Assembly: GCF_000312485.1 (NCBI RefSeq)
Contig: NZ_HE997643.1
Coordinates: 672,806 to 736,805, forward strand
DNA: 64,000 nucleotides
From: Yersinia massiliensis CCUG 53443
Lineage (GTDB): Bacteria; Pseudomonadota; Gammaproteobacteria; Enterobacterales; Enterobacteriaceae
Direction: 5' to 3'
Shown: piece after piece, positions 1-64,000 of the stretch
Position numbering within the stretch: the first letter of the stretch is position 1
Layout of the letters: each line of letters starts with the position of its first letter
Notes under the pieces: model-generated
The model's input: only the letters and a program-made list of their open reading frames with translations
What the model was told of the DNA's origin: nothing
Database searches by the model: none
Position numbers and translations under genes: made by a program

Positions 1-708
1 TTTGATGTTATCGAGGGTGACCTCGAAACAGCAGAACCTTGGCTTCGGCTTGATGCCTATCTGAAGCAAATATGGCGACGGGCAGATGGACGTGGTTTTA
101 CCATCATGGCCGCTTGTCATGACTCCGGCGGTAACCACACGCAAAAAGTCTATGAATTTGCCAAGGAGCGTTTAGGTCGCCGGATATGGGCCATCAAAGG
201 GGAGTCAGCCACTGGTGGTAAGCGTTCTCCTATTTGGCCCAACAAGCGGCCAACCTCTAAAAATCGTTCGCAGTTCCGTCCGGTCATTATTGGGGTTAAC
301 TCGGCAAAAGATTCTATTCGCGCCCGTCTTCATCTTGATAAGCCGGGTCCAGGATATATGCACTTTTCAACCGATCGGGATATGGGGTATTTCAGCCAGT
401 TAACGGCTGAGCGCTTGATCATGAAAGAAGCTGCTGGTCAGCGGTACAGCGTTTGGGATCTGCCACATGGTAAAGCTAACGAGGCGTTGGACTGTCGAGT
501 TTATGCTTATGCTGCCCTTGCGGGCTTGTTCCATTTAGGGCTGAAATTAAATACCCGCGCACTGCTGATCGAGTCCGAACCCGATAAAATTTTACATCCT
601 GCTCCACCTGAACAGGAAGAGAAAATCAGTCTGCGTCTGCCGGGTGCCACTATCACTGAACCTGAAGAACTTCAACGTAAACCTCTATATAAACGCCTGG
701 CTCGTTAA
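1..708 (+). CDS. Phage terminase large subunit, C-terminal part (GpA family), cut by window edge
   Basis: The reading frame is open from base 1, so the gene begins left of the window and about 235 C-terminal residues are visible. The family cuts concatemeric DNA and powers its packaging into the prohead. This part corresponds to the nuclease half: an acidic DSGG motif follows a hydrophobic strand (TIMAACHDSGG), and the late ALDCRVYAYAAL segment is typical of lambda gpA relatives. A gpW-like gene, portal and protease follow in lambda order, which supports the call. The ATPase domain and small subunit are not in view. Confidence 0.9.
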   Translation, partial: FDVIEGDLETAEPWLRLDAYLKQIWRRADGRGFTIMAACHDSGGNHTQKVYEFAKERLGRRIWAIKGESATGGKRSPIWPNKRPTSKNRSQFRPVIIGVNSAKDSIRARLHLDKPGPGYMHFSTDRDMGYFSQLTAERLIMKEAAGQRYSVWDLPHGKANEALDCRVYAYAALAGLFHLGLKLNTRALLIESEPDKILHPAPPEQEEKISLRLPGATITEPEELQRKPLYKRLAR

Positions 709-719
709 AAAGGAATCCC

Positions 720-983
720 ATGTTCGATCCCAACTCCAGTTTATTGGCTGGTGATCTGACGCGTGAGCAATTACGGTCCGCGTTAAAACTGGCACAGCAA
801 GCCTATCTTGAATTATCAACCGGCGGGAAGGGTGTTTCTTTCTCCTACGCACAAGGGGATGGCACCCGCTCAGTGAGTTATCAGCCAACCGATATTGGTC
901 AACTTACCTCCCTTATCCAGCTTCTTCAGGCCCAATTGGGTATCGTTCATCGTCCACGCAGGACGATAAGGTTTAGGTACTGA
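720..983 (+). CDS. Head-tail connector, gpW-like
   Basis: This 87-aa protein sits between terminase and portal, exactly where lambda W lies. gpW plugs the portal vertex after packaging and prepares it for FII and the tail. An N-terminal helix (EQLRSALKLAQQAYLEL), a central polar strand region with SVSYQPTD, a second helix (LTSLIQLLQAQLG) and a basic tail (RPRRTIRFRY) match the small alpha/beta gpW fold. The site AAAGGA lies 5-10 bases before the ATG. Its stop overlaps the portal start (TGATG), so the two are translationally coupled. The function is inferred from position, size and these segments. Confidence 0.75.
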   Translation: MFDPNSSLLAGDLTREQLRSALKLAQQAYLELSTGGKGVSFSYAQGDGTRSVSYQPTDIGQLTSLIQLLQAQLGIVHRPRRTIRFRY

Positions 984-2617
984 TGAAAAATGAAGTCAGG
1001 ATACTTGGCCCCAACGGTCAGCCCTTACCCTCTTCGAGCGGTCGCGCATCAATGTTGAATGGCTCCAGAGGCGTTCCCTATGACGCAGCTGATCAATTCA
1101 GTGACACGATGGCCAACTGGCAACCGTCATTGTGGTCACCTGATAACGAAATCAATACCTCTCGCGATCAGGTCGTCGCCCGCGTTCGGGATATGGTACG
1201 TAATGATGGCTGGGCCTCGGGCAGCGTGACCCGTATTTTGGATAATGCTGTTGGTGCCTCTTTCCGTCCGCTGGCCAAGGTTGATTATCGGACGCTGGCA
1301 CTGATGACTGGCAATCCTCAATTTGACGCGAAATGGGCGGATGAATATGGGCGAGCCATTGAGGCCGGCTGGCGAATCTGGGCCAATGATCCGGGGCGTT
1401 ATTGCGATGTGGAAAGAAAGAAAACAGTTTCTCAACTGTTGCGACTTGGTTTCCGCCATAAGTTGATAGACGGTGATGCGCTCTGCGTTATGCAATATCG
1501 ACCTGACCGCCTTGGCTATGGTCGCGCGCAGTATGCCACGACCATGCAGATCATTGACCCTGATAGATTAAGTAACCCTCAGCAAAATTTCGACATGCTG
1601 AATGTTCGCGGTGGGGTAGAAATTGATGAGGATGGGGTACCTATTGCTTACCACATCCGAAAGGCCCACATGGGTGACTGGTGGAGTGGCAAGGAAACCA
1701 TGACATGGGAGCGCATCCCGCGCGAAACCGACTGGGGCCGACCCATTGTTATTCATGATTTTGATGGTGATCGGGCCTCCCAACATCGGGGGATCAGTAT
1801 TTTTACACCGGTAGTCCAGCGCCTGAAAATGCTAATCAAATACGATGGGGTAGAGCTCGAAGCTTCTATCCTTAATGCCGTATTCGGTGCATACATCACT
1901 TCACCCTATGATCCACGCTTGTTCGAAGACGGATTACATACTGATGATGTGCTCGAGTATCAGGATATGCGCGCTAATTTTCACAAAGATAACCGTCTAT
2001 CGTTACAAAGTGGGGCGCGGCTCCCCATTTTACCGCCGGGGGAAAGCATCACGACAGTGAACGCTGCGCGACCAAGTAGCAACTTTGCGGCATTTGAAAG
2101 CGCAGCATTACGAAATGTTGCTGCCTCACTGGGTATTTCTACCCAACAACTGACCCAAGATTGGTCTGATGTTAACTACAGTTCAGCCCGTTCCGCCATG
2201 CTAGAGGCTTGGAAAACCCTGACCCGCCGTCGCGATGACTTTGCGACAGGTTTCGCTCAGCCTATTTTGTCGTGCTTTATCGAAGAGTTGCATGATTTGG
2301 GTGAGGTTCCTTTGCCTGATGGTGCACCTGATTTTCTCGCGGCCAAAGCCGCCTATTGCCGTGCGCAGTGGATGGGACCCGGCCGTGGTTGGGTTGATCC
2401 TGTGGCTGAGAAGAAAGGAGCCATTCTCGGGATGGAAGCCGGACTCTCTACTCTCGAAATGGAGGCGGCTGAAAACGTGGGTGAAGACTGGGAGGAATTA
2501 CTAGATCAGCGCCAGCGAGAACGTGAGGCATACATTGAACGTGGGTTGCCGATCCCTACATGGTTGCAAGCTGAAACCTTTGCACCCGATCAACAACAAA
2601 AACCGGAGGCACAGTGA
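983..2617 (+). CDS. Phage portal protein, lambda gpB family
   Basis: A 544-aa protein of the size expected for lambda-type portals. The portal forms the dodecameric ring at one capsid vertex through which terminase pumps DNA. Typical features are the early VRDMVRNDGWASGSVTRILDNAVG segment, the central YHIRK region, and the late DWSDVNYSSARSAMLEAW stretch that is strongly conserved in this family. The C-terminus is charged and Gln-rich. It starts inside the stop of the gpW-like gene and ends overlapping the protease start by 4 bases. Confidence 0.93.
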   Translation: MKNEVRILGPNGQPLPSSSGRASMLNGSRGVPYDAADQFSDTMANWQPSLWSPDNEINTSRDQVVARVRDMVRNDGWASGSVTRILDNAVGASFRPLAKVDYRTLALMTGNPQFDAKWADEYGRAIEAGWRIWANDPGRYCDVERKKTVSQLLRLGFRHKLIDGDALCVMQYRPDRLGYGRAQYATTMQIIDPDRLSNPQQNFDMLNVRGGVEIDEDGVPIAYHIRKAHMGDWWSGKETMTWERIPRETDWGRPIVIHDFDGDRASQHRGISIFTPVVQRLKMLIKYDGVELEASILNAVFGAYITSPYDPRLFEDGLHTDDVLEYQDMRANFHKDNRLSLQSGARLPILPPGESITTVNAARPSSNFAAFESAALRNVAASLGISTQQLTQDWSDVNYSSARSAMLEAWKTLTRRRDDFATGFAQPILSCFIEELHDLGEVPLPDGAPDFLAAKAAYCRAQWMGPGRGWVDPVAEKKGAILGMEAGLSTLEMEAAENVGEDWEELLDQRQREREAYIERGLPIPTWLQAETFAPDQQQKPEAQ

Positions 2618-3471
2618 ATCTTCCACATTTAGCCCAGCGACTCTTTAACACCCCGCTGGCACTTCATCCGCACAAGGCTGAAGTCGTTATGGCGGCATTG
2701 ACTGACCGGTTCGGATTGACGCGCATTCAGTCTAATACCGATTGGGCCGACGAAGAGGATGATTTCTTTTCACGCAAAGGCCGTGATTGTGGTTATGACG
2801 TCATCGAGGGCATAGCAGTTATTCCGATTCAGGGCACGTTGGTGCAAAAGTTAGGCACCCTGCGACCTTATAGCGGCATGACAGGCTATGACGGCATTCG
2901 GGCCAGCTTTCTGACCGCAATGAATGATGATGCGGTTAAGGGCATTTGTTTTGACATTGACTCTCCGGGCGGTGAAGTCGCCGGCTGTTTTGATTTGGTC
3001 GATGAAATCTATGCTGCCCGAGGCGCTAAACCCATCTGGTCAATCCTGTCCGAAAATGCTTATTCAGCTGCTTATGCACTGGCCAGTGCGGCGGATAAAA
3101 TTATCGTCCCGCGAACGGGCGGCGTCGGTTCTATCGGTGTCATCGTGATGCATGTTGACTGGTCGCAACGCATAAAAAGTGATGGGGTGCAGGTCACGAT
3201 AATCACTTTTGGCAGCCGAAAAGCTGAGTCAAACCCTTGGGAACCTTTAAGCGAAGAGGCGAAAAAAGCCATTCAGTCAGATGTTGACGAGATGGGGCGC
3301 CTGTTCGTGAGTACCGTTTCCCGCAATCGCGGGATAGCAGAGAGAACCATCAGGGATACCGAGGCGGCCTGTTTCTTGGCCGCAGATGGTGTGCAGTTGG
3401 GGTTGGCTGATCAAGTTGCCTCACCTGATGTCGCATTCCGCGATTTATTAACATTGGTTGGAGAAAAGTAA
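2614..3471 (+). CDS. Prohead protease, S49 (SppA/gpC) family
   Basis: A 285-aa serine protease related to SppA and lambda gpC, which matures the prohead. It starts with GTG, overlapping the portal stop, with a strong GGAGG site upstream. Visible motifs are DIDSPGGEVAG (oxyanion strand), ENAYSAAYALASAAD containing the expected nucleophile Ser near residue 150, and GGVGSIGVIVMH. Lambda gpC carries a C-terminal scaffold extension, but this protein stops after the protease domain and a separate acidic protein follows directly, overlapping by 1 base. Confidence 0.9.
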   Translation: MNLPHLAQRLFNTPLALHPHKAEVVMAALTDRFGLTRIQSNTDWADEEDDFFSRKGRDCGYDVIEGIAVIPIQGTLVQKLGTLRPYSGMTGYDGIRASFLTAMNDDAVKGICFDIDSPGGEVAGCFDLVDEIYAARGAKPIWSILSENAYSAAYALASAADKIIVPRTGGVGSIGVIVMHVDWSQRIKSDGVQVTIITFGSRKAESNPWEPLSEEAKKAIQSDVDEMGRLFVSTVSRNRGIAERTIRDTEAACFLAADGVQLGLADQVASPDVAFRDLLTLVGEK

Positions 3472-4055
3472 TGGCGAAAATTAAAGGATTTTCACACCTG
3501 TTTGGCCGTGGGGCCAAAGCATCAGAAGAGACTGAGGACGATAAGGAAAAGTCCAAAAAGGCCAAAGGTCGTCAGGCTGAAGAGGATGAAAAAGATCCTG
3601 ACGCTGAAGAGGACGCTGACGATTCAAACGATAACCCTGATGATCAGGATGAAAAGGACCCTGATGCCGAGGACGACAGCGATGATGCTGACGCGGATGA
3701 AGGGCGTGACGATGACGGTGATGATGATACCGATGACCGTAATGTCAAAAAAGGTCGCAGTGCTGAGCGTCGACGCTGTGCGCGTATCTTTGGCAGCAAA
3801 CATGCTACAGGGCGCGGAGATTTAGCGGTTTCTCTGGCGCTCAATTCCGGTATGAGTTCTGCTGCAGTGATCCGTGTGCTTGCTTCCACCGCAGTGACAG
3901 CACCTGCATCAACCCCTCGTAAACGTTCTTTGGATGAGCGGATGCAGGCCCACGGCAATACACAGCTTGGACAAGACACCGCAGCCGGATCAAAAGGCGC
4001 TTCGCTGGTCAATAAAATGACCAATCTTTATGACTCAGTAAAAGGTAAAAAATAA
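3471..4055 (+). CDS. Highly acidic protein, probable scaffold
   Basis: A 194-aa protein with no clear named family that I can recognise. Residues about 18-95 are almost entirely Asp, Glu and Lys with repeated DPDAEED-like blocks. Residues 95-150 hold a small globular stretch with Arg-rich and Ala/Ser-rich parts, and the tail is basic. It starts on the last base of the protease stop and ends on the first base of the decoration protein. The place between the gpC-like protease and gpD is where lambda makes Nu3 scaffold, so a scaffold or chaperone role is inferred from position and charge only. Confidence 0.6.
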   Translation: MAKIKGFSHLFGRGAKASEETEDDKEKSKKAKGRQAEEDEKDPDAEEDADDSNDNPDDQDEKDPDAEDDSDDADADEGRDDDGDDDTDDRNVKKGRSAERRRCARIFGSKHATGRGDLAVSLALNSGMSSAAVIRVLASTAVTAPASTPRKRSLDERMQAHGNTQLGQDTAAGSKGASLVNKMTNLYDSVKGKK

Positions 4056-4456
4056 TGGATCACTTTGGCCAAAACCCTTTTCAGCCGGGCATGCGCTCAT
4101 CATTGTTTGTACCGGATCAGTTAGTTGCCGGACCACTACAACTGGTCACTGATACTGTCGTTATTGTTCAGGCGGCTGCAATACATTTACGGGGTACTGT
4201 GATGGGTAAAATCACGGCATCAGGCGAATACATCAAGTCAGTAAAAGATGCGGATGACGGCAGCGAAGTGCCGGTCGCCATCCTCGTCGATAATGTGGAT
4301 ACAACGACTACCGCCCAGCGCGGGGGCGTTTATCTGATGGGACAGTTCAATCAGAACGTGATCATTCACGATGCTTCATGGACGTTGATCGAGTTAAAAA
4401 CGGCACTGCGTTCGTATTCAATCTTCCTCGAAGACAGCATCCAAGCACCCGTTTAA
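4055..4456 (+). CDS. Head decoration protein, gpD family
   Basis: A 133-aa protein, slightly longer than lambda gpD (110 aa). gpD trimers clamp the expanded capsid. The protein has the small beta-rich character of the family, with GTVMGKITASGEYIKSV and PVAILVDNVDTTTTAQRGGVYLMGQFN, the latter resembling the conserved strand region in which the lattice-binding part sits. It lies directly before the major capsid gene, as D lies before E in lambda. Confidence 0.88.
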   Translation: MDHFGQNPFQPGMRSSLFVPDQLVAGPLQLVTDTVVIVQAAAIHLRGTVMGKITASGEYIKSVKDADDGSEVPVAILVDNVDTTTTAQRGGVYLMGQFNQNVIIHDASWTLIELKTALRSYSIFLEDSIQAPV

Positions 4457-4525
4457 AACCTCATTTTCTTAATTTGCACCCAATGCCATTCATCTGGCAG
4501 GGATCTGCTCGTCTTCAATCTTTGT

Positions 4526-4545
4526 CTGGCGGCTCTGGCTGCCAG
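4526..4545 (+). repeat. Hairpin in the D-E gap
   Basis: An 8-bp stem (CTGGCGGC with GCTGCCAG, one G-T pair) closes a 4-base loop. No T-run follows, so it is not a classical terminator. It lies in the 109-base gap between decoration and capsid genes and could slow RNA decay or set relative expression; this is inference. Confidence 0.45.
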
Positions 4546-4565
4546 CAAATTAAAAGAGATACTTC

Positions 4566-5615
4566 ATGAATAATATTTACGATACCAATGTGTTGGTGGG
4601 TCTGGTTCCCAACCTAAAAACCAGCCAAAACTGGTTACTCGATCGTTTCTTTCCCAATGTGGTGACTTATGAAACCGAAGAGGTTTCCATCGATGTTGAT
4701 ATTGGTAAACGTCGTATGTCTCCTTTCGTTTCCCCGTTAGCTGAAGGGAAGCTGGTGGAGAGTCGCAAGTATCAAACCAATACCTTCAAACCAGCTTACA
4801 TCAAAGACAAGCGCGCGCCTGATTTGCGTAAACCTATCCGCCGCCAGATGGGGGAGCGCATTGGTGGGGAATACACCGCCGCAGAGCGTGAAATGTTAAA
4901 TATCCAGTTTGAAATGGAAGACCAAATCGACATGATTAACCGTCGTCTGGAATGGATGGCAGCCAACGCGCTGACTAAATCTCAGATTACCGTGGTGGGT
5001 GAAGGATTCCCGACAACTGTTATTGATTTTGGGCGCTCCAGTAATCTGACCATCACATTGAGTGGGTCAGATAAATGGCCATTATCTGTAGCCGCAGGCA
5101 CGACAAATACTCAGCCATCCGATGATATTGAAGATTGGCAAACGCTGATGTTGAAAGAGTCTGGGGCGGTGGCTACTGACTTGGTCTTTACAACCGCCTC
5201 ATGGAAAGCGTTCCGTCTCGATACCACCATTAAGGACAATGCTATTACCTTCCCAGCATTGAGTCCGTTTGGTAATCAGGTCGATGCCGGTCCGCGCGTC
5301 AATAAAGGCGCGGTTTATAAAGGCCGCTGGGGCAACTTTGATTTATGGCTGTATAACGATTGGTTTATTGACCCTGTTGATGGCATTGAGAAACCAATGA
5401 TCCCTAATGGCGCTGTATTGATGGGTAGTGCTGATTTGATGGGGACTCGCGCCTTTGGTCTCATTCTGGACCCTGCGTTTAATTACGGTCCTTTGGCTTT
5501 TGCACCAAAATCATGGGTTATGCCCGATCCTGCGCAGCGTTACCTGTTGATGCAATCTGCTCCGTTGGTGATTCCAAGCCGGGTGAATGCCTCACTTTGT
5601 GCAACGGTGGTGTGA
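4566..5615 (+). CDS. Major capsid protein, lambda gpE family
   Basis: A 349-aa protein, close to lambda gpE (341 aa). It forms the icosahedral shell with the HK97 fold. Family-like segments include the N-terminal LLDRFFPNVVTYETEEVSIDVDIGKRRMSPFVSP, the FKPAYIKDKRAPDLRKP stretch, a coiled helix EMLNIQFEMEDQIDMINRRLEWMAANAL, and the C-terminal DPAQRYLLMQSAPLVIPSRVNAS. AGAGA lies 7 bases before the ATG. The next gene follows after one base. Confidence 0.93.
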   Translation: MNNIYDTNVLVGLVPNLKTSQNWLLDRFFPNVVTYETEEVSIDVDIGKRRMSPFVSPLAEGKLVESRKYQTNTFKPAYIKDKRAPDLRKPIRRQMGERIGGEYTAAEREMLNIQFEMEDQIDMINRRLEWMAANALTKSQITVVGEGFPTTVIDFGRSSNLTITLSGSDKWPLSVAAGTTNTQPSDDIEDWQTLMLKESGAVATDLVFTTASWKAFRLDTTIKDNAITFPALSPFGNQVDAGPRVNKGAVYKGRWGNFDLWLYNDWFIDPVDGIEKPMIPNGAVLMGSADLMGTRAFGLILDPAFNYGPLAFAPKSWVMPDPAQRYLLMQSAPLVIPSRVNASLCATVV

Positions 5616-5616
5616 T

Positions 5617-6111
5617 ATGGCAAAAACACCAAGCAAGCAGCAAGCCAGCATTAACGAACTGGGCGGCTTGCCGCCCGAGTTCGATGCTGGTTCTCAGCAG
5701 GAATCGCATGTTGTGACGGATAATAACGAAACACAGCCTGACCCAGATGCGTTAAGAGGTACATCAACTGGGGATGAGTCTCATAAAACACCTGAAATAT
5801 CAGATAACCAGAGCAATAGTTCTGCTGAACCTGATATTCAGGAACGTACCACAGAGAACGAGACGGAAAGTAATGATCCTTCTGACGACAGTGACGAGTT
5901 GGAGGTTGTTGTTGTAAAAGGTCAGACTCTGCGCCATAGCGGGGAAACGCATGCTGAGAATAGCCGTTTATTCCTGCTGCATGAGGATGCTAAACGACTG
6001 ATTAATCTGGGTGTGGTAGCCGATGTGAAAGCGTTACGTCAGCAGGCGGCTAGCTCGATGGGTCCCTCAGTCACCGTCGATGATGGTGTGAAGATAAATC
6101 GGGGTAGCTGA
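5617..6111 (+). CDS. DNA packaging protein, lambda FI-like
   Basis: A 164-aa protein in the position of lambda FI, directly after the capsid gene. FI helps terminase engage proheads. The first 100 residues are Ser/Asp/Glu/Gln-rich and probably disordered; the C-terminal part (LRHSGETHAENSRLFLLHEDAKRLINLGVVADV) matches the pattern at the end of FI proteins. I chose the ATG at 5617, right after the capsid TGA, because upstream in-frame codons are only readthrough of the capsid gene. It ends overlapping the FII-like start. Confidence 0.7.
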   Translation: MAKTPSKQQASINELGGLPPEFDAGSQQESHVVTDNNETQPDPDALRGTSTGDESHKTPEISDNQSNSSAEPDIQERTTENETESNDPSDDSDELEVVVVKGQTLRHSGETHAENSRLFLLHEDAKRLINLGVVADVKALRQQAASSMGPSVTVDDGVKINRGS

Positions 6112-6455
6112 TGGGTATCAACTGGGATCAGCATCTTCTCGCCCCCTTGCATTCGGTGTTTGGTGACCCGGTTGATTACCGCCCCCAAGGTGATAAGCCA
6201 ACTTATACCATCAGCGGCATCTTTGATCGGGCCTATACGACCATCGACACGCTGGATGATGGTAGCACCATTAACACCACCAACCCCGTTTTAGGGGTAA
6301 GGGATAGCGAGTTTCATTCACCACCCAAACAAGGGGACCGGGTATTTATTGGCATCGTTGCCAATGAGCCGGTCAATACCTTGTTTGCCGTAGCGGATGT
6401 TCAGCCAGACAGTCACGGTGGCAGCAAGCTCATTCTTAATCGGGTAAAAATATGA
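6111..6455 (+). CDS. Head-tail attachment protein, FII-like
   Basis: A 114-aa protein in the FII position; lambda FII is 117 aa and forms the head-tail interface beneath gpW. The sequence is beta-rich with a GIFDRAYTTIDTLDDG segment, a conserved-looking PVLGVRDSEF stretch and PKQGDRVFIG, which fits the FII fold. Its start shares a base with the upstream stop, and its end overlaps the next start by 4 bases. Confidence 0.72.
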   Translation: MGINWDQHLLAPLHSVFGDPVDYRPQGDKPTYTISGIFDRAYTTIDTLDDGSTINTTNPVLGVRDSEFHSPPKQGDRVFIGIVANEPVNTLFAVADVQPDSHGGSKLILNRVKI

Positions 6456-6997
6456 ATACTGCACACGTCAGGCAGTTGGTTGTCTCTGCTATCAAGGGGA
6501 ATACAGATGCAGAGACTCGCGTTTATTCCCCGCGTGACTGGCCAACCACCGAGGAGATGTATCCGGTTATTCTGGTGCAAACCCTTATCGAGGAAAAGCA
6601 GTCATTAGGCCGTAACGCTCCCCAATTCAACACCATCACCACCGTGCGCATTACAGGCCGGTTGCAAGAGTTGGACGGTGAAAATGAGAATGACGGGGCG
6701 AATAAGGCAGAGTTGTCGCTTGAGCGGTTGCGAGAACAAATTGAACGAGCGGTAATCAACAGTTACGACCTCACACGCCAAATACAGCAGTTTGCCCGAG
6801 TTCGATCAACCATTGATCTGGATTCGAGTGGTGAAGGGCATATGGCTCAACTACTGATGGAGCTGGATATTGAGTATTACCAAGGCCCAGAGGATTTTTA
6901 CCCCATTGTGGGCGATCCACTGGAGGGCATCGATATCACTATGTCTATGCCAGATGGCACCACTCAACCCGTGGTATCAATAGACCTTTCGGAGTAA
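6452..6997 (+). CDS. Tail terminator/completion protein
   Basis: A 181-aa protein between the head-tail joining gene and the tail sheath operon. It has a conserved early RVYSPRDWPTTEEMYPVILVQT segment, a central Glu-rich helix (LSLERLREQIERAVINSYDL) and a C-terminal beta stretch, the pattern of phage tail terminators of the gpU/Mu gp37 type that cap the tail tube. Family membership is inferred from position and these features; I do not recognise a specific named relative. It overlaps the previous gene by 4 bases. Confidence 0.6.
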   Translation: MNTAHVRQLVVSAIKGNTDAETRVYSPRDWPTTEEMYPVILVQTLIEEKQSLGRNAPQFNTITTVRITGRLQELDGENENDGANKAELSLERLREQIERAVINSYDLTRQIQQFARVRSTIDLDSSGEGHMAQLLMELDIEYYQGPEDFYPIVGDPLEGIDITMSMPDGTTQPVVSIDLSE

Positions 6998-7002
6998 ACC
7001 CC

Positions 7003-7194
7003 ATGATTGTTAAACCCGTAGCCGGTCGCACTGTACGCGACCCGGTTAAGGGCACCTTTTTGCCTGAATCCGGCACTGAGGTTCCTGATAACTCATTTTG
7101 GCGTCGTCGTTTAAACGACGGTGATGTGGTGCGCGAACAACCTAAAGAGGTTAACCCCGCACCCGAAACCACCAAAGCGGAGAAAACCAAATAA
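7003..7194 (+). CDS. DUF2635 family protein (Mu gp38-like)
   Basis: A 63-aa protein with the DUF2635 pattern: MIVKPVAGRTVRDPVKGTFLPESGTEVPDNSFWRRRLNDGDV. This family lies just upstream of the sheath gene in Mu-like contractile-tail phages; its role in the tail is not established. It ends on the base where the sheath gene starts. Confidence 0.85.
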   Translation: MIVKPVAGRTVRDPVKGTFLPESGTEVPDNSFWRRRLNDGDVVREQPKEVNPAPETTKAEKTK

Positions 7195-8684
7195 TGACTA
7201 TTCCCTTTAATAATATTCCGAGCAATCTTCGGACGCCGCTTTTCTTCGCTGAATTTGATAACTCACAGGCGAACACGGCGACAACGACGCAGCGAACGTT
7301 AATCATCGGCCAGATGTTGGCTTCAGGCTCGTTACCTGCGGATATTCCGGTACTGGTTTCCTCAGTGGCTACCGTGGCGGGGCTAGCTGGTGCAGGTTCA
7401 ATGTTGCATGGTCAGATGGCTGCATACTTAGCGAATGACATCGCCGGTGAGATCTACATTTTACCGTTGAGCGATGCGGGGTCCATGGTGGCGGCAACAG
7501 GTAAGATTACCGTGACCACGCAGGCATCAGCAACTGGGGTTATCTCTTTGTATATCGCGGGGATTCGGGTGCAAGTCGCGGTGGTGGCGACTGATGAGGT
7601 AACGGCTATTGCCACTGCATTAACCGCCGCCATCAATGCCGCCAGCGCCTTGCCTGTCACTGCGGCTGCGGTGGACGCGGTCATCACGCTCACCGCTAAA
7701 AACAAAGGTGCCCACGGTAACACGATTGATTTACGGCTGAATTATCTGGGCGGTGCAGGCGGGGAAACAACACCAGATAGTTTGGTGCTGACGTTGACAC
7801 CGATGGCTGGCGGTGCGGGTGCGCCTGAACTGGATGATGCGCTGGCTAACTTGCAGGACAGGACCTTTGATTTCATTATCAATCCGTACACGGACACCGC
7901 GTCACTGAATAAAATCAAAGAGTTCTTGTCAGACAGTACCGGCCGCTGGAGTTATGCCGAGCAGCTCTATGGCCATAGCTTTGCGGCTCAATCTGGGACT
8001 TATGGGCAACTGACTGCGGCAGGCGAATTGCGTAACGATCAGCATGCTTCTCTGTTGGGGGTCAACGGCTCTCCGACACCAAGCTATATCTGGTCAGCGG
8101 CCTATGTCGGCGCTATTGCGCAAAGTTTGCGTAATGATCCCGGACGCCCGTTACAAACATTAGCGATTAGTGGCGTACTGGCCCCGCCGCTGGCCAGTCG
8201 CTTTACGCTGACTGAGCGTAATAACCTGCTGCACAGCGGGATCTCCACAGTCACTGTGACGGATGATGGGACAGTTCAGGTGGAAAATATCATTACCACC
8301 TATCAGAAAAACAAATATGGCGCGGAAGATGACAGCTATTTACAGATTGAAACCTTATTTTTGCTGATGTTTGTCACTCGCTTCTTGCGTACTCAGGTCA
8401 CGTCGAAATTTGCCCGCATGAAATTGGCGGCTGATGGTACCCGTTTCGCCCCCGGTTCGGCCATTATCACGCCAAATATTATCCGAGCGGAGTTGATTGC
8501 GCAGTACCAGACACTGGAATTCAACGGCTATGTGCAGGATGCCAAAGGTTTCGCCAAGGGGTTGATTGTCGAAAAGAGCGCCAGCAACCCGAACCGAGTG
8601 GATGTGCTGTGGACGGGCGTCTTGATCAATCAGCTGCGTATCTTCGCCGTTCTCAACCAATTCCGCCTTCAGGCATCAGCATAA
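7194..8684 (+). CDS. Contractile tail sheath protein, Mu gpL family
   Basis: A 496-aa sheath protein, the size of Mu gpL (495 aa). Sheath subunits surround the tube and contract on infection. It starts PFNNIPSNLRTPLFFAEFDNSQA, typical of the Mu branch, and has a C-terminal domain with KFARMKLAADGTRFAPGSAIITPN and the closing VLWTGVLINQLRIFAVLNQFR, corresponding to the inner handshake domain. It is followed 12 bases later by the tube gene. Its presence shows this phage has a myovirus tail although the head genes are lambda-like. Confidence 0.95.
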   Translation: MTIPFNNIPSNLRTPLFFAEFDNSQANTATTTQRTLIIGQMLASGSLPADIPVLVSSVATVAGLAGAGSMLHGQMAAYLANDIAGEIYILPLSDAGSMVAATGKITVTTQASATGVISLYIAGIRVQVAVVATDEVTAIATALTAAINAASALPVTAAAVDAVITLTAKNKGAHGNTIDLRLNYLGGAGGETTPDSLVLTLTPMAGGAGAPELDDALANLQDRTFDFIINPYTDTASLNKIKEFLSDSTGRWSYAEQLYGHSFAAQSGTYGQLTAAGELRNDQHASLLGVNGSPTPSYIWSAAYVGAIAQSLRNDPGRPLQTLAISGVLAPPLASRFTLTERNNLLHSGISTVTVTDDGTVQVENIITTYQKNKYGAEDDSYLQIETLFLLMFVTRFLRTQVTSKFARMKLAADGTRFAPGSAIITPNIIRAELIAQYQTLEFNGYVQDAKGFAKGLIVEKSASNPNRVDVLWTGVLINQLRIFAVLNQFRLQASA

Positions 8685-8696
8685 GGACGCATTATC

Positions 8697-9071
8697 ATGG
8701 GTGATACTTCCAATCGCCTCGCGGGGACAGCGTATGTCACCGTTGACGGTCTGACTATCATGGTGGCGGGGCAGTTCAAGTACAGCCCCTCAAAATTTAA
8801 GCGTGAAACACTGACGGGAATGGATGGGGTGCATGGTTATAAAGAAACCTTTAACGCCCCGTTTATTTCCTGCCAAATCCGCGACAGTGGCGGCACGTCG
8901 ATCAGTGACCTTAACGATCAGACCAATGTCAATATTGTCTGTGAGTTGGCTAATGGTAAAACGATTATTGGCAGTGGTATGTGGTCGGTCAATACTCAGG
9001 AAGTGGACAGCACCGAGGCAACCGCTGATATTCGCTGGGAAGGTGGCTCGGTATCAGTGACGGAGAACTAA
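8697..9071 (+). CDS. Tail tube protein, Mu gpM family
   Basis: A 124-aa protein immediately after the sheath, as in Mu L-M. The tube is the rigid inner channel of the contractile tail. Features include GTAYVTVDGLTIMVAGQFKYSPSKFKRETLTGMDGVHGYKE near the N-terminus and an alternating beta pattern with RDSGGTSI. GGACGC lies upstream of the ATG. It ends 1 base before the assembly chaperone gene. Confidence 0.92.
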   Translation: MGDTSNRLAGTAYVTVDGLTIMVAGQFKYSPSKFKRETLTGMDGVHGYKETFNAPFISCQIRDSGGTSISDLNDQTNVNIVCELANGKTIIGSGMWSVNTQEVDSTEATADIRWEGGSVSVTEN

Positions 9072-9072
9072 G

Positions 9073-9384
9073 ATGTCTGAACTGGAACGCACTAAAACAA
9101 TCACGCTTGTTAAACCCATTTCTCATGAAGCCACTAAAACCACCTATGAGTTTATCGAACTCGGTGAGCCGGTATTGCTGCAAGTTCAGCAGTTTTATGA
9201 CGAACAGGCGAAGTCAGGCGCCCTCAGTGCAATGGGGATGCTTATTTCGCTGGTGTCGAATGTGCCGCGTGAAGCGATCAAAAAGATGGCCTTTACCGAC
9301 TATAAAGCCTGTGAGGTCTACATGATGAGTTTTTTAGCCTACTCCCCCCAGAGGGAGGGTGGGGTAACGAACTCGCAGATGTGA
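9073..9384 (+). CDS. Tail assembly chaperone, Mu gp41-like (0-frame product)
   Basis: A 103-aa protein between tube and tape measure, the slot of the gpG/gpE/gp41 assembly chaperones that coat the tape measure during tail building. N-terminal ERTKTITLVKPISHEATKTTYEFIELGEPVLLQVQQFY matches the gp41/E family. Near the 3' end the frame contains T TTT TTA at 9330-9336, where ribosomes can slip back one base and continue into the frame ending at 9500. The last 15 residues after the site are likely just the unshifted end. Confidence 0.85.
   Translation: MSELERTKTITLVKPISHEATKTTYEFIELGEPVLLQVQQFYDEQAKSGALSAMGMLISLVSNVPREAIKKMAFTDYKACEVYMMSFLAYSPQREGGVTNSQM
9330..9336 (+). promoter_or_regulatory. 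Programmed -1 frameshift slippery heptamer TTTTTTA
   Basis: In the gp41-like frame the codons read agT TTT TTA, a canonical X XXY YYZ slippery heptamer. After a -1 slip, translation resumes at 9336 in a frame that stays open to 9500. Such signals are conserved in tail assembly genes of dsDNA phages. A C-run at 9343-9348 just downstream is a less suitable site because the A-site codon would mispair. Confidence 0.75.
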
Positions 9385-9500
9385 CTTATTACTATGGGTG
9401 GGGGCCAGCAGATGCTTGGTCCCTGACCTATAGCAGGCTGCAGTGGTGGTATCAGCAAGCGGTCAGAATTAACAAGGTTAAGGCGGGTAAAGATGGGTAA
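9336..9500 (+). CDS. Frameshift extension of the tail chaperone, GpE/gp42-like
   Basis: This frame is open from 9315 and has no start codon with a ribosome binding site. It encodes ELADVTYYYGWGPADAWSLT, the pattern of the P2 GpE/Mu gp42 extension in which an Asp-Val is followed by a W-P core. Read as join(9073..9336, 9336..9500), the -1 product has about 142 residues: 88 from the 0 frame and 54 from the shifted frame. Its stop overlaps the tape measure start (9493) by 8 bases, so it also couples translation to that gene. Confidence 0.75.
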   Translation, partial: SLLPPEGGWGNELADVTYYYGWGPADAWSLTYSRLQWWYQQAVRINKVKAGKDG

Positions 9501-11229
9501 TGCATTTGATTTTGAACTGACTGCGTCAGATCAGGCATCGGCCTCCATTCAGCGCATCGAAGAGGCTGTTAAAAACCTCCTTCCCGATCTGGATAAAACG
9601 CGCGAGGGCCTTAAGCTGGGTGGGCAGGAGTCGACTGAAGGTATTGATGATCTGAATACTCGCCTCAAAGGAATGGGGCAATTTGCGCGTGACGGGGTGC
9701 AGTTTATCGGCGATCTGGTACCGCCCCTTAAAATGGTCGGTGGTTTAACTTTCGGGCTGGGTGGCGCTGCAACGGTTATCAATGTTGTAAAAAACAGTTT
9801 GAGTGATTTTGCGAGCACGGGTTACCGCATCGAAACCACGGCTAAAAATATCAGTATGACAACGCAGGCTTTTCAGGAGCTGACGGGGGCCATGATTGAG
9901 AACGGCACCGAGCGCAAAGAGGCGGAATCGTCATTAAGTGGTTTGTTCTCACAGGCTAACGATGCGGCACATGGACGCAACGCTGGTTTTCTCGCCATAT
10001 TATCTCAGGCAGGGATCGGGATCAGCGAGACAAAAGAGGGGTTGGCTGATGTAGATAAATTGGTGACTGACCTCAATAAGCATATGCAAACGCTGTCTCC
10101 TGGGCAGCAGGCTCTGTTCGCCAGTAAGTTGAACCTCCCTCCCGAGTTATTGAGTTTATTGCGCAAAACAACTAATGAGGTTAAGCAACTTAAGGATCAG
10201 GCTCAAAGAGACGGCTTAATTATCAATGAAAATGACTTAAAGAATGCGGCTGTTTTGAAAGACGAATTTAACCGCACCAGCGCGGCATGGGATGGGCTGA
10301 TTAGCCGTATGCGTGCAGGGACGGGGGCGTTAATGGCGGGGAGTGGCACGGGCGAAAGGTTAAAACAGCGCCGGTCTATCGTGACCACCGATCAGGGAAA
10401 AATTGATCGGATGAGTAATGATGATGATTTTAAGTCAAGATTAGGCTATTTCGATAAGTTAGCGCTTAGCATGGGGACGCTGACAGATAGCCTGCGCGAA
10501 AAATATCAAAATGAATACGGGTTAAAAGATCGTGTTGAGGGTTTTGCCTCCGATGTATCGGGAATGAGGGCACCACCGCCGATCAATACACCTTACGCGC
10601 TCCCTGGTGAAGATCAGCAACAGGTGAGACTAAAGCAGTTAGAGTCGCAGTATAACCTTCCACCTACGATCCTTGATCGTGTCTATCAGGCGGAGTCTGG
10701 TCGCGGAAAAAATCTCCTGTCTCCGAAAGGGGCGCAGGGACCGTTCCAGTTTATGCCGCCAACAGGTCGGGATTATGGCTTAAATTCGATGGATGACCGA
10801 ATGGACTTCAATAAATCCAGCGAAGCGGCAGCCAAGTATCTTTCTGACTTGCTTAAAATGTTTGACGGGGATGTCAATAAGGCCGTTGCTTCTTATAACT
10901 GGGGGCAGGGGAATGTCAAAAATTACGGGTTGGGGCAAGCTCCCGCTGAAACACGCAACTACCTCCAGAAGATCATGCCGGGTTTGCCTGCTATTCATCC
11001 TCAGCCAGGCGAGTTAACCACCGCTCCCTCTGATATCAACGCGTTATCGCCAGCATCCATTAACTCATCCCAGCAAAGTGGAAGAGACATTAATGATATC
11101 ACCCAAGATAGGGGGGGAGAAAAGTCGGAAATTGAAATTACGCTGATTACGGATAAAACGGGGGAACGCCAAAAAATCACCGCACAAAAAGGGGCGAAGA
11201 TATCAACATCAATGAGTTACCCCTCGTGA
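9493..11229 (+). CDS. Tape measure protein with lytic transglycosylase domain
   Basis: A 578-aa protein, short for a tape measure, which would predict a short tail. Residues 1-60 are helical, 75-100 form a Gly/Ala hydrophobic stretch typical of tape measures, and 110-370 are mostly helical. Residues about 380-500 form an SLT-type lysozyme domain: LESQYNLPPTILDRVYQAESGRG with the expected catalytic Glu401, then KGAQGPFQFMPPTGRDYGL and AVASYNWGQGNV. The enzyme would cut peptidoglycan locally during DNA entry. It overlaps the frameshift product by 8 bases and is followed by a terminator-like hairpin. Confidence 0.88.
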   Translation: MGNAFDFELTASDQASASIQRIEEAVKNLLPDLDKTREGLKLGGQESTEGIDDLNTRLKGMGQFARDGVQFIGDLVPPLKMVGGLTFGLGGAATVINVVKNSLSDFASTGYRIETTAKNISMTTQAFQELTGAMIENGTERKEAESSLSGLFSQANDAAHGRNAGFLAILSQAGIGISETKEGLADVDKLVTDLNKHMQTLSPGQQALFASKLNLPPELLSLLRKTTNEVKQLKDQAQRDGLIINENDLKNAAVLKDEFNRTSAAWDGLISRMRAGTGALMAGSGTGERLKQRRSIVTTDQGKIDRMSNDDDFKSRLGYFDKLALSMGTLTDSLREKYQNEYGLKDRVEGFASDVSGMRAPPPINTPYALPGEDQQQVRLKQLESQYNLPPTILDRVYQAESGRGKNLLSPKGAQGPFQFMPPTGRDYGLNSMDDRMDFNKSSEAAAKYLSDLLKMFDGDVNKAVASYNWGQGNVKNYGLGQAPAETRNYLQKIMPGLPAIHPQPGELTTAPSDINALSPASINSSQQSGRDINDITQDRGGEKSEIEITLITDKTGERQKITAQKGAKISTSMSYPS

Positions 11230-11242
11230 TACACAAACAACA

Positions 11243-11270
11243 CCCTCGCCCTGGCGGGGGTTTTTATTTT
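11243..11270 (+). terminator. Rho-independent terminator after tape measure
   Basis: CCCTCGCC pairs with GGCGGGGG around a very short loop and is followed by TTTTTATTTT. The baseplate genes downstream start at 11283, only 13 bases later, so it probably attenuates rather than ends late transcription. Confidence 0.75.
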
Positions 11271-11282
11271 CAGGGGGCCTAG

Positions 11283-12689
11283 ATGTCACTGATCAGTAAC
11301 GCACTTTCGGATTTATTAGGTACGGGCGGTGATAGTTGGCAATGGTCTGAACACCTCCACCCTGCATCTTTCAGGGGGGTACCCTTCGCCGTAATGACTG
11401 CGGAGGGTGTTTTCGGTCGTCGTCAGGCTATTCATGAATACCCTTATCGCGATACTGCATGGATTGAGGATTTAGGCCGTGCCACTCGCCGCATGACTAT
11501 CCGTGGTTTTCTTATTCAGGGTAGCGGCCTTTACAACGCGCCCGACGTTATGACCCAGCGCGATTCATTGATCGCGGCCTGTGAAATGGCCGATACCGGA
11601 ACATTAGTACACCCAACGCTGGGCGAAATGACGGTCAGTATTCCTGAAAGCGGTCTTCGTCTGAATGAGGGGGCTGAGTCGGGGCGTGTTTTCGAGTTTA
11701 CGCTCACGATCATCGAGTCGGGTTTGCGGGTGTTTTCTGTCACCAGTTCAGCAGATGCCGTTTCGTCTATTCAGTCGTCATGGTTTGGTCTAGCCTCCAA
11801 ATCCGTGGCGACATTCATTGCGACGGTCAAAGGTGAGATCCGCTCTGTCACTCAAACCATCAAAACACTGAAAAGTACGGCAGCATTTTGGGTCAATATG
11901 GTGAATTCAACCACCAGTGAGGCAACAAATCTGGGTAATGTACTCCGCTCAACGCTTGGACGTGATCGTTATGGCCGTTTTAATCACGGTACGGTTGGGG
12001 GGAGTGTATCAGGGGCCACGGCATCGGTAAGCACACAGAACGACACAACGAACCTGTCCGCGCTGGTGGCTCAACGAATGGCGGTTTCAGTCGAGGGGCG
12101 AGCCTCTCTCGCTGATGCGACTGATACATTCAAAGAGGCCGCGACGATTGAGGGGCATGCTAATGCTGCGTTAGCGGTCGTGAATGCCATATTGGACAGC
12201 GGAGCCAGTACCCTTGATTTAATCCGTATGATGCAAGAATTAACGGCCATCCATGACGATACTTTTCGACCGAACCCCAGCGACAACAGCACCGCAGATG
12301 CCAGTTATCAGCTCATTATTGTGTTGTGCGCCGGTGCGATGGTGTTTGCCGCTTCGCAATATCAACCTGAAAGCTATGACGATGCCGTCGATATATTGAC
12401 GCGGGTTTGTGATGTTGTGGATAGCGCGGCGCTCTCTGCTGCTGATACCGGTAATGATGACGTGTATCAAGCATTAATTGAGTTGCGGGAGTCTATCGTC
12501 ACGTTGCTACAGCAAACGGGGGCGAACTTATCCCGTGTTGGCGTCGTCAGTTTTAATCGTTCATTACCTGCGCTTAATCTGGCCAACAGACTCTATCAGG
12601 ATGCACGGCGAGGTGATGCGTTAGTGAAAATGGCTAATCCTGTTCATCCGGCATTCATGCCCACTCGGTTTAAGGCGTTGAATTCATGA
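11283..12689 (+). CDS. DNA circularisation protein / baseplate-hub protein, Mu gp43 (N) family
   Basis: A 468-aa protein after the tape measure, as Mu N (gp43). The conserved N-terminal domain is clear: SEHLHPASFRGVPFAVMTAEGVFGRRQAIHEYPYRDTAWIEDLGRATRRMTIRGFLIQG, which defines the family named for DNA circularisation. In contractile tails the protein is thought to work at the tail tube-baseplate interface. The C-terminal two thirds are helical and variable. It ends overlapping the next start by 4 bases. Confidence 0.9.
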   Translation: MSLISNALSDLLGTGGDSWQWSEHLHPASFRGVPFAVMTAEGVFGRRQAIHEYPYRDTAWIEDLGRATRRMTIRGFLIQGSGLYNAPDVMTQRDSLIAACEMADTGTLVHPTLGEMTVSIPESGLRLNEGAESGRVFEFTLTIIESGLRVFSVTSSADAVSSIQSSWFGLASKSVATFIATVKGEIRSVTQTIKTLKSTAAFWVNMVNSTTSEATNLGNVLRSTLGRDRYGRFNHGTVGGSVSGATASVSTQNDTTNLSALVAQRMAVSVEGRASLADATDTFKEAATIEGHANAALAVVNAILDSGASTLDLIRMMQELTAIHDDTFRPNPSDNSTADASYQLIIVLCAGAMVFAASQYQPESYDDAVDILTRVCDVVDSAALSAADTGNDDVYQALIELRESIVTLLQQTGANLSRVGVVSFNRSLPALNLANRLYQDARRGDALVKMANPVHPAFMPTRFKALNS

Positions 12690-13759
12690 GTGATGACCTG
12701 ACGTTGCGCATTGGCAATAAGCTGATTACCGGCTGGGATAATATCAGGGTCACTCGGAGCATCGAGCGGCTACCCAGTGATTTCAGTCTGTCATTGATGG
12801 ACCTTTATCCGGGGAGTGATAACCAGCAGTGGGTCAATCCGGGAGATGCTTGTATCGTTAATTTGGGTGATGACGTTGTGCTGACGGGGTACATTGACCG
12901 ATGGGCTCCCATGATCAGTCGTAACCGTCGTGAGGTTAGAGCAACCGGCAGGAGTAAGTGTCAGGATCTGGTTGATTGCTCCGCTGAGTGGCCTAATAAC
13001 GTCATCAGCCAATCGACAGCCCTGCAAATCGCCCAAAAGCTGGCTGCGCCTTACGGTATTGTCGTATCAACCGACGTGACCGATTTAGATATTGTGCCTC
13101 AATTTACCTTGAACTGGGGGGAATCTCCCCAAGAGATTATTGACCGCATCACCCGCTGGGCCGCGTTATTGTATTACGACCAGCCGGATGGCAATTTAAC
13201 GCTGACTCGAGTGGGTACCCGTAAAGCGTCCAGCGGGGTAGCACAAGGTGTCAATATTGAAGATGCCGCGTATAACGCCGGTATGGATCAACGCTTTTCT
13301 GATTATACCGGCGTCTCCATGTCTGTTAACCCCCTCGCTGAACAGTCGCCCTCCGGTGGGTATGACGCCTTAACTCTGGCCAGAAGTCGCGATCCACAGG
13401 CGGCAAAGATGCGATATCGCAACCGCATTATTATCGTTGAAAGCACGTTGAATTCTTTTAACAAAGCTCAGGACTGTATTGATTGGGAAATGAATCGACG
13501 CTATGGGCGCTCTAAAGAGTTATTGGTGACAGTCGATAGCTGGCGGGATAAAAACGGCAAGTTATGGGAACCCAATACGCTAATCCCAATTGATTTGCCT
13601 GTCTTTGGTCTAAAGGATGAACTCTGGCTGTTATCTGAGGTGACTTACCTCAAAGACGATCACGGTACTGCTGCGCAAATGGTACTGATGCCCCCCGAAG
13701 CCTTTACCGTCCAGCCTTACGAATTTTATTCCAATGTTATAGAGCTTAACCAACGATGA
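12686..13759 (+). CDS. Baseplate hub protein, Mu gp44 (P) family
   Basis: A 357-aa protein equal in place and size to Mu gp44 (379 aa), the hub protein related to T4 gp27. It begins DLTLRIGNKLITGWDNIRVTRSIERLPSDFSLSLMD, the conserved start of the family, and contains VLTGYIDRW and GESPQEIIDRITRWAALLYYDQPDG. It would form the trimeric hub that carries the spike. Four-base overlaps on both sides join it tightly to gp43- and gp45-like genes. Confidence 0.92.
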   Translation: MSDDLTLRIGNKLITGWDNIRVTRSIERLPSDFSLSLMDLYPGSDNQQWVNPGDACIVNLGDDVVLTGYIDRWAPMISRNRREVRATGRSKCQDLVDCSAEWPNNVISQSTALQIAQKLAAPYGIVVSTDVTDLDIVPQFTLNWGESPQEIIDRITRWAALLYYDQPDGNLTLTRVGTRKASSGVAQGVNIEDAAYNAGMDQRFSDYTGVSMSVNPLAEQSPSGGYDALTLARSRDPQAAKMRYRNRIIIVESTLNSFNKAQDCIDWEMNRRYGRSKELLVTVDSWRDKNGKLWEPNTLIPIDLPVFGLKDELWLLSEVTYLKDDHGTAAQMVLMPPEAFTVQPYEFYSNVIELNQR

Positions 13760-14349
13760 GCGAATCAGGGCAACTCTCCAAATTATACCGGCAAATAAAA
13801 ATGATGATCGGCGTTGGTCGGGTGACGGGCAGCAATGATGGCGGCACCGTTCAAACTGTTCAATACCAAACGCCGCTTGAGGTACGTGATGACACCCCAA
13901 GGCTGGCTGAATTTGGTTTTTCGTCCGGGTTACCCGCTGGTACGGATGTGGTTATCGGGTTTTTAGGTGGCGACAGGTCAAGCGCAGTCATTATTGGTTC
14001 AAACCACCAGTATTTTCGCCATGCGTGGTTAAATCCGGGGGAAACGGTGATTTACTCGCAATGGGGGCAATACATCAAGCTCACTGAAGCTGGCGTGATT
14101 ATTGAGGCTAATGGCCAGCCGGTCACGGTCAATAATGCGACTGAGGTGACGATTAATGCTTCGGAAAAAGTGCGGCTAAATACGCCTTTGCTGGAGGTCA
14201 GCGGCGATATTATTGATAACGCTGGCAGCAATAGCACCACACTGAAAACCTTGCGCGAAGCCTATAACACCCACAATCACCAGCTTAAAAATGTTCAGGG
14301 TGGCAGTTCGACATTAACCAGTGAAGTGACGGGGAAGGTGGTTCAATGA
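13756..14349 (+). CDS. Baseplate assembly protein V, Mu gp45 (spike)
   Basis: A 197-aa protein of the Mu gp45/P2 V family, the membrane-piercing spike. The N-terminal OB-like domain (MIGVGRVTGSNDGGTVQTVQYQTPLEVRDDTPRLAEFGFSSGLPAGTDVV) is followed by a beta-helix needle of short repeats (VIIEANGQPVTVNNATEVTINASEKVRLNTP). The C-terminal end has TLREAYNTHNHQ, a HNH-spaced histidine segment like the HxH metal site at spike tips. Confidence 0.9.
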   Translation: MSESGQLSKLYRQIKMMIGVGRVTGSNDGGTVQTVQYQTPLEVRDDTPRLAEFGFSSGLPAGTDVVIGFLGGDRSSAVIIGSNHQYFRHAWLNPGETVIYSQWGQYIKLTEAGVIIEANGQPVTVNNATEVTINASEKVRLNTPLLEVSGDIIDNAGSNSTTLKTLREAYNTHNHQLKNVQGGSSTLTSEVTGKVVQ

Positions 14350-14783
14350 CAACCGACATCAAAACAGTTTGGGAGCCAGACAAATTGCTGGGCGACTGGC
14401 AAACAGGCGGTGGTGGGTTGCGGGATGGTGATGATTTAGAAACGGCTATTTTGATTAGTTTGTTCACGGATCGGTTGGCCCGTGCTGATGATGCTATCGA
14501 GAGCGATGACCGCCGAGGGTGGTGGGGGGATACCGGTTCAGAGTATCCGATAGGCTCCCGTTTATGGTTACTTCGTCGCGAAAAACTTACCACTAAAGTT
14601 GCACTAAAGGCCGAGGACTATGCTAACGAAGCCGTTGCGTGGCTACTTGATGATGGTGTTGTGACCGCCATAAGTGCCAATGCTCAGATAGTGTTCCCCA
14701 ATAGACTGAATCTGATCATCAGCTATCAACAACCAGCTCAATCAGAGGCTTCTGTTAAATTCTCATGGGTATGGGAGACCTAA
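14346..14783 (+). CDS. Baseplate wedge protein, Mu gp46 family
   Basis: A 145-aa protein of the GP46 family, related to the T4 gp25-type wedge component. The conserved ETAILISLFTDRLARADD and GWWGDTGSEYPIGSRLWLLRREKLT segments are visible. It overlaps the spike gene by 4 bases and is followed by the J-like gene after 3 bases, matching Mu order 45-46-47. Confidence 0.93.
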   Translation: MTTDIKTVWEPDKLLGDWQTGGGGLRDGDDLETAILISLFTDRLARADDAIESDDRRGWWGDTGSEYPIGSRLWLLRREKLTTKVALKAEDYANEAVAWLLDDGVVTAISANAQIVFPNRLNLIISYQQPAQSEASVKFSWVWET

Positions 14784-14786
14784 TAC

Positions 14787-15923
14787 ATGCCATTTAATCG
14801 CCCCACATTAAGCGAACTGCGCCAGCGTAATCTGTCTTATATTCAATCAGAGCTCAAAACTGGCGGTAATTTATTACGTTTTTCCAATATCGGCGTGATC
14901 AGTGATGCAGATGCAGGCATGGCACATCTGCACTACGGTTATCTGGATTATATTGCGCTGCAATCCACACCTTATAATGCTACTGATGAATATCTTGCTG
15001 CGTGGGCCGCGTTGAAAGATGTGTTTCGCAAACCCGCCAACCCTGCAACCTCTTCGGCTGTCGAGTTTAGCGGGACTGCAGGTCGCGTTATTGCCGCTAG
15101 CAGCCTTTTGAATCGGGCTGATGGTTATCAATATCGCCTCGATAATGAGTTAACGTTGGGTGCAGGCGGTACTGCCACCGGCTCAATCACTGCCGTTCTC
15201 CCTAGCGTACTGGATGACACGACTGGCGGCGGCGTGGCAGGAAATGCGGATGCTGGGACATCTCTGACATTGGATGTGGCCATTGATGGTGTTCAATCGG
15301 TAGCAACTGCGATAATTAAAATATCTGGCGGTGCGGATATTGAATCAGAAGATGTTTTTCGTTCCCGTATGTTACTGGCTTATCAAAATACGCCCCAAGG
15401 CGGCAATGATACCGATTATCGCGGCTGGGCTTTGGCGGTGCCGGGGGTGACTCGTTGCTGGGTGAAGCGCCGCTTACAAGGCGTTGGCACGGTCGGTATT
15501 TATATTATGTGCGATGGCAATGATTCCGGTGGTTTTCCGATCGGGACGGATGGGGTTTCACAGCTCGAAGAGTGGGGGGCAGTGAAAGCGACGGGTGATC
15601 AGGGGCGGGTCGCTGATCACGTTTACCCCTTACAGCCCATTATCGCCATCATTTATGTTTGCGCACCGGTCGCCGCGCCTGTCAATTTTGTTATCAGTGG
15701 TATACCTACGGCATCCAGTGAAACAACCTTGGCAATTAATACGGCTATTGATGAGGTTTTTTTTACCGAGGGCGAACCAGGCGGGAAAATTTTACTGTCG
15801 TCACTGCTGCTGGCCATTGGTGATGTTACGGGGACCAGTGGTTTTATTCTTGGCTCTCCGACGACAAATATTCAGCTTGAGGCTGGACAACTACCTGTCC
15901 GGGGCACGGTGACCTACCTATGA
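14787..15923 (+). CDS. Baseplate J-like protein, Mu gp47 family
   Basis: A 378-aa protein with the baseplate J signature: PFNRPTLSELRQRNLSYIQSEL at the start, then YIALQSTPYNATDEYLAAWAALKDVFRKPA, the central beta domain GRVIAASSLLNRADGYQYRLDNELTLGAGGTATGSI, and SRMLLAYQNTPQGGNDTDYRGWALAVPGVTRCWV. J proteins form the wedge ring that triggers sheath contraction. It ends 4 bases into the next gene. Confidence 0.94.
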   Translation: MPFNRPTLSELRQRNLSYIQSELKTGGNLLRFSNIGVISDADAGMAHLHYGYLDYIALQSTPYNATDEYLAAWAALKDVFRKPANPATSSAVEFSGTAGRVIAASSLLNRADGYQYRLDNELTLGAGGTATGSITAVLPSVLDDTTGGGVAGNADAGTSLTLDVAIDGVQSVATAIIKISGGADIESEDVFRSRMLLAYQNTPQGGNDTDYRGWALAVPGVTRCWVKRRLQGVGTVGIYIMCDGNDSGGFPIGTDGVSQLEEWGAVKATGDQGRVADHVYPLQPIIAIIYVCAPVAAPVNFVISGIPTASSETTLAINTAIDEVFFTEGEPGGKILLSSLLLAIGDVTGTSGFILGSPTTNIQLEAGQLPVRGTVTYL

Positions 15924-16516
15924 GTCGTTATTCTGTGAATGAGTATACCGCCGCGCTTCAGGCACTGATGCCTGTCGGTCTGGTTTGGCCTCAGCAACTT
16001 AACGGCGTTCAAACCAGTACGTTACGCGCACTAGCTCGATCTTTCCAACGCAGTGATGAAGATGCGCGTGATTTGCTCGATGCGGCTTTTCCATCGACAG
16101 CGACCGCAATGCTGCCTGAATGGGAAGCAACACTCGGGTTACCTGATTTATGTGCAATAGGTGAGATAGACAGCATTGTTCAGCGTCAGAGGGCCGTGGT
16201 ATCCAAGCTGTTCGGCATAGGTGGTCAGTCTGTTGCGTATTTTATCCGTGTTGCTGAGGCATTAGGCTACACCATCTCAATAACCCAATACAGGCAGGCA
16301 TGTGCTGGGATGTCGGTTTGTGGTGATGCTTTGAATGGCGATGAATGGCCTTTTACTTGGTTGATTACCGCACCAGAAACCACCATCAATTATGCTCAGT
16401 GTGGTTTAACGTATTGCGGTGATCCGCTGCGTTCGTGGGGAAATAAACAACTTGAATGTCGATTAACCGTATTAAACCCCTCTCATACCATTCTTAAATT
16501 TGGTTACGTTAATTAA
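15920..16516 (+). CDS. Baseplate/tail protein, Mu gp48 (DUF2313, YmfQ) family
   Basis: A 198-aa protein following gp47, the gp48/YmfQ position. It starts SRYSVNEYTAALQALMPVGLVWPQQ and has the AFPSTATAMLPEWEATLGLPD segment characteristic of DUF2313. Four Cys and the pattern CAGMSVCGDAL/CGLTYCGDPL form a repeated CG-D-L motif in the C-terminal half. The protein links the wedge to the fibre network. Confidence 0.9.
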   Translation: MSRYSVNEYTAALQALMPVGLVWPQQLNGVQTSTLRALARSFQRSDEDARDLLDAAFPSTATAMLPEWEATLGLPDLCAIGEIDSIVQRQRAVVSKLFGIGGQSVAYFIRVAEALGYTISITQYRQACAGMSVCGDALNGDEWPFTWLITAPETTINYAQCGLTYCGDPLRSWGNKQLECRLTVLNPSHTILKFGYVN

Positions 16517-16567
16517 ATAATTACCCTTTACCCATTTGTTTAACGCCTTCACTGGCGAGGATTTTCT

Positions 16568-17638
16568 ATGCAAAAAATTGGTGATATACCGAATACGCGT
16601 GCGGACAGTAATGGTGAATTTACTGACGGCAATGTTGCGGGTGGAGTGCCGCCAACGATATTACCTGCAGAGTGGTTGAATACTATTCAGCGCGAATTAA
16701 TTAACATCTTAGCGGCCGCTGATATTGAGCCAGACAGCGATCAATTCGATCAGGTCGCCACTGCTGTCTCTAAATTAATCACTGACGGCGGCTTTTTAAA
16801 AACAGTCAATAACCTTGTGGAAATTAAAAACGCCGGTGCTGTCGCGCTTGCGACTACTCTCGCCAACCTTGGTTTAAGCGACGTTGCACATTTACCGCAA
16901 TTAACGGGCGTAGTGGGTACCTCCCGTAATGCAAAGATGAGCGTTACGGCTGCATCTGCAACGGCTACTTTCACCGCTGATGAGTTAATAGTGCAAACGG
17001 CATTAGGTGGACGCCAATACAAGCTGAGCAATTTCAATAAAACAATTAACCTTGCGGCCATCGGCGCTGGCGGCATGGACACTGGCACCGCTCCGACAGC
17101 TGGCTTTGTCGCGCTATATGCGATCTATAATCCCACAACTCAAGCATCAGCATTACTTGCAGTTAATGCTACGTCAGTGCTAGCCCCAGAAGTATATTCT
17201 GGCGCAAATATGCCAGCTGGTTACACGGCGTCTGCGCTGGTCAGTGTGTGGCGAACTGCAAGCAGTCAATTCACTATTGGTTACCAGTTAGATAGGAATG
17301 TTTCATTCCCTAGGATCACAGTACTAACAACGACAACGGGAACGACTCCGCTATTGCCGATAAACATGCCAAATTACATACCCATAAATGCTAAATATTG
17401 CAGCGTAGATGGCGCACTGGGAACATCGACTAACGGTGTTGTTGGAATGGCATTTTCCTCATCCATTTCAGGGATCGGCTGGAGAGCAAGCGCTATGACA
17501 ACTACGGCGGGTTATGGGTCTACTTATGTAGCCATGAATATTCCAATAATTACCACGCAAACCATTTATTACTCAGCTAATGCAACGGTTGGTACTTTGA
17601 GTAATTTTGCGTCTAATTTAGTTGACTATGTATTTTAA
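16568..17638 (+). CDS. Phage tail fibre protein
   Basis: A 356-aa fibre at the end of the tail operon. Its N-terminus (QKIGDIPNTRADSNGEFTDGNVAGGVPPTILPAEWLNTIQREL) is the common attachment module of P2/Mu-like fibres. The rest is Ala/Thr/Gly-rich beta sequence ending in a variable Tyr-rich C-terminus that would bind the receptor. It is short compared with typical fibres of 500 or more residues. GAGG lies 7 bases before the ATG. The receptor is unknown. Confidence 0.88.
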   Translation: MQKIGDIPNTRADSNGEFTDGNVAGGVPPTILPAEWLNTIQRELINILAAADIEPDSDQFDQVATAVSKLITDGGFLKTVNNLVEIKNAGAVALATTLANLGLSDVAHLPQLTGVVGTSRNAKMSVTAASATATFTADELIVQTALGGRQYKLSNFNKTINLAAIGAGGMDTGTAPTAGFVALYAIYNPTTQASALLAVNATSVLAPEVYSGANMPAGYTASALVSVWRTASSQFTIGYQLDRNVSFPRITVLTTTTGTTPLLPINMPNYIPINAKYCSVDGALGTSTNGVVGMAFSSSISGIGWRASAMTTTAGYGSTYVAMNIPIITTQTIYYSANATVGTLSNFASNLVDYVF

Positions 17639-17650
17639 CTGGAGAGTTGT

Positions 17651-17842
17651 ATGGATATTTTATATGTGCAATTTTCTGATGAAACAGAAACGGTAATTGT
17701 TAGCTGGTTCTGTTGCCAACAATCACCGGAATATTATCCTTTCTTAGGTGAGGTTTATGCGAATGACCTAAGATATATTACATATTTTGAATCTCTTCCT
17801 GAGTGGTTAAAACCACTATTGCCTCAACCTATATATCTGTAG
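17651..17842 (+). CDS. Small protein after the tail fibre, unknown
   Basis: A 63-aa acidic, aromatic-rich protein starting 12 bases after the fibre stop with GGAGAG in front of its ATG. I do not recognise a family. Its place is that of fibre-assembly (Tfa) or fibre-tip proteins, so a helper role is possible. It contains a CC pair and ends PEWLKPLLPQPIYL. Confidence 0.7.
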   Translation: MDILYVQFSDETETVIVSWFCCQQSPEYYPFLGEVYANDLRYITYFESLPEWLKPLLPQPIYL

Positions 17843-17846
17843 GTTT

Positions 17847-17866
17847 ACCGGGCAGAAATGCCCGGT
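17847..17866. terminator. Hairpin between convergent fibre and acyltransferase genes
   Basis: A perfect 8-bp stem (ACCGGGCA/TGCCCGGT) with a GAAA tetraloop lies between the last tail gene and the convergent acyltransferase gene. T-rich but interrupted sequence follows on the + strand, so it can end the late operon, and possibly the opposing transcript. Confidence 0.7.
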
Positions 17867-17868
17867 TA

Positions 17869-19920
17869 TTATTTGAAAATATTACCATGCATCTTAAGGT
17901 ATTCAATGCCAAATTGATGCGATGAGTAATCAGTTAAATGTGACCAATCCCTATACACTGGATAGCCATTAATGTCAGTTTTACATACCCCATATGAGCA
18001 TTGTAAATCATACATGTTTATTAAAATCAAGGAGGGAAATTTATTTTTTAACCGTAAAAACATATTATCAATCCAAATCCTATATTCGTCATTTTTATAA
18101 TTACTATCGAAATCACAGGTGGATTTTAATAATCCTCTTGATTTGTATTTTTTCATCACACAAGAGTTTTGCTGTATTTTTGCCAGATAGAATGGATTTT
18201 GATTTTTATAAGCGTCAAAAATCCCAATGATAATAATTGGTTTAGCGTTGCTATTAATTATTTTAGTTATGGAGCTTTCAAGGCCTTTCTCTAGTTTTTC
18301 CTTTGCTTCGCTGGTGTTGGCGTGATTTTCATTACTAATATATCTCCCCCACGTTTGACTTATAATTACATACTGATAAAACCCTTTTTTGATTTTATTG
18401 TAATTTTCATTAGTTCTATTTGTACATATATTTTTTTCAGATTGGTCATCACCTTCTACAGCTAAGCATCCACCAAGTGAACTTGATTCTAGTGATATAT
18501 CATTATCTTTAATGATAGATTTCAAAAACTGCCAAGAATGATCAGAGTATGAGTCTCCCATGACAATCGCGGATTTTTTTGCACCTTCATTAAAGTGACA
18601 ATTAAGCATTATTAGACTTAAATTCTCTACATTGCATTCATTTCTTATTCTATCCATCCAATTGTATTGAATCGTTTTATTATGAACCAAGTTCATATAG
18701 CTGCTACCTAATCGCGATGGAATGCCACTAGTAGCTTTACTTTTATGGTTCAGTGTGGATACAAGGATATATGGTATTAGCACTAAAACTACTAAAGTTT
18801 TCCAGAAGGATAATGAGTTTTTTCTTCTGAAAAAAGTCTCAACATAACGATAAGAGACAATAGCAAGTAAGAATGATAAAAGTAACGCTAATGAAATAAC
18901 GCTCCATGTTTCTTTTATACTTAAGTTTCTAATAAATGCCAGTACCGGCCAATGCCAAATATAAAGAGAGTATGATATCAACCCAATGAATACTATTGGT
19001 TTTATCGATAATATTTTTGTTGCAAATCCTTTGTTTTTTGAACCACCCAAATATATTAAAATGGCAGAGCTTAAACAAACGAGTAGTGCATATTTATTTG
19101 GGTAGAATTCCAAGATTCCATCACTAACCCCGATAGAAACAATGATTACAATGCAACAAAGCCCAATAATCGAGTTTAACCACTGCGGAATTCTGTCAAC
19201 CTTCAACACTCCAATAACAGCTAAAGACGAACCAATGAGCATTTCAAAAATACGACCTGAAAAACTATAGTAATACTTCAGTGAGTTTTTATCGTTAAAA
19301 ACAAAAGATAGTTTTTTTATTCCATCTAATTGTATTGAAACTGATCCGAAATGAATTCCTATTATCATCAATGCTGTGAATGGTAATATCCAATATGCCC
19401 ATTTTTTAATGTTAAGTAATTTAAAAAATAAAAACATTAAAAAAGGAAGCAATAAATACCATTGCCACTCAACAGATAATGACCACGTATGCAACAAAGG
19501 CATAATGCTTACATCATCTGTAAAATATCCATTATTCAAATTGGAGAAGTAATTGTTTGATAAAAATGAAGATGCGTATCTTAGACTGTTGGTATACTTT
19601 AAATAATCATCAGGAAGATATGTTAGTGTAGTTATTATTGTTACTACAATTATTAAAGCTATGAAAACAGGCTGTAATCTCCATAATCTTCTTTTGAAAA
19701 AATCAACAAAAGAAAAATCACCCTTTTCTAATCCATTTTTTATACCTAATGTTATCAAATATCCTGATATTACAAAAAAAACATCTACACCAACAAATCC
19801 AGAATTAACACCGAATATTTTAGCATGAAAGAATAAAACAAGTATTACAGCTACGGCCCTTAATCCATCAATATCAGGTCGGTATTTGGGGTGCGACAAA
19901 TGAGGGGTGATTTCTTTCAT
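17869..19920 (-). CDS. Acyltransferase-3/SGNH fusion, candidate O-antigen acetylase
   Basis: A 683-aa inner membrane protein. The N-terminal acyltransferase-3 domain starts RPDIDGLRAVAVILVLFFHA with the expected catalytic His, followed by GVDVFFVISGYLI and HTWSLSVEWQWYLLLP over about 10 membrane segments. The C-terminal extracytoplasmic SGNH domain has GDSYSDH and a DWSHLT Asp-His pair. This OafA/OafB architecture acetylates lipopolysaccharide sugars. The gene is markedly AT-rich compared with the phage genes, lacks an obvious Shine-Dalgarno site and lies antisense at the end of the tail operon, the usual place for lysogenic conversion genes. Confidence 0.88.
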   Translation of the reverse strand: MKEITPHLSHPKYRPDIDGLRAVAVILVLFFHAKIFGVNSGFVGVDVFFVISGYLITLGIKNGLEKGDFSFVDFFKRRLWRLQPVFIALIIVVTIITTLTYLPDDYLKYTNSLRYASSFLSNNYFSNLNNGYFTDDVSIMPLLHTWSLSVEWQWYLLLPFLMFLFFKLLNIKKWAYWILPFTALMIIGIHFGSVSIQLDGIKKLSFVFNDKNSLKYYYSFSGRIFEMLIGSSLAVIGVLKVDRIPQWLNSIIGLCCIVIIVSIGVSDGILEFYPNKYALLVCLSSAILIYLGGSKNKGFATKILSIKPIVFIGLISYSLYIWHWPVLAFIRNLSIKETWSVISLALLLSFLLAIVSYRYVETFFRRKNSLSFWKTLVVLVLIPYILVSTLNHKSKATSGIPSRLGSSYMNLVHNKTIQYNWMDRIRNECNVENLSLIMLNCHFNEGAKKSAIVMGDSYSDHSWQFLKSIIKDNDISLESSSLGGCLAVEGDDQSEKNICTNRTNENYNKIKKGFYQYVIISQTWGRYISNENHANTSEAKEKLEKGLESSITKIINSNAKPIIIIGIFDAYKNQNPFYLAKIQQNSCVMKKYKSRGLLKSTCDFDSNYKNDEYRIWIDNMFLRLKNKFPSLILINMYDLQCSYGVCKTDINGYPVYRDWSHLTDYSSHQFGIEYLKMHGNIFK

Positions 19921-20027
19921 TGTTTTTTTAATGCCTTTTCAAATCGCTAAAATTTTATTTATTTATGAAGTTATGTAATGCAATACTAAGCGACTAGCTA
20001 CGACTCTTCAAGGCTTTCCAACTACGT

Positions 20028-20174
20028 CTAAGGTTGAAACCAATCATCAGCGCTTTCCCACGTTTCTTGCAAAATATCCTGAATCACTTCTTTGTCGTGA
20101 GGCAGCCTACCTAACACGCTCCACCCGTGGATCAGCGTCTTCAGATGCCAGAAGTTGACGTTATGGAGCCACCG
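20028..20174 (-). pseudogene. 3' fragment of a dinI-like gene
   Basis: The frame ends DKEVIQDILQETWESADDWFQP; the stretch ILQETWESADDWF is identical to the end of E. coli DinI, an SOS protein that modulates RecA filaments. The frame is open for only 48 codons back to a stop at 20175 and has no ATG or ribosome binding site. Just upstream in another frame ANGGSITSTSGI could be the preceding DinI strand, implying an additional small lesion. A matching DinI-like 5' start lies at 23578 on the same strand. Confidence 0.7.
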
Positions 20175-20197
20175 TTAGCTGAAATGTAAAACACAAA

Positions 20198-20217
20198 ACC
20201 GGGCTTAATCGCCCGGT
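20198..20217. terminator. Bidirectional terminator after the autotransporter gene
   Basis: A 7-bp stem (ACCGGGC/GCCCGGT) with a 6-base loop has TTTTGTGTTTT on the - strand and a T7 run on the + strand. It lies 28 bases past the autotransporter stop. The stem is the same sequence as at 17847-17866. Confidence 0.8.
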
Positions 20218-20244
20218 CTGATTTTTTTAATTCTACAGTTAGTA

Positions 20245-23112
20245 TTAGAAGTTATATTTAATTCCTAACATCACTGCCGTATCGCTGTAACCTTTATTGC
20301 CTACTTGCTGTCCAACATTACCCCAGACATTCAGTTGCTTATCCAATTGCCCCTCAACGCCCACTTTTACTTCTGCAACATTTGCTGCACCGTCTTGTTT
20401 CACGGTCACGCCATCCATAGTAGTACCAAAATCTTTAGTATTGTGGATCCAATTTGCTTCAATAAACGGCTGGAATACACGGTCTTTACCTTTATCCTGA
20501 TCGCTGTAGCCGTTCATAAAGGCTTTTACACCCAAGCGGGTCTGAATATTACCATCACCTTCTCCAGACACATTCGTTCCGTTGGCTTCTTTATGGTCGT
20601 CAGCTTTCACACCCATCCAGGTAACTTGTGCTTTAGGCTGAATGAAGTAGGTGGCATTCTTAGCGGCATTTTCACCCACTTTAAAGGTATAACCACTTTC
20701 GACAGAAGCTGTTACCCCTTTGGATTTGTATTCTTCAGCAGCTAAGTTCTGGCCTTCAACGTTATTGTTGAACCAACTGTATTGCACCCAACTGTCGACA
20801 TACAGTCCAGATTTATCTTCGTTGTTAGCGTACCAAGTTCCGTATACACCCGCGCTGTAACCGTCGATTGAACCTTTAGCATTGTAGCCGGATATCCGTG
20901 AAACAGTTGTACTTTTGCTATTACCATACCCAGCCATAACACCCAGATGGAAGCGGTCCGTTGTATTGCTGCTCCATTGAGCTATATCACCGCCCAATTG
21001 CACGACATAACGATTAGCCTGTGTACTCAGTTGGCCTGATGTATCACGAGAGCGGTTGTGACCACCTTCGTTACGTAACCACAGGCTGGTTACTTTACGT
21101 TCACCAGTCAGCACATCAATGTACTGGGTTTCACCTAAACGATCATGCAAACGTGTGACGAACATATTATTTGCAGCTGCTAGGTTAGCTGTGTAACTGC
21201 TTGCTTCCGGACGTTCTACCATCAGGGATGGTTCAATTGGATCAGTAGGGTCAATTGGATCAGTAGGGTCAACTGGATTAGTAAGGTCAACTGCGTTGGT
21301 CAAATACCAGTTACTGGCATTGGTCCCTACCCCCCTAATCAGAGAGTAATCATAAGCTCCTGCCACAATACGACCATTCTTTACGAACTCGCCATCAGAT
21401 AATCCATTAACCTGAATCAATTCAATGCCATTTAGTGTTGTAGCCCCAGACCCACCCGCATTAGTTACACTGACGAGGGTATTACCAGACGTATTACCCT
21501 CTACAATCATTTTATCGGTTATTGAGTTGTCGTCATTTAATTCAGTGTTAAATAGCAAGTTGCCATTGTTGCCGATATAGTCTCCATGCACGGTTAGTAC
21601 ATCACCAGCGACTGGATTTGAAAAGTTAATTGTGCCAGCGTTCGTTAACCCAGCGACATCAGAACTGGCTACCATATTCCAAATAGCGCTATTATCAAGA
21701 GTCACCTGACCACCATTACGCGCAAGACCATTCCATTGGGTATTGCTAAGACTAAGATTAGCTTGGCTACCCATACCTGCTTGTATATCACCATTTAAAA
21801 CCATATCGCTAGCATCGAGATTAACGATACCAAAATTCGTTAGGGCAGCGTCGGTATCTGCATTTATTAATATGCCATTGTTAATAACGCTACTGTTATT
21901 TAGTGTGGCATTTATTGTTCCACCGAGAGCATTAAACGTTTTACCATTCTGACTGTGTATATTCACATTTTGCTGATTCATAGTCATAATTGCTTGTGTA
22001 TTGCTATTCACTGCATCAGCATTATTTCCACTGGTAGTGATATTAGTATTAGTTACATTGACTGTAGTTCCACTATCATTAGCCTGAATAGCATACGCAT
22101 TGTTACCCACAGTACTGATGTTATTGCCCTGACTATTAATCGAACTGGCAGAGTTTGCCATCATCGCCACAGCACCATTATTGGTGGTGCTGACATCACT
22201 ACCAGAAATATCAACTTGTCCGCCTAAAACTGCTTGGATAGCAGTATTGTTAGCGCCGAGAGTTTTAACCGATGTTCCTGGATTAATAACGATTCTTCCG
22301 CCTGGACCTCTTGCACTCACAGCAGTTGCCTGATGAGTGATAATTTGTGTATTTCCACTCACAGTCGCTAAAGATGAGCCATTACCATTAAGTTCAGAAG
22401 ATACCAGTGCAGTACCAGCCCCAAAGGTTTCAAGGGTACTGTCGATGATATCGAATTGAGTATTTGCACTATTTGTTGTTTCAACGAAGACCGCAGCTGC
22501 AGAGGCACCACTGGTACTGGCGTATGAACCAGTCATGCTCCCCCGAGAACCATTTGCTATTTGTAAAGCACTAGCACTTGAGCCCAGGTAAGCACCTGTT
22601 GTTGTCAATGTAGAGTTATTGACAATTACTGAACTATTATTAGCAGCTATGCCCTTACCACCCGCACCTGTTACTGAAACTGTGCTGTTGTTCAGTGTGA
22701 TTTGGCTATTAGAAACAAGCGATATGCCGGACGCGCTTGTTCCTGAAACCGAAATATTTGCATCATCTAAGTTAACACTGGCTGCGGTTTGAGCATATAC
22801 TCCGTGTGAGCCAATACCTGTCGTTGTTAATATACTTCCGAGCAGAAAATCAACGCGTGATCCCGTCCCAGAGGCATATAACGCATCGGCGGCATTACCA
22901 CCAGTAATTAATGTGATACCACCGTCAGCAATTAATATTCCGCCATTTGATACCACCGCAGCATGCCCAGAAAAATCGTTAATCAAGCCACTATCTACAA
23001 CGGTACCGTCTGGAGTATTAATTGTCGTACCGTTTACTACAATTTGAGCTGAAGAAGTGGTTGTTATTGTCGTTAACGCGATGGCAATCAACGTTTTTTT
23101 AAAGATTGGCAT
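20245..23112 (-). CDS. Autotransporter (type Va) with passenger and beta-barrel
   Basis: A 955-aa protein. It begins with a signal peptide (MPIFKKTLIAIALTTITTTSSA), followed by a long Ser/Thr/Asn/Gly passenger (about 30-620) built of short beta-helix repeats such as VNNSTLTTTGA and a helix-ending domain (650 onward). A Pro-Asp linker made of DPTDPI repeats lies near 620-645. The C-terminal 270 residues form the barrel (TSLWLRNEGGHNRS, then GVMAGYGNS, ending VMLGIKYNF with terminal Phe). The passenger has no protease motif and looks like an adhesin. GAG lies 9 bases before the ATG. It is inside the prophage, between two dinI-like fragments. Confidence 0.93.
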   Translation of the reverse strand: MPIFKKTLIAIALTTITTTSSAQIVVNGTTINTPDGTVVDSGLINDFSGHAAVVSNGGILIADGGITLITGGNAADALYASGTGSRVDFLLGSILTTTGIGSHGVYAQTAASVNLDDANISVSGTSASGISLVSNSQITLNNSTVSVTGAGGKGIAANNSSVIVNNSTLTTTGAYLGSSASALQIANGSRGSMTGSYASTSGASAAAVFVETTNSANTQFDIIDSTLETFGAGTALVSSELNGNGSSLATVSGNTQIITHQATAVSARGPGGRIVINPGTSVKTLGANNTAIQAVLGGQVDISGSDVSTTNNGAVAMMANSASSINSQGNNISTVGNNAYAIQANDSGTTVNVTNTNITTSGNNADAVNSNTQAIMTMNQQNVNIHSQNGKTFNALGGTINATLNNSSVINNGILINADTDAALTNFGIVNLDASDMVLNGDIQAGMGSQANLSLSNTQWNGLARNGGQVTLDNSAIWNMVASSDVAGLTNAGTINFSNPVAGDVLTVHGDYIGNNGNLLFNTELNDDNSITDKMIVEGNTSGNTLVSVTNAGGSGATTLNGIELIQVNGLSDGEFVKNGRIVAGAYDYSLIRGVGTNASNWYLTNAVDLTNPVDPTDPIDPTDPIEPSLMVERPEASSYTANLAAANNMFVTRLHDRLGETQYIDVLTGERKVTSLWLRNEGGHNRSRDTSGQLSTQANRYVVQLGGDIAQWSSNTTDRFHLGVMAGYGNSKSTTVSRISGYNAKGSIDGYSAGVYGTWYANNEDKSGLYVDSWVQYSWFNNNVEGQNLAAEEYKSKGVTASVESGYTFKVGENAAKNATYFIQPKAQVTWMGVKADDHKEANGTNVSGEGDGNIQTRLGVKAFMNGYSDQDKGKDRVFQPFIEANWIHNTKDFGTTMDGVTVKQDGAANVAEVKVGVEGQLDKQLNVWGNVGQQVGNKGYSDTAVMLGIKYNF
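21233..21286. repeat. Three 18-bp tandem repeats in the autotransporter linker
   Basis: Three units of about TCAATTGGATCAGTAGGG encode the DPTDPI linker repeats on the - strand. The first two copies are identical and the third has changes. Copy number could vary by slippage and change the linker length. Confidence 0.85.
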
Positions 23113-23404
23113 GGGGATTTTCTCGATGTAAGTAATTTTTGCAGGATTTAAATTAATAAGTGACGTTGCTTTATCATTAAAATAAATTAATGTTATTTTA
23201 ATAATGGTTATTAACTCTAATTAATATATGGTGTTGGCAGTTCTTTAATATTATTGTTTTGTATTCTAAATATGTGCATGTTGTTATACTTGATAGTCGC
23301 GCATCATACACACTATTGCTAGGCTATCTATATGGGATTTAGCGCCCATTTGCGTAGGATTTTTCCTGTTTTTTTTAAATTTAAGCAAAGTGATAAAATT
23401 TCCA
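23113..23404. other. AT-rich leader of the autotransporter gene
   Basis: About 290 bases with no gene. It is very AT-rich and should hold the autotransporter promoter reading leftward. I see no clear regulator site or convincing -35/-10 pair. One junction of the insertion into the dinI-like gene should lie between here and about 23545. Confidence 0.5.
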
Positions 23405-23578
23405 CTACGAATGTCGATTGGAGTGTGTCTTTATATTAATTTTATTAATTTCAATGAAAACAATATTAGTATGGTAGTGTTGTTGGTATATATCAAGATT
23501 GAAGGAAAAAAAATAGAGCAGACTGGATTGATATAGATTTACAGTGCATTTATCTATCGTCATATCAATACGCAGCAT
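23405..23578 (-). pseudogene. 5' start of a dinI-like gene running into foreign sequence
   Basis: An ATG with an excellent site (AAGGGGA, 5 bases away) begins MLRIDMTIDK, the typical start of phage DinI-like proteins. After about ten residues the resemblance ends and the frame continues through AT-rich, low-quality coding sequence for 47 further codons. It begins 10 bases after the stop of the LexA-controlled 91-aa gene, so the two formed an SOS operon. The matching DinI C-terminus lies 3.4 kb further along the same strand, beyond the autotransporter gene. Confidence 0.6.
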
Positions 23579-23588
23579 AAATTCCCCT

Positions 23589-23864
23589 TCAACTGTGATA
23601 GCGGGTTTTGGTGTTAATGTCCTCAATACCCGATTCGATGTAATCCACGTGCCTCTGTAGTTCGCGGATGAGCTTCTTGGCGGCATCTAAGCGGATTATT
23701 ACTTGCTGGTCAGGGTAGTTCTCAGGTTCAATCTGCCTGAACCCAGTTAGGGTATCAGTGAAGGATGAGCGCATTATGATGAACTCACCAAAGGCGCTGT
23801 GAGCTGTCTCAAATGAAGTCAGTTCCCTCATTCCTGTGAATTCATCTTTAGGATTTCTTGCCAT
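23589..23864 (-). CDS. SOS-controlled phage protein of unknown function
   Basis: A 91-aa protein with no family that I recognise. The start at 23864 is chosen because AAGGGTG lies 5 bases upstream, while an in-frame ATG five codons earlier has no site. The second half ([28 protein letters not shown]) is an amphipathic helix pair that loosely recalls BssS-like small regulators. A LexA box ends 18 bases upstream, so expression should follow DNA damage. Near the prophage right end this is where some phages place SOS-induced antirepressors such as Tum of 186; that role is only a hypothesis. Confidence 0.8.
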
Positions 23865-23881
23865 ACAAACACCCTTCATTT

Positions 23882-23901
23882 AACTGTTTGTATATACAGT
23901 A
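23882..23901 (-). promoter_or_regulatory. LexA (SOS) box
   Basis: AACTGTTTGTATATACAGTA contains a perfect CTG-N10-CAG and differs from the E. coli consensus at three bases of 20. It lies just upstream of the 91-aa gene start on the - strand, where bound LexA would block its promoter. Confidence 0.85.
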
Positions 23902-24003
23902 TTGAATTTTATTTCAGTTGGGAAGTCTTTCTGCAAAACTATTTTTCTTTACTTAATAATCATATAGTTACGATAGCTGGTTTTGCTAAGAAAAATGAAA
24001 TAA

Positions 24004-24046
24004 AAAAGCCAGAAACCACTTTGGAATCATTTGGTTGCTGGCTTTT
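24004..24046. terminator. Terminator at the prophage right boundary
   Basis: AAAAGCCAG pairs with CTGGCTTTT, extended inward by AACCA/TGGTT after one mismatch. A-runs on the left and T-runs on the right make it usable in both directions. It separates the SOS module from the icd fragment and probably is the phage's last element. Confidence 0.7.
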
Positions 24047-24054
24047 GGTCTATC

Positions 24055-24221
24055 TACTGTTGCGTCATATGGGCTGGTTCGAAGCGGCTGATTTGATTAT
24101 CAAAGGCACCGAAGGCGCTATTCAGGCTAAGACAGTGACTTACGATTTCGAACGTCTGATGGACGGCGCTAAACTGTTGAAATGCAGCGAATTTGGCGAC
24201 GCCATTATTCAGCATATGTAA
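24055..24221 (+). pseudogene. icd: Displaced 3' end of icd; prophage attachment-site side
   Basis: The frame encodes [20 protein letters not shown] and continues through [18 protein letters not shown] to the stop. This is the C-terminus of isocitrate dehydrogenase, nearly identical to E. coli Icd. No start or rest of the gene is present; upstream sequence changes abruptly to the phage terminator. Phage 21 and element e14 integrate in the icd 3' end, supply a replacement end and leave the original 3' piece at the far side. The intact icd should lie on the same strand left of the window. Confidence 0.92.
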
Positions 24222-24243
24222 TTGCATATTGAGTGCAATATCT

Positions 24244-24265
24244 CACGGAGGCTTCGGCTTCCGTG
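24244..24265 (+). terminator. Native icd terminator
   Basis: A 9-bp stem (CACGGAGGC/GCTTCCGTG, one G-T pair) around a TTCG tetraloop, followed by TGTTCTT, 22 bases after the icd stop. It has stayed with the displaced icd end. Confidence 0.8.
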
Positions 24266-24629
24266 TGTTCTTAATGCCCGCCTAACTGCCCCTGAAAAAC
24301 CTTTCTGCATTTGTACGAATAGTCTGCCAGCACCCGAACAGCCGAATTAATCCAGCTATGACCCCGGATCATCATTAACTGAATATGAAGTGCCTGAGTT
24401 CGCTGGCACTACATGGGAGGATAGTGGGTTGTATGCACTGGTTCTCAATCATTACTGTAATACGTAAAAATAATAAGAATCATTATCAACATGGAGTAAA
24501 CAAATAAGATAATTTCATTGATTACGAAAACTAATGAATCAATGATTGGGGCGGCTATTGCAAGTGATTAAAAGCAATGCTCGTATCGTCCATCACTTTG
24601 GGGGGCGACTAATCAAGGAGGAAGTTACG
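24266..24629. other. Non-coding stretch between icd fragment and Fur-linked small gene
   Basis: No convincing gene. The only clear signal is the Fur box at 24469-24487. The 140 bases between that box and the small gene start could be a leader or hold a small RNA, but I see no terminator inside it. Confidence 0.5.
24469..24487 (+). promoter_or_regulatory. Fur box
   Basis: AATAATAAGAATCATTATC matches the 19-base Fur consensus at 16 positions, including the whole right half. The next gene on the + strand starts at 24630. Iron-loaded Fur would repress this unit. Confidence 0.75.
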
Positions 24630-24812
24630 ATGGAATATATTTTAAGCTTATTGTTATTTAGTGCGATTCCGGTATCTCAGGGCCCTATGGTTCAACCATG
24701 TAATTCATCCACCATGTTGGAGGCACGTTGTATTGTTGATGAATTAGGGCCAGATGTTGGCTCTGATGAGTATAAACGCTGCCAAGCTAGAGGCGGATGC
24801 AATTATCATTAA
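24630..24812 (+). CDS. Small orphan protein, possibly exported, behind a Fur box
   Basis: A 60-aa protein. AAGGAGGAAG ends 6 bases before the ATG, close to ideal, which is why this start is preferred over an upstream in-frame ATG at 24546 without a site. The N-terminus MEYILSLLLFSAIPVSQG is hydrophobic like a short signal or membrane anchor; the rest has four Cys (PCNSS, ARCIVDE, KRCQARGGC), suggesting disulfides or metal binding outside the cytoplasm. I recognise no family. A 7-bp hairpin (24823-24842) without T-run follows. Confidence 0.6.
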   Translation: MEYILSLLLFSAIPVSQGPMVQPCNSSTMLEARCIVDELGPDVGSDEYKRCQARGGCNYH

Positions 24813-24919
24813 AGAGTACGAAGCTTCCCTATTGTGGGAGGCCATCGAATCGATACTTTTGCACAATTTGAGATACAAATAGCGCATGCGTTAATCCATG
24901 ATGTTTGAACATCTTCTTT

Positions 24920-24951
24920 GTCTACATTGGGGACGGAACCCCAATGTAGAC
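24920..24951. repeat. Perfect 13-bp inverted repeat (hairpin)
   Basis: GTCTACATTGGGG and CCCCAATGTAGAC flank a 6-base loop. It lies between the small orphan gene and the convergent GyrI-like gene and may act as a shared transcript end, though neither side has a solid T-run. Confidence 0.7.
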
Positions 24952-24969
24952 TTATTGCATTTGAAAAGG

Positions 24970-25434
24970 TTATGTAGTGCTAATGCCTATATATATATGG
25001 GCTTCCTCCGGACTTTTATAAGCCTCAAAATCAGTAAGGAAGCTACGACTTATCTTGGGGTGTTTCTCAAAATAAGACCAGATATTAGACCAAGTGTGAA
25101 TAATCGCATCGGGCATGACCCCTTTGGCTTCAAAAACGAGATATTCTCCAGCTTCAATGGCAATGTTTTCAAAATCGCTGTTTGGCTTATCAACAGATAC
25201 GCCAATGGTTAAATCATAGAAGCCGGTAGCGTCAGATTCATAAGCCGAGTAAACGCCAAAAATAGGAGAGTCTGGTAGTCGTGTTGTGATACGTTCTGCC
25301 ACCCCCTCTGAATAGAATTGTGTCCATAGCCCTGGGATTCTTGCACTTTTGGAATTGAATTCATTGATATTTTTTGTACGTACACAAAGCCCCGCCACAC
25401 AGAAGCATTTTATATATTCAGACTTCGGTTTCAT
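24970..25434 (-). CDS. GyrI-like / effector-binding domain protein
   Basis: A 154-aa stand-alone protein of the GyrI-like (AraC effector-binding, Cass2-type) superfamily. Features are the early LCVRTKNINEFN strand, IPGLWTQFYSEGVAERI, then FGVYSAYESDATGFYDLTIGVSVD and the closing AHIYIGIS strand. Such proteins bind small hydrophobic ligands; the ligand here is unknown. There is no DNA-binding domain. GGAAG lies 9 bases before the ATG, and GATAATCATTATG overlapping the start resembles part of a Fur site. Confidence 0.82.
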   Translation of the reverse strand: MKPKSEYIKCFCVAGLCVRTKNINEFNSKSARIPGLWTQFYSEGVAERITTRLPDSPIFGVYSAYESDATGFYDLTIGVSVDKPNSDFENIAIEAGEYLVFEAKGVMPDAIIHTWSNIWSYFEKHPKISRSFLTDFEAYKSPEEAHIYIGISTT

Positions 25435-25578
25435 AATGATTATCTTCCAATGTAAATTGGGATTATATCCTAAATTGACGCTAGGATTTTTGATTAAAAA
25501 TCGTAAGAAAAATCACAGTAACTATAATTATTGATGCTAATAATTAAACATCGCAGATTCTTCTGACATGTTAAGCAT

Positions 25579-25776
25579 ATGGGAAGTATGTTTTTATTAG
25601 GCGGTGTTGAATGCGATATTAACAATAGCATATTCGTTGGTTTGAAAAATGCAACGTCAGACGGTTCGTGCCATAAGCCAGAGGGAATTTGTTTTTATCG
25701 CCCACAAAGCGCGACGAAGTCGATGTTAGCTTACCTTGCCATTTCGGCCTATGGGGCCCCGAACAAGAATTTGTGA
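25579..25776 (+). pseudogene. Doubtful 65-aa frame, possibly a gene remnant
   Basis: The frame reads VECDINNSIFVGLKNATSDG and CHKPEGICFYRPQSATKS, which looks protein-like, but there is no ribosome binding site and no recognisable family. It stops at 25776 in a region with no other coding sign. It may be a piece of a degraded gene; it could also be chance. Confidence 0.25.
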
Positions 25777-26105
25777 TATGGGATATTTCCCCAAGCATAG
25801 GCTATCAATGTTAAGGGAGGCTTAAGAGTTGAGTTTGTTTGAAAAGCATAAGGCCAAGCTTAATTGGCCAGCCTAATCATGCATGTAGCAAGTGATTTTC
25901 GCGTTAACTGGATCTGCAAGAATGGACTGTTCTATATAGATTCGCTGATAACTCTCGATACAAGAAAATTCCTACAAAAATAGGCTTGGTCTCTGATATT
26001 AAAAATCAACAGAAAGGCAATAATGTACTTATAAAATAATACACAGTCCTTGGTGAGAAGCATCACGGCTCTGTTTTTCGTCGTATCTAGCCATTATTGA
26101 TTTTG

Positions 26106-26122
26106 TGTGGTTTATAACCACA
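26106..26122. repeat. Inverted repeat in front of the DUF1120 gene
   Basis: TGTGGTT and AACCACA flank TAT, ending 13 bases before the ATG at 26136. It could be an operator, or an RNA hairpin just upstream of the weak GGA ribosome site. Confidence 0.4.
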
Positions 26123-26135
26123 TATGGATATATGA

Positions 26136-26774
26136 ATGAAACAGCAACTTGTTAAATTAACTGTATTATCTTCTTTGATTTTTAGCATTGCTACGGCATA
26201 TGCCGCGCCCCCTGTCGCTGAATTGAAAGTAAAAGGCACACTTAAAGTCCCTACATGCGATGTCAGTGCGCCTGATAATGGTATTTATAATTTCGGTAAG
26301 ATAAGTTCAACTAAAGTGTCCAGTTCTGGTGTTGCGAATTTAACTCCAATGACTAAAAACTGGGTCGTCACATGTGATGCAACAACCTATTTGAATATAA
26401 AACCGACAGATAACCGCGATGACTCTATGTATCCACCAAGCACAAGTACTTATGGCTTAGGTATGGTGAATAGCACTGGAAAAATAGGCAGTTACACGCT
26501 TGTTTTACAAAATGCTTTAGTCGATGGGATTTCATCAAAATTATTTAGTGCTTCAACTGGAACCTTTACCGCTGTCACAGCAGCAACGCTGTATAAGAAT
26601 GGTCAATCTACGGGTTGGGCATCTGCGGATAATACTCAGTCAGCGGGTAGAGTCTTCAGTGCAGATATTATCGTTAGCCCTATGTTAGCACCGACTTACA
26701 TAATGAAGGGTCCTATTACGGAAGATACTGAACTCGATGGGTCAGTAACACTAAACTTTGCCTTTGGCATCTAA
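26136..26774 (+). CDS. Secreted DUF1120 protein (fimbria-associated type)
   Basis: A 212-aa protein with a signal peptide (MKQQLVKLTVLSSLIFSIATAYA) and a mature part of the DUF1120 family: VAELKVKGTLKVPTCDVSAPDNGIYNFGKIS and a second Cys at VVTCDA that would form a disulfide. The C-terminal strand LDGSVTLNFAFGI resembles pilin donor strands. DUF1120 genes often lie beside chaperone-usher loci, but none is here, so this is an isolated copy. The ribosome site is weak. A good terminator follows. Confidence 0.85.
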   Translation: MKQQLVKLTVLSSLIFSIATAYAAPPVAELKVKGTLKVPTCDVSAPDNGIYNFGKISSTKVSSSGVANLTPMTKNWVVTCDATTYLNIKPTDNRDDSMYPPSTSTYGLGMVNSTGKIGSYTLVLQNALVDGISSKLFSASTGTFTAVTAATLYKNGQSTGWASADNTQSAGRVFSADIIVSPMLAPTYIMKGPITEDTELDGSVTLNFAFGI

Positions 26775-26795
26775 GAACAAACGTTACCGTATTTT

Positions 26796-26819
26796 AAGGC
26801 TCACTTCGGTGGGCTTTTT
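26796..26819 (+). terminator. Terminator of the DUF1120 gene
   Basis: A 6-bp stem (GCTCAC/GTGGGC) with a TTCG loop, flanked by an A-rich left side and TTTTT on the right, 24 bases after the stop. Confidence 0.85.
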
Positions 26820-26861
26820 GCATTTGAAGGATAGGGAATTACAGGTTTTAGTCTGTCTGAA

Positions 26862-26887
26862 AACGATCGGCGGGAATGATTCCCGCC
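26862..26887 (-). terminator. Terminator of ybjI
   Basis: GGCGGGAA/TTCCCGCC with a 3-base loop lies 16 bases past the ybjI stop on the - strand and is followed by GATCGTTTTC. Confidence 0.75.
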
Positions 26888-26902
26888 ATCTAATAATTAT
26901 GT

Positions 26903-27715
26903 CTATACAAAAGGCGGCTCATTTCTTAAGACTTTATCAATAACATTGAGTACTCCTGCGTCATTATTTGATCCAGCCTGATATTTTGCTAATTTTTTAA
27001 TTCTATCGGGAGCATTTGCCATGGCATGGCTGAAACCGGCGTATTGCAACATTTCAACATCATTACCGCCATCACCAAAAGTGACGACCTCTTCGTCTTT
27101 CACTCCCCAAATATTTTGCAGCAACTTGATCCCATTAGCTTTGTGAACCCCTGGGATTATTAAGTCAACAGAGCCATGCCCGCTGGATACTGGCGTCACA
27201 ATACCGGCTAATTCATGTTCAACGAACGTCATAAAATCGGCTAATTTCTCGTCAGGTAAACTTATGGCGAATTTAAAGGCAGGTTTTGTAACTTGTTTAA
27301 AATCATCAATGATTTCGAGACGATGATAGTATTGACTCATCATGGTGTAGAAGCTTTGATCCGATGAAGTGAGCATATGTGCCCCTTCTTTACCGCAAAG
27401 AATCACATCCAGATAGGGGATTGGATGCAGTGTTTTTAATACGTTATCGCAATCATCACGACTGATCTCGCCACAAAAAACTTCAGTATTCTGATTGCTT
27501 ACATAGGCACCATTCTCAGCAACAAAAGCGATTTCATGTGCAATGTCAGGAAAAAATGAAATTAACTGATAATATTGATTACCGCTGGCGACAACAAATT
27601 TTATGCCACGTTCTTTTAATTGTGAATATTGCGCACTGAATCTCTTCCGATCAAAACTCATCTGATCGTTGAGGAAGGTTCCATCCATGTCGACAGCAAT
27701 AATTTTGATGCTCAT
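26903..27715 (-). CDS. ybjI: HAD phosphatase YbjI (Cof type)
   Basis: A 270-aa HAD-superfamily phosphatase; E. coli YbjI is 271 aa and dephosphorylates flavin-pathway intermediates and FMN. Motif I is AVDMDGTFL with nucleophile Asp9 and acid Asp11, motif II VVASGN, and motif IV FGDGGNDVEM. The closing AGSNNDAGVLNVIDKVL matches YbjI better than its paralogue YbiV. The start at 27715 has AGGAG 6 bases upstream, unlike an upstream in-frame ATG. ybjJ lies beside it as in E. coli, but a terminator separates the two. Confidence 0.9.
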   Translation of the reverse strand: MSIKIIAVDMDGTFLNDQMSFDRKRFSAQYSQLKERGIKFVVASGNQYYQLISFFPDIAHEIAFVAENGAYVSNQNTEVFCGEISRDDCDNVLKTLHPIPYLDVILCGKEGAHMLTSSDQSFYTMMSQYYHRLEIIDDFKQVTKPAFKFAISLPDEKLADFMTFVEHELAGIVTPVSSGHGSVDLIIPGVHKANGIKLLQNIWGVKDEEVVTFGDGGNDVEMLQYAGFSHAMANAPDRIKKLAKYQAGSNNDAGVLNVIDKVLRNEPPFV

Positions 27716-27780
27716 CTCGTTCTCCTCTTTCACAAACTTTAAATAAAACCGATAGAAGATATCTTGGCATAACTTTTCTA

Positions 27781-27807
27781 AAAAAAAGCTAGCATACTTC
27801 TGCTAGC
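27781..27807 (-). terminator. Terminator of ybjJ
   Basis: On the - strand GCTAGCA pairs with TGCTAGC around a 6-base loop and is followed by seven T. It lies 88 bases past the ybjJ stop and upstream of ybjI, so the genes are separate units. Confidence 0.88.
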
Positions 27808-27894
27808 CGGTAAATTTACCTACTCAGTTGCACTTTAAATTTATTAAAATATTAAGGTTAAAATTCCACGAGCTTTATCTCGATAGAATCACGA

Positions 27895-29064
27895 TTAGTC
27901 ATGGGTGTATTTCAACTTAAAAGCTCCGATTGCGATAATTAGGAATGTCAGCGAAACGATTGAAAATGCGATATAAAGATCCGTTAAATGGGCAATAAAA
28001 CCGATCAATGCAGGGCCACCTAACACACCGAAATAACCCATCGTAGCGACCATCGCAACAGACATATTGACGGGCATGACTTTCTCCTGACTTGCTAGGG
28101 TTATGAGTACTGGGACAATATTTGCGGCCCCAACGCCAACCAGAGCAAAGCCAAGCAGGGTGAACCGCCAGTCAGAGAAAATGACGGCAATGGCATAACC
28201 CATCATGGCAAAAATACTGCTGATAATCAGGACATGTTTGCGGCCTAACAGGCTGACAACTCTGTCGCCCGTAAAACGCATTACCGACATGGTGCCACCG
28301 AATATTGCAAATCCCCAACCAGCGTGGGCGACATCTAGGCTACGATCATTTGTCAGGAATACGCCACCCCAATCCAATACTGCACCTTCTGCCATGAAAC
28401 ATATCATGCACATTAGAGCCATTAAGTAGAGCCTAAAATTCGGCCGAGGTTTTGTTGTCACGCTCTCACTCGGCTCTTTATGATCACCAAAAGGAATTAA
28501 CTCGTTAAATACAACAGAGGTGATAATTGCGATCACGGCAACCGCTATAAGTGTTACGGTTAAGGGCGCTAAGCCAATGGTAAACAGTACTGCACCACCT
28601 CCCGCACCCGCAATTGACCCGACACTAAATAAGCAGTGAAAACCTGACATAAGGGGCTTATCGGAAGATTGTTCAACCATAGAACCTTGAACATTGACGG
28701 CAACATCAACCAAACCAATACCAGCACCAAAAAAGAACAGGCAAAGTGCCATTAAGGGAAATTGGTCAATAATGGCCAATGTGGGTAGAAAAAAGCAGGT
28801 TAGTGCGATACCCAAGAGCATTATCTTTTTACAACCAAAACGGCCGATTAGCTTTCCTGAAAAAAGCATCGCGAGCAGTGAGCCAGTACCTAAGCAGAGT
28901 AGCAACATGCCCAATGAACCCGCATCGAAATGAAGCCTCTTTTGCGCGTAAGGTACTAGAGATGCCCAAAGGCCCATTGCAAAGCCAGCGACGAAGAAAA
29001 TCGCTCTGGTGGCGGCTCGTTTAGCCTGAGAATCTAAAGGGTAGCAGAGGGCGGAGGTAGACAT
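27895..29064 (-). CDS. ybjJ: MFS transporter YbjJ
   Basis: A 389-aa protein with about 12 membrane segments, the length of E. coli YbjJ (402 aa). It has the loop 2-3 motif GKLIGRFGCKK and a conserved DVAVNVQGSMVEQ segment typical of the YbjJ group. Its substrate is unknown. The start follows a modest ribosome site. The ybjI-ybjJ neighbourhood of E. coli is kept here, although ybjK is replaced by a ROK regulator. Confidence 0.87.
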   Translation of the reverse strand: MSTSALCYPLDSQAKRAATRAIFFVAGFAMGLWASLVPYAQKRLHFDAGSLGMLLLCLGTGSLLAMLFSGKLIGRFGCKKIMLLGIALTCFFLPTLAIIDQFPLMALCLFFFGAGIGLVDVAVNVQGSMVEQSSDKPLMSGFHCLFSVGSIAGAGGGAVLFTIGLAPLTVTLIAVAVIAIITSVVFNELIPFGDHKEPSESVTTKPRPNFRLYLMALMCMICFMAEGAVLDWGGVFLTNDRSLDVAHAGWGFAIFGGTMSVMRFTGDRVVSLLGRKHVLIISSIFAMMGYAIAVIFSDWRFTLLGFALVGVGAANIVPVLITLASQEKVMPVNMSVAMVATMGYFGVLGGPALIGFIAHLTDLYIAFSIVSLTFLIIAIGAFKLKYTHD

Positions 29065-29324
29065 TCAGTAATGACCTTACTCTGGATTAATGTTGATTAA
29101 GAGAATGAGCAATCAAGCCACAAATACTTAATAAAAGACTTATAGTAAGTTGTAAAATATATTGCTTGAGCCTATCGTGTCAAGAAAATTCTTGGCGAGT
29201 GAAATGCAATAAAATGTGGCTCTGAAGGGCAGGGCAAGTCGCTGCTCAGTGGCCGTGTTTTTTACTGTTGAGGGGTGTTGGTTGTCTCTGAAATAAGCTG
29301 GGACAAGCAGAAGTTGTTAAGATC

Positions 29325-30350
29325 TTAAATATCAAAAATGCGGAAGTTATTGAAAGCATCGAGGGTATATTCAGAAATACCATTATGATAATCGGTTTTG
29401 ATATTATCTCGATAAACAAAATGAGGTATGTGCTTTTTATCAAATCTTTTTAACAATTCACTAGAGATAATTTCACTCGATTGTTGATTGACTTGCTCGC
29501 CAGATATGGCAATGGTGGCAGGGTTTATCACTGTAATTAATGATGAGGTGATATGGATGAGCCTCTCTATGACGAGTGGGTTTGATGCTGTGATATTCAT
29601 GTTTACGGGCAAACTATCATAAAAGGGTAATTTTGAGACTTCACCGGCAAATTGGCTTGCGCCTCTTAGCATCTGACCTGAAATAACAATGCCACAGCCA
29701 GCGCAATGCCTTTCTGGCATATAAATATAAGCAATAGGCGCTTCGATATTACTGCAATTATTCCGGTAAAAACCATATGCCGTATAATTTATGTCATTGC
29801 CTACTTGGACAAATATGCCAAATTTGGCACTTAATATGTCCGTAATAGCCAATCCTTCTAGGTGAGTAATATCGCAGGATAGTACACTTCCTTCAACAAT
29901 CACTCCTGGTAACCCTAAACCTATCGCTTTGATATTACTATTTTTATCAATCACCCTTTGGATGTGGCTTAACAGCATTTCATGGGTGAAGTCACAATAA
30001 TCTTCGTCGAATTCTTCAATGGTTTTATTATCAGCAGAAATCAGACGTGAGGATATAACTCCTGAGCCATCGGTCCCTTCAACATAAATACTTAATACAC
30101 TAAAGTAGTTTGAGTTATATTTATAACGTTTCGCGGGCCGACCACCACGTGATTCATCAAGAGACTCTTCGATAATTTCATGTTTAGCGCACAGTTCATT
30201 CAAAATTGTGCCGCACGTTGCTAAACTGAGGCCGGTGTGGTTCGCAATATCGCTTTTGGTCGCTGACATCAGTGATTTTAACGTACTCGTTACCAGCATA
30301 ACGTTTTTTTGTTTCATCTGCCTGGTGGTATTAATCGGTACAGTCGTCAT
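29325..30350 (-). CDS. ROK-family transcriptional regulator
   Basis: A 341-aa protein with an N-terminal winged helix (ATKSDIANHTGLSLATCGTILNELC), then a ROK sugar-kinase-like domain with GLGLPGVIV, VGNDINYTAYG and GCGIVISGQMLRGASQFAGEV. The Cys-rich zinc motif (CxCGxxGCxE) that normally follows is missing: the sequence continues SKLPFYDSLPVN. It probably controls ybjJ, which starts 261 bases downstream on the same strand; the inducer is unknown. Confidence 0.88.
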   Translation of the reverse strand: MTTVPINTTRQMKQKNVMLVTSTLKSLMSATKSDIANHTGLSLATCGTILNELCAKHEIIEESLDESRGGRPAKRYKYNSNYFSVLSIYVEGTDGSGVISSRLISADNKTIEEFDEDYCDFTHEMLLSHIQRVIDKNSNIKAIGLGLPGVIVEGSVLSCDITHLEGLAITDILSAKFGIFVQVGNDINYTAYGFYRNNCSNIEAPIAYIYMPERHCAGCGIVISGQMLRGASQFAGEVSKLPFYDSLPVNMNITASNPLVIERLIHITSSLITVINPATIAISGEQVNQQSSEIISSELLKRFDKKHIPHFVYRDNIKTDYHNGISEYTLDAFNNFRIFDI

Positions 30351-30550
30351 TTATGTTCACCAATGATTCAGTTGAAGCGAATATAACATGTCAGTATTGA
30401 TGAAGAAATCACTATCATTCACTCTAACGTTAGACATCCTAAACTTATTTCAGCAGTTTTGTGGTGAATATTTTAATTCTGATGGTTAAGTATTAACCAC
30501 CCTACAGCAAGCTGATACTATGCAGAAATGAATTAAAAAAGTGGAGGGAG

Positions 30551-30913
30551 ATGGCTGTGAGCGCAAATAGGATTGTGTTGCAACGCATTTATGATGTACA
30601 CCCACCCTACAAAACGAATACTTTTATGGTGGATCGCCTTTGGCCACGTGGCATCAGTAAGACACGTTTGGACGGCGTCGTATGGCTAAAAGAAGTGGCA
30701 CCCGAAAATGAACTGCGGCAATGGTTTCATCAATGTTTGAATTGGCCGGAGTTTGTCGTGCGCTATCAGACTCAACTCAATAGCTCAAACGCATGGCAAC
30801 CTTTACTGGAGGTGCTAAAACAGCACCCAATCACTTTGCTCTACGGCAGCAGAGATACCGAGCAAAACCATGCCATGGTGTTACGTGATTTTCTTTTGAG
30901 CAAACTTGATTGA
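30551..30913 (+). CDS. DUF488 family protein (YeaO-like)
   Basis: A 120-aa protein with the DUF488 signature DRLWPRGISKTRLDGVVWLKEVAPENELRQWF and C-terminal ITLLYGSRDTEQNHAMVL. YeaO-like proteins are small and of unknown function. GGAGG lies 3 bases before the ATG at 30551 but 9 before a GTG at 30557, which may be the true start. It stands alone. Confidence 0.88.
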   Translation: MAVSANRIVLQRIYDVHPPYKTNTFMVDRLWPRGISKTRLDGVVWLKEVAPENELRQWFHQCLNWPEFVVRYQTQLNSSNAWQPLLEVLKQHPITLLYGSRDTEQNHAMVLRDFLLSKLD

Positions 30914-30932
30914 ACAGATGGGGCATAAGATC

Positions 30933-30972
30933 CAATTCAGCCAGTAGGTGTAGTCACCCAATGGCTGAATTG
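30933..30972. terminator. Strong hairpin between convergent DUF488 gene and ansP
   Basis: CAATTCAGCCA pairs with TGGCTGAATTG (11 bp, perfect), enclosing a second stem GGTG/CACC. No T-run, so termination efficiency is uncertain, but the place suits a shared transcript end. Confidence 0.6.
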
Positions 30973-30985
30973 AACGATTGACGTA

Positions 30986-32515
30986 CTAACCTGCTGACTC
31001 TTGTTTATACAGTTCTTTCGGCGCTATTTTCTGCGCCTCAGATTCTTTGAATAAGCTATCTTTTGATGTGACATCTACGGGGGCTGCAGCGACTTCGCTA
31101 GCGCGCTTGCGTAAGCTGAACCAACCGGCAATGAGCAGTACCGCAACTACTGGAACCGTGGCGATAGTCCAAGTCCCATTCGGGTAGTCAAAAGCCATCA
31201 TCACTAATACACCAAATAAAAAGAAAAGTGTCAGCCAAGATGTTACGGGTGCACCGGGCATTTTAAAGGCGACGGGTTTGGCCGTTCCTTGCTTGATTGC
31301 TTGTCGTAATTTCATCTGGCAAACAATAATAAATCCCCAAGTGCTGATAATACCTAAAGAGGCGATGTTAAGGACAATTTCAAATACTTGTGTTGGAACA
31401 AGATAGTTAAGTAATACACCAAAGACATAAATACCTACGGTGACCAATATCCCAGCATAAGGGACAGACTGTTGGCTCATTTTGGACATGAATTTAGGCG
31501 CAGATCCCCCCATAGACAGTGAGCGTAGAATACGGCCCGTGGAGTAAAGCCCAGAGTTCAGGCTGGAAAGTGCGGCCGATAGCACCACAATATTCATAAT
31601 ACTGCCAATGTATGGGACACCTAAATTGCTGAAGAATGTCACAAAGGGACTTTGGCCTGCCTGATAAGCATTCCAGGGGAGCAAACAAACTAATAGCACT
31701 ACGGAACCGACGTAAAACAGACCGATGCGCCAAATAACGCTATTAATGGCCTTAGGTAGCATTTTTTCCGGGTCTTTGCATTCACCGGCCGCCGTACCAA
31801 TTAATTCAATACCAGCGAAAGCGAATATAACACCTTGGACTAGTATCAATGCGGGTAATAATCCGTGAGGGAAGAACCCACCATTATCGGTAATCAGATG
31901 CATACCTGTCGGATGTCCCGCAACACTCTGCCCGGTGCCAAGGAATATCACGCCGACGGCTAGAAATATTGCAATAGCGGCGACCTTGATTAAGGCAAAC
32001 CAGAATTCCATTTCAGCAAACCATTTCACACCAATCATATTCATGGTCGCGACAATAGATAGCGCACCGAGAGCAAATAGCCATTGAGGAACATCGGAGA
32101 ATGTCCCCCAATAATGCATGTAAAGTGCAACGGCAGTGATATCAACAATTCCTGTCATGGCCCAGTTGAGGAAATACATCCAACCAGCGACATAAGACGC
32201 TTTTTCGCCTAAAAACTCTCTGGCGTATGAAACAAAACTGCCACTTGAAGGGCGGTGTAGGATAAGTTCACCGAGAGCTCTGAGAATAAAAAACGAGAAT
32301 ATACCACATATTAGGTAGACTATTGCGAGCGCTGGGCCCGCCATTTGTAGGCGAGCCCCCGTACCTAAAAACAGCCCAGTACCAATAGACCCCCCGATAG
32401 CTATCATCTGTATATGACGCCGCCCCATACTTTTGTGGTAGCCAGCATCATGAGAATCTAACCAGCGTTTTTTTGCGGCGTGGTGGGTTTCCGCGGAGTG
32501 TTTTCCTGACATCAT
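30986..32515 (-). CDS. ansP: L-asparagine permease AnsP
   Basis: A 509-aa amino acid permease of the APC superfamily with 12 membrane segments. Its sequence follows E. coli AnsP closely: GYHKSMGRRHIQMIAIGGSIGTGLFLGTG, HRPSSGSFVSYAREFLGEKA and FAFAGIELIGTAAGECKDPEKMLPKAINS. It would import L-asparagine with protons. AGGGA lies 6 bases before the first of two tandem ATGs. The C-terminal hydrophilic tail is slightly longer than in E. coli. It has no operon partner. Confidence 0.93.
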   Translation of the reverse strand: MMSGKHSAETHHAAKKRWLDSHDAGYHKSMGRRHIQMIAIGGSIGTGLFLGTGARLQMAGPALAIVYLICGIFSFFILRALGELILHRPSSGSFVSYAREFLGEKASYVAGWMYFLNWAMTGIVDITAVALYMHYWGTFSDVPQWLFALGALSIVATMNMIGVKWFAEMEFWFALIKVAAIAIFLAVGVIFLGTGQSVAGHPTGMHLITDNGGFFPHGLLPALILVQGVIFAFAGIELIGTAAGECKDPEKMLPKAINSVIWRIGLFYVGSVVLLVCLLPWNAYQAGQSPFVTFFSNLGVPYIGSIMNIVVLSAALSSLNSGLYSTGRILRSLSMGGSAPKFMSKMSQQSVPYAGILVTVGIYVFGVLLNYLVPTQVFEIVLNIASLGIISTWGFIIVCQMKLRQAIKQGTAKPVAFKMPGAPVTSWLTLFFLFGVLVMMAFDYPNGTWTIATVPVVAVLLIAGWFSLRKRASEVAAAPVDVTSKDSLFKESEAQKIAPKELYKQESAG

Positions 32516-33672
32516 AGAATTTCCCTATTTTCTTGTCTGTCGAGCAATTATCGTGAATGTATTACAGACACAGATTGCTAAAGGTTAATGCATAAATAGC
32601 GTCTTAGCGCCTTCAGTTATTATGGTTTTTATTGCGATCATTCGGTTTCGGAGGCGCATGCTATCGTTTCTATCGTGATGAGGCAAAAAATATTCACATA
32701 TAAATTATTTTTTTTAAGTTATTACAAGAATCAGTAATTGAAGTTAATCGATTATTTTATATGCAGTGAGAATGTTTGTGAGGGATAGCATTCCGTTCAT
32801 CTATTGAGTAAGAAAACAACAATTTATAGAGCATTGTTTAATCGATGAAAATTTAAACATTTCTTATCTTGCATATTGATTAGAGGCATATAGTTGACAT
32901 GTTAATAATCCTAATTATTAATTAATATTGTCAGGTTATTTTTCATCATAAAATTGAACGTTACGCTTGTGACTATAATTAATACTTATGATTATCATCA
33001 GTGTTGAATTCTAAAATTATAAGTTATTTTTATTTAGCGAGGTTAAAGTTCAAAATGATATTTTTCAGGTGATTAGGTTTTGCAGTAAAACCTATGTCTT
33101 CAATACGTCAGTGTACAGATGCTCTTAGGTTAGTATTCATTCACGAGTGACTCGACCATAAGAAGTTGAATGAATTTTTAAAGTAAAAATATGCAACTCG
33201 GAAGAATGTATACTTGCATATGTTTAATACACCTCAGAAGAGAATAGCGTGCCGCTTGGGAATATTATTAACGAGCTAATTTTAGCTTGAATAACACCTT
33301 GATAATGTCACTGATGGTTTGTATTGCGACTTGATTGACTTTCGACTAAGAAGCATAACAGATAAACTCGATGCACTTTGGATTTTTTAATTACAAAACA
33401 CCAAGTTAAGTTAATTATAATAAACTTGACGATATATTCTCAAAATTGAAAATCCTCATCGCTTAGCTGTTTTTTATTTTTAATCGGGTGGTAGCTTAAT
33501 GGCATATATCATTAACTCCAATGAAGAGAATTGATATGCAATGTCGGATTTTTATGCTTTCAACTGATTTTATTGATGTTTCTATTCCATTTATAAATTG
33601 TGTGAATAGTAACTTGTTGCGACATTAGCTAAAACTCCAGATCCTTATGTATTACCCAACTGTAGGTCTAAA
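32516..33672. other. Long AT-rich gap between ansP and the 2HCT symporter
   Basis: About 1.16 kb without a supported gene. It should contain the divergent promoters of ansP and the symporter. A TTGACA at 32894 with a weak ATTAAT 17 bases later is one + strand promoter candidate; AGCTAA-TT-TTAGCT at 33274-33287 is a short palindrome. I see no tRNA, terminator or clear small RNA. Confidence 0.5.
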
Positions 33673-35031
33673 ATGAAAAAAATAAATCAGGATATCGCCC
33701 TTGAATCTAATGAAAACAGTGATTTAACAAATAAGTCCGCAATGAATAGATTTATTTCAATAATAAACGAGATGAATATAAATACAATGCCAATGATGTT
33801 GTTTATCACGATTTCAGCCATTGTATTCATTTCGGCCTATGCCAGTTATTTACCGAAAAATATGATTGGCGGTTTAGCTGTGATCATGACCATGGGGTTT
33901 GTTCTCTCTCACATTGGTCGCCATATACCTGTTTTAAAAGATATCGGTGGACCGGCTATTTTATGCTTAATGGTGCCATCGGTACTCGTTTACTTTGGCA
34001 TTTTCCAAACGAACACGTTGGACACCGTTCACTTGTTGATGAAGGAAGCAAATTTACTCTATTTCGTGATAGCCAGTTTGGTCGTTGGCAGTATTCTTGG
34101 AATGAATCGAATCGTGCTAATTCAGGGAATGACCCGGATGTTTATTCCACTGGTAGTCGGCACGATAACTGCGGTGGCTACCGGTTTACTGGTTGGAAAA
34201 CTATTCGGCTTTACTTTCTATCACACCTTCTTCTTTATTATTGTGCCAATCATCGGTGGTGGTATTGGTGAAGGTATCCTGCCATTGTCATTAGCTTATT
34301 CCGCCATCCTTGGGCAATCACCCGATGTTTATGTTGCACAACTCGCACCGGCAGCCGTTGTTGGGAATATCTTCGCGATTATTTGTGCGGGAGTGTTAGC
34401 GCGCATCGGTATGCGTCGCAAGGATCTCAATGGCGAGGGGATGTTAATTCGTTCGGCAAAGGACAACGCCATTTTCACCTCGCAAGAAGGGCCAAAACAA
34501 GCTGACTTTCAATTAATGGGGGGCGGGTTGTTGATGACCTGTGCTTTCTTTATTGTGGGTGGCTTATTTGAACATCTTGTTCATATTCCCGGCCCTGTGC
34601 TGATGATCTTGATTGCAGTAATGTGTAAATACGCGCAAGTTATTCCAGCGAAAATGGAACAGGGCGCGCATAGTTGGTACAAATTTGTCTCCACAACACT
34701 GGTATGGCCGCTGATGATTGGTTTGGGGATGCTGTATGTTCCACTGGAAAGTGTCGTGGCGGTATTCTCTGTCGGCTATGTTGTGGTCTGTGGTGCCGTG
34801 GTACTTTCAATGGCGGCAATCAGTTTTATCATCGCCCCGTATTTAAATATGTATCCGGTTGAAGCCTCCATTGTCACGAGTTGCCATAGCGGGCTAGGTG
34901 GAACAGGGGATGTCGCAATTTTGTCCGCATCCAACCGGATGTCGTTAATGCCTTTTGCTCAGATAGCCACTCGTATTGGTGGTGCATCGACAGTGATTGG
35001 CGCGACGCTGCTATTAGGCTGGATAATATAA
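33673..35031 (+). CDS. 2-hydroxycarboxylate:Na+ symporter (CitS/MaeN family)
   Basis: A 452-aa membrane protein of the 2HCT family, which carries citrate, malate or similar acids with sodium or protons. Both re-entrant-loop motifs are visible: GGGIGEGILPLS in the N-terminal domain and SGLGGTGDVAILSA in the C-terminal domain. About 11 membrane segments fit. The convergent CitA/CitB-type two-component genes next to it support an inducible citrate or malate transporter. Which acid it prefers cannot be told. A terminator follows. Confidence 0.9.
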   Translation: MKKINQDIALESNENSDLTNKSAMNRFISIINEMNINTMPMMLFITISAIVFISAYASYLPKNMIGGLAVIMTMGFVLSHIGRHIPVLKDIGGPAILCLMVPSVLVYFGIFQTNTLDTVHLLMKEANLLYFVIASLVVGSILGMNRIVLIQGMTRMFIPLVVGTITAVATGLLVGKLFGFTFYHTFFFIIVPIIGGGIGEGILPLSLAYSAILGQSPDVYVAQLAPAAVVGNIFAIICAGVLARIGMRRKDLNGEGMLIRSAKDNAIFTSQEGPKQADFQLMGGGLLMTCAFFIVGGLFEHLVHIPGPVLMILIAVMCKYAQVIPAKMEQGAHSWYKFVSTTLVWPLMIGLGMLYVPLESVVAVFSVGYVVVCGAVVLSMAAISFIIAPYLNMYPVEASIVTSCHSGLGGTGDVAILSASNRMSLMPFAQIATRIGGASTVIGATLLLGWII

Positions 35032-35061
35032 AGAGATCTTTATAGCCGATAAGTGATTAGT

Positions 35062-35087
35062 GGTACCCTTACTGGGTACCTTTTTTT
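35062..35087 (+). terminator. Terminator of the 2HCT symporter
   Basis: GGTACCC/GGGTACC with a 5-base loop followed by seven T. Confidence 0.92.
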
Positions 35088-35127
35088 GAGCTAGAGGTAT
35101 TGGCGATATCTGGTAACGGATAACCCT

Positions 35128-35847
35128 TTACTGGCAATACTGTTTTAACACTTCTTGCTGATTAGGTAAGCGCTTATAGAGATAAACGGGTCGTCCAGTT
35201 GCCCCGTAAAGCACCTTGGTGCTAAGCACTTCGGTATCAGAAAGATAAATCAAATACTTGCGGCAAGAAACTCGTGAAATACCAATGGCATTTGCCATCT
35301 GTTCAGTCGAGAATTCACTCTCCTGCATTTCTTGAATCCATTCACAAACGGTACGCAGTGTTTGCGCTGTCAGCCCTTTTGGCAGTTTTTTACGCTCGGT
35401 AGGGGCGGCATTGCTGCGTCGCAGTAAAGAATCGACATCTTCTTGAGCACAATATTCACGTTGTTCCAGTAAGTTCTTTTTCTCACGGTAAGTAGACAGC
35501 GCTTCTTCGAAACGTGAAAACTGGAAAGGTTTAATCAAGTAATCAACCACGCCATATTGCAGCGCTTTTTTGATGGTATTGACATCAGTCGCTGAAGAAA
35601 TCACGATCACATCAGTATGCACACTGAATTCACGTAACACTGGCAACAAATCCAACCCATTATCCTGACGCATAAAGACATCCAACAACACCAAATCAAT
35701 GGGGTGTTCTGTCGTCATTAAATATTCTCTGGCTTGCTGCAAGCTGGAAACTGAACCGCAACAGTTGAAGCCGGCGACCTGATTAAGGTAGCACTTGTTC
35801 AGTTCCGCCACCATTGCATCATCATCCACTATTAATACATTAATCAT
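35128..35847 (-). CDS. Response regulator, CitB/DcuR type
   Basis: A 239-aa regulator. The receiver domain has the acidic pair VDDD near the start, the phospho-acceptor Asp in LVLLDVFMRQDNGLDLLP near residue 55 and the Lys in YLIKPFQFSRF. The C-terminal helix-turn-helix region (STEQMANAIGISRVSCRKYLIYL) is of the CitB type. It overlaps the sensor gene by 8 bases, so the two are co-translated. The likely target is the neighbouring symporter. Confidence 0.92.
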   Translation of the reverse strand: MINVLIVDDDAMVAELNKCYLNQVAGFNCCGSVSSLQQAREYLMTTEHPIDLVLLDVFMRQDNGLDLLPVLREFSVHTDVIVISSATDVNTIKKALQYGVVDYLIKPFQFSRFEEALSTYREKKNLLEQREYCAQEDVDSLLRRSNAAPTERKKLPKGLTAQTLRTVCEWIQEMQESEFSTEQMANAIGISRVSCRKYLIYLSDTEVLSTKVLYGATGRPVYLYKRLPNQQEVLKQYCQ

Positions 35848-37534
35848 GATTTACCGCACTGATGTTGTTTGAAGAAATATCACTAGAAGCCATATTATTA
35901 TTCGATGCACTATTATTAAGGATAATGTCATAGGGCAGGCTGATAAAGAACTGTGTGAAAACACCGGCTTCAGAGTCAAACTCAATATCGCCACCAATAC
36001 TTTCTAAACTCTGCCGCACCAGACTTAAACCGATACCGTGTTCAGTTCCTTTGGTGGAAAAGCCATTATCAAAAATGCGATTTTGCAATTCAGCTGGTAT
36101 TCCCGGCCCGTCGTCGCTCACGACACAATGCACCCGGCCATGTTGATAATGAAAACTGACATTGATCTCGCGTTGGTTCTGGCTGCCTATCGCCTCAAGG
36201 GCATTCTCAATTAAGTTACCTAACACAGTAATTAATGTTGTGGTCACTTGTTCATTCTCGGTATCTGGCAATAGGCTGTCGTCACTGATAGATAATGTGA
36301 TGCCTAAATCCCGTGCTCGATTAATCTTCCCTAACAAGAAACCGGCGATAACCGGGGATTTGACTTTACGCAATAGTGAGCCGATTTCTGCTTGATAATT
36401 ATTCGATGTTTTAACGATATAATCTTCAAGTTGCTGATAATACTTCATGTGTAATAGGCCGAGAATGACATGAAGTTTATTCATAAATTCGTGTGACTGA
36501 GCCCGTAAGGCATCGGCGTAATGCACCATACCTGTCAGGCGTTGCATGAGTTGACTCACTTCAGTCTTATCGCGAAATGTCGCGATAGCACCGATTACAT
36601 TGCCTTTCACCATGACCGGAACCGTATTGGTCAATAATATACTGCCATTGAAATTTATCTCTTCGTCACGGCGAGCGATACCGGTTTCCAGCACTTGTTG
36701 CAGATAGAGGCGCACTGGCCAATATTTGCTGGCATTACTCAACAATAAATTCTCCATCGGACCGCTTTGCTTGAATAAACGTTTTGCTTCGTGGTTGACG
36801 ACGGTAATACGAGAGTCGGCATCAACGGCAATGACACCTTCCTTAATTGATTGCAGCATGGCATTACGTTGTTCAAATAAATTAGAGATTTCGTAAGGTT
36901 CGAAGCCCAGCATAATTCGTTTCAGTGCTTTCACTAAAAACCAGGTCCCAACAGAGCCGATCAATGCACCAAATAAGATGGTCCACGGGATAGTCCAACG
37001 CGTTTCACTGACAACCGAATCAATACTGGTTAAGGAAATACCAATGGCCACTACGCCAATTTGTTTCCCCTGTGACCCATAGATGGGCGTGAAAACCCGT
37101 AATGCCCGCTCCAGCACACCACGATTTATCGCACTGTTTTCTTTGCCTTGTAATGCGGGTTCCAGATCGTTGCCGATAAAATGTTGGCCGATCATTTCTG
37201 GGTTAGGATGAGAGTAACGGATGCCTTTCATATCGGTAATAACGATAAATAAGAGATCGTTGGCTTTCTGGACGTCATGGGTGTAAGCCTGAATATTCTG
37301 CCCATCAGCAGGATTTGTTAAGCCGTTAATGATAGTGGGTGAAAAAGATAATGCCCGAGCAACGGCGACGGCTTTATTTTGTAAACTGTCTTGTGCCATC
37401 TGGCTAAGCTGGATAAAAAAAAGTGTGTGAACGACCAATAGCACTGAGACAATCACTGCAGAAACCATCAGAGTGATTGAGGTACTGAGTCGTAACGGTA
37501 CTTTTTGTTTACCTGCCGATGTTGCATTGTTCAT
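35840..37534 (-). CDS. Sensor histidine kinase, CitA/DcuS type
   Basis: A 564-aa kinase. After a first membrane segment (TLMVSAVIVSVLLVVHTLFF), a periplasmic PDC-type sensor (about 45-185, with RYSHPNPEMIGQHFIGND and GKENSAINRGVLERALRVFTPIYG) binds the carboxylate, followed by a second membrane segment, a cytoplasmic PAS domain, the phospho-acceptor His in AQSHEFMNKLHVILGLLHM, and the ATPase (ENALEAIGS, DDGPGIP, GIGLSLVRQ). The ATG at 37534 has GGAG 6 bases upstream; an in-frame GTG at 37552 lacks a site. Citrate or a C4-dicarboxylate is the likely signal. Confidence 0.92.
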   Translation of the reverse strand: MNNATSAGKQKVPLRLSTSITLMVSAVIVSVLLVVHTLFFIQLSQMAQDSLQNKAVAVARALSFSPTIINGLTNPADGQNIQAYTHDVQKANDLLFIVITDMKGIRYSHPNPEMIGQHFIGNDLEPALQGKENSAINRGVLERALRVFTPIYGSQGKQIGVVAIGISLTSIDSVVSETRWTIPWTILFGALIGSVGTWFLVKALKRIMLGFEPYEISNLFEQRNAMLQSIKEGVIAVDADSRITVVNHEAKRLFKQSGPMENLLLSNASKYWPVRLYLQQVLETGIARRDEEINFNGSILLTNTVPVMVKGNVIGAIATFRDKTEVSQLMQRLTGMVHYADALRAQSHEFMNKLHVILGLLHMKYYQQLEDYIVKTSNNYQAEIGSLLRKVKSPVIAGFLLGKINRARDLGITLSISDDSLLPDTENEQVTTTLITVLGNLIENALEAIGSQNQREINVSFHYQHGRVHCVVSDDGPGIPAELQNRIFDNGFSTKGTEHGIGLSLVRQSLESIGGDIEFDSEAGVFTQFFISLPYDIILNNSASNNNMASSDISSNNISAVNHD

Positions 37535-38288
37535 GTCATGCTCCAGAGACACCGATCTTAAGGGTTTTCAGACGCCTAGATTGCTGTAAAGAAGGAAATA
37601 CCAAATCGTAGTAAGTCCAAGTAGCGGGCTTACAAAGTTGGCTTATAGTTTACGCTGTTTAGTGATTAGGATGCTAAGACTTGGGGTTACTTTAGCTACA
37701 TAACGATTTATATAATTATACAAAACGATGAATGGTGATGTGCTCTGAGGCTCAGAGCCATCTTCCCGTTAGGCCAATGGGTGATTTAAATCCTTTCACT
37801 TGAAGAGGTGGTGAATCATCTATATTTGTTTCTTCTCTGTTTAGCCGTCACTCTTATTTTCAGATTTATCGTGGTTAACTTTATTCATCGCCACTAACAG
37901 CGAATTATCTGCCTTTCCCGTGATGTTATGTCGACGGAATGCTTACGGGCATATGAATCTGCTATGGATAATTAATTGCACGATAAAAATACCCAATTAC
38001 TCATTTCTATGTCATGGAACTGAAACATCAGCGGCATTTTATCTCGATGTAATGATAATCAAATTGTTGAAAACAAGTGATATACAGCTTTCTTAAGCTA
38101 GGCTATCTTACTCTTAGTTGGCTTTTCTTAAGATTTTTTTGATTAATTAACATGCTTAAGCTTTAAAACCGTTTCAATTGATTATTACTATTTTCTATAA
38201 GATAAAACGGCAGGCGTATTCTGCCGTCTTAAATAAGAAAAAAAGAAAGACAAGAAAACAAACGGAAGTTAAACAAGAGATAACCAAT
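37535..38288. other. Intergenic region between sensor kinase and glutaminase
   Basis: About 750 bases, divergent promoter region. GCTCTGAG-G-CTCAGAGC at 37742-37758 is a near-perfect palindrome that could be a regulator site. No gene or terminator is convincing; an in-frame extension of the glutaminase to 38178 exists but has Lys/Arg-rich low-complexity sequence and is probably leader. Confidence 0.5.
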
Positions 38289-39296
38289 ATGCCTACAGAT
38301 AATAGCAAAAATGGAATTATCGACTACGTATCAACCGGACATCTACCTGACCCAGACACGGTCGTGAGATTGGTGCAAGAAGCTCATCAGCGTTTTGGTA
38401 CAGATACAGAAGGTGTGGTGTCAACCGTTTATCCCGCATTAGAACGCATTCCACCTAATCTCTTTGGTGTCTGCATGGTTGGTACTAACGGCAAGGTGCA
38501 TTCAGCTGGCGATGTAGATTATGAATTTACCATCATGAGCGTTTCTAAGCCGTTTGTGTTTGCCTTGGTTTGTCAGGCTATCGGGGCAAAAGTTGCCCGC
38601 GAAAAACTGGGTGTTAATAGTACCGGAATGGCATTTAACTCCGTCACTGCGATTGAACGCGCCGCTGATGGGCGCACCAATCCCATGGTGAACTCTGGGG
38701 CAATTGCGACCACCAGTTTAGTACCAGGGGCAACCAGTGATGAACAATGGACATTCATTTATGACGGTTTGTGCCGTTTTGCCGGACGTGAATTAACACT
38801 AAATGATGAAGTGTATCAATCAGCCTGTGAAACCAACTACCGTAACCGTGGCATTGCCAATGTGCTGCAAGGGTATGGGCGTCTGGGATGTGACCCGCTT
38901 GTGGCAACTGATTTGTATACCCGCCAATGTTCATTGAATGTTAGTGCCCGCGATCTGGCCGTGATGGGGGCAACATTGGCTGATGGAGGCGTTAACCCGC
39001 TGACCGGCGAACGCGTCGTGGATAATGATGTGTGTCATTACGCTTTAGCTGTCATGGTCACGGCAGGATTGTACGAAACCTCGGGAGACTGGCTTTATGA
39101 CATTGGTTTACCGGGTAAAAGTGGTATCGGCGGTGGCATTGTGACAGTGTCACCAGGTAAAGGAGGCTTAGGGACATTTGCACCGTTGCTCGATGGCGCG
39201 GGAAATAGTGTCAAAGGGCAACTGGCTGCTCGCTTCTTATCACGCAGTCTTGGGATGGACATGTTTGTTTCTGAACCTTATACCGAAAAGAGTTGA
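38289..39296 (+). CDS. glsA: Glutaminase
   Basis: A 335-aa enzyme of the serine-dependent beta-lactamase-like glutaminase family, which hydrolyses glutamine to glutamate and ammonia. The SxxK active-site motif is in IMSVSKPFVFALVCQ; NPMVNSGAIATTS, CETNYRNRGIA and the C-terminal LPGKSGIGGGIVTVSPGKGGLG are conserved. The ATG at 38289 gives the usual family length; 37 further upstream codons are atypical. It is followed after 110 bases by an MFS transporter on the same strand, suggesting a joint function in glutamine or acid stress metabolism. Confidence 0.92.
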   Translation: MPTDNSKNGIIDYVSTGHLPDPDTVVRLVQEAHQRFGTDTEGVVSTVYPALERIPPNLFGVCMVGTNGKVHSAGDVDYEFTIMSVSKPFVFALVCQAIGAKVAREKLGVNSTGMAFNSVTAIERAADGRTNPMVNSGAIATTSLVPGATSDEQWTFIYDGLCRFAGRELTLNDEVYQSACETNYRNRGIANVLQGYGRLGCDPLVATDLYTRQCSLNVSARDLAVMGATLADGGVNPLTGERVVDNDVCHYALAVMVTAGLYETSGDWLYDIGLPGKSGIGGGIVTVSPGKGGLGTFAPLLDGAGNSVKGQLAARFLSRSLGMDMFVSEPYTEKS

Positions 39297-39406
39297 GCCT
39301 TCACGGCGGTATTGCGTTGAAAGTTCATCGTTTCAATAACTGGGCGGAGACGAAAACCGACTGGTTCTGAAACCAAGAATAACATGTCAAAAGGATAGAT
39401 AATTTT

Positions 39407-41047
39407 ATGGCGAATCAATCTACTCATCATGCAGGTGTGGAACTCAAAGAATCCTGGGTGCCGATGATCACCATCGCATTGGCCCAGATTTTAATGTCAT
39501 TCAACGTTGCTTCTCTGCCTGTTGCTTTAGGTGGAATGGTCAAAAGTTTCAATGTGCCTCCGACTACGATTGCGACCGCAATTGTGATGTACTCACTGTC
39601 CGTTGCCGGTTTCGTGATGCTGGGTGCCAAACTCAATCAGCGTTTTGGGCCATTAGTCGTATTTCGTGGCACTGTTCTACTGTTCGGTATTGCGCAGGTG
39701 ATGATGACATTCAGCCCGAATGCCACCGTGATGATCAGCGCGCAGGCACTGAGCGGTTTAGCGGGCGCAGCGTTAGTGCCAGCATTAGTTGCACTGATTG
39801 CTGAAAACTATCGTGGTACACAACAGGCGACTGCATTGGGTGCTTTGGGTTCTGCTCGTGCTGGCGCAGGTGTGGCGGCGTTTTTGATTGGGGGGATTCT
39901 CGGTACTCATATCGGTTGGCGTCCAGCGTTCGGTATTTTGATTGTGCTGTCGGCGATCATCTTTGTCATGAGCTTCCGCCTCAAGGCCGATAAAGGCCGT
40001 CCAGAAGTCGGTATCGATATTATCGGTGTGATTCTGGCGGCGGCGGCGATTATTTTGCTGTCATTTGGCTTTAACAACCTAAACCGTTGGGGCTTCGGTT
40101 TAGTCCGTGACGGTGCGCCTTTTGATCTCATGGGCTTTTCACCTGCACCCTTTATGATTGTACTGGGTATCGTGCTAGGGCAGGCGTTTGTGGTTTGGAC
40201 GCGTCGTCGCCAAGAACAAGGTAAGACGCCGTTGCTGGCACTGGAAGTTATCACGTCATCCACGGAAAAAGCCGCAGTATTTGCCATGTTCTCGGTCGTG
40301 GCATTAGAAGCAATGCTCAACTTCTCTGTTCCGTTGTATATCCAGATAGTGCAGGGCAGTACGCCAATGGCCACCGCAATCGCGATGATGCCGTTTAACT
40401 TGTCCGTGTTCTTCTCAGCAATGCTGATTGTCCGTTTCTACAAAAAACTCACGCCGCGTAAAATCGGCCGTTATGGTTTTATCACTTGTACCATCGCTTT
40501 ACTGTGGTTGGCATTTGTTGTGCGCAATAACTGGAGTGAGTTCGCGGTACTGATCGGTCTGGTCATCTTCGGTCTTGCTCAAGGTGCATTGGTTACCTTG
40601 CTATTCAACGTATTGGTGAGTGCGTCACCGAAGGAACTGGCAGGCGATGTTGGGTCATTGCGTGGCACGACGAATAACTTAGCCAATGCCATCGGTACTG
40701 CGGTCGCCGGTGCTTTGTTGGTGGGTTTGTTAAGTGCTAACGTGATGCGTGGCGTGGCTGAAACACCGATTCTGACGGCTGAACTTCAGGCTCAGGTCAA
40801 TATGGATAGCATTAATTTTGTCAGTAATGATCGCCTGCAAGGTGTGTTAGCGCAAACGAACGCTACCCCTGAACAGGTTGTCGAAGCGGTACGCGTGAAT
40901 GAAGAAGCACGTTTACGTGCACTGAAGTTTGGTTTATTGATTATGGCGCTGTTATCGCTCGTGGCTATCTTCCCTGCGGGGCGCTTACCTGACTATCTAC
41001 CAGGTGAATTACCTGCGGATAATCTGGATCCGAAAGCCAATAAATAA
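39407..41047 (+). CDS. MFS transporter, DHA2 (14-helix) type
   Basis: A 546-aa transporter with 14 predicted membrane segments. The early LAQILMSFNVASLPVALGGMVKSFNVPPTTIATAIVMYSLSVAGFVMLGAKLNQRFG region holds the DHA2 motif, and FLIGGILGTHIGWRPAF is the motif C region. The family covers drug and metabolite exporters. Its link to glutaminase (same strand, 110 bases apart, AAAGGAT near the ATG) suggests export of a glutamine-derived compound or a pH role, but the substrate cannot be told. Confidence 0.88.
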   Translation: MANQSTHHAGVELKESWVPMITIALAQILMSFNVASLPVALGGMVKSFNVPPTTIATAIVMYSLSVAGFVMLGAKLNQRFGPLVVFRGTVLLFGIAQVMMTFSPNATVMISAQALSGLAGAALVPALVALIAENYRGTQQATALGALGSARAGAGVAAFLIGGILGTHIGWRPAFGILIVLSAIIFVMSFRLKADKGRPEVGIDIIGVILAAAAIILLSFGFNNLNRWGFGLVRDGAPFDLMGFSPAPFMIVLGIVLGQAFVVWTRRRQEQGKTPLLALEVITSSTEKAAVFAMFSVVALEAMLNFSVPLYIQIVQGSTPMATAIAMMPFNLSVFFSAMLIVRFYKKLTPRKIGRYGFITCTIALLWLAFVVRNNWSEFAVLIGLVIFGLAQGALVTLLFNVLVSASPKELAGDVGSLRGTTNNLANAIGTAVAGALLVGLLSANVMRGVAETPILTAELQAQVNMDSINFVSNDRLQGVLAQTNATPEQVVEAVRVNEEARLRALKFGLLIMALLSLVAIFPAGRLPDYLPGELPADNLDPKANK

Positions 41048-41081
41048 ACGACGATATCAATCAGAAAGATGGATAAAAAAG

Positions 41082-41119
41082 ACTGACAGTGCGTAATGAA
41101 GATTACCACTGTCAGTTTT
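41082..41119. terminator. Bidirectional terminator
   Basis: ACTGACAGTG/CACTGTCAGT is a perfect 10-bp stem with a 15-base loop; TTTTCTTT follows on + and TTTTTT on -. It ends both the MFS gene and the convergent PTS-side operon. Confidence 0.88.
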
Positions 41120-41140
41120 CTTTGGGAGCAATAGATTATC

Positions 41141-41686
41141 TTATTTGTGAAGGCGGGTATTGTGTAAGGCGATTAGTGTGATCGACGAAAATTGTAAGTG
41201 ATGCATAAATTCTCTTAAAATCAGCAATCTGGCGGCAAACACGTTGTCGGCTGGTATGCCTTCTGAGGCCGCAGGCCTGCCCATCATGACGGCTGCTAAT
41301 CTATCAAACATCCGCTCAACGGATTCCAATGACATGACGGTTTGAGCCTGTAATGGCAAACCCGCGAGCTGAGCAATATCCGCAAGATCGCTGTCTGTCG
41401 TCAACAACTGCGAGGCACGATTCACCTCAGGGCTGATACGAATCACCTCGTCTTCGACCACCATAATGGCCGTTTCCATCTCATCGGGTGTCGGCGGATT
41501 GTGCTTGAAATAAGTTCGCGCAATATGGTTGGCACCCAGGGTAAGTGGTTGCGTCACGACGGTATTATCTACGCCAGACGTCACGACCGTGGTCGATTCA
41601 TCACCAATATGCAACAGCGTCATCGCGATGCTAACGCTGAGAGATGCACGAAGAGAGTCATAATCTGATTGCGTGTTATTCATCAT
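41141..41686 (-). CDS. Conserved-looking protein of unknown function, partner of LacI regulator
   Basis: A 181-aa protein I cannot assign. It contains an early hydrophobic strand region (LRASLSVSIAMTLLHIGDESTTVVTSG), a middle helical ETAIMVVEDEVIRISPEVNRASQLLTTDSDLADIAQLAGL, and no Cys motif, membrane segment or signal. The sequence looks like a real soluble protein. It starts 20 bases after the LacI gene with GGGGA before its tandem ATGs, so it is co-transcribed with the regulator and probably serves the beta-glucoside locus. Confidence 0.8.
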   Translation of the reverse strand: MMNNTQSDYDSLRASLSVSIAMTLLHIGDESTTVVTSGVDNTVVTQPLTLGANHIARTYFKHNPPTPDEMETAIMVVEDEVIRISPEVNRASQLLTTDSDLADIAQLAGLPLQAQTVMSLESVERMFDRLAAVMMGRPAASEGIPADNVFAARLLILREFMHHLQFSSITLIALHNTRLHK

Positions 41687-41706
41687 TGAGTCCCCAAATA
41701 AGTCAG

Positions 41707-42657
41707 TTACTCGGTTAAACCATGTGGGACAACTAGATTACCGCGAAACACTTGTGGATTCATATGTTTGCCCGCACGGGAATCAATCAAGTCGACCACT
41801 CTCCGAGCCAATGTCTCCAGCGAATACTCGATAGCGGGCACCGCCGGAACACCCGGCAATTGCACTGAACCGTCCAGACTGAACACCATCACTTTATCGG
41901 GAACGGTACGCTTAAACAGATGTAACAGGGCAATCGCTTTCTGGGCTTCAATCTCGTCCATGACCAACAGGGCATTAAACTGCACGCCATTGTTCAATAG
42001 CGTCTGCAATGCTTCGGAGGAGGCATTGACACTGCCCATCACCAGGTTACGGTTATAGGGAATCAGGTAGTTCTCCAGCGCCCGTTGATATCCTAATAGT
42101 GTCTGTTCTGCCACGGTTCCTGAGGCATGATTTAATAACGCAATATGCCGGCGACCCTGACTGACCAAATAGTGGCAAGCTGTTTCTGCAGCAAAAGAGT
42201 GATCAAATAAAATACTGTTAGGCGTCGAAGATTCGAGGCAATCAATCATGATGGTTTTTTCATCGGGAGCGGGCAGGGGAAAGCGTGCTCCGATGATAAT
42301 AATGGCATCACACAGGCCATTGGCCAGCTCTGTCACCGCATTAGCGACCCCAACACTGTTATCGGCAAAGCGCAGTAATAAGTGTTTTTGATGCTGGCTA
42401 AACTGCTTTTCTAAAGCAAAAAGATAGCTGGTTGTTTGCTGAATGTGTTCAGTCGCGCAAATCACACCAACACATCCGGTTGACTGCGCCGTCAGAAATT
42501 GGGCAATCACATTCGGCTTATAGTTTAGAACTTCGACCGCCTTCATAACAGCCAAACGGCTCTCTTCCTTGACACCGCGAGACCCGCTCAACACGCGCGA
42601 CACAGTGGCTTTAGAAACGTTGGCTAACCGCGATACATCATTAATAGTCGACATCAC
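41707..42657 (-). CDS. LacI-family repressor of the beta-glucoside PTS locus
   Basis: A 316-aa regulator. The N-terminal helix-turn-helix TINDVSRLANVSKATVSRVLSG and hinge YKPNVIAQFLTAQSTG are typical; the ligand domain follows with GCVGVIC, VMVFSLDG and ends PQVFRGNLVVPHGLTE. It is somewhat short for the family. It is divergent from the PTS genes, and an AscG/GalR-like palindrome lies at their promoter, which is its likely operator. The inducer is probably a phosphorylated beta-glucoside. Confidence 0.92.
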   Translation of the reverse strand: MMSTINDVSRLANVSKATVSRVLSGSRGVKEESRLAVMKAVEVLNYKPNVIAQFLTAQSTGCVGVICATEHIQQTTSYLFALEKQFSQHQKHLLLRFADNSVGVANAVTELANGLCDAIIIIGARFPLPAPDEKTIMIDCLESSTPNSILFDHSFAAETACHYLVSQGRRHIALLNHASGTVAEQTLLGYQRALENYLIPYNRNLVMGSVNASSEALQTLLNNGVQFNALLVMDEIEAQKAIALLHLFKRTVPDKVMVFSLDGSVQLPGVPAVPAIEYSLETLARRVVDLIDSRAGKHMNPQVFRGNLVVPHGLTE

Positions 42658-42815
42658 TTCACTCCACTTTTTCTGATCAATGGCCAGAGGGCCTCGTCAG
42701 TTCCCTTTATCCTTGGTTCCCATTCTACTTCGTCCATTCTATACCCTGATTGCCATTACGGAAACCGTTGTTACCAGAGAGTATCCAGTAAAGCACCGAT
42801 TTCTGCTTAGCTTTT

Positions 42816-42831
42816 TGTGACGTCTTTCACA
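42816..42831. promoter_or_regulatory. CRP-cAMP site
   Basis: TGTGACGTCTTTCACA is a perfect TGTGA-N6-TCACA match, located in the divergent gap 143 bases before the EIIB start. It predicts catabolite activation of the PTS operon and perhaps the regulator. Confidence 0.88.
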
Positions 42832-42856
42832 ACTGCATATCTTTCAGTAAGTAAAT

Positions 42857-42876
42857 ATATGAGCGCGCTCTCATAT
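42857..42876. promoter_or_regulatory. Second inverted repeat in the PTS promoter region
   Basis: ATATGAG and CTCATAT flank CGCGCT; an inner GAGCGCGCTC is also palindromic. Spacing between centres is 43 bases from the CRP site and 32 from the LacI operator. It may be an auxiliary operator. Confidence 0.5.
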
Positions 42877-42889
42877 CTATTCCGTTTGC

Positions 42890-42907
42890 ATGGAAACCGG
42901 TTTCCAT
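42890..42907. promoter_or_regulatory. LacI-type operator
   Basis: ATGGAAACCGGTTTCCAT is a perfect 18-bp palindrome with the central CG typical of LacI/GalR sites, 52 bases before the EIIB start. An in-frame ATG inside this palindrome is not a translation start. Confidence 0.85.
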
Positions 42908-42958
42908 TTTGTTTCCAATGGTGCTCAATATGACAAGATTACAGTGAGGAAATACGTG

Positions 42959-43273
42959 ATGAAAAAAATAATGTTGTGCTGCTCCGCAGGGATGTCCACG
43001 AGTATGCTAGTCAAAAAAATGTTGGCAGAGGCTGCAACACGTGGGCTAGAGGTTCAGATTGATGCTTTTGGTGCTAGCGAATTCAATGAGCAATTCAGCC
43101 GCTATCAGGTTGTGCTGTTGGGGCCGCAGGTGAAGTACATGCAACGAGATTTGGCTGCGATAGCTGAACCTTTCGGTATTCCAGTGATGACTATCGACAT
43201 GATGGATTACGGCATGCAACGCGGTGATAAGGTGCTCGATTTCGCCTTATCTCTTATTAATGCAGTGAAATAA
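42959..43273 (+). CDS. PTS EIIB, lactose/cellobiose family
   Basis: A 104-aa phosphocarrier. The start LCCSAGMSTSMLVKKM contains the phosphorylated Cys (Cys8) and the P-loop of cellobiose-type EIIB; VVLLGPQVKYM is also conserved. The ATG at 42959 has GAGGA 8 bases upstream, whereas an upstream in-frame ATG lies inside the operator. It passes phosphate from EIIA to the sugar entering through EIIC, the next gene (12 bases later). Confidence 0.94.
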   Translation: MKKIMLCCSAGMSTSMLVKKMLAEAATRGLEVQIDAFGASEFNEQFSRYQVVLLGPQVKYMQRDLAAIAEPFGIPVMTIDMMDYGMQRGDKVLDFALSLINAVK

Positions 43274-43285
43274 AAGGTATCTGCA

Positions 43286-44611
43286 ATGAGTTCTCTTTAC
43301 CAAACAATGGTTGGGATGATAGAGCAAACCATCACGCCGCTTGCTGGGCGGTTAGGGCAACAAAAATATATTATCGCGATCCGCGACGGCTTTACCTCAG
43401 CATTACCCTTTATGATCATCGGCTCATTTATGTTGGTCTTTATCTTCCCACCATTCTCCGCTGATACCACATGGGGTTTTGCCCGCGCATGGCTAAATTT
43501 CTCCAGCACTTATCGTAATGAATTGATGTTGCCTTTCAATCTCAGCATGGGCGTCATGACCTTCTTCATCTCAGTCGGAATTGGCGCCAGCTTAGGGCGA
43601 CAATATAAGTTGGATCCCATCATGACGGGTCTATTGGCATTGATGTCATTCCTGCTAGTGGCCGCACCTTATTCTGACGGTCATATCTCCACTCAATACT
43701 TCTCCGGCCAAGGGATTTTTACTGCCATTATCACGGCGGTTTACTCCACTGAACTCTATGCCTTTTTAAAACGCCGCAATATCACCATTCGTCTCCCGAA
43801 AGAAGTCCCGACAGGGGTGGCTCGTTCCTTTGAGATTCTCATTCCGGTGGTGGCGGTCGTTGGCACGTTGCATCCACTGAATTTATTCATCGAATCATCT
43901 ACCGGAATGATTATTCCAGAAGCGATTATGCATTTGCTGGCACCGTTGGTTTCAGCGTCAGATTCGCTGCCAGCCATATTATTGTCGGTATTACTTTGCC
44001 AAATTTTGTGGTTCGCCGGCATTCATGGTGCATTGATTGTTACGGGTATTATGAACCCATTCTGGATGACCAATCTGGCACTGAATCAGGCTGCGTTAGC
44101 CGCAGGTGCGCCTTTGCCACATATCTATCTACAGGGCTTTTGGGATCACTATTTACTGATTGGCGGTGTCGGTTCTACGTTGCCATTGGCCTTCCTGTTA
44201 CTTCGCAGTAAAGCTATTCATTTGCGTACTATTGGCAAGATGGGGATTGTGCCGAGCTTCTTTAATATCAACGAACCGATTTTATTCGGTGCACCGATCA
44301 TCATGAACCCCGTGTTCTTCCTGCCCTTTATCTTTGTACCGATGATCAACGCCACATTGGCGTATATCGCCACCAAGTTAGGTTGGATAGCGCAAGTGGT
44401 GTCATTAACACCTTGGACGACCCCAGCACCGATTGGCGCTTCTTGGGCGGCAAACTGGGCCTTCAGTCCTGTCGTTATGTGTCTATTATGTATGGTGTTC
44501 TCTGCGGTGATGTATTACCCCTTCCTCAAAGCTTATGAGCGCAGCCTGCTGAAAGCGGATGAAGAAAAAGAGCAACAACTGAGCTTTGCTGAATCAGCCG
44601 AAACTCGCTAA
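43286..44611 (+). CDS. PTS EIIC, cellobiose/beta-glucoside permease
   Basis: A 441-aa membrane permease of the lactose/cellobiose EIIC family with about 10 membrane segments. Conserved parts are IRDGFTSALPFMIIGSFMLV, WFAGIHGALIVTGIMNPFW and PSFFNINEPILFGAPIIMNP, with the NEPI motif that binds sugar. It sits between EIIB and the glucosidase. The likely substrates are cellobiose or aryl-beta-glucosides; specificity cannot be settled from sequence. Confidence 0.94.
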   Translation: MSSLYQTMVGMIEQTITPLAGRLGQQKYIIAIRDGFTSALPFMIIGSFMLVFIFPPFSADTTWGFARAWLNFSSTYRNELMLPFNLSMGVMTFFISVGIGASLGRQYKLDPIMTGLLALMSFLLVAAPYSDGHISTQYFSGQGIFTAIITAVYSTELYAFLKRRNITIRLPKEVPTGVARSFEILIPVVAVVGTLHPLNLFIESSTGMIIPEAIMHLLAPLVSASDSLPAILLSVLLCQILWFAGIHGALIVTGIMNPFWMTNLALNQAALAAGAPLPHIYLQGFWDHYLLIGGVGSTLPLAFLLLRSKAIHLRTIGKMGIVPSFFNINEPILFGAPIIMNPVFFLPFIFVPMINATLAYIATKLGWIAQVVSLTPWTTPAPIGASWAANWAFSPVVMCLLCMVFSAVMYYPFLKAYERSLLKADEEKEQQLSFAESAETR

Positions 44612-44644
44612 ATTTTGATAAGGCCTATTTTTATGGAGAGAACG

Positions 44645-46045
44645 ATGAAGTATCAATTTCCACGTGATTTTTGGTGGGGTAGCGCTAGCTCCGCGCCGCA
44701 AACCGAAGGTGAGAGCCTGAACGGTGGCAAAAGTGCCACTATCTGGGACACTTGGTTCGATAAGCAGCCAGGGCGTTTTCATCAGCAAGTTGGGCCACAG
44801 CAGACATCAACTTTTTATCAGCATTGGCAACAAGATATCGCGCTGCTGGAACAGCTAAATCACAACAGCTTTCGCACCTCAATTTCTTGGGCGCGTTTGA
44901 TACCAAAAGGCCGCGGTGAAGTTAACCCAGAGGCAGTGGATTTCTACAATGGCGTGATTGACGAATTGCTGGCACAAGGGATAACCCCGTTTATCAATTT
45001 GTTCCATTTTGATATGCCGACAGTCATGCAAGAACAAGGGGGCTGGGAGAGTCGCTATGTGGTTGAGGCTTATGCCGAATACGCGGATACCTGCTTCCGC
45101 TTATTTGGGGATCGCGTACAGCACTGGTTTACGTTCAATGAGCCTATCGTGCCTGTTGAAGGTGGCTATCTGTACGATTTCCATTACCCCAATGTGGTGG
45201 ATTTCAAACGGGCGGCAACAGTGGCTTACCACACTGTAATAGCCCATGCTCTTGCGGTAAAAAAATACCGCCAGCGCGAATTAGGCGGCGAGATCGGTAT
45301 TATTTTAAACCTGACGCCATCTTATCCTCGTTCTGAGAATCCAGCTGACGTCAAAGCGGCTAATATTGCGGATTTAATGTTTAACCGGAGTTTCCTTGAC
45401 CCTGCATTACGTGGTGAATATCCGGCAGAGCTTGTCTCTCTGCTGAAAGATTACGATCAATTACCGGATTGCCAGCCTGGTGATAGTGCATTAATTGTTG
45501 AAGGGAAGGTTGATTTACTCGGCATTAATTATTATCAGCCACGCAGAATAAAGTGCCGTGATAGTCGAGTGAATCCTGATGCGCCATTTATGCCTGAATG
45601 GCTATTTGATTATTACCAAATGCCGGGATGCAAAATGAACCCGCATCGCGGTTGGGAAATTTATGAACCCGGTATTTATGACATCCTGACTAACCTTCGA
45701 GAGAATTACGATAATCCACGCTGCTTTATTTCAGAAAATGGCATGGGCGTTGAAAATGAACAGCGATTTAGCCAGAACGGACAGATCAATGATGACTACC
45801 GCATTGAGTTTGTCTCTGAACATTTAAAATGGGTACACAAAGCATTAGCCGAAGGCAGTCATTGCTTGGGTTACCATATGTGGACGTTTATTGATAACTG
45901 GTCATGGTGCAATGCCTATAAAAACCGTTATGGTTTCGTCCAGCTAGATTTGAAAACTCAGCAACGGATTGTGAAAAAAAGTGGTGAATGGTTTGCTGCA
46001 ACGGCTAGCAATCAAGGTTTTGATGAGGTAGCGAAAAATGATTGA
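44645..46045 (+). CDS. 6-phospho-beta-glucosidase, GH1
   Basis: A 466-aa glycoside hydrolase family 1 enzyme. It starts YQFPRDFWWGSASSAPQTEG, with acid/base Glu in HWFTFNEP and the nucleophile in CFISENGMGVE. The family splits phosphorylated disaccharides brought in by the PTS into glucose 6-phosphate and the aglycone. The ATG at 44645 has GGAG 6 bases upstream; earlier in-frame codons have none. It overlaps EIIA by 8 bases. Confidence 0.94.
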   Translation: MKYQFPRDFWWGSASSAPQTEGESLNGGKSATIWDTWFDKQPGRFHQQVGPQQTSTFYQHWQQDIALLEQLNHNSFRTSISWARLIPKGRGEVNPEAVDFYNGVIDELLAQGITPFINLFHFDMPTVMQEQGGWESRYVVEAYAEYADTCFRLFGDRVQHWFTFNEPIVPVEGGYLYDFHYPNVVDFKRAATVAYHTVIAHALAVKKYRQRELGGEIGIILNLTPSYPRSENPADVKAANIADLMFNRSFLDPALRGEYPAELVSLLKDYDQLPDCQPGDSALIVEGKVDLLGINYYQPRRIKCRDSRVNPDAPFMPEWLFDYYQMPGCKMNPHRGWEIYEPGIYDILTNLRENYDNPRCFISENGMGVENEQRFSQNGQINDDYRIEFVSEHLKWVHKALAEGSHCLGYHMWTFIDNWSWCNAYKNRYGFVQLDLKTQQRIVKKSGEWFAATASNQGFDEVAKND

Positions 46046-46343
46046 TCTGGAAGAAGCTGTCATGGAGATCATCGTCAATGCAGGCCAGGCGAGGAGCCTG
46101 TGCTTTGAAGCCTTGCGTGCTGCCAGGGAGGGGGATTTCACGCAGGCGCATGCACTCTTAGCCGAATCTGATGGGTTTACTAAAGCGGCTCATCGCATGC
46201 AAACCAAACTGATTGAACAAGATGCGGGAGAAGCTAAAACTCCGATGACGCTAATTATGGTCCATGCGCAGGACCATTTAATGACATCGTTATTAGCCCG
46301 TGAATTAACCAATGAATTAGTCCTATTGTATCAGCGGGGATAA
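46038..46343 (+). CDS. PTS EIIA, lactose/cellobiose family
   Basis: A 101-aa trimeric helical phosphocarrier. It starts DLEEAVMEIIVNAGQARSLCFEAL and holds the MVHAQDHLMTS motif whose His (76 or 80) accepts phosphate from HPr. Overlap with the glucosidase gene by 8 bases means coupled translation. This completes a B-C-hydrolase-A operon. Confidence 0.94.
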   Translation: MIDLEEAVMEIIVNAGQARSLCFEALRAAREGDFTQAHALLAESDGFTKAAHRMQTKLIEQDAGEAKTPMTLIMVHAQDHLMTSLLARELTNELVLLYQRG

Positions 46344-46557
46344 TTAACTCCGCATAAAGAATGAATCATTAAAATTAAAGTATTATTATTGTCGAGGTCA
46401 AATATGAATATTTAGCCATGGCAATTTATTTGCCAATTGATACTTCTGGGTATAAAAATAAATAAATCATTAACTCTTTAATAACGGGTGGTTATGTGCT
46501 GCCCTGATTTTAAAGAAAAATTTTTACTTCACATTATCCTAAATAGAGATGGTCAAT

Positions 46558-47751
46558 ATGAATAAGTTTATTCTGGTTGGACTTGCCAGTCTTTTGTCAT
46601 TGCCTGCGTTTGCTGAAGTTACCTGGGAAACACCACAAGGGAATCTTAAATTATATGGTGATGTTGAAATTAATATGGATGCCGCAAGTAAGAGCGGGCA
46701 ACTCACCTCATTGCGCACGAGCGCTAATAAAGATTGGAAAGCCGGTAATAGAGAGCAATGGGATATTAATGGCCGAATTTTAATTGGGCTGGATGGTTAC
46801 CGCCGTCTGAATAATGGCAACTTTGCGGGCTTTACCGTGCAGCCGTTGGCTGATGTTGGCGGTAGCATGAATCTTGATGATGCGGCTTTCTTCTTCGGCC
46901 ATGAAAAAGACTGGAAAGTTAAAGTTGGCCGTTTTGAGGCTTACGATATGTTCCCTCTCAATCAAGATACCTTTGTTCAACATTCGGGTAATACCGCGAA
47001 TGACTTATATAGTGATGGCTACGGCTATATCTATATGATGAAGGAAGGACGGGGGCGTAGTAATAATGGTGGTAACTTCTTGGTCAGCAAATACCTAGGG
47101 AACTGGTATTTTGAAGTGAACACCATATTGAAAGATGGTACAACGCTATTTGCCAATAATACTTACCACGGTAATACGCTGGAAAACGAAAAAAATGTGG
47201 CCTATGTTCGTCCCGTTATTTCGTGGAAACAAGACAGCTTCTCAGCCGCTATCGCGATGGAAAGTAACGTCATCAGTAATGCCTATGGTTATCGGGATGA
47301 TCAAGGAATATGGCAGGATCAGTCTAAACGTAATGGCTATGGTGCTACTTTCACCTTCAATAATCAGGATAAAGATCCCGAAAATGGCATTGTCGCAAAT
47401 CTGAGTTCAGCTTATATGGATGCGACTAATGAGAAGAACTTTAGTGCAGGCGCTAACATCTTATGGCGAAATTTTGAAGTTGGCTATATTTACGCCCACA
47501 ATGATATTGAATACTTCAACAGCGCGAATGCGGGTGTGGTCACCTCTGGAATATTAACCTCACCTGATAAATATGATATTCACACAATACACACCTCTTA
47601 TAAAATCCCTAATATTATGGATATGAATAACTTTAATTTATACTTGGGTGCTTATTGGTCTAAATTGGAAGTCGCTGATAATAATAAAATGGCTAATAGC
47701 GATAATGATGACCGTTATGGTGTTCGTGCTCGATTCAAGTATTTCTTCTGA
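46558..47751 (+). CDS. Outer membrane carbohydrate porin
   Basis: A 397-aa protein with a signal peptide (MNKFILVGLASLLSLPAFA) and a beta-barrel mature part ending RYGVRARFKYFF with a terminal Phe. Sections such as FYGDVEI-like LKLYGDVEINMDAASKSG, KVGRFEAYDMFPLNQDTF and NNFNLYLGAYWSKLEV resemble raffinose/sucrose-type (RafY-like) porins. Its place after the PTS operon suggests uptake of beta-glucosides across the outer membrane. The start could also be 46549; 46558 begins the signal peptide neatly. TGGCAA-TTTAT-TTGCCA at 46419-46435 is a possible operator in its 214-base leader. Confidence 0.87.
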   Translation: MNKFILVGLASLLSLPAFAEVTWETPQGNLKLYGDVEINMDAASKSGQLTSLRTSANKDWKAGNREQWDINGRILIGLDGYRRLNNGNFAGFTVQPLADVGGSMNLDDAAFFFGHEKDWKVKVGRFEAYDMFPLNQDTFVQHSGNTANDLYSDGYGYIYMMKEGRGRSNNGGNFLVSKYLGNWYFEVNTILKDGTTLFANNTYHGNTLENEKNVAYVRPVISWKQDSFSAAIAMESNVISNAYGYRDDQGIWQDQSKRNGYGATFTFNNQDKDPENGIVANLSSAYMDATNEKNFSAGANILWRNFEVGYIYAHNDIEYFNSANAGVVTSGILTSPDKYDIHTIHTSYKIPNIMDMNNFNLYLGAYWSKLEVADNNKMANSDNDDRYGVRARFKYFF

Positions 47752-48126
47752 TTTAATATCAACGATTGGATAAATAATATTATCAATTAACTATTATTAC
47801 TCAGAATAAACTTTACTGAAACAAACGCCTGTCTGTGGATTTAGGTCACCTTCACCTGTGGTATTTCCGCAGCAGGCGAGTATTTGTGGTTACCCGCATG
47901 TCACGTCAAAATACAGCAATGCCAACAAGCACAATATAATCCGCTGAATTAAACCCCACCATAAGTAGGGAAAACCGGCTTTCCTGCTAAGAATTGCGGT
48001 ACGCCCCGCATTTCTAAACAAAAATTCAAGAGACTAAATATTTTTTGATACTGATCAAGACACATTTCCCTTATTTAGTGTTAATGTTAATAAATCTCAT
48101 TATCAACTTCATGTGCGTCACTCAAA
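47752..48126. other. Intergenic region before fetM
   Basis: About 375 bases. The Fur box at 48086-48104 is the only clear element. I see no clear terminator for the porin gene. Confidence 0.5.
48086..48104 (+). promoter_or_regulatory. Fur box of the iron permease operon
   Basis: GTTAATAAATCTCATTATC matches the 19-base Fur consensus at 14 positions, with the right half perfect, and ends 22 bases before the fetM start. Confidence 0.78.
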
Positions 48127-50061
48127 ATGCGAATTTGGCAAAAAATTATTCTGCTTTGCTGCTGCTGGTGGCTGTCAGGCTCATTAGCGTGGGCTGCTGT
48201 GGATTATCAGCAACTTGTTAATGATATCCAATCCCGCCTAGATAAAACGTCTCAACTCTATCAACAACACAATAATGATGAAGCCCGCACTACCGTGCAG
48301 ATGGCGTATTTTGAAGTGTTTGAGAATCTGGAAGGGCCGATTCGTATTAATATCTCTGCCCAAAAGAGCTATCAGATGGAGGCTGCATTTGGCGAAATTC
48401 GCCGCATGATAGGTGAGGGCAAACCGCAAGCCGAAGTCGATAGTAAAATTAACTGGTTGAAAAATGAGCTGGCGGGGGTACTACCCGTATTGGCCGATGG
48501 TCATAAGCTGACCGCAGAACAGCAACATGCCACTTATGAAAACAGTGATATCGCGGTGTACTGGCAGCAAAGTTTCAAAATCATTGATGACTTACTGGCG
48601 CAGGCTATCACTGAATATCAGGCGGGTAATTTTGCCGCCGCGAGTCAAAGTGTGCAACAGGCGCACTATCAAGGTTTTAAAAACTCTGAAATGGAAATGT
48701 CGGTGCGGGGAAATCGTTCTGCGCAAGACGCCGCTGCGATTAACCAACAATTCACCGCGTTGATCGATTTAACCAGCAAGCCTGACCAAATTACCGAAGT
48801 GGCTTACCGCGTGACTGGCTTGCTGCAAACCATCGAAGATATTCTGCCGGGGCTACCCACTACCCGCGAACAGCAACAAGTGACAGCTGACCAACCCAAT
48901 GCGGGGCAATCTTCTGCGGGCGGAGTTAACTCAGCAGAGCAAACCAATGCGGACTGGGCGGCAGTCTCTGAAAAGATAAATCAGGAAATTACCGCCGCTA
49001 TCAGCCAATACCAAAAAGGACAAACCTCACCGGCAATGTTGGCCGTGCAGGATGCCTATTTTGATTTGTTCGAAGCCAGTGGCATGGAAAACAAAGTCGG
49101 TTCACGTGATGCGGCGTTTAAATCAACTCTCGAAGGTCACTTCACTCGCTTAGTGAGCTACATGAAAGCAGGTCAGCCGGTTGAGAAGTTACACGCTGAA
49201 GCTGCGGCCTTGCAAAAAGATCTGTCTAGCGCAGTAGAGATGTTAGGCGGGGGGGATGAAACAGACTGGAGTTTGTTTATCTACAGCCTGCTGATCATTG
49301 TTCGTGAAGGCCTGGAAGCCTTATTGATTGTGGCGGCCATCGTTGCCTATCTGGTGAAAAACAATCATCAGGACAAGCTACCGTTGATTCGACAATCCGT
49401 TGTGGTAGCCCTGATTGCCAGTGTGCTCACTGCCTTTGTCTTCCAGTGGCTATTTGAGAACTCAGGACAAAGCCGTGAATTGTTGGAAGGCTTCACCATG
49501 ATGATTGCTGTGGTGATGTTGTTCTCCATGAGCTATTGGCTGCTTTCAAAAACGGAAGCACGCCAATGGAAAGCTTATCTCGAAGGGAAGTTCTCCAAAT
49601 CACTGAGTAGCGGTTCAATGATAGGGCTATGGCTCACCAGCTTCTTGGCGGTATACCGCGAAGGGGCAGAAACCGTCCTGTTCTATCTAGCCTTAATGGG
49701 GGATGCGAGCACCACGAGCGGGCACCTGTCGATTTTGGCCGGTTTCGGCGTCGGTTGTATCGTCTTGCTCATCGCTTATCTGATCATGCGCTTTACCGTG
49801 GTCAAATTGCCACTCAAGCCGTTCTTTATGTTTACCGGTGGCTTTATGTATCTCATGGCGTTCGTCTTTGCCGGTAAGAGCGTACTCGAATTGATTGAGG
49901 GCAAGCTGTTTGAACCGACCTTGCTGCCGGGCGTACCTGAAATTAGTTGGTTGGGAATCTATCCGTATTTGGAAACATTGATTCCTCAAGGGATATTACT
50001 GATCGCTGCACTCGTTGCCCTTTGGGTAATGCAACGGCGCGGTCGTGCAATCCCAGCATAA
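48127..50061 (+). CDS. fetM: FTR1-family iron permease (FetM-like)
   Basis: A 644-aa protein with a signal-like N-terminus (LLCCCWWLSGSLAWA), a long helical periplasmic domain (about 30-380) containing three related Tyr-rich segments (QTAYFEVFENLEG-like), and a C-terminal FTR1 permease of 7 membrane segments. Both iron-binding REXXE motifs are present: REGLE at residues 393-397 and REGAE at 511-515. The family imports iron oxidised or delivered in the periplasm. The gene for a P19-type partner follows. No strong ribosome site is seen. Confidence 0.92.
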   Translation: MRIWQKIILLCCCWWLSGSLAWAAVDYQQLVNDIQSRLDKTSQLYQQHNNDEARTTVQMAYFEVFENLEGPIRINISAQKSYQMEAAFGEIRRMIGEGKPQAEVDSKINWLKNELAGVLPVLADGHKLTAEQQHATYENSDIAVYWQQSFKIIDDLLAQAITEYQAGNFAAASQSVQQAHYQGFKNSEMEMSVRGNRSAQDAAAINQQFTALIDLTSKPDQITEVAYRVTGLLQTIEDILPGLPTTREQQQVTADQPNAGQSSAGGVNSAEQTNADWAAVSEKINQEITAAISQYQKGQTSPAMLAVQDAYFDLFEASGMENKVGSRDAAFKSTLEGHFTRLVSYMKAGQPVEKLHAEAAALQKDLSSAVEMLGGGDETDWSLFIYSLLIIVREGLEALLIVAAIVAYLVKNNHQDKLPLIRQSVVVALIASVLTAFVFQWLFENSGQSRELLEGFTMMIAVVMLFSMSYWLLSKTEARQWKAYLEGKFSKSLSSGSMIGLWLTSFLAVYREGAETVLFYLALMGDASTTSGHLSILAGFGVGCIVLLIAYLIMRFTVVKLPLKPFFMFTGGFMYLMAFVFAGKSVLELIEGKLFEPTLLPGVPEISWLGIYPYLETLIPQGILLIAALVALWVMQRRGRAIPA

Positions 50062-50129
50062 TGGTCCGGCATGATGCCGGTGTGAATTACGACAATGTAC
50101 TAATCATTTGATACCAGAGGGTGTGCTAC

Positions 50130-50657
50130 ATGACCATGAAGAAAACGATTATTGCCAGCAGTATCATCGCCAGCATTTTTGCCGCGCCTGCTGCATTTGC
50201 CTTTAAAGAGTATCCGGCTGGCGAACCTATCAAAATTAATGATATGGAAATTGCAGCGGTTTACTTGCAGCCAATTGATATGGAGCCGCGCGGCATGGGC
50301 TTGCCAGCAGCGAAGGCTGATATCCATTTAGAAGCAGATATTCATGCAACTGAAGGCAATAAAAATGGTTTCGGCGCGGGTGAGTGGATGCCGTACCTGA
50401 CTATCGCTTACACCTTGGTCAACACCGATACCGGTGCTAAACAAGAAGGCACCTTTATGCCAATGGTTGCCAGCGATGGTCCACATTACGGTGCTAACAT
50501 CAAAATGATGGGCGTGGGTAACTATAAAGTGACTTACCACATCAGTGAGCCATCTAAAGCAGGTTTACATCGCCATACTGATAGCGAAACAGGTGTGGGC
50601 CGCTGGTGGAAACCCTTTGATGTGAGTTATGACTTTAAATATACCGGTTTGAATTGA
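50130..50657 (+). CDS. fetP: Periplasmic iron/copper-binding protein, FetP/P19 type
   Basis: A 175-aa protein with signal peptide TMKKTIIASSIIASIFAAPAAFA. The mature part has EYPAGEPIKINDMEIAAVYLQPIDMEPRGM and KADIHLEADIHATEGN, with the Met and His residues that bind Cu and Fe in P19 and FetP; HRHTDSETGVGRWWKPF closes the domain. It supplies iron to the FTR1 permease encoded just upstream. The ATG at 50130 has AGAGGG 9 bases away. A small hairpin (50066-50080) lies between the two genes. Confidence 0.92.
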   Translation: MTMKKTIIASSIIASIFAAPAAFAFKEYPAGEPIKINDMEIAAVYLQPIDMEPRGMGLPAAKADIHLEADIHATEGNKNGFGAGEWMPYLTIAYTLVNTDTGAKQEGTFMPMVASDGPHYGANIKMMGVGNYKVTYHISEPSKAGLHRHTDSETGVGRWWKPFDVSYDFKYTGLN

Positions 50658-50665
50658 TATGAATG

Positions 50666-50699
50666 ACCGCGATGACTGATTGAGTCATTGCGGTTTTTT
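50666..50699 (+). terminator. Terminator after fetP
   Basis: ACCGCGATGAC pairs with GTCATTGCGGT (11 bp with one G-T pair), followed by six T. It separates fetMP from the six-gene operon behind it, which therefore needs its own promoter or readthrough. Confidence 0.9.
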
Positions 50700-50804
50700 C
50701 TATCGATATTAAATAGTCAGACAATTGTTGTTTTCAGTGCGATAAACGTGCTGATCAGTGATAACTGGCAGGTGTTGTGATGTCCTTGCCCAAGGTGTGT
50801 GCTC

Positions 50805-52235
50805 ATGAGTTATTTTTTTGTTTCCGTACTGCAAGCCTTTTTACCGGTCGCTTTACTACTGGGGTTAAGTTGGGCGATTCGGCCCGCCCCCGCGTTAAAT
50901 CGGGTGGTATGGATAACAATACTCATGGCAATCGTCGGGATATGGGCGGGGACTCATTACCCTAAATCGCAGCAATTGCAGTTAGCGCTGGCGGGAGTTC
51001 AACTTCTCGCACTGTTGTTATTCTTGTTCAGTCAACTTACCCCCCGCCGTTCATTAGGTTATTGCTGGCAAGTTCTGCTGGTTTTCGGCGCGGCATTCAA
51101 TTGGGGGAATAACCCAAACTTGGGTGCATTCACCAACACGCATGTTATTAATACCGATTTGTTACTGAATCTCGCGGCAATCATTGTCGCTTTTGCATGG
51201 GTCGTTTTCTGCGCGGTATTGCTGCTGATGATGATTCGGCAATTGCCACGTTGTCGATGGCTGCTGCTGATACTGCTAACGCTGCTATTAATTTTGCCAC
51301 TGAGCGGCGATACTCTCCTGTTATTGATGAAATTACAGGTCATGCCGTTAACCAAATCACTGCTCAGTTACGTTGCCTTGGTGACTAACGGCCATGCTTG
51401 GCTCAACTATATTTGCGCGTTGCTATTGGCGTTGACCACGCTGTGTTATTTGATGCCTCTGCGCCATGCCCAGCAGATAGTTACGGCTAATGTTGAACCT
51501 ATTGCCCACCGTAAAGCGTTGGCCGGTTATCGCAATGTACGGAGAATTTTTGTCTTTGCGCTGCTGGCATGGGTTGTTGTGGCAGGTGCTCAGCTTTATT
51601 GGGACAAAGTGGCGTCTCAGCCCCCACAACTGTCTGAGGCATTACCCGTCACGGTAGCCGCTGATGGTCTGGTTCATATTCCGGTCGAGCAGGTACGGGA
51701 CGGTAAATTGCACCGTTTTGTTTGGATAGCCGATGATGGCAAAGCGGTACGTTTCTTCATCATTAACCGTTATCCCGATCGTTTGCGTTTGAGTGTGGTT
51801 TTTGACGCTTGTCTACTTTGTGGTGACCAAGGTTATGTGATGGAAGGCAATCAGGTGATTTGTGTTGCCTGTGCAGTCCATATTTTCATTCCGTCTATTG
51901 GTAAAGCGGGGGGATGTAACCCTATCCCGCTAGAGGACTGGAAAAGTGATGATAAAGAATTGGTTATCCCTAAAGCCTCTTTAGAGGCGGGCGTTAATTA
52001 CTTCACCACCGTGGTGACATTAGATGTTATCGATCCCGTTGATAAAACACATCTGACTAACCAAAAGGCCGAGTTTAAATATAGCTATGGCGATAAGACT
52101 TACTTCTTCTCTACTGAGGCGAATTACAATCGTTTCCGCGAACATCCGGAGCAATTTGTGACGCCAGTTGTTGACAGGGAAGGCAGTGAAGACAGTGAAG
52201 ACAGTGAAGACAGTGACACGCAGGAGAACCCATAA
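50805..52235 (+). CDS. DUF2318 Fe-S-type membrane protein
   Basis: A 476-aa protein with about 9 membrane segments in the first 280 residues and a periplasmic DUF2318 domain. The domain contains DACLLCGDQGYVMEGNQVICVACAVHIFIPSIGKAGGCNPIPLE, two CxxC pairs expected to bind iron or a cluster. A second part (FKYSYGDKTYFFSTEANYNRFREHPEQF) resembles YHS metal-binding segments. It leads a six-gene operon found beside FetMP-type systems and may process iron reduction. It ends in a 9-bp repeat encoding EDS units. Confidence 0.87.
   Translation: MSYFFVSVLQAFLPVALLLGLSWAIRPAPALNRVVWITILMAIVGIWAGTHYPKSQQLQLALAGVQLLALLLFLFSQLTPRRSLGYCWQVLLVFGAAFNWGNNPNLGAFTNTHVINTDLLLNLAAIIVAFAWVVFCAVLLLMMIRQLPRCRWLLLILLTLLLILPLSGDTLLLLMKLQVMPLTKSLLSYVALVTNGHAWLNYICALLLALTTLCYLMPLRHAQQIVTANVEPIAHRKALAGYRNVRRIFVFALLAWVVVAGAQLYWDKVASQPPQLSEALPVTVAADGLVHIPVEQVRDGKLHRFVWIADDGKAVRFFIINRYPDRLRLSVVFDACLLCGDQGYVMEGNQVICVACAVHIFIPSIGKAGGCNPIPLEDWKSDDKELVIPKASLEAGVNYFTTVVTLDVIDPVDKTHLTNQKAEFKYSYGDKTYFFSTEANYNRFREHPEQFVTPVVDREGSEDSEDSEDSDTQENP
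52182..52217 (+). repeat. Four 9-bp repeats in the DUF2318 gene end
   Basis: Four copies of GACAGTGAA-like units encode repeated SED residues at the acidic C-terminus. The repeat could expand or shrink in frame. Confidence 0.85.
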
Positions 52236-52237
52236 TT

Positions 52238-53530
52238 ATGTTGTGGCGCATGCTCAAGCAGTCTTGGCTCAGGAATGTTCGGCGTAAATCACTGGCCGTA
52301 TTTACGGTATTCCTTGCCGCTGGGTTGATCTCTTCATTGCTAGCGGTATCGATAGATATTGGCGATAAAATGTCCCGTGAGTTGAAATCTTATGGTGCCA
52401 ATATTCTGATCGAGCCTGCCGGTCAAGTCGCGTTGCCATCACTCTTTGGCGAGAAGAGTAATCCACTGAGTGGGCAGGACTTTTTGGATCAAGCCGAGTT
52501 ACCCAATATTAAAGACATTTTTTGGCGTAACAATATTGTTGGTTTTGCCCCGTTGCTCAGTGGTGAAACTGAAATCAACGGGCAAACCATCCCACTGCTA
52601 GGCACCTATTTTAATCAGCCGGTTGATGTGCCCGATGAAGAGGATTACCACACGGGCCAGCAGATTATCAGCCCGTATTGGCAGGTTAATGGTGAGTGGC
52701 CGCATGAACCCATCAAACCCGATGATCAAGAGGTTCAGGCGCTGTTGGGTAAACAACTGGCACAACAAACCGGGTGGAAAATCGGCGATGAACTGCACCT
52801 CAAGGGTGTTGCTGGGCCGTTAACGGTGAAAATTAGCGGCGTGTTGAGTAGTGGTGGTGAAGAAGAGAGCCGCTTAGTGCTACCTCTCGCTGCGGTACAA
52901 TCGCTACTGGGGCTACCTGGGAAGATTCAAGCGGTACGAGTTTCAGCCTTAACCGTGCCGGAAAATGAATTATCCCGTAGAGCGCGTGAGAATCTCGAAG
53001 CCCTCAATGCTGAAGAGTATGACTTGTGGTACTGCACAGCTTATGTTTCCTCCATTGCCCATCAACTCGAAGAAGCTATTTCTGGTTCAGTGGTGCGGCC
53101 TATTTGGCAGGTTGCAGCTTCTGAAGGCGTGGTGATAGAAAAAATACAATTGTTGTTAGCCGTCGTCACATTAGCGGCATTGATTGCTGCCGCAATGGGG
53201 ATAGCCTCATTGATGACCAGTACGATTATGGAGCGGGCCAAAGAGATTGGGTTGATGAAAGCGCTGGGGGCGCGCCAATGGCAGATTTTAATGTTGTTCT
53301 ATCTTGAGGCGGCCATTAGCGGCTTGATTGGCGGCTTAGCTGGATGTTTGGCGGGATGGGGGCTAGCAAAAACCATCGGGTTGATGCTCTTTGGCGCACC
53401 ACTGAGCTTCGCTTGGATGGTCGTACCTTGTGTGCTGGTGATATCAATCCTGATTGCGGTTATTGGCACTTGGTTCCCTGCGCGGCGTATTGCCAGCTTA
53501 TATCCGGTGGAGGTGCTCTATGGCCGATAA
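52238..53530 (+). CDS. ABC transporter permease, FtsX/MacB type (first)
   Basis: A 430-aa permease with a first membrane helix (LAVFTVFLAAGLISSLLAVSIDIGD), a large periplasmic domain (50-300) and three C-terminal helices of the FtsX type (LAAAMGIASLMTSTIMERAKEIGLMKALGARQWQIL). It starts 2 bases after the DUF2318 gene. With the next gene and the ATPase it forms a heteromeric MacB-like transporter. Confidence 0.9.
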   Translation: MLWRMLKQSWLRNVRRKSLAVFTVFLAAGLISSLLAVSIDIGDKMSRELKSYGANILIEPAGQVALPSLFGEKSNPLSGQDFLDQAELPNIKDIFWRNNIVGFAPLLSGETEINGQTIPLLGTYFNQPVDVPDEEDYHTGQQIISPYWQVNGEWPHEPIKPDDQEVQALLGKQLAQQTGWKIGDELHLKGVAGPLTVKISGVLSSGGEEESRLVLPLAAVQSLLGLPGKIQAVRVSALTVPENELSRRARENLEALNAEEYDLWYCTAYVSSIAHQLEEAISGSVVRPIWQVAASEGVVIEKIQLLLAVVTLAALIAAAMGIASLMTSTIMERAKEIGLMKALGARQWQILMLFYLEAAISGLIGGLAGCLAGWGLAKTIGLMLFGAPLSFAWMVVPCVLVISILIAVIGTWFPARRIASLYPVEVLYGR

Positions 53531-54677
53531 TCACCAGACAGCGTCTCACCAAGGCCGCCATAGTATGTTTTGGCGACTTGTCTTACGGGCATTACGGTTA
53601 CGGATGCAACGAGTGAGTGTGGTCTTTGCGGCACTGACCGTCGGGGCCGCGATTGTCACCGCCATGTCAGCGGTCTATTTCGATATTAATGCCAAAATGA
53701 GCCAAGAGTTACGCACTTTTGGGGCGAACTTTTATATTGGCCCTGGGCATGGCAGTTCGTTTGAACAAGACAGATTCCAACCCATCATTGATGCCGCTCC
53801 AAAGGGGCTGATCAACGCCTCCAGTCCCTATATTTATGGGATGGCTCGTACCGAGTTGGAGAAAGTCGTGCTCATGGGGGTGTGGTTTGAATCCCTCCAG
53901 CAACTGGTTCCGTATTGGCAAGTCACGGGGAATTGGATTGGCGTCAGCTTTGATGATCGTAATGCAATGATCGGTGTCAAACTCGCCGAACGTCTGCATG
54001 TCAAAGTCGGGGATAGCATTACCTTGGTGAGAGAGGGTGAACGCCAACGGCTGCAAATCAAAGGTATTGTTGAGGCAGGCGATGCTACCGACAATATGCT
54101 TATTGTGAATCTAGAACTGGCACAGAAATGGCTTAATCAACCGGGGCACATCAGTAACGCGCTGCTTAGCGTCAGCAATGATGTGGGTCAAGTTGAAACC
54201 TTTGCTACCCACCTCCGTGAACAATATCCCGATCTTGAGATCCGACCGATTCGAAAAGTGTCCGCCTCTGAAGGCCAAGTGCTCGATAAGATAAAAGGGC
54301 TGATGGGGCTGGTTTCCGTCGTGATCCTGATTTTGTCATCGTTATGCGTTAACACCACGCTGATGGCGATAGTGGGTGAGCGCTCGAAAGAGTTTGCCTT
54401 ACAAAAAGCACTGGGTGCCAGTGGGGCAGACATCATTCGCCAGATGCTGACTGAAACACTGATTATCTCGTTGGCTGCTGCGGTTTGTGGCGCTTTACTC
54501 GGGTATGTATTGGCACAGGTATTGGGGCAGACGGTATTCAGTGCGGCAATCGCTTTGCGCGCGCCAGTATTACCATTAACACTCGTACTGTCATTGTTGG
54601 TTGCCGCTGTGGCGGCCATTGTTCCCACCCGACGGGCGATTCATATTGAACCCGCAAAAGTTCTGAAAGGAGAGTAG
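53520..54677 (+). CDS. ABC transporter permease, FtsX/MacB type (second)
   Basis: A 385-aa permease similar in layout to the first: VFAALTVGAAIVTAMSAVYFDINAKMSQELRTFGANFYI at the N-terminus and SSLCVNTTLMAIVGERSKEFALQKALGASGADII before the last helices. The ATG at 53520 has GGAGG 6 bases upstream and overlaps the first permease by 11 bases; longer in-frame starts lie inside that gene. The pair probably moves or holds a metal-related substrate. Confidence 0.9.
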   Translation: MADNHQTASHQGRHSMFWRLVLRALRLRMQRVSVVFAALTVGAAIVTAMSAVYFDINAKMSQELRTFGANFYIGPGHGSSFEQDRFQPIIDAAPKGLINASSPYIYGMARTELEKVVLMGVWFESLQQLVPYWQVTGNWIGVSFDDRNAMIGVKLAERLHVKVGDSITLVREGERQRLQIKGIVEAGDATDNMLIVNLELAQKWLNQPGHISNALLSVSNDVGQVETFATHLREQYPDLEIRPIRKVSASEGQVLDKIKGLMGLVSVVILILSSLCVNTTLMAIVGERSKEFALQKALGASGADIIRQMLTETLIISLAAAVCGALLGYVLAQVLGQTVFSAAIALRAPVLPLTLVLSLLVAAVAAIVPTRRAIHIEPAKVLKGE

Positions 54678-54680
54678 CAA

Positions 54681-55379
54681 ATGACATCGTCACTAACACA
54701 GGTTAAGGATGCCGTCATTGAAACTCGGCACTTATATAAGCGCTTCGGGCAGGTCACGGCGCTGGAAGACATTAATATCCGCATTAATCGTGGCGAATTT
54801 GTGGCGATTATGGGCGCGTCAGGTTCCGGTAAAACGACGTTGATGAACATTTTAACGTGTCTGGATACCGTCAGCGAAGGGCAAGTGTTGCTTGATGGTA
54901 TTGATGCCGCAGGCTTAGATGAAGAAGGGCGCAGGAAATTTCGGGCAGACAAGATAGGGCTAGTTTTCCAGCAGTTTCACCTTATCCCCTATCTAACGGC
55001 ATTAGAAAACATCATGCTAGCGCAGCATTATCACAGTGTGGTGGATGAAGAGGCCGCTCGGCAGGTATTAGAACAGGTGGGGATGACACCGCGTATGGAT
55101 CACTTACCCAGCCAGCTTTCAGGCGGTGAGCAACAGCGGGTCTGTATTGCACGCGCACTGGTCAATCAGCCCCCCATTATTTTTGCCGATGAACCGACCG
55201 GTAACCTCGATGAAGAGAATGAACAGCGGGTATTGGATCTGTTAAACCATATTCATCGCCAAGGAAGAACCATTGTCATGGTTACCCACAATCCAGACTT
55301 AGGGTGTGTTGCTGATCGGATCATCCGGCTCCAGCACGGTAAATATCTTAACGAAGAGAGCCGTCATCATGTGGCGTAA
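54681..55379 (+). CDS. ABC transporter ATPase, LolD/MacB type
   Basis: A 232-aa ATPase. Walker A is GASGSGKTTLMN, the signature LSGGEQQRVCIARAL, Walker B PIIFADEPTGNLDEEN and the H-loop MVTHNP. It follows the second permease by 3 bases and overlaps the thioredoxin gene by 11 bases. It powers the two FtsX-type permeases. Confidence 0.94.
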   Translation: MTSSLTQVKDAVIETRHLYKRFGQVTALEDINIRINRGEFVAIMGASGSGKTTLMNILTCLDTVSEGQVLLDGIDAAGLDEEGRRKFRADKIGLVFQQFHLIPYLTALENIMLAQHYHSVVDEEAARQVLEQVGMTPRMDHLPSQLSGGEQQRVCIARALVNQPPIIFADEPTGNLDEENEQRVLDLLNHIHRQGRTIVMVTHNPDLGCVADRIIRLQHGKYLNEESRHHVA

Positions 55380-55866
55380 TGGGTTAAAAACAATCGGTTT
55401 GTGCAGCGTATTATTGCTACTCAGCGCCTGCAAACAAGAAGAAGTGGCGGTGGGTGAAGTCGCTCCTCAGTTGGCTGCCTATGATTTGCAAGGCCAGCCA
55501 GTCGCCCTTGATAACTGGAAAGGTAAGCAGGTTTATCTTAACTTTTGGTCGGCAAGTTGTGGTGGTTGTCTGGCTGAAATGGCTGCACTCAATAAACTGA
55601 GTGATGAATATCAAAATGATATTGTCGTGGTGGCCATCAACACTGATTCGGAAAAGGTCGATATCAGCCCGATACTGGCGCAACGCAAGCTCAGCTACCC
55701 TGTGATCCGCGACCAGCTCGGCATTACTCAGGAGCGTTATCAGGTTATCGGAACGCCGACGTCTTTTCTGATTGATCGTCAGGGCAAGGTCACTGAAGTG
55801 CATCAGGGCGCACGCAATGAAAAGGATTTGGCCAAATTATTCCAACAATGGGCGGCAGGCGCATAA
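55369..55866 (+). CDS. Thioredoxin-like lipoprotein (TlpA/ResA type)
   Basis: A 165-aa protein. The lipobox LLLLSAC directs membrane anchoring on the periplasmic side. The thioredoxin fold has the active site WSASCGGCLAEM (CGGC), a cis-Pro in GTPTSFLIDRQGKV and the usual strand order. The ATG at 55369 lies inside the ATPase gene end and gives the lipobox the right place; in-frame codons before it belong to the other gene. It may reduce the CxxC pairs of the DUF2318 protein. Confidence 0.92.
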   Translation: MWRNGLKTIGLCSVLLLLSACKQEEVAVGEVAPQLAAYDLQGQPVALDNWKGKQVYLNFWSASCGGCLAEMAALNKLSDEYQNDIVVVAINTDSEKVDISPILAQRKLSYPVIRDQLGITQERYQVIGTPTSFLIDRQGKVTEVHQGARNEKDLAKLFQQWAAGA

Positions 55867-56180
55867 TGAAAGTATTGCTGTTAGCGGTAAGTGTTGTTTT
55901 ATTCAGCTCTACCGCGCAGGCCGCCACTGATGGCGAACATATCTACAAGCAAACCTGCTCAAGCTGTCATGGCCGTCTTGCTGATCGCAAGGGGCTAGAT
56001 AAAGCGCCACCACTGGTATCGTTATCCCGCGATGAAATTGTTGAGGGCCTCACCGCGCGGCGAGACGGCAAGATTGTCGGAAGGGGCAACAAAGCCAAAG
56101 CGCATCTGTCAGATGACGATATCCAGAAGTTAGCGGATCATATTGAAAGTCTAAAAACAGCCAAGCCCAAAGCACCTTAA
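55866..56180 (+). CDS. Small periplasmic cytochrome c
   Basis: A 104-aa protein with signal peptide MKVLLLAVSVVLFSSTAQA and one haem site CSSCH. The usual axial Met is missing: the mature protein has no Met at all, and the place where it is expected reads GRGNKAKAHLSDDDI, with a His. The start overlaps the thioredoxin stop (ATAATG). As the last gene of the operon it likely passes electrons to or from the iron proteins. Confidence 0.9.
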   Translation: MKVLLLAVSVVLFSSTAQAATDGEHIYKQTCSSCHGRLADRKGLDKAPPLVSLSRDEIVEGLTARRDGKIVGRGNKAKAHLSDDDIQKLADHIESLKTAKPKAP

Positions 56181-56352
56181 TACAGGATTTTTTAATCCAA
56201 AATGGTGCCGCCATATCAGTTGATCTTATGCATCAGATAAGCGCAGCATCATCATTGAATATGTGTGTTTGGGTCACTTCATTTGGCGGGTTGAATGCTG
56301 TATTATATGTTGCATATTAAATGCAACTTTAAGTTATCTGAGGACTATCAGC

Positions 56353-57222
56353 ATGGGAAATACATCAGCGCTGCTTTGCTACAAACAATTACCTGTCTGG
56401 AACAGTGCTGGCGTGCCAGCGATGTTTCGGGAAAAACACAATACCAAAGCAGGTACATGGGCCAAACTCACCATTCTTAGCGGCGAGATGGATTTTCTTA
56501 TTCTAGACGAAGCGGGCAACACACTAGAAAGACATTCTTTTTCCAAGGAACACCAGCCGCCGTTTATTGAACCGCAAGTTTGGCACCGTATTGCCGCTTG
56601 TTCAGATGACCTACAATGCCAACTGAGCTTTTACTGCACAGCGGAGGACTACTACGCTAAAAAGTACAATTTAACCCCGACACATTCTGAAGTGATCGAA
56701 GCGGTCAAAACGGTCCAGCCGGGTAAAGCATTAGATTTAGGCTGTGGCTCGGGTCGTAACGCGTTGTACCTGAATTTGTTGGGGTTCGATGTTACAGCGG
56801 TAGATAAAAATCAAGACAGTATCAGCAATTTGCAGCAGATCATTGCGCAGGAAGAGCGGCACAATATCACGGCGGATACGTACAACATTAATGAAGCTAG
56901 CTTGGATAATCGCTATGACTTTATTTTGTCGACGGTGGTTCTGATGTTCCTTCAGCCAGAACGAATTCCCTATATTATTAACAACATGCAAGAATGCACT
57001 TTGCCCGGCGGCTATAACTTGATTATCTCTGCCATGTCGACTGATGATTTCCCTTGTACCGTGCCATTTTCTTTCACTTTAAAGTCAGGGGAACTTAGCC
57101 AGTATTATCAAGATTGGGACATCATTAAGTACAACGAAGATGTCGGTCAATTACATAAGACTGATGCGCAAGGTAACCGCATAAAACTGCGTTTTGCGAC
57201 CTTATTGGCGAAAAAGCGGTAA
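56353..57222 (+). CDS. tehB: SAM-dependent methyltransferase TehB (long form)
   Basis: A 289-aa protein of the tellurite resistance TehB family in its long form. Residues 1-95 form a cupin-like domain ([41 protein letters not shown]); residues 120-289 form the methyltransferase with motif [15 protein letters not shown] and [17 protein letters not shown]. The ATG at 56353 has GAGGA 8 bases upstream. It is flanked by convergent LysR and stands alone. Confidence 0.93.
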
Positions 57223-57302
57223 TGACTGCTTAGTACGAAATTGAGCGCTTAGACCAAAGCTTACCGCCGTAGATAAGCGAAAACTAAAGGCTGAATGGCT
57301 CT

Positions 57303-58238
57303 TCATTTAGCGGGCGGTAAGTGAGGTTCATCTCGCAAGCAATTAACGAGGTAGTCAATAAAAACGCGTAGTTTAGGCGCCAAGTAACGCGTTGGTGGGT
57401 ATAGCATCCATAATCCACCGCTGTATGAGCTGATAAAGCGCCACGTGGGTAACACCGGCACTATCTGGCCCTCTTGTAACGCCTCTCTCGCGGTAAAGTA
57501 AGGCAGGCTGCCAATACCAATATGTTGCAAAACGGCATCTAGCCTGACACCGGTGTGATTGGCGGCATAGCGGCCTTTTACGGCAACCGTAATAGCCTTG
57601 CTGCCCTGACGGAATTTCCATCGTGCATCCGCCGGTGTTTCTCCTAAATAAATGCAACTGTGATGTGCTAAATCATGGGGATGCAGTGGTGTGCCGTGAG
57701 TGGCGAGATACTCGGGTGTGGCACACAACAAATGCTCAATATCCATTAATTGCCGACCGACCATACCTGGCGGCGGTTGATTAGTGATCCGAATGGCCAA
57801 ATCCACATTCTCATCGATCAGGTCGACATAACGATCATCCAGTATCAGTTGCACATCAATTTTGCTGTAGCGGCGTAAAAATTCTGGCATATAGGGATGA
57901 ACCACAAAACGGCCAACTGCTTTCGGCACACTGATGCGAATAAGCCCCTCGGGTTCTTGATTGTATTGACCACTGACCTCCATCACGGCATTCGCGGCAC
58001 TGAGCATCGCGTGGCAACGCTTATAGACTTCTTCGCCACTTTCGCTTAAACGCAATTTGCGGGTTGTACGCTGCAATAAGCGGGTTGCCAGGGCTTTCTC
58101 CAATCGGCTGACACTGCGGCTAATTGCTGATGGAGATACCCCTAATTGGCGCGCGACCACGGAAAAGCTACTCGCTTCAACCACTTTAACAAAAATCGCC
58201 ATTTCACTGAGCAGTGCCAGCGGAAGATTTGTGCTCAT
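57303..58238 (-). CDS. LysR-family regulator
   Basis: A 311-aa regulator. The N-terminal winged helix is MAIFVKVVEASSFSVVARQLGVSPSAISRSVSRLEKAL; the effector domain follows from about residue 95 (EGLIRISVPKAVGRFVVHPYMPEFLRRYSKIDVQLILDD). It is of the CrgA/aaeR-like subgroup. It diverges from the AlaX-like gene across 89 bases, so it probably controls that gene and itself. Confidence 0.93.
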   Translation of the reverse strand: MSTNLPLALLSEMAIFVKVVEASSFSVVARQLGVSPSAISRSVSRLEKALATRLLQRTTRKLRLSESGEEVYKRCHAMLSAANAVMEVSGQYNQEPEGLIRISVPKAVGRFVVHPYMPEFLRRYSKIDVQLILDDRYVDLIDENVDLAIRITNQPPPGMVGRQLMDIEHLLCATPEYLATHGTPLHPHDLAHHSCIYLGETPADARWKFRQGSKAITVAVKGRYAANHTGVRLDAVLQHIGIGSLPYFTAREALQEGQIVPVLPTWRFISSYSGGLWMLYPPTRYLAPKLRVFIDYLVNCLRDEPHLPPAK

Positions 58239-58327
58239 GGTGCAAAAGTCCTTTGAGTCTGTGACGGATTATCACGTCAGGTTGACACTAATATAATCAT
58301 ATTGGAAATGATAAAAGGATAAAGATT

Positions 58328-58951
58328 ATGACGACGCGGCTATTTTTTGAGAACGATGCATTGGCGACTGAGGTGACTGTCTTGAGCTGTCAGCCTGACG
58401 GCGAGCAGTTTGCCACGATATTGCAGGCAACAATTTTCCACCCGCAAGGGGGAGGCCAGCCATCGGATACTGGCTGGATAGGCGAAAGCCAGGTATTGCG
58501 GGTCGTGTTGCAGGGACAATTGACACACTATCTGGATAAGCCTGTCGCATTGGGAGCACACCAAGCTCGCGTTGACAGTGAACGTCGTGCGCTCAACACG
58601 CGTATGCATTCTGCTGGGCATATCATTGGCAATATTGGTGAGCGTCTTGGTTGGTTACCTGTAAAGGCACACCATTGGCCGGGAGAGGGCAGAGTCTCAT
58701 TTAAACGAGGGGAAAACCCTCAGCCAATCGATATTGCACTTATTCAGGCGTCTTTGACGCAATTAATCAGTAAAAATCTACCGAGACAAACTCAGGTACA
58801 GGGCGATTTTCGTGAAGTGGGATTTGGTGACCTACCGGCCTATGCCTGTGGTGGGACCCATGTGAAGACTTTGCACGAATTGGGGGATGTGGTTATTCAA
58901 TCGATCTCGGAGAAGAAAGGGGTAATGTCGATTAGCTATATGCTGAGTTAA
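58328..58951 (+). CDS. AlaX-type aminoacyl-tRNA editing protein
   Basis: A 207-aa stand-alone relative of the alanyl-tRNA synthetase editing domain. The metal site has HSAGHI (HxxxH) and CGGTHV (CxxxH); IFHPQGGGQPSDTGWI is the AlaX start signature. AlaX proteins hydrolyse mischarged Ser- or Gly-tRNA(Ala). AAAGGAT lies 5 bases before the ATG. A peptidase gene follows after 16 bases, and the LysR gene is divergent. Confidence 0.93.
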   Translation: MTTRLFFENDALATEVTVLSCQPDGEQFATILQATIFHPQGGGQPSDTGWIGESQVLRVVLQGQLTHYLDKPVALGAHQARVDSERRALNTRMHSAGHIIGNIGERLGWLPVKAHHWPGEGRVSFKRGENPQPIDIALIQASLTQLISKNLPRQTQVQGDFREVGFGDLPAYACGGTHVKTLHELGDVVIQSISEKKGVMSISYMLS

Positions 58952-58967
58952 CTATGACTTTGGGTAT

Positions 58968-60227
58968 ATGATTCATCCTACAGAAAAGAAAGTGTTGAAG
59001 GATATTTTGGTGAACGACGAAAAGATTAAGCATTTAAATGCGGTCAGCCATCGCGCCCGTAAAGTGATGGAAAGAGAAGGGCTGGATGCACTGGTCGTCA
59101 CTGTGTGTGATAACTTTTATTATTTAACTGGGTTTGCCAGTTTCTTTATGTACACCTTCCGCCACACTGGGGCGGCAGTTGCGATCATGTTTCGCGATCC
59201 TGCTATCCCATCACAAATCATCATGAATGAGTTTGAGGCTGCCAGCACACACTTCGATATGCCTAATAGGGTGCTAAAAACCTTTCCCGTGTGGGTTGAT
59301 GTGGATGATCCGCGTAACCCACTCAACCACCAAAAGAAACGTGAACGTCCGATAGGGCCGCCGATTGAAGTCGTTTTTGGCCTAGTGAAAACAGCACTTC
59401 AAGAAGCGGGGGTGATGGATAAGAGGCTCGCGATTGAATTACATGCGATGTCCAATGGCGGCAAAAGCGTGCTGGATAAAGTCGCTCCGGGACTAAAATG
59501 GATCGATTCCACTGCGCTGTTTAATGAAATAAGAATGATAAAAAGTCCGTGGGAGATTGAGCACCTACGAAAAAGCGCTGAAATTACTGAGTATGGCATT
59601 GCCTGTGCAGCTAAGAAAATTCGGGTTGGATGCACAGCGGCTGAATTAACCGCTGCATTTAAAGCTGCGGTGATGACATTCCCAGAAACCAATTTTTCTC
59701 GTTTTAATCTTATTTCTGTCGGCGATAATTTTTCACCAAAAATGATGGCAGATAGCGCACCCGCAAAACTGGGCGATTTAATTAAATTCGACTGTGGTGT
59801 TGATGTGGCAGGTTATGGCGCAGATCTCGCCAGAACCTTTGTTTTGGGTGAGCCTGATGAACTGACACAACACATATATGACACCATCAGAATGGGTCAT
59901 GAGCATATGTTATCGATGGTTGCACCTGGCGTGAAATTAAAAGATGTCTTTGATTCCACGATGGCTGTCATTAAAAAATCAGGTTTACCCCATTATAACC
60001 GTGGTCACCTTGGGCATGGTGATGGCGTATTTTTAGGGTTAGAGGAAGCCCCTTTTGTTAGCTCCTTAGCAACTGAAACGTTTAGCCCAGGGATGGTATT
60101 AAGTCTTGAAACACCTTATTACGGCATCGGAGTCGGTTCAATAATGCTGGAAGATATGATTCTCATTACCAATAGCGGATTTGAGTTTTTAAGCAAATTG
60201 GAACGTGATCTGATCCGTTGCCATTAA
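58968..60227 (+). CDS. M24 family metallopeptidase (Xaa-Pro/creatinase type)
   Basis: A 419-aa protein with an N-terminal creatinase-like domain (GLDALVVTVCDNFYYLTGFASF) and a C-terminal pita-bread fold. The five metal ligands are visible: Asp in KFDCGVD, Asp in GADLARTF, His in RGHLGHGDG, Glu in SLETPYY and Glu in MLEDMIL. Members cut Xaa-Pro bonds or related amides such as ectoine. The ribosome site is weak, suggesting coupling to the AlaX-like gene. The substrate is unknown. Confidence 0.9.
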   Translation: MIHPTEKKVLKDILVNDEKIKHLNAVSHRARKVMEREGLDALVVTVCDNFYYLTGFASFFMYTFRHTGAAVAIMFRDPAIPSQIIMNEFEAASTHFDMPNRVLKTFPVWVDVDDPRNPLNHQKKRERPIGPPIEVVFGLVKTALQEAGVMDKRLAIELHAMSNGGKSVLDKVAPGLKWIDSTALFNEIRMIKSPWEIEHLRKSAEITEYGIACAAKKIRVGCTAAELTAAFKAAVMTFPETNFSRFNLISVGDNFSPKMMADSAPAKLGDLIKFDCGVDVAGYGADLARTFVLGEPDELTQHIYDTIRMGHEHMLSMVAPGVKLKDVFDSTMAVIKKSGLPHYNRGHLGHGDGVFLGLEEAPFVSSLATETFSPGMVLSLETPYYGIGVGSIMLEDMILITNSGFEFLSKLERDLIRCH

Positions 60228-60365
60228 TTTGTGCGCAACGTCTCATTTTATATGAATAAAATTCAACTTTGAAAATTAGCCTCTTTATTGTTTTATCTCA
60301 CTAATTTGAGTACCCGACCACTTAATTATCCATCAAAAAAGTTATTGTATTATTCATATAAAATA

Positions 60366-60396
60366 AAGTGTTACCACATAAAATGTGGTAACACTT
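60366..60396. repeat. Perfect 13-bp hairpin
   Basis: AAGTGTTACCACA and TGTGGTAACACTT flank a 5-base loop. It lies 139 bases past the M24 gene and may end its transcript, although only a loose T-rich tract follows. Confidence 0.75.
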
Positions 60397-60668
60397 CTGC
60401 TATTTGTATGTTTATGGTTATTTATAATATTGAAATGGTTTTATTAATAATGATAACGGAAGTGATAATCGATCATGCCGATAATAGTGAATTTGTATTG
60501 TTCAATATATAAAAAATACTTCAGCTAATCAAAATCCTAAGCACGCGCAGTTCAATAAATGACCAAAGAAAACAAATCGTGCTACCCCTGAACAGAAGAC
60601 TGTATCGAACTAATTGCCAAGCGAAAATATTTTCAATTGTTAATGGTGTTTTTAATGGTGTTTTTAAC

Positions 60669-60682
60669 TAGGAAAAGTCCTA
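60669..60682 (+). promoter_or_regulatory. RcsAB-box-like site
   Basis: TAGGAAAAGTCCTA matches the 14-base RcsAB consensus at 11 positions with perfect TAGGA/TCCTA arms. It is about 80 bases before a probable transcription start and 226 before pgaA. In Yersinia pestis the Rcs system represses biofilm genes, which fits. Confidence 0.55.
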
Positions 60683-60747
60683 CGGTCGTCAAAAATAGCG
60701 TACATATCACATTTTCACCTCTATCAATCGCTGGAATAACAATATTC

Positions 60748-60753
60748 TATAAT
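60748..60753 (+). promoter_or_regulatory. Possible -10 element of pgaA
   Basis: A consensus TATAAT lies 155 bases before the pgaA start, but no good -35 is found 16-18 bases upstream, so an activator may be needed. Confidence 0.35.
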
Positions 60754-60907
60754 AATTAAGCAACAGTATTTTCTTTCAACTATCCTATGTAACATGCTGT
60801 AATACATTCCAAGGACGTCTTTTCATCATACTTTCAACATGAAAATGTAAATCCGTGAAGTCGCTTTTATCGAACATCAAACAAGTTGCTGGCTTAAGGG
60901 TTATATA

Positions 60908-63376
60908 ATGTATAACGCATTTACGACACTGCTGCGTCCGTTGCAACGGCACAGAATTACTATATTAGCGCTATTAATTTCCGGCCTTTCAGTTAACTCA
61001 GCTTTGGCAGAAACACAGTATGATTCATTAATCATCAAAGCTAGAGCAGGGGACACTGCGCCGGTCCTTGACTATTTACAAAAAGAATCTAAAGCGGGCC
61101 CACTTAATAGTGGGCAAGTTGATGACTGGCTGCAAATTGCCGGTTGGGCAGGGCGTGATCAAGAAGTCATTGATGTTTACGAGCGCTACCACTCTTCAAC
61201 AAATCTCTCGTCGCGAGGGTTGGCGGCGGCGGCACGTGCCTATCGCAATGAGAAACGTTGGGATCAGGCATTGGCACTGTGGCAGAGCAGTTTGAAGAAA
61301 GACCCCACTAACCCTGACCTGATTACTGGCATGATCATGACTCAGGCTGACTCTGGGCGTGGTGGTGAAGCTTTACAGCAAGCAAAAGAATTGGCTGAGC
61401 GTAATCCTTCCGCAAAAAACTACATGACACTTTCCTATCTGAGCCGTGCGACCAATCGCAATTATGACGCGTTACAAGCTTCCAGTGAGGCGGTTCGACT
61501 GGCACCAGAATCGGAAGAAGTATTAAAAAATCATCTCGAAATATTGCAGAGAAACCGCATTGCCGATCCGGCGTTACAACTTGCGAAAGAGAACCCAAAA
61601 CTGGTGACCGCAGAGCATTATCGCCAACTCGAGCGAGATGCGGCAGCGGAACAAGTCCGTATGGCGGTCATGCCAACGCGCAGTGAAACAGAGCGTTTTT
61701 ACATTGCCGATCAAGCTCTGGCCGACTATCAGGATTTGTTAACCCGTTGGAGTAAAGACCCCGCAGCGCAAGATGATTATCAACGTGCACGTATTGATAG
61801 ACTCGGTGCATTATTGGTGCGCCGTAATACTGTTGAGTTGATTAAAGAATTTGAAGCGATGGAAGCCGAAGGCTATAAAATGCCTGACTACGCTCGCCGC
61901 TGGGCAGCCTCTGCGTATATCGATCAACGTATGCCAGAGAAAGCCGCCCCGATTCTGACCAGCTTATATTACGCCGATGGGAAAACCTTCCGTAACAGTG
62001 ACGATTTGCTTGATGCCGATGATCTTTATTACTCACTGAATGAAAGTGAGCAATTAGATAAAGCGCATCAATTCGCTAAAAACTATAGCGAGCAAACTCC
62101 GTATCAAGTTGGAGTTTATGGTCTGCCAGGCAAAGAACCCAATGACGACTGGATGGAGGGGCAAACGCTGCTGGTTCAATCTCTGGTCGCCCTCAATGAC
62201 TTGCCAGCAGCGCAGAAAAAACTGGAGACATTGTCCAGTACTGCACCCGCTAACCAGAACTTACGCATTGCGTTAGCCAGTGTTTATCTGGCAAAAGATT
62301 TGCCACGCAAAGCGGAACAAGAATTGAAAGCGGTTGAATCATTGGCGCCACGCAGTCTTATTTTGGAGCGTGCTCAAGCTGAAACCGCGATGGACCTGCA
62401 AGAGTGGCATCAAATGGAGTTACTCACCGATGATGTGATTGCCCGTTCGCCGGAAGATGTGCCTTCGCAGGAATTAGACCGCCAACGTAAAATTCATAAT
62501 ATGTATGAATTGCGGGTGAGTGGTAACCGCGCACTTTCCTCCAATAGCCCAGTCAGTGGCAACAAAGATTATGGTTTTGAAACCCTGTTATATAGCCCGC
62601 CGATAGCTGAAAACTGGCGGGTATTTGGGGGCGGTAGTTATAACAACTCTCAGTTTGAAGAAGGGACCGGCATTAACCGCGTGCTGCGCTTAGGCGGGGA
62701 ATGGACGTCTCGTGACCATTGGGTTGAAGCTGAAGTGAATAATCAGAACTATGGTTTTGGCAATAAAACCGGTGCTCGGTTAGCCACTTGGTACGACTTT
62801 AATGACCATTGGCGTGTGGGCGGGCAGGTTGAGCGATTGGCTAAAGATACCCCGTTACGCGCGATGAAAAATAACATCACCGCCAACAGTGCTTCAGCCT
62901 TTGTGCTTTGGAAAGCAGACGATCGCCGTGATATTGAATTTAATGTCACACCGACCGATTTCTCTGATGGAAACAACCGTTGGGAATATGAACTTAACGG
63001 GCGTCAACGTATTTGGACTGGGCCTTACCTGACAGCCGACTTCAGTTTGGGGCTGGCCGCTAGCCACAATACCAAAGAAGACGTGATTTACTATAACCCG
63101 AAAAGTGATTTCACCTACCTACCTGCAATTACCCTGAATCACATTATGTACCGCCATTATAAAACGGTCTGGAGCCAGCAAATACAGCTCGGTGTCGGCG
63201 GCTATTGGGAGAAAAACTACGGAAATGGTCTGGTAACCACGGCAGGTTATGGACAACGTATTCAATGGAATGATGTCGTCGATGCGGGTGTGGCATTGAC
63301 CTACGATAAACGCCCTTATGATGGTGTCCGTGAGCACGACCTCTCGCTCGCTTTCGATTTGAATTACCGTTTCTAA
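60908..63376 (+). CDS. pgaA: Poly-GlcNAc export porin PgaA/HmsH
   Basis: An 822-aa outer membrane protein, the length of Y. pestis HmsH. It has a signal peptide (LLISGLSVNSALA), a periplasmic superhelix of TPR repeats (about 35-500, for example WDQALALWQSSLKKDPTNPDLI) that guides the polymer, and a C-terminal beta-barrel from about 530 (ELRVSGNRALSSNSPVSGNKDYGFETLLYSPPIAENWRVFGG) to the closing EHDLSLAFDLNYRF. It exports partially deacetylated poly-beta-1,6-GlcNAc for biofilm. AAGGG lies 7 bases before the ATG. pgaB follows 12 bases later. Confidence 0.95.
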   Translation: MYNAFTTLLRPLQRHRITILALLISGLSVNSALAETQYDSLIIKARAGDTAPVLDYLQKESKAGPLNSGQVDDWLQIAGWAGRDQEVIDVYERYHSSTNLSSRGLAAAARAYRNEKRWDQALALWQSSLKKDPTNPDLITGMIMTQADSGRGGEALQQAKELAERNPSAKNYMTLSYLSRATNRNYDALQASSEAVRLAPESEEVLKNHLEILQRNRIADPALQLAKENPKLVTAEHYRQLERDAAAEQVRMAVMPTRSETERFYIADQALADYQDLLTRWSKDPAAQDDYQRARIDRLGALLVRRNTVELIKEFEAMEAEGYKMPDYARRWAASAYIDQRMPEKAAPILTSLYYADGKTFRNSDDLLDADDLYYSLNESEQLDKAHQFAKNYSEQTPYQVGVYGLPGKEPNDDWMEGQTLLVQSLVALNDLPAAQKKLETLSSTAPANQNLRIALASVYLAKDLPRKAEQELKAVESLAPRSLILERAQAETAMDLQEWHQMELLTDDVIARSPEDVPSQELDRQRKIHNMYELRVSGNRALSSNSPVSGNKDYGFETLLYSPPIAENWRVFGGGSYNNSQFEEGTGINRVLRLGGEWTSRDHWVEAEVNNQNYGFGNKTGARLATWYDFNDHWRVGGQVERLAKDTPLRAMKNNITANSASAFVLWKADDRRDIEFNVTPTDFSDGNNRWEYELNGRQRIWTGPYLTADFSLGLAASHNTKEDVIYYNPKSDFTYLPAITLNHIMYRHYKTVWSQQIQLGVGGYWEKNYGNGLVTTAGYGQRIQWNDVVDAGVALTYDKRPYDGVREHDLSLAFDLNYRF

Positions 63377-63388
63377 GAGATCAGTGCT

Positions 63389-64000
63389 ATGGCAAAGATA
63401 TTATTGATAATTCGGATTCTTGTCGTCGGAATAATAACGCTACTGGCATCCGCGTGTTATGCCGAGAAACCTGTATTTGTCCCACCGGCCGAACGGGCAT
63501 TACCACTGAATGAAAGGCCGTGGCAAAAGAATACGTTTGTGGTCATCGCGTATCATGATGTTGAAGATGACTCTGCTGACCAGCGTTATTTGTCGGTCAG
63601 AAGCAGCGCTTTAAGTGAACAATTGGCGTGGTTAAAAGACAATCGCTACAACGTGATTTCCGTCGATCAGATTTTGGCCGCTCGCAATGGTGGCGCGCCA
63701 TTGCCTAACAAAGCCGTATTGTTAACGTTTGACGATGGTTACAGCAGTTTTTATACCCGTGTTTTCCCGTTGTTAGAAGCCAATAATATGAGCGCAGTAT
63801 TGGCACCGGTAGGAACATGGATTGATACTCCGGCTAATAAAAAGGTGGATTTCGGGGGATTAAGTACCGATCGCGATCGTTTCCTGACATGGAAAGAGAT
63901 TGGCGAAATGTCTAAGTCGAAGTTGATTGAAATCGGCGCTCATACCTATGCCTCTCATTACGGTGTGATTGCTAATCCGCAAGGAAATACCGAGCCAGCC
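63389..64000 (+). CDS. pgaB: Poly-GlcNAc deacetylase PgaB/HmsF, N-terminal part, cut by window edge
   Basis: The frame is open from the ATG at 63389 to the end of the window, 204 codons. It starts with a lipoprotein-type signal (LLASACYAEK) and the carbohydrate esterase 4 domain: FVVIAYHDVEDD, then the catalytic LLTFDDGYSSFYT with the metal-binding Asp pair, and IEIGAHTYASHYGV. It removes acetyl groups from poly-GlcNAc so that PgaA can export it. The rest, with the C-terminal hydrolase domain and pgaCD, lies outside. Confidence 0.95.
   Translation, partial: MAKILLIIRILVVGIITLLASACYAEKPVFVPPAERALPLNERPWQKNTFVVIAYHDVEDDSADQRYLSVRSSALSEQLAWLKDNRYNVISVDQILAARNGGAPLPNKAVLLTFDDGYSSFYTRVFPLLEANNMSAVLAPVGTWIDTPANKKVDFGGLSTDRDRFLTWKEIGEMSKSKLIEIGAHTYASHYGVIANPQGNTEPA

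What the first reader, a model, noticed from the sequence alone, without database searches (positions are those of the whole stretch)
20028..23578. A phage dinI-like SOS gene appears split by the autotransporter gene
The start of a DinI-like protein (MLRIDMTIDK, strong ribosome site, directly after an SOS-controlled gene) lies at 23578 on the - strand. The end of a DinI-like protein (ILQETWESADDWF, identical to E. coli DinI) lies at 20174-20028 on the same strand. Between them is a complete 955-aa autotransporter gene with its own terminator. The simplest reading is that a 3.3-kb autotransporter cassette was inserted into the prophage dinI gene. Another reading is loss and replacement of DNA around two separate dinI copies.
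Basis: partly seen in the sequence, partly recalled or inferred. Interest (0 to 1): 0.75.

Follow-up and report, generated by a model that had tools for sequence, protein, structure and literature searches.

The report
Two dinI scraps flanking an autotransporter
Two pieces of a phage DNA-damage gene (dinI) flank a surface-protein gene in a Yersinia-type prophage, but related prophages suggest that they come from two separate recombination events and not from one gene cut in half by an insertion, so this is ordinary prophage mosaicism with one testable twist: the surface-protein gene may now sit behind a DNA-damage switch.

Summary
A 10-codon dinI start (23578-23549, -) follows a small gene with a LexA-type box. 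A C-terminal dinI piece (20128-20028, -; Pfam DinI E=1.4e-11) lies on the other side of an intact 955-aa autotransporter (AT) gene. A single insertion is disfavoured. (1) The dinI-start/AT junction (J2) is present, with no DinI domain found in the record, in two other prophage records: L069 (97%, contiguous over 20187-24812) and L070 (80%, AT dS about 0.9). J2 therefore looks old and independent of the tail. (2) Between the AT terminator and the dinI tail lies ~60 nt of the 3' end of a convergent tail-region gene, the neighbour that an AT of this family has in L071. The dinI tail meets it at 20127-20128 with a 2-nt overlap; no target duplication was found. (3) Same-family ATs (other passenger) lie just downstream of an intact dinI in L022 (this genome) and L071. 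Best reading: an old dinI-AT fusion was later joined, by illegitimate recombination, to another phage's acyltransferase-dinI end. The AT is under purifying selection, and no terminator-like site was found between it and the LexA box, so SOS-linked expression is possible but untested. Interest is low to moderate.

The parts
23882..23901 (.). LexA-type (SOS) box in front of the small gene
   Evidence: 1 mismatch; core CTGTN8ACAG also in 5 of 9 loci scanned: L069, L064, L025, L028, L026; not in L022, L071, L070, L067 (L067 starts inside the small gene)
23589..23879 (-). 96-aa small phage gene, function unknown (phrog_17793), behind the LexA-type box
23549..23578 (-). dinI head: ATG and first 10 codons of a DinI-like gene
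   Evidence: sequence; homology to intact dinI ends at 23549/23550
23548..23549 (.). junction J2: dinI head to autotransporter upstream region; shared with L069 and L070
23113..23548 (-). autotransporter upstream region, no terminator-like site on the - strand
   Evidence: shared with L069 and L070
20245..23112 (-). intact 955-aa type Va autotransporter (passenger, AC_1 autochaperone, beta-barrel)
   Evidence: dN/dS 0.24 vs L069, 0.07 vs L070, 0.07 vs L086
20196..20219 (-). terminator-like hairpin; a similar hairpin stands beside tail or dinI genes in related prophages
20127..20189 (+). 3' end of a convergent gene of the phage tail region (stop TAA 20187-20189)
   Evidence: homology to L071 3740-3991 (-) and to L021, L064, L074; no Pfam match for the L071 83-aa frame, so 'tail' rests on position and likeness to the end of the L064 556-aa frame
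20127..20128 (.). junction J1: dinI tail to tail-region gene end, 2-nt overlap (GT)
   Evidence: exact word found in one viral contig only, the window's own twin
20028..20128 (-). dinI tail: last ~33 codons of a DinI-like gene
17869..19920 (-). O-antigen acetylase-type acyltransferase; 94% to a prophage of G008 where an intact dinI follows
24058..24300 (.). attachment-site copy derived from the 3' end of icd (isocitrate dehydrogenase); the other copy is at G000:C1:653292-653534 (94%)
   Evidence: ORF 24021-24221 (+) matches PF00180 Iso_dh positions 298-348 of 348, E=3.2e-6

Best explanation
The right end of this prophage is a mosaic made by at least two separate non-homologous joins. Step 1 (old; junction shown, route inferred): in an ancestral prophage with the order dinI then AT on one strand, as still seen in L022 and L071, the dinI gene lost all but its ribosome site and first 10 codons, which became joined to the AT upstream region (J2). 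This dinI-head/AT unit then spread and diverged (L069, L070). Step 2 (younger; junction shown, parents inferred): in the window's lineage another phage's end, carrying a tail fibre, an acyltransferase and a dinI, was joined within dinI (about codon 47) to the last ~20 codons of the tail-region gene beside the AT (J1), with a 2-nt overlap. A deletion between two prophages integrated in tandem at icd, or a crossover between co-resident phages, would give this order. The AT then appears to split one dinI, but the pieces come from two dinI genes. What it does now: this prophage has no whole dinI in the stretch seen; the AT is intact, under purifying selection, and may be read from the LexA-type promoter 0.8 kb upstream (inferred).
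For: Contiguous 97% match of window 20187-24812 to L069, with no DinI match in its 39-kb record. J2 with a decayed dinI head (28 of 37 nt identical to an intact dinI start) upstream of the AT in L070, 80% identical to the window over 20175-23557, with no DinI match in its 26-kb record. AT window vs L070: dS 0.90, dN/dS 0.07; vs L069: dS 0.037. Intact dinI directly upstream of same-family ATs in L022 and L071. Tail-region gene end, terminator and AT in one piece in L071, matching window 20118-21579 at 77%. Acyltransferase and part of the fibre 94% identical (16916-19943) in L025, where the next gene is an intact dinI. Junction alignment at 20127-20128. Exact J1 word: only the window's own viral-contig twin; exact J2 word: that twin and the L069 record. 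No word over 5 nt shared by 50-nt stretches around J1 and J2, direct or inverted.
Against: The two pieces do not overlap and lie in the order and orientation of one gene with ~110 nt missing, as an insertion with deletion would leave. L069 and L070 could have lost a dinI tail later, through replacement of their left flank, and virus records may be fragments. The tail's closest relatives (L036 91% over 94 nt; L028 91% over 79 nt) are not the acyltransferase donor L025 (86% over 50 nt), so a further break lies at about 19943-20028 and the number of steps is uncertain. Some prophages carry two dinI-family genes in tandem (G008, G014, G010), so the two pieces could also come from two genes of one phage. 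J1 is seen in one genome only and could not be checked on reads.
Confidence: 0.8

Rival explanations
1. One insertion: an AT cassette (with terminator and a scrap of tail-region gene from a donor like L071) was inserted into a single prophage dinI, deleting ~110 nt; L069 and L070 later lost the dinI tail when their left flanks were exchanged.
For: Order, orientation and non-overlap of the two pieces; a cassette from an L071-like donor would carry just such a scrap.
Against: J2 is already present at about 20% DNA divergence (L070) without a tail; 0 of 6 other AT loci examined have a dinI tail on the AT's 3' side (L022, L033, L069, L070, L071, L086); no target duplication or inverted ends; DNA around the head is 94% to L064, the tail only 87%.
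Confidence: 0.12
2. Assembly artefact at J1: the join of dinI tail and tail-region gene end is a misassembly between prophages of one genome.
For: The exact J1 word occurs only in this genome and its viral-contig twin, which may be the same assembly; the genome has other dinI and AT copies.
Against: J1 lies inside a 1,955,540-base contig; no other place in the genome matches across J1 in one piece; the overlap of the two sides is about 2 nt, too short to mislead an assembler (inference).
Confidence: 0.05
3. The dinI head is a functional leftover, for instance kept as a translated leader coupling the AT to the SOS operon.
For: The ribosome site, start and 10 codons are kept in the window and L069; the LexA core is kept in L069.
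Against: In L070 the head frame reaches a stop after about a dozen codons and no CTGTN8ACAG core was found in the 13.9-kb locus.
Confidence: 0.1

Closest known systems
Lambdoid/e14-like prophage ends with cargo genes (morons) and a dinI near the attachment site; Yersinia phage YeP1 as named relative
   Same: YeP1 has, after the tail fibre and two hypothetical genes, an annotated dinI and then the small gene, both on the - strand as here; 85% over 23550-23864 (small gene and dinI start), 88% over 50 nt of the dinI tail; e14-like tail gene names.
   Different: No AT or acyltransferase is annotated there in YeP1; in the window dinI exists only as two scraps.
Gifsy-1 dinI-gfoA operon (Salmonella)
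   [quoted passage not shown] 2011). That this promoter is LexA-controlled is recalled.
   Different: gfoA is an antirepressor; here the downstream gene would be a surface protein behind a dinI stub.
Chimeric phages made by recombination between resident prophages (E. coli O157 Sp5/Sp15)
   Same: New phages assembled from co-resident prophages (PMC2669165, passages read).
   Different: There the exchanged regions are described as highly homologous; J1 has a 2-nt overlap.
Type Va autotransporters with AC_1 autochaperone
   Same: Domain set.
   Different: Carried on a prophage; an 81%-identical homologue whose neighbours look non-phage by eye exists (L086).

Membership tests
DinI (PF06183) | Full DinI domain | tested here: not met
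   Only profile positions 36-63 of 63 in the tail; the head is 10 codons; these are gene remnants.
DinI (PF06183) | RecA-filament binding | not testable with these tools
   Needs an assay; unlikely for the fragments.
Type Va autotransporter | C-terminal beta-barrel and autochaperone | tested here: met
   PF03797 E=1.1e-45, PF18883 E=6.1e-29.
Type Va autotransporter | Intact reading frame under selection | tested here: met
   955 aa; dN/dS 0.07 vs L070 over 946 codons.
Type Va autotransporter | Secretion and surface display | not tested
   Needs an assay.
Transposition-type insertion cassette in dinI | Target duplication or inverted terminal repeats at the ends | tested here: not met
   50-nt stretches around J1 and J2 share only one 5-mer (TGGAT) direct and none inverted; 1665 of 2000 random pairs share a 5-mer. 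One 8-nt inverted pair lies near J2.
Transposition-type insertion cassette in dinI | Both ends specific to the insert; the empty site is the intact gene | tested here: not met
   J2 occurs without the tail piece (L069, L070); ~110 nt of dinI are missing.
Moron (phage cargo gene) | Own terminator, extra gene beside tail genes | tested here: met
Moron (phage cargo gene) | Own promoter | tested here: inconclusive
   Promoter-like hits do not exceed shuffles (13 vs mean 12.2).
SOS (LexA) regulon operon | LexA box upstream and no terminator before the AT | tested here: met
   Box at 23882-23901; no - strand terminator-like site between 23880 and 23112 by a simple scan.
SOS (LexA) regulon operon | Damage-induced transcription of the AT | not testable with these tools
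   Step referred.

The most novel reading that the evidence does not exclude
The old loss of dinI's 3' part placed a surface autotransporter directly behind a phage LexA-controlled promoter, so that DNA damage or prophage induction switches on a cell-surface protein; this fused unit then spread among prophages at different attachment sites.
Probability: 0.3. Interest if true: 0.5.

Novelty: new member of a known kind. Interest (0 to 1): 0.22.

Why it matters
It shows that two scraps of one gene family flanking a gene need not mean that the gene was inserted there: relatives date the two joins separately. It also gives a case of an adhesin-type cargo gene moving with a stub of an SOS operon, and so a concrete hypothesis about SOS-linked surface-protein expression.

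Tried and rejected
E. coli genomes: no match for the AT region, the head region or the tail region. The host is a Yersinia or close relative by inference (YeP phages; Y. rohdei AT relative at 47%); species not identified. Phage records: no match to the J1 region. Genus search with the AT 5' part and upstream: 2 of 25 genomes, the own one and G008, the latter match starting exactly at the ATG. A shared starting base of the tail-gene scraps in the window and L021 looked like a site-specific breakpoint, but L071 shows that the window scrap goes further back, so this was dropped. A common dinI breakpoint among truncated copies was looked for and not found: 6 of 84 DinI matches at E <= 0.01 in 25 genomes start at profile position 32 or later, with local-alignment starts at codons 44, 47, 50, 57, 60 and 64. 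AT loci L003-L007 (own genome) and L062 (Y. rohdei) were fetched but not examined gene by gene, so the count '0 of 6' covers only the six named. One search failed on a stop codon because I gave a wrong strand; it was repeated with the right one. Literature: searches gave, by their listings only, no paper that describes this arrangement; two papers were read in passages.

Full report
What was checked. The finding has two observations: a dinI start at 23578 (-) and a dinI end at 20174-20028 (-), with an autotransporter (AT) gene between. The dinI end is real from 20128 to 20028: 34 residues give a Pfam DinI match (positions 36-63 of 63, E=1.4e-11), a PHROG match to 'RecA filament binding protein DinI' (E=6e-7) and an alignment to PDB 1GHH residues 50-78. 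The start is short (10 codons), but it lies in DNA contiguous with intact dinI loci of related prophages, for example 94% over 23549-24221 in L064 and 86% over 23549-24287 in L026. Homology to intact dinI stops at 23549. The AT is complete (20245-23112; PF03797, AC_1).

Setting. The window is part of G000:C1 (672806-736805). Its nearest named relatives are Yersinia phages YeP1-3 and a Yersinia rohdei contig (AT relative at 47%), so it is probably a Yersinia; the species is not known. A 243-nt sequence at 24058-24300 recurs at C1:653292-653534 (94%), consistent with attachment-site copies ~43.6 kb apart; the frame 24021-24221 matches the last 51 positions of the isocitrate dehydrogenase family (PF00180, E=3.2e-6). 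YeP1 shows an undisturbed order: tail fibre, two hypothetical genes, then dinI and the small gene on the opposite strand.

Junction J2 (23549) looks older than the rest. A second prophage record, L069, is collinear with window 20187-24812 at 97% through the AT, the upstream region, the dinI head, the small gene and the attachment site, but no DinI match was found in its 39,010-nt record; left of the AT terminator it carries other phage debris and a tail-assembly-like gene. A third record, L070, is collinear at 80% over 20175-23557. Just upstream of J2 it still shows a decayed dinI start (28 of 37 nt identical to L064 dinI, p about 1e-9 under a simple binomial), again with no DinI match in 26,020 nt. 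L070 lies near what looks by eye like the 3' part of the tRNA-Pro seen in L021; no complete tRNA was found in it. Virus records can be fragments, so absence there is not proof. AT divergence between window and L070 is dS 0.90, dN/dS 0.07; between window and L069 dS 0.037, dN/dS 0.24; between window and L086 dS 1.03, dN/dS 0.07. J2 therefore predates the split of the window and L070 copies; the remaining escape for the insertion reading is that both L069 and L070 lost a tail later.

Junction J1 (20127-20128) is separate. Between the AT terminator (20219-20196) and the dinI tail lies the 3' end of a gene on the + strand, ending in TAA at 20187-20189. L071 has an 83-aa version ending alike, then the terminator, then an AT of the same family, matching window 20118-21579 in one piece (77%). 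That it is a tail gene is inferred from position and from likeness to the end of a larger tail-region frame in L064; the 83-aa frame has no Pfam match. On the other side, dinI homology (best L036, 91% over 94 nt) runs up to 20128. The switch occurs within a 2-nt overlap. The 50-nt stretches around J1 and J2 share one 5-mer only, while 1665 of 2000 random pairs share at least one, and they share no inverted word of 5 nt or more. The exact J1 word occurs in one viral contig, the window's own twin; the exact J2 word in that twin and in the L069 record.

Normal neighbours of this AT family. Of six other AT loci examined, two have an intact dinI directly upstream on the same strand (L022, in this very genome, and L071), two have only the dinI head upstream (L069, L070), one lies about 3.7 kb from a 48-nt dinI remnant and abuts a tail-fibre-assembly gene (L033; PF02413), and one has neighbours that look non-phage by eye (L086). 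None of the six has a dinI tail on the 3' side of the AT. Six further fetched AT loci (L003-L007, L062) were not examined in this way.

Source of the tail side. Window 16916-19943 (fibre end and acyltransferase) is 94% identical to L025 in G008, where an intact dinI follows. L025's own dinI matches the window tail at only 86% over 50 nt and is followed by a terminator-like sequence that the window lacks, so another break lies at about 19943-20028. L025 also has a second DinI-family gene right beside the first, as do places in G014 and G010. Partial dinI copies are not rare in this genus: 6 of 84 DinI matches in 25 genomes keep only the C-terminal part (profile start at 32 or later).

Interpretation. 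The simplest history that fits the loci seen is (a) loss of dinI's 3' part beside an AT that already lay downstream of it, giving the dinI-head/AT unit, and (b) a later illegitimate join of another phage's acyltransferase-dinI end to the tail-region gene end beside that AT. Deletion between tandem prophages at one attachment site would give (b) in one step; this is inferred. A single insertion with later loss of the tail in L069 and L070 remains possible but needs more steps.

Function. The AT is intact and selected. No terminator-like site was found on the - strand between the LexA-type box (23882-23901) and the AT start, so read-through from that promoter is possible. Gifsy-1 gives a precedent for a gene co-transcribed from a phage dinI promoter (PMC5322425, passages). 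Against it, L070, with the same AT type, showed no LexA core in the locus examined, and the AT may have its own promoter (one search is inconclusive).

Verdict.

Noticed in passing
window 20187-20300 vs G000:C1:1849333-1849445: The last ~114 nt of the AT gene and terminator are 98% identical to another AT of the same genome whose longer match is 79% overall: a likely gene-conversion tract.
   Followed up: partly
G000:C1:349247-349893 (L021 5248-5894) and L085 7948-8280: Beside a tRNA-Pro gene and a yejM-like gene (the latter named by eye), old prophage scars keep a dinI C-terminal scrap and, in G000, a 59-nt gene end 95% identical to window 20133-20191.
   Followed up: partly
L028 8538-8738 (G006): Another dinI truncation: the N-terminal half is missing and the rest follows the small SOS-type gene directly.
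   Followed up: partly
L025 10073-10252 and 10309-10540 (G008): Two DinI-family genes stand in tandem in this prophage; similar pairs appear in G014 and G010.
   Followed up: partly
window 23354-23369; L022 5122; L071 417; L070 5731: Upstream regions of different AT types share a small palindrome-like element (acaggaa...tcctac), about 175-260 nt before the likely AT start in L022 and the window; possible regulatory site.
   Followed up: partly
L064 1323-2022: An intact-dinI relative carries a HicA/HicB toxin-antitoxin pair (PF07927 E=1.1e-9, PF05534 E=3.5e-18) between dinI and the tail-region gene end, where L071 has an AT.
   Followed up: partly
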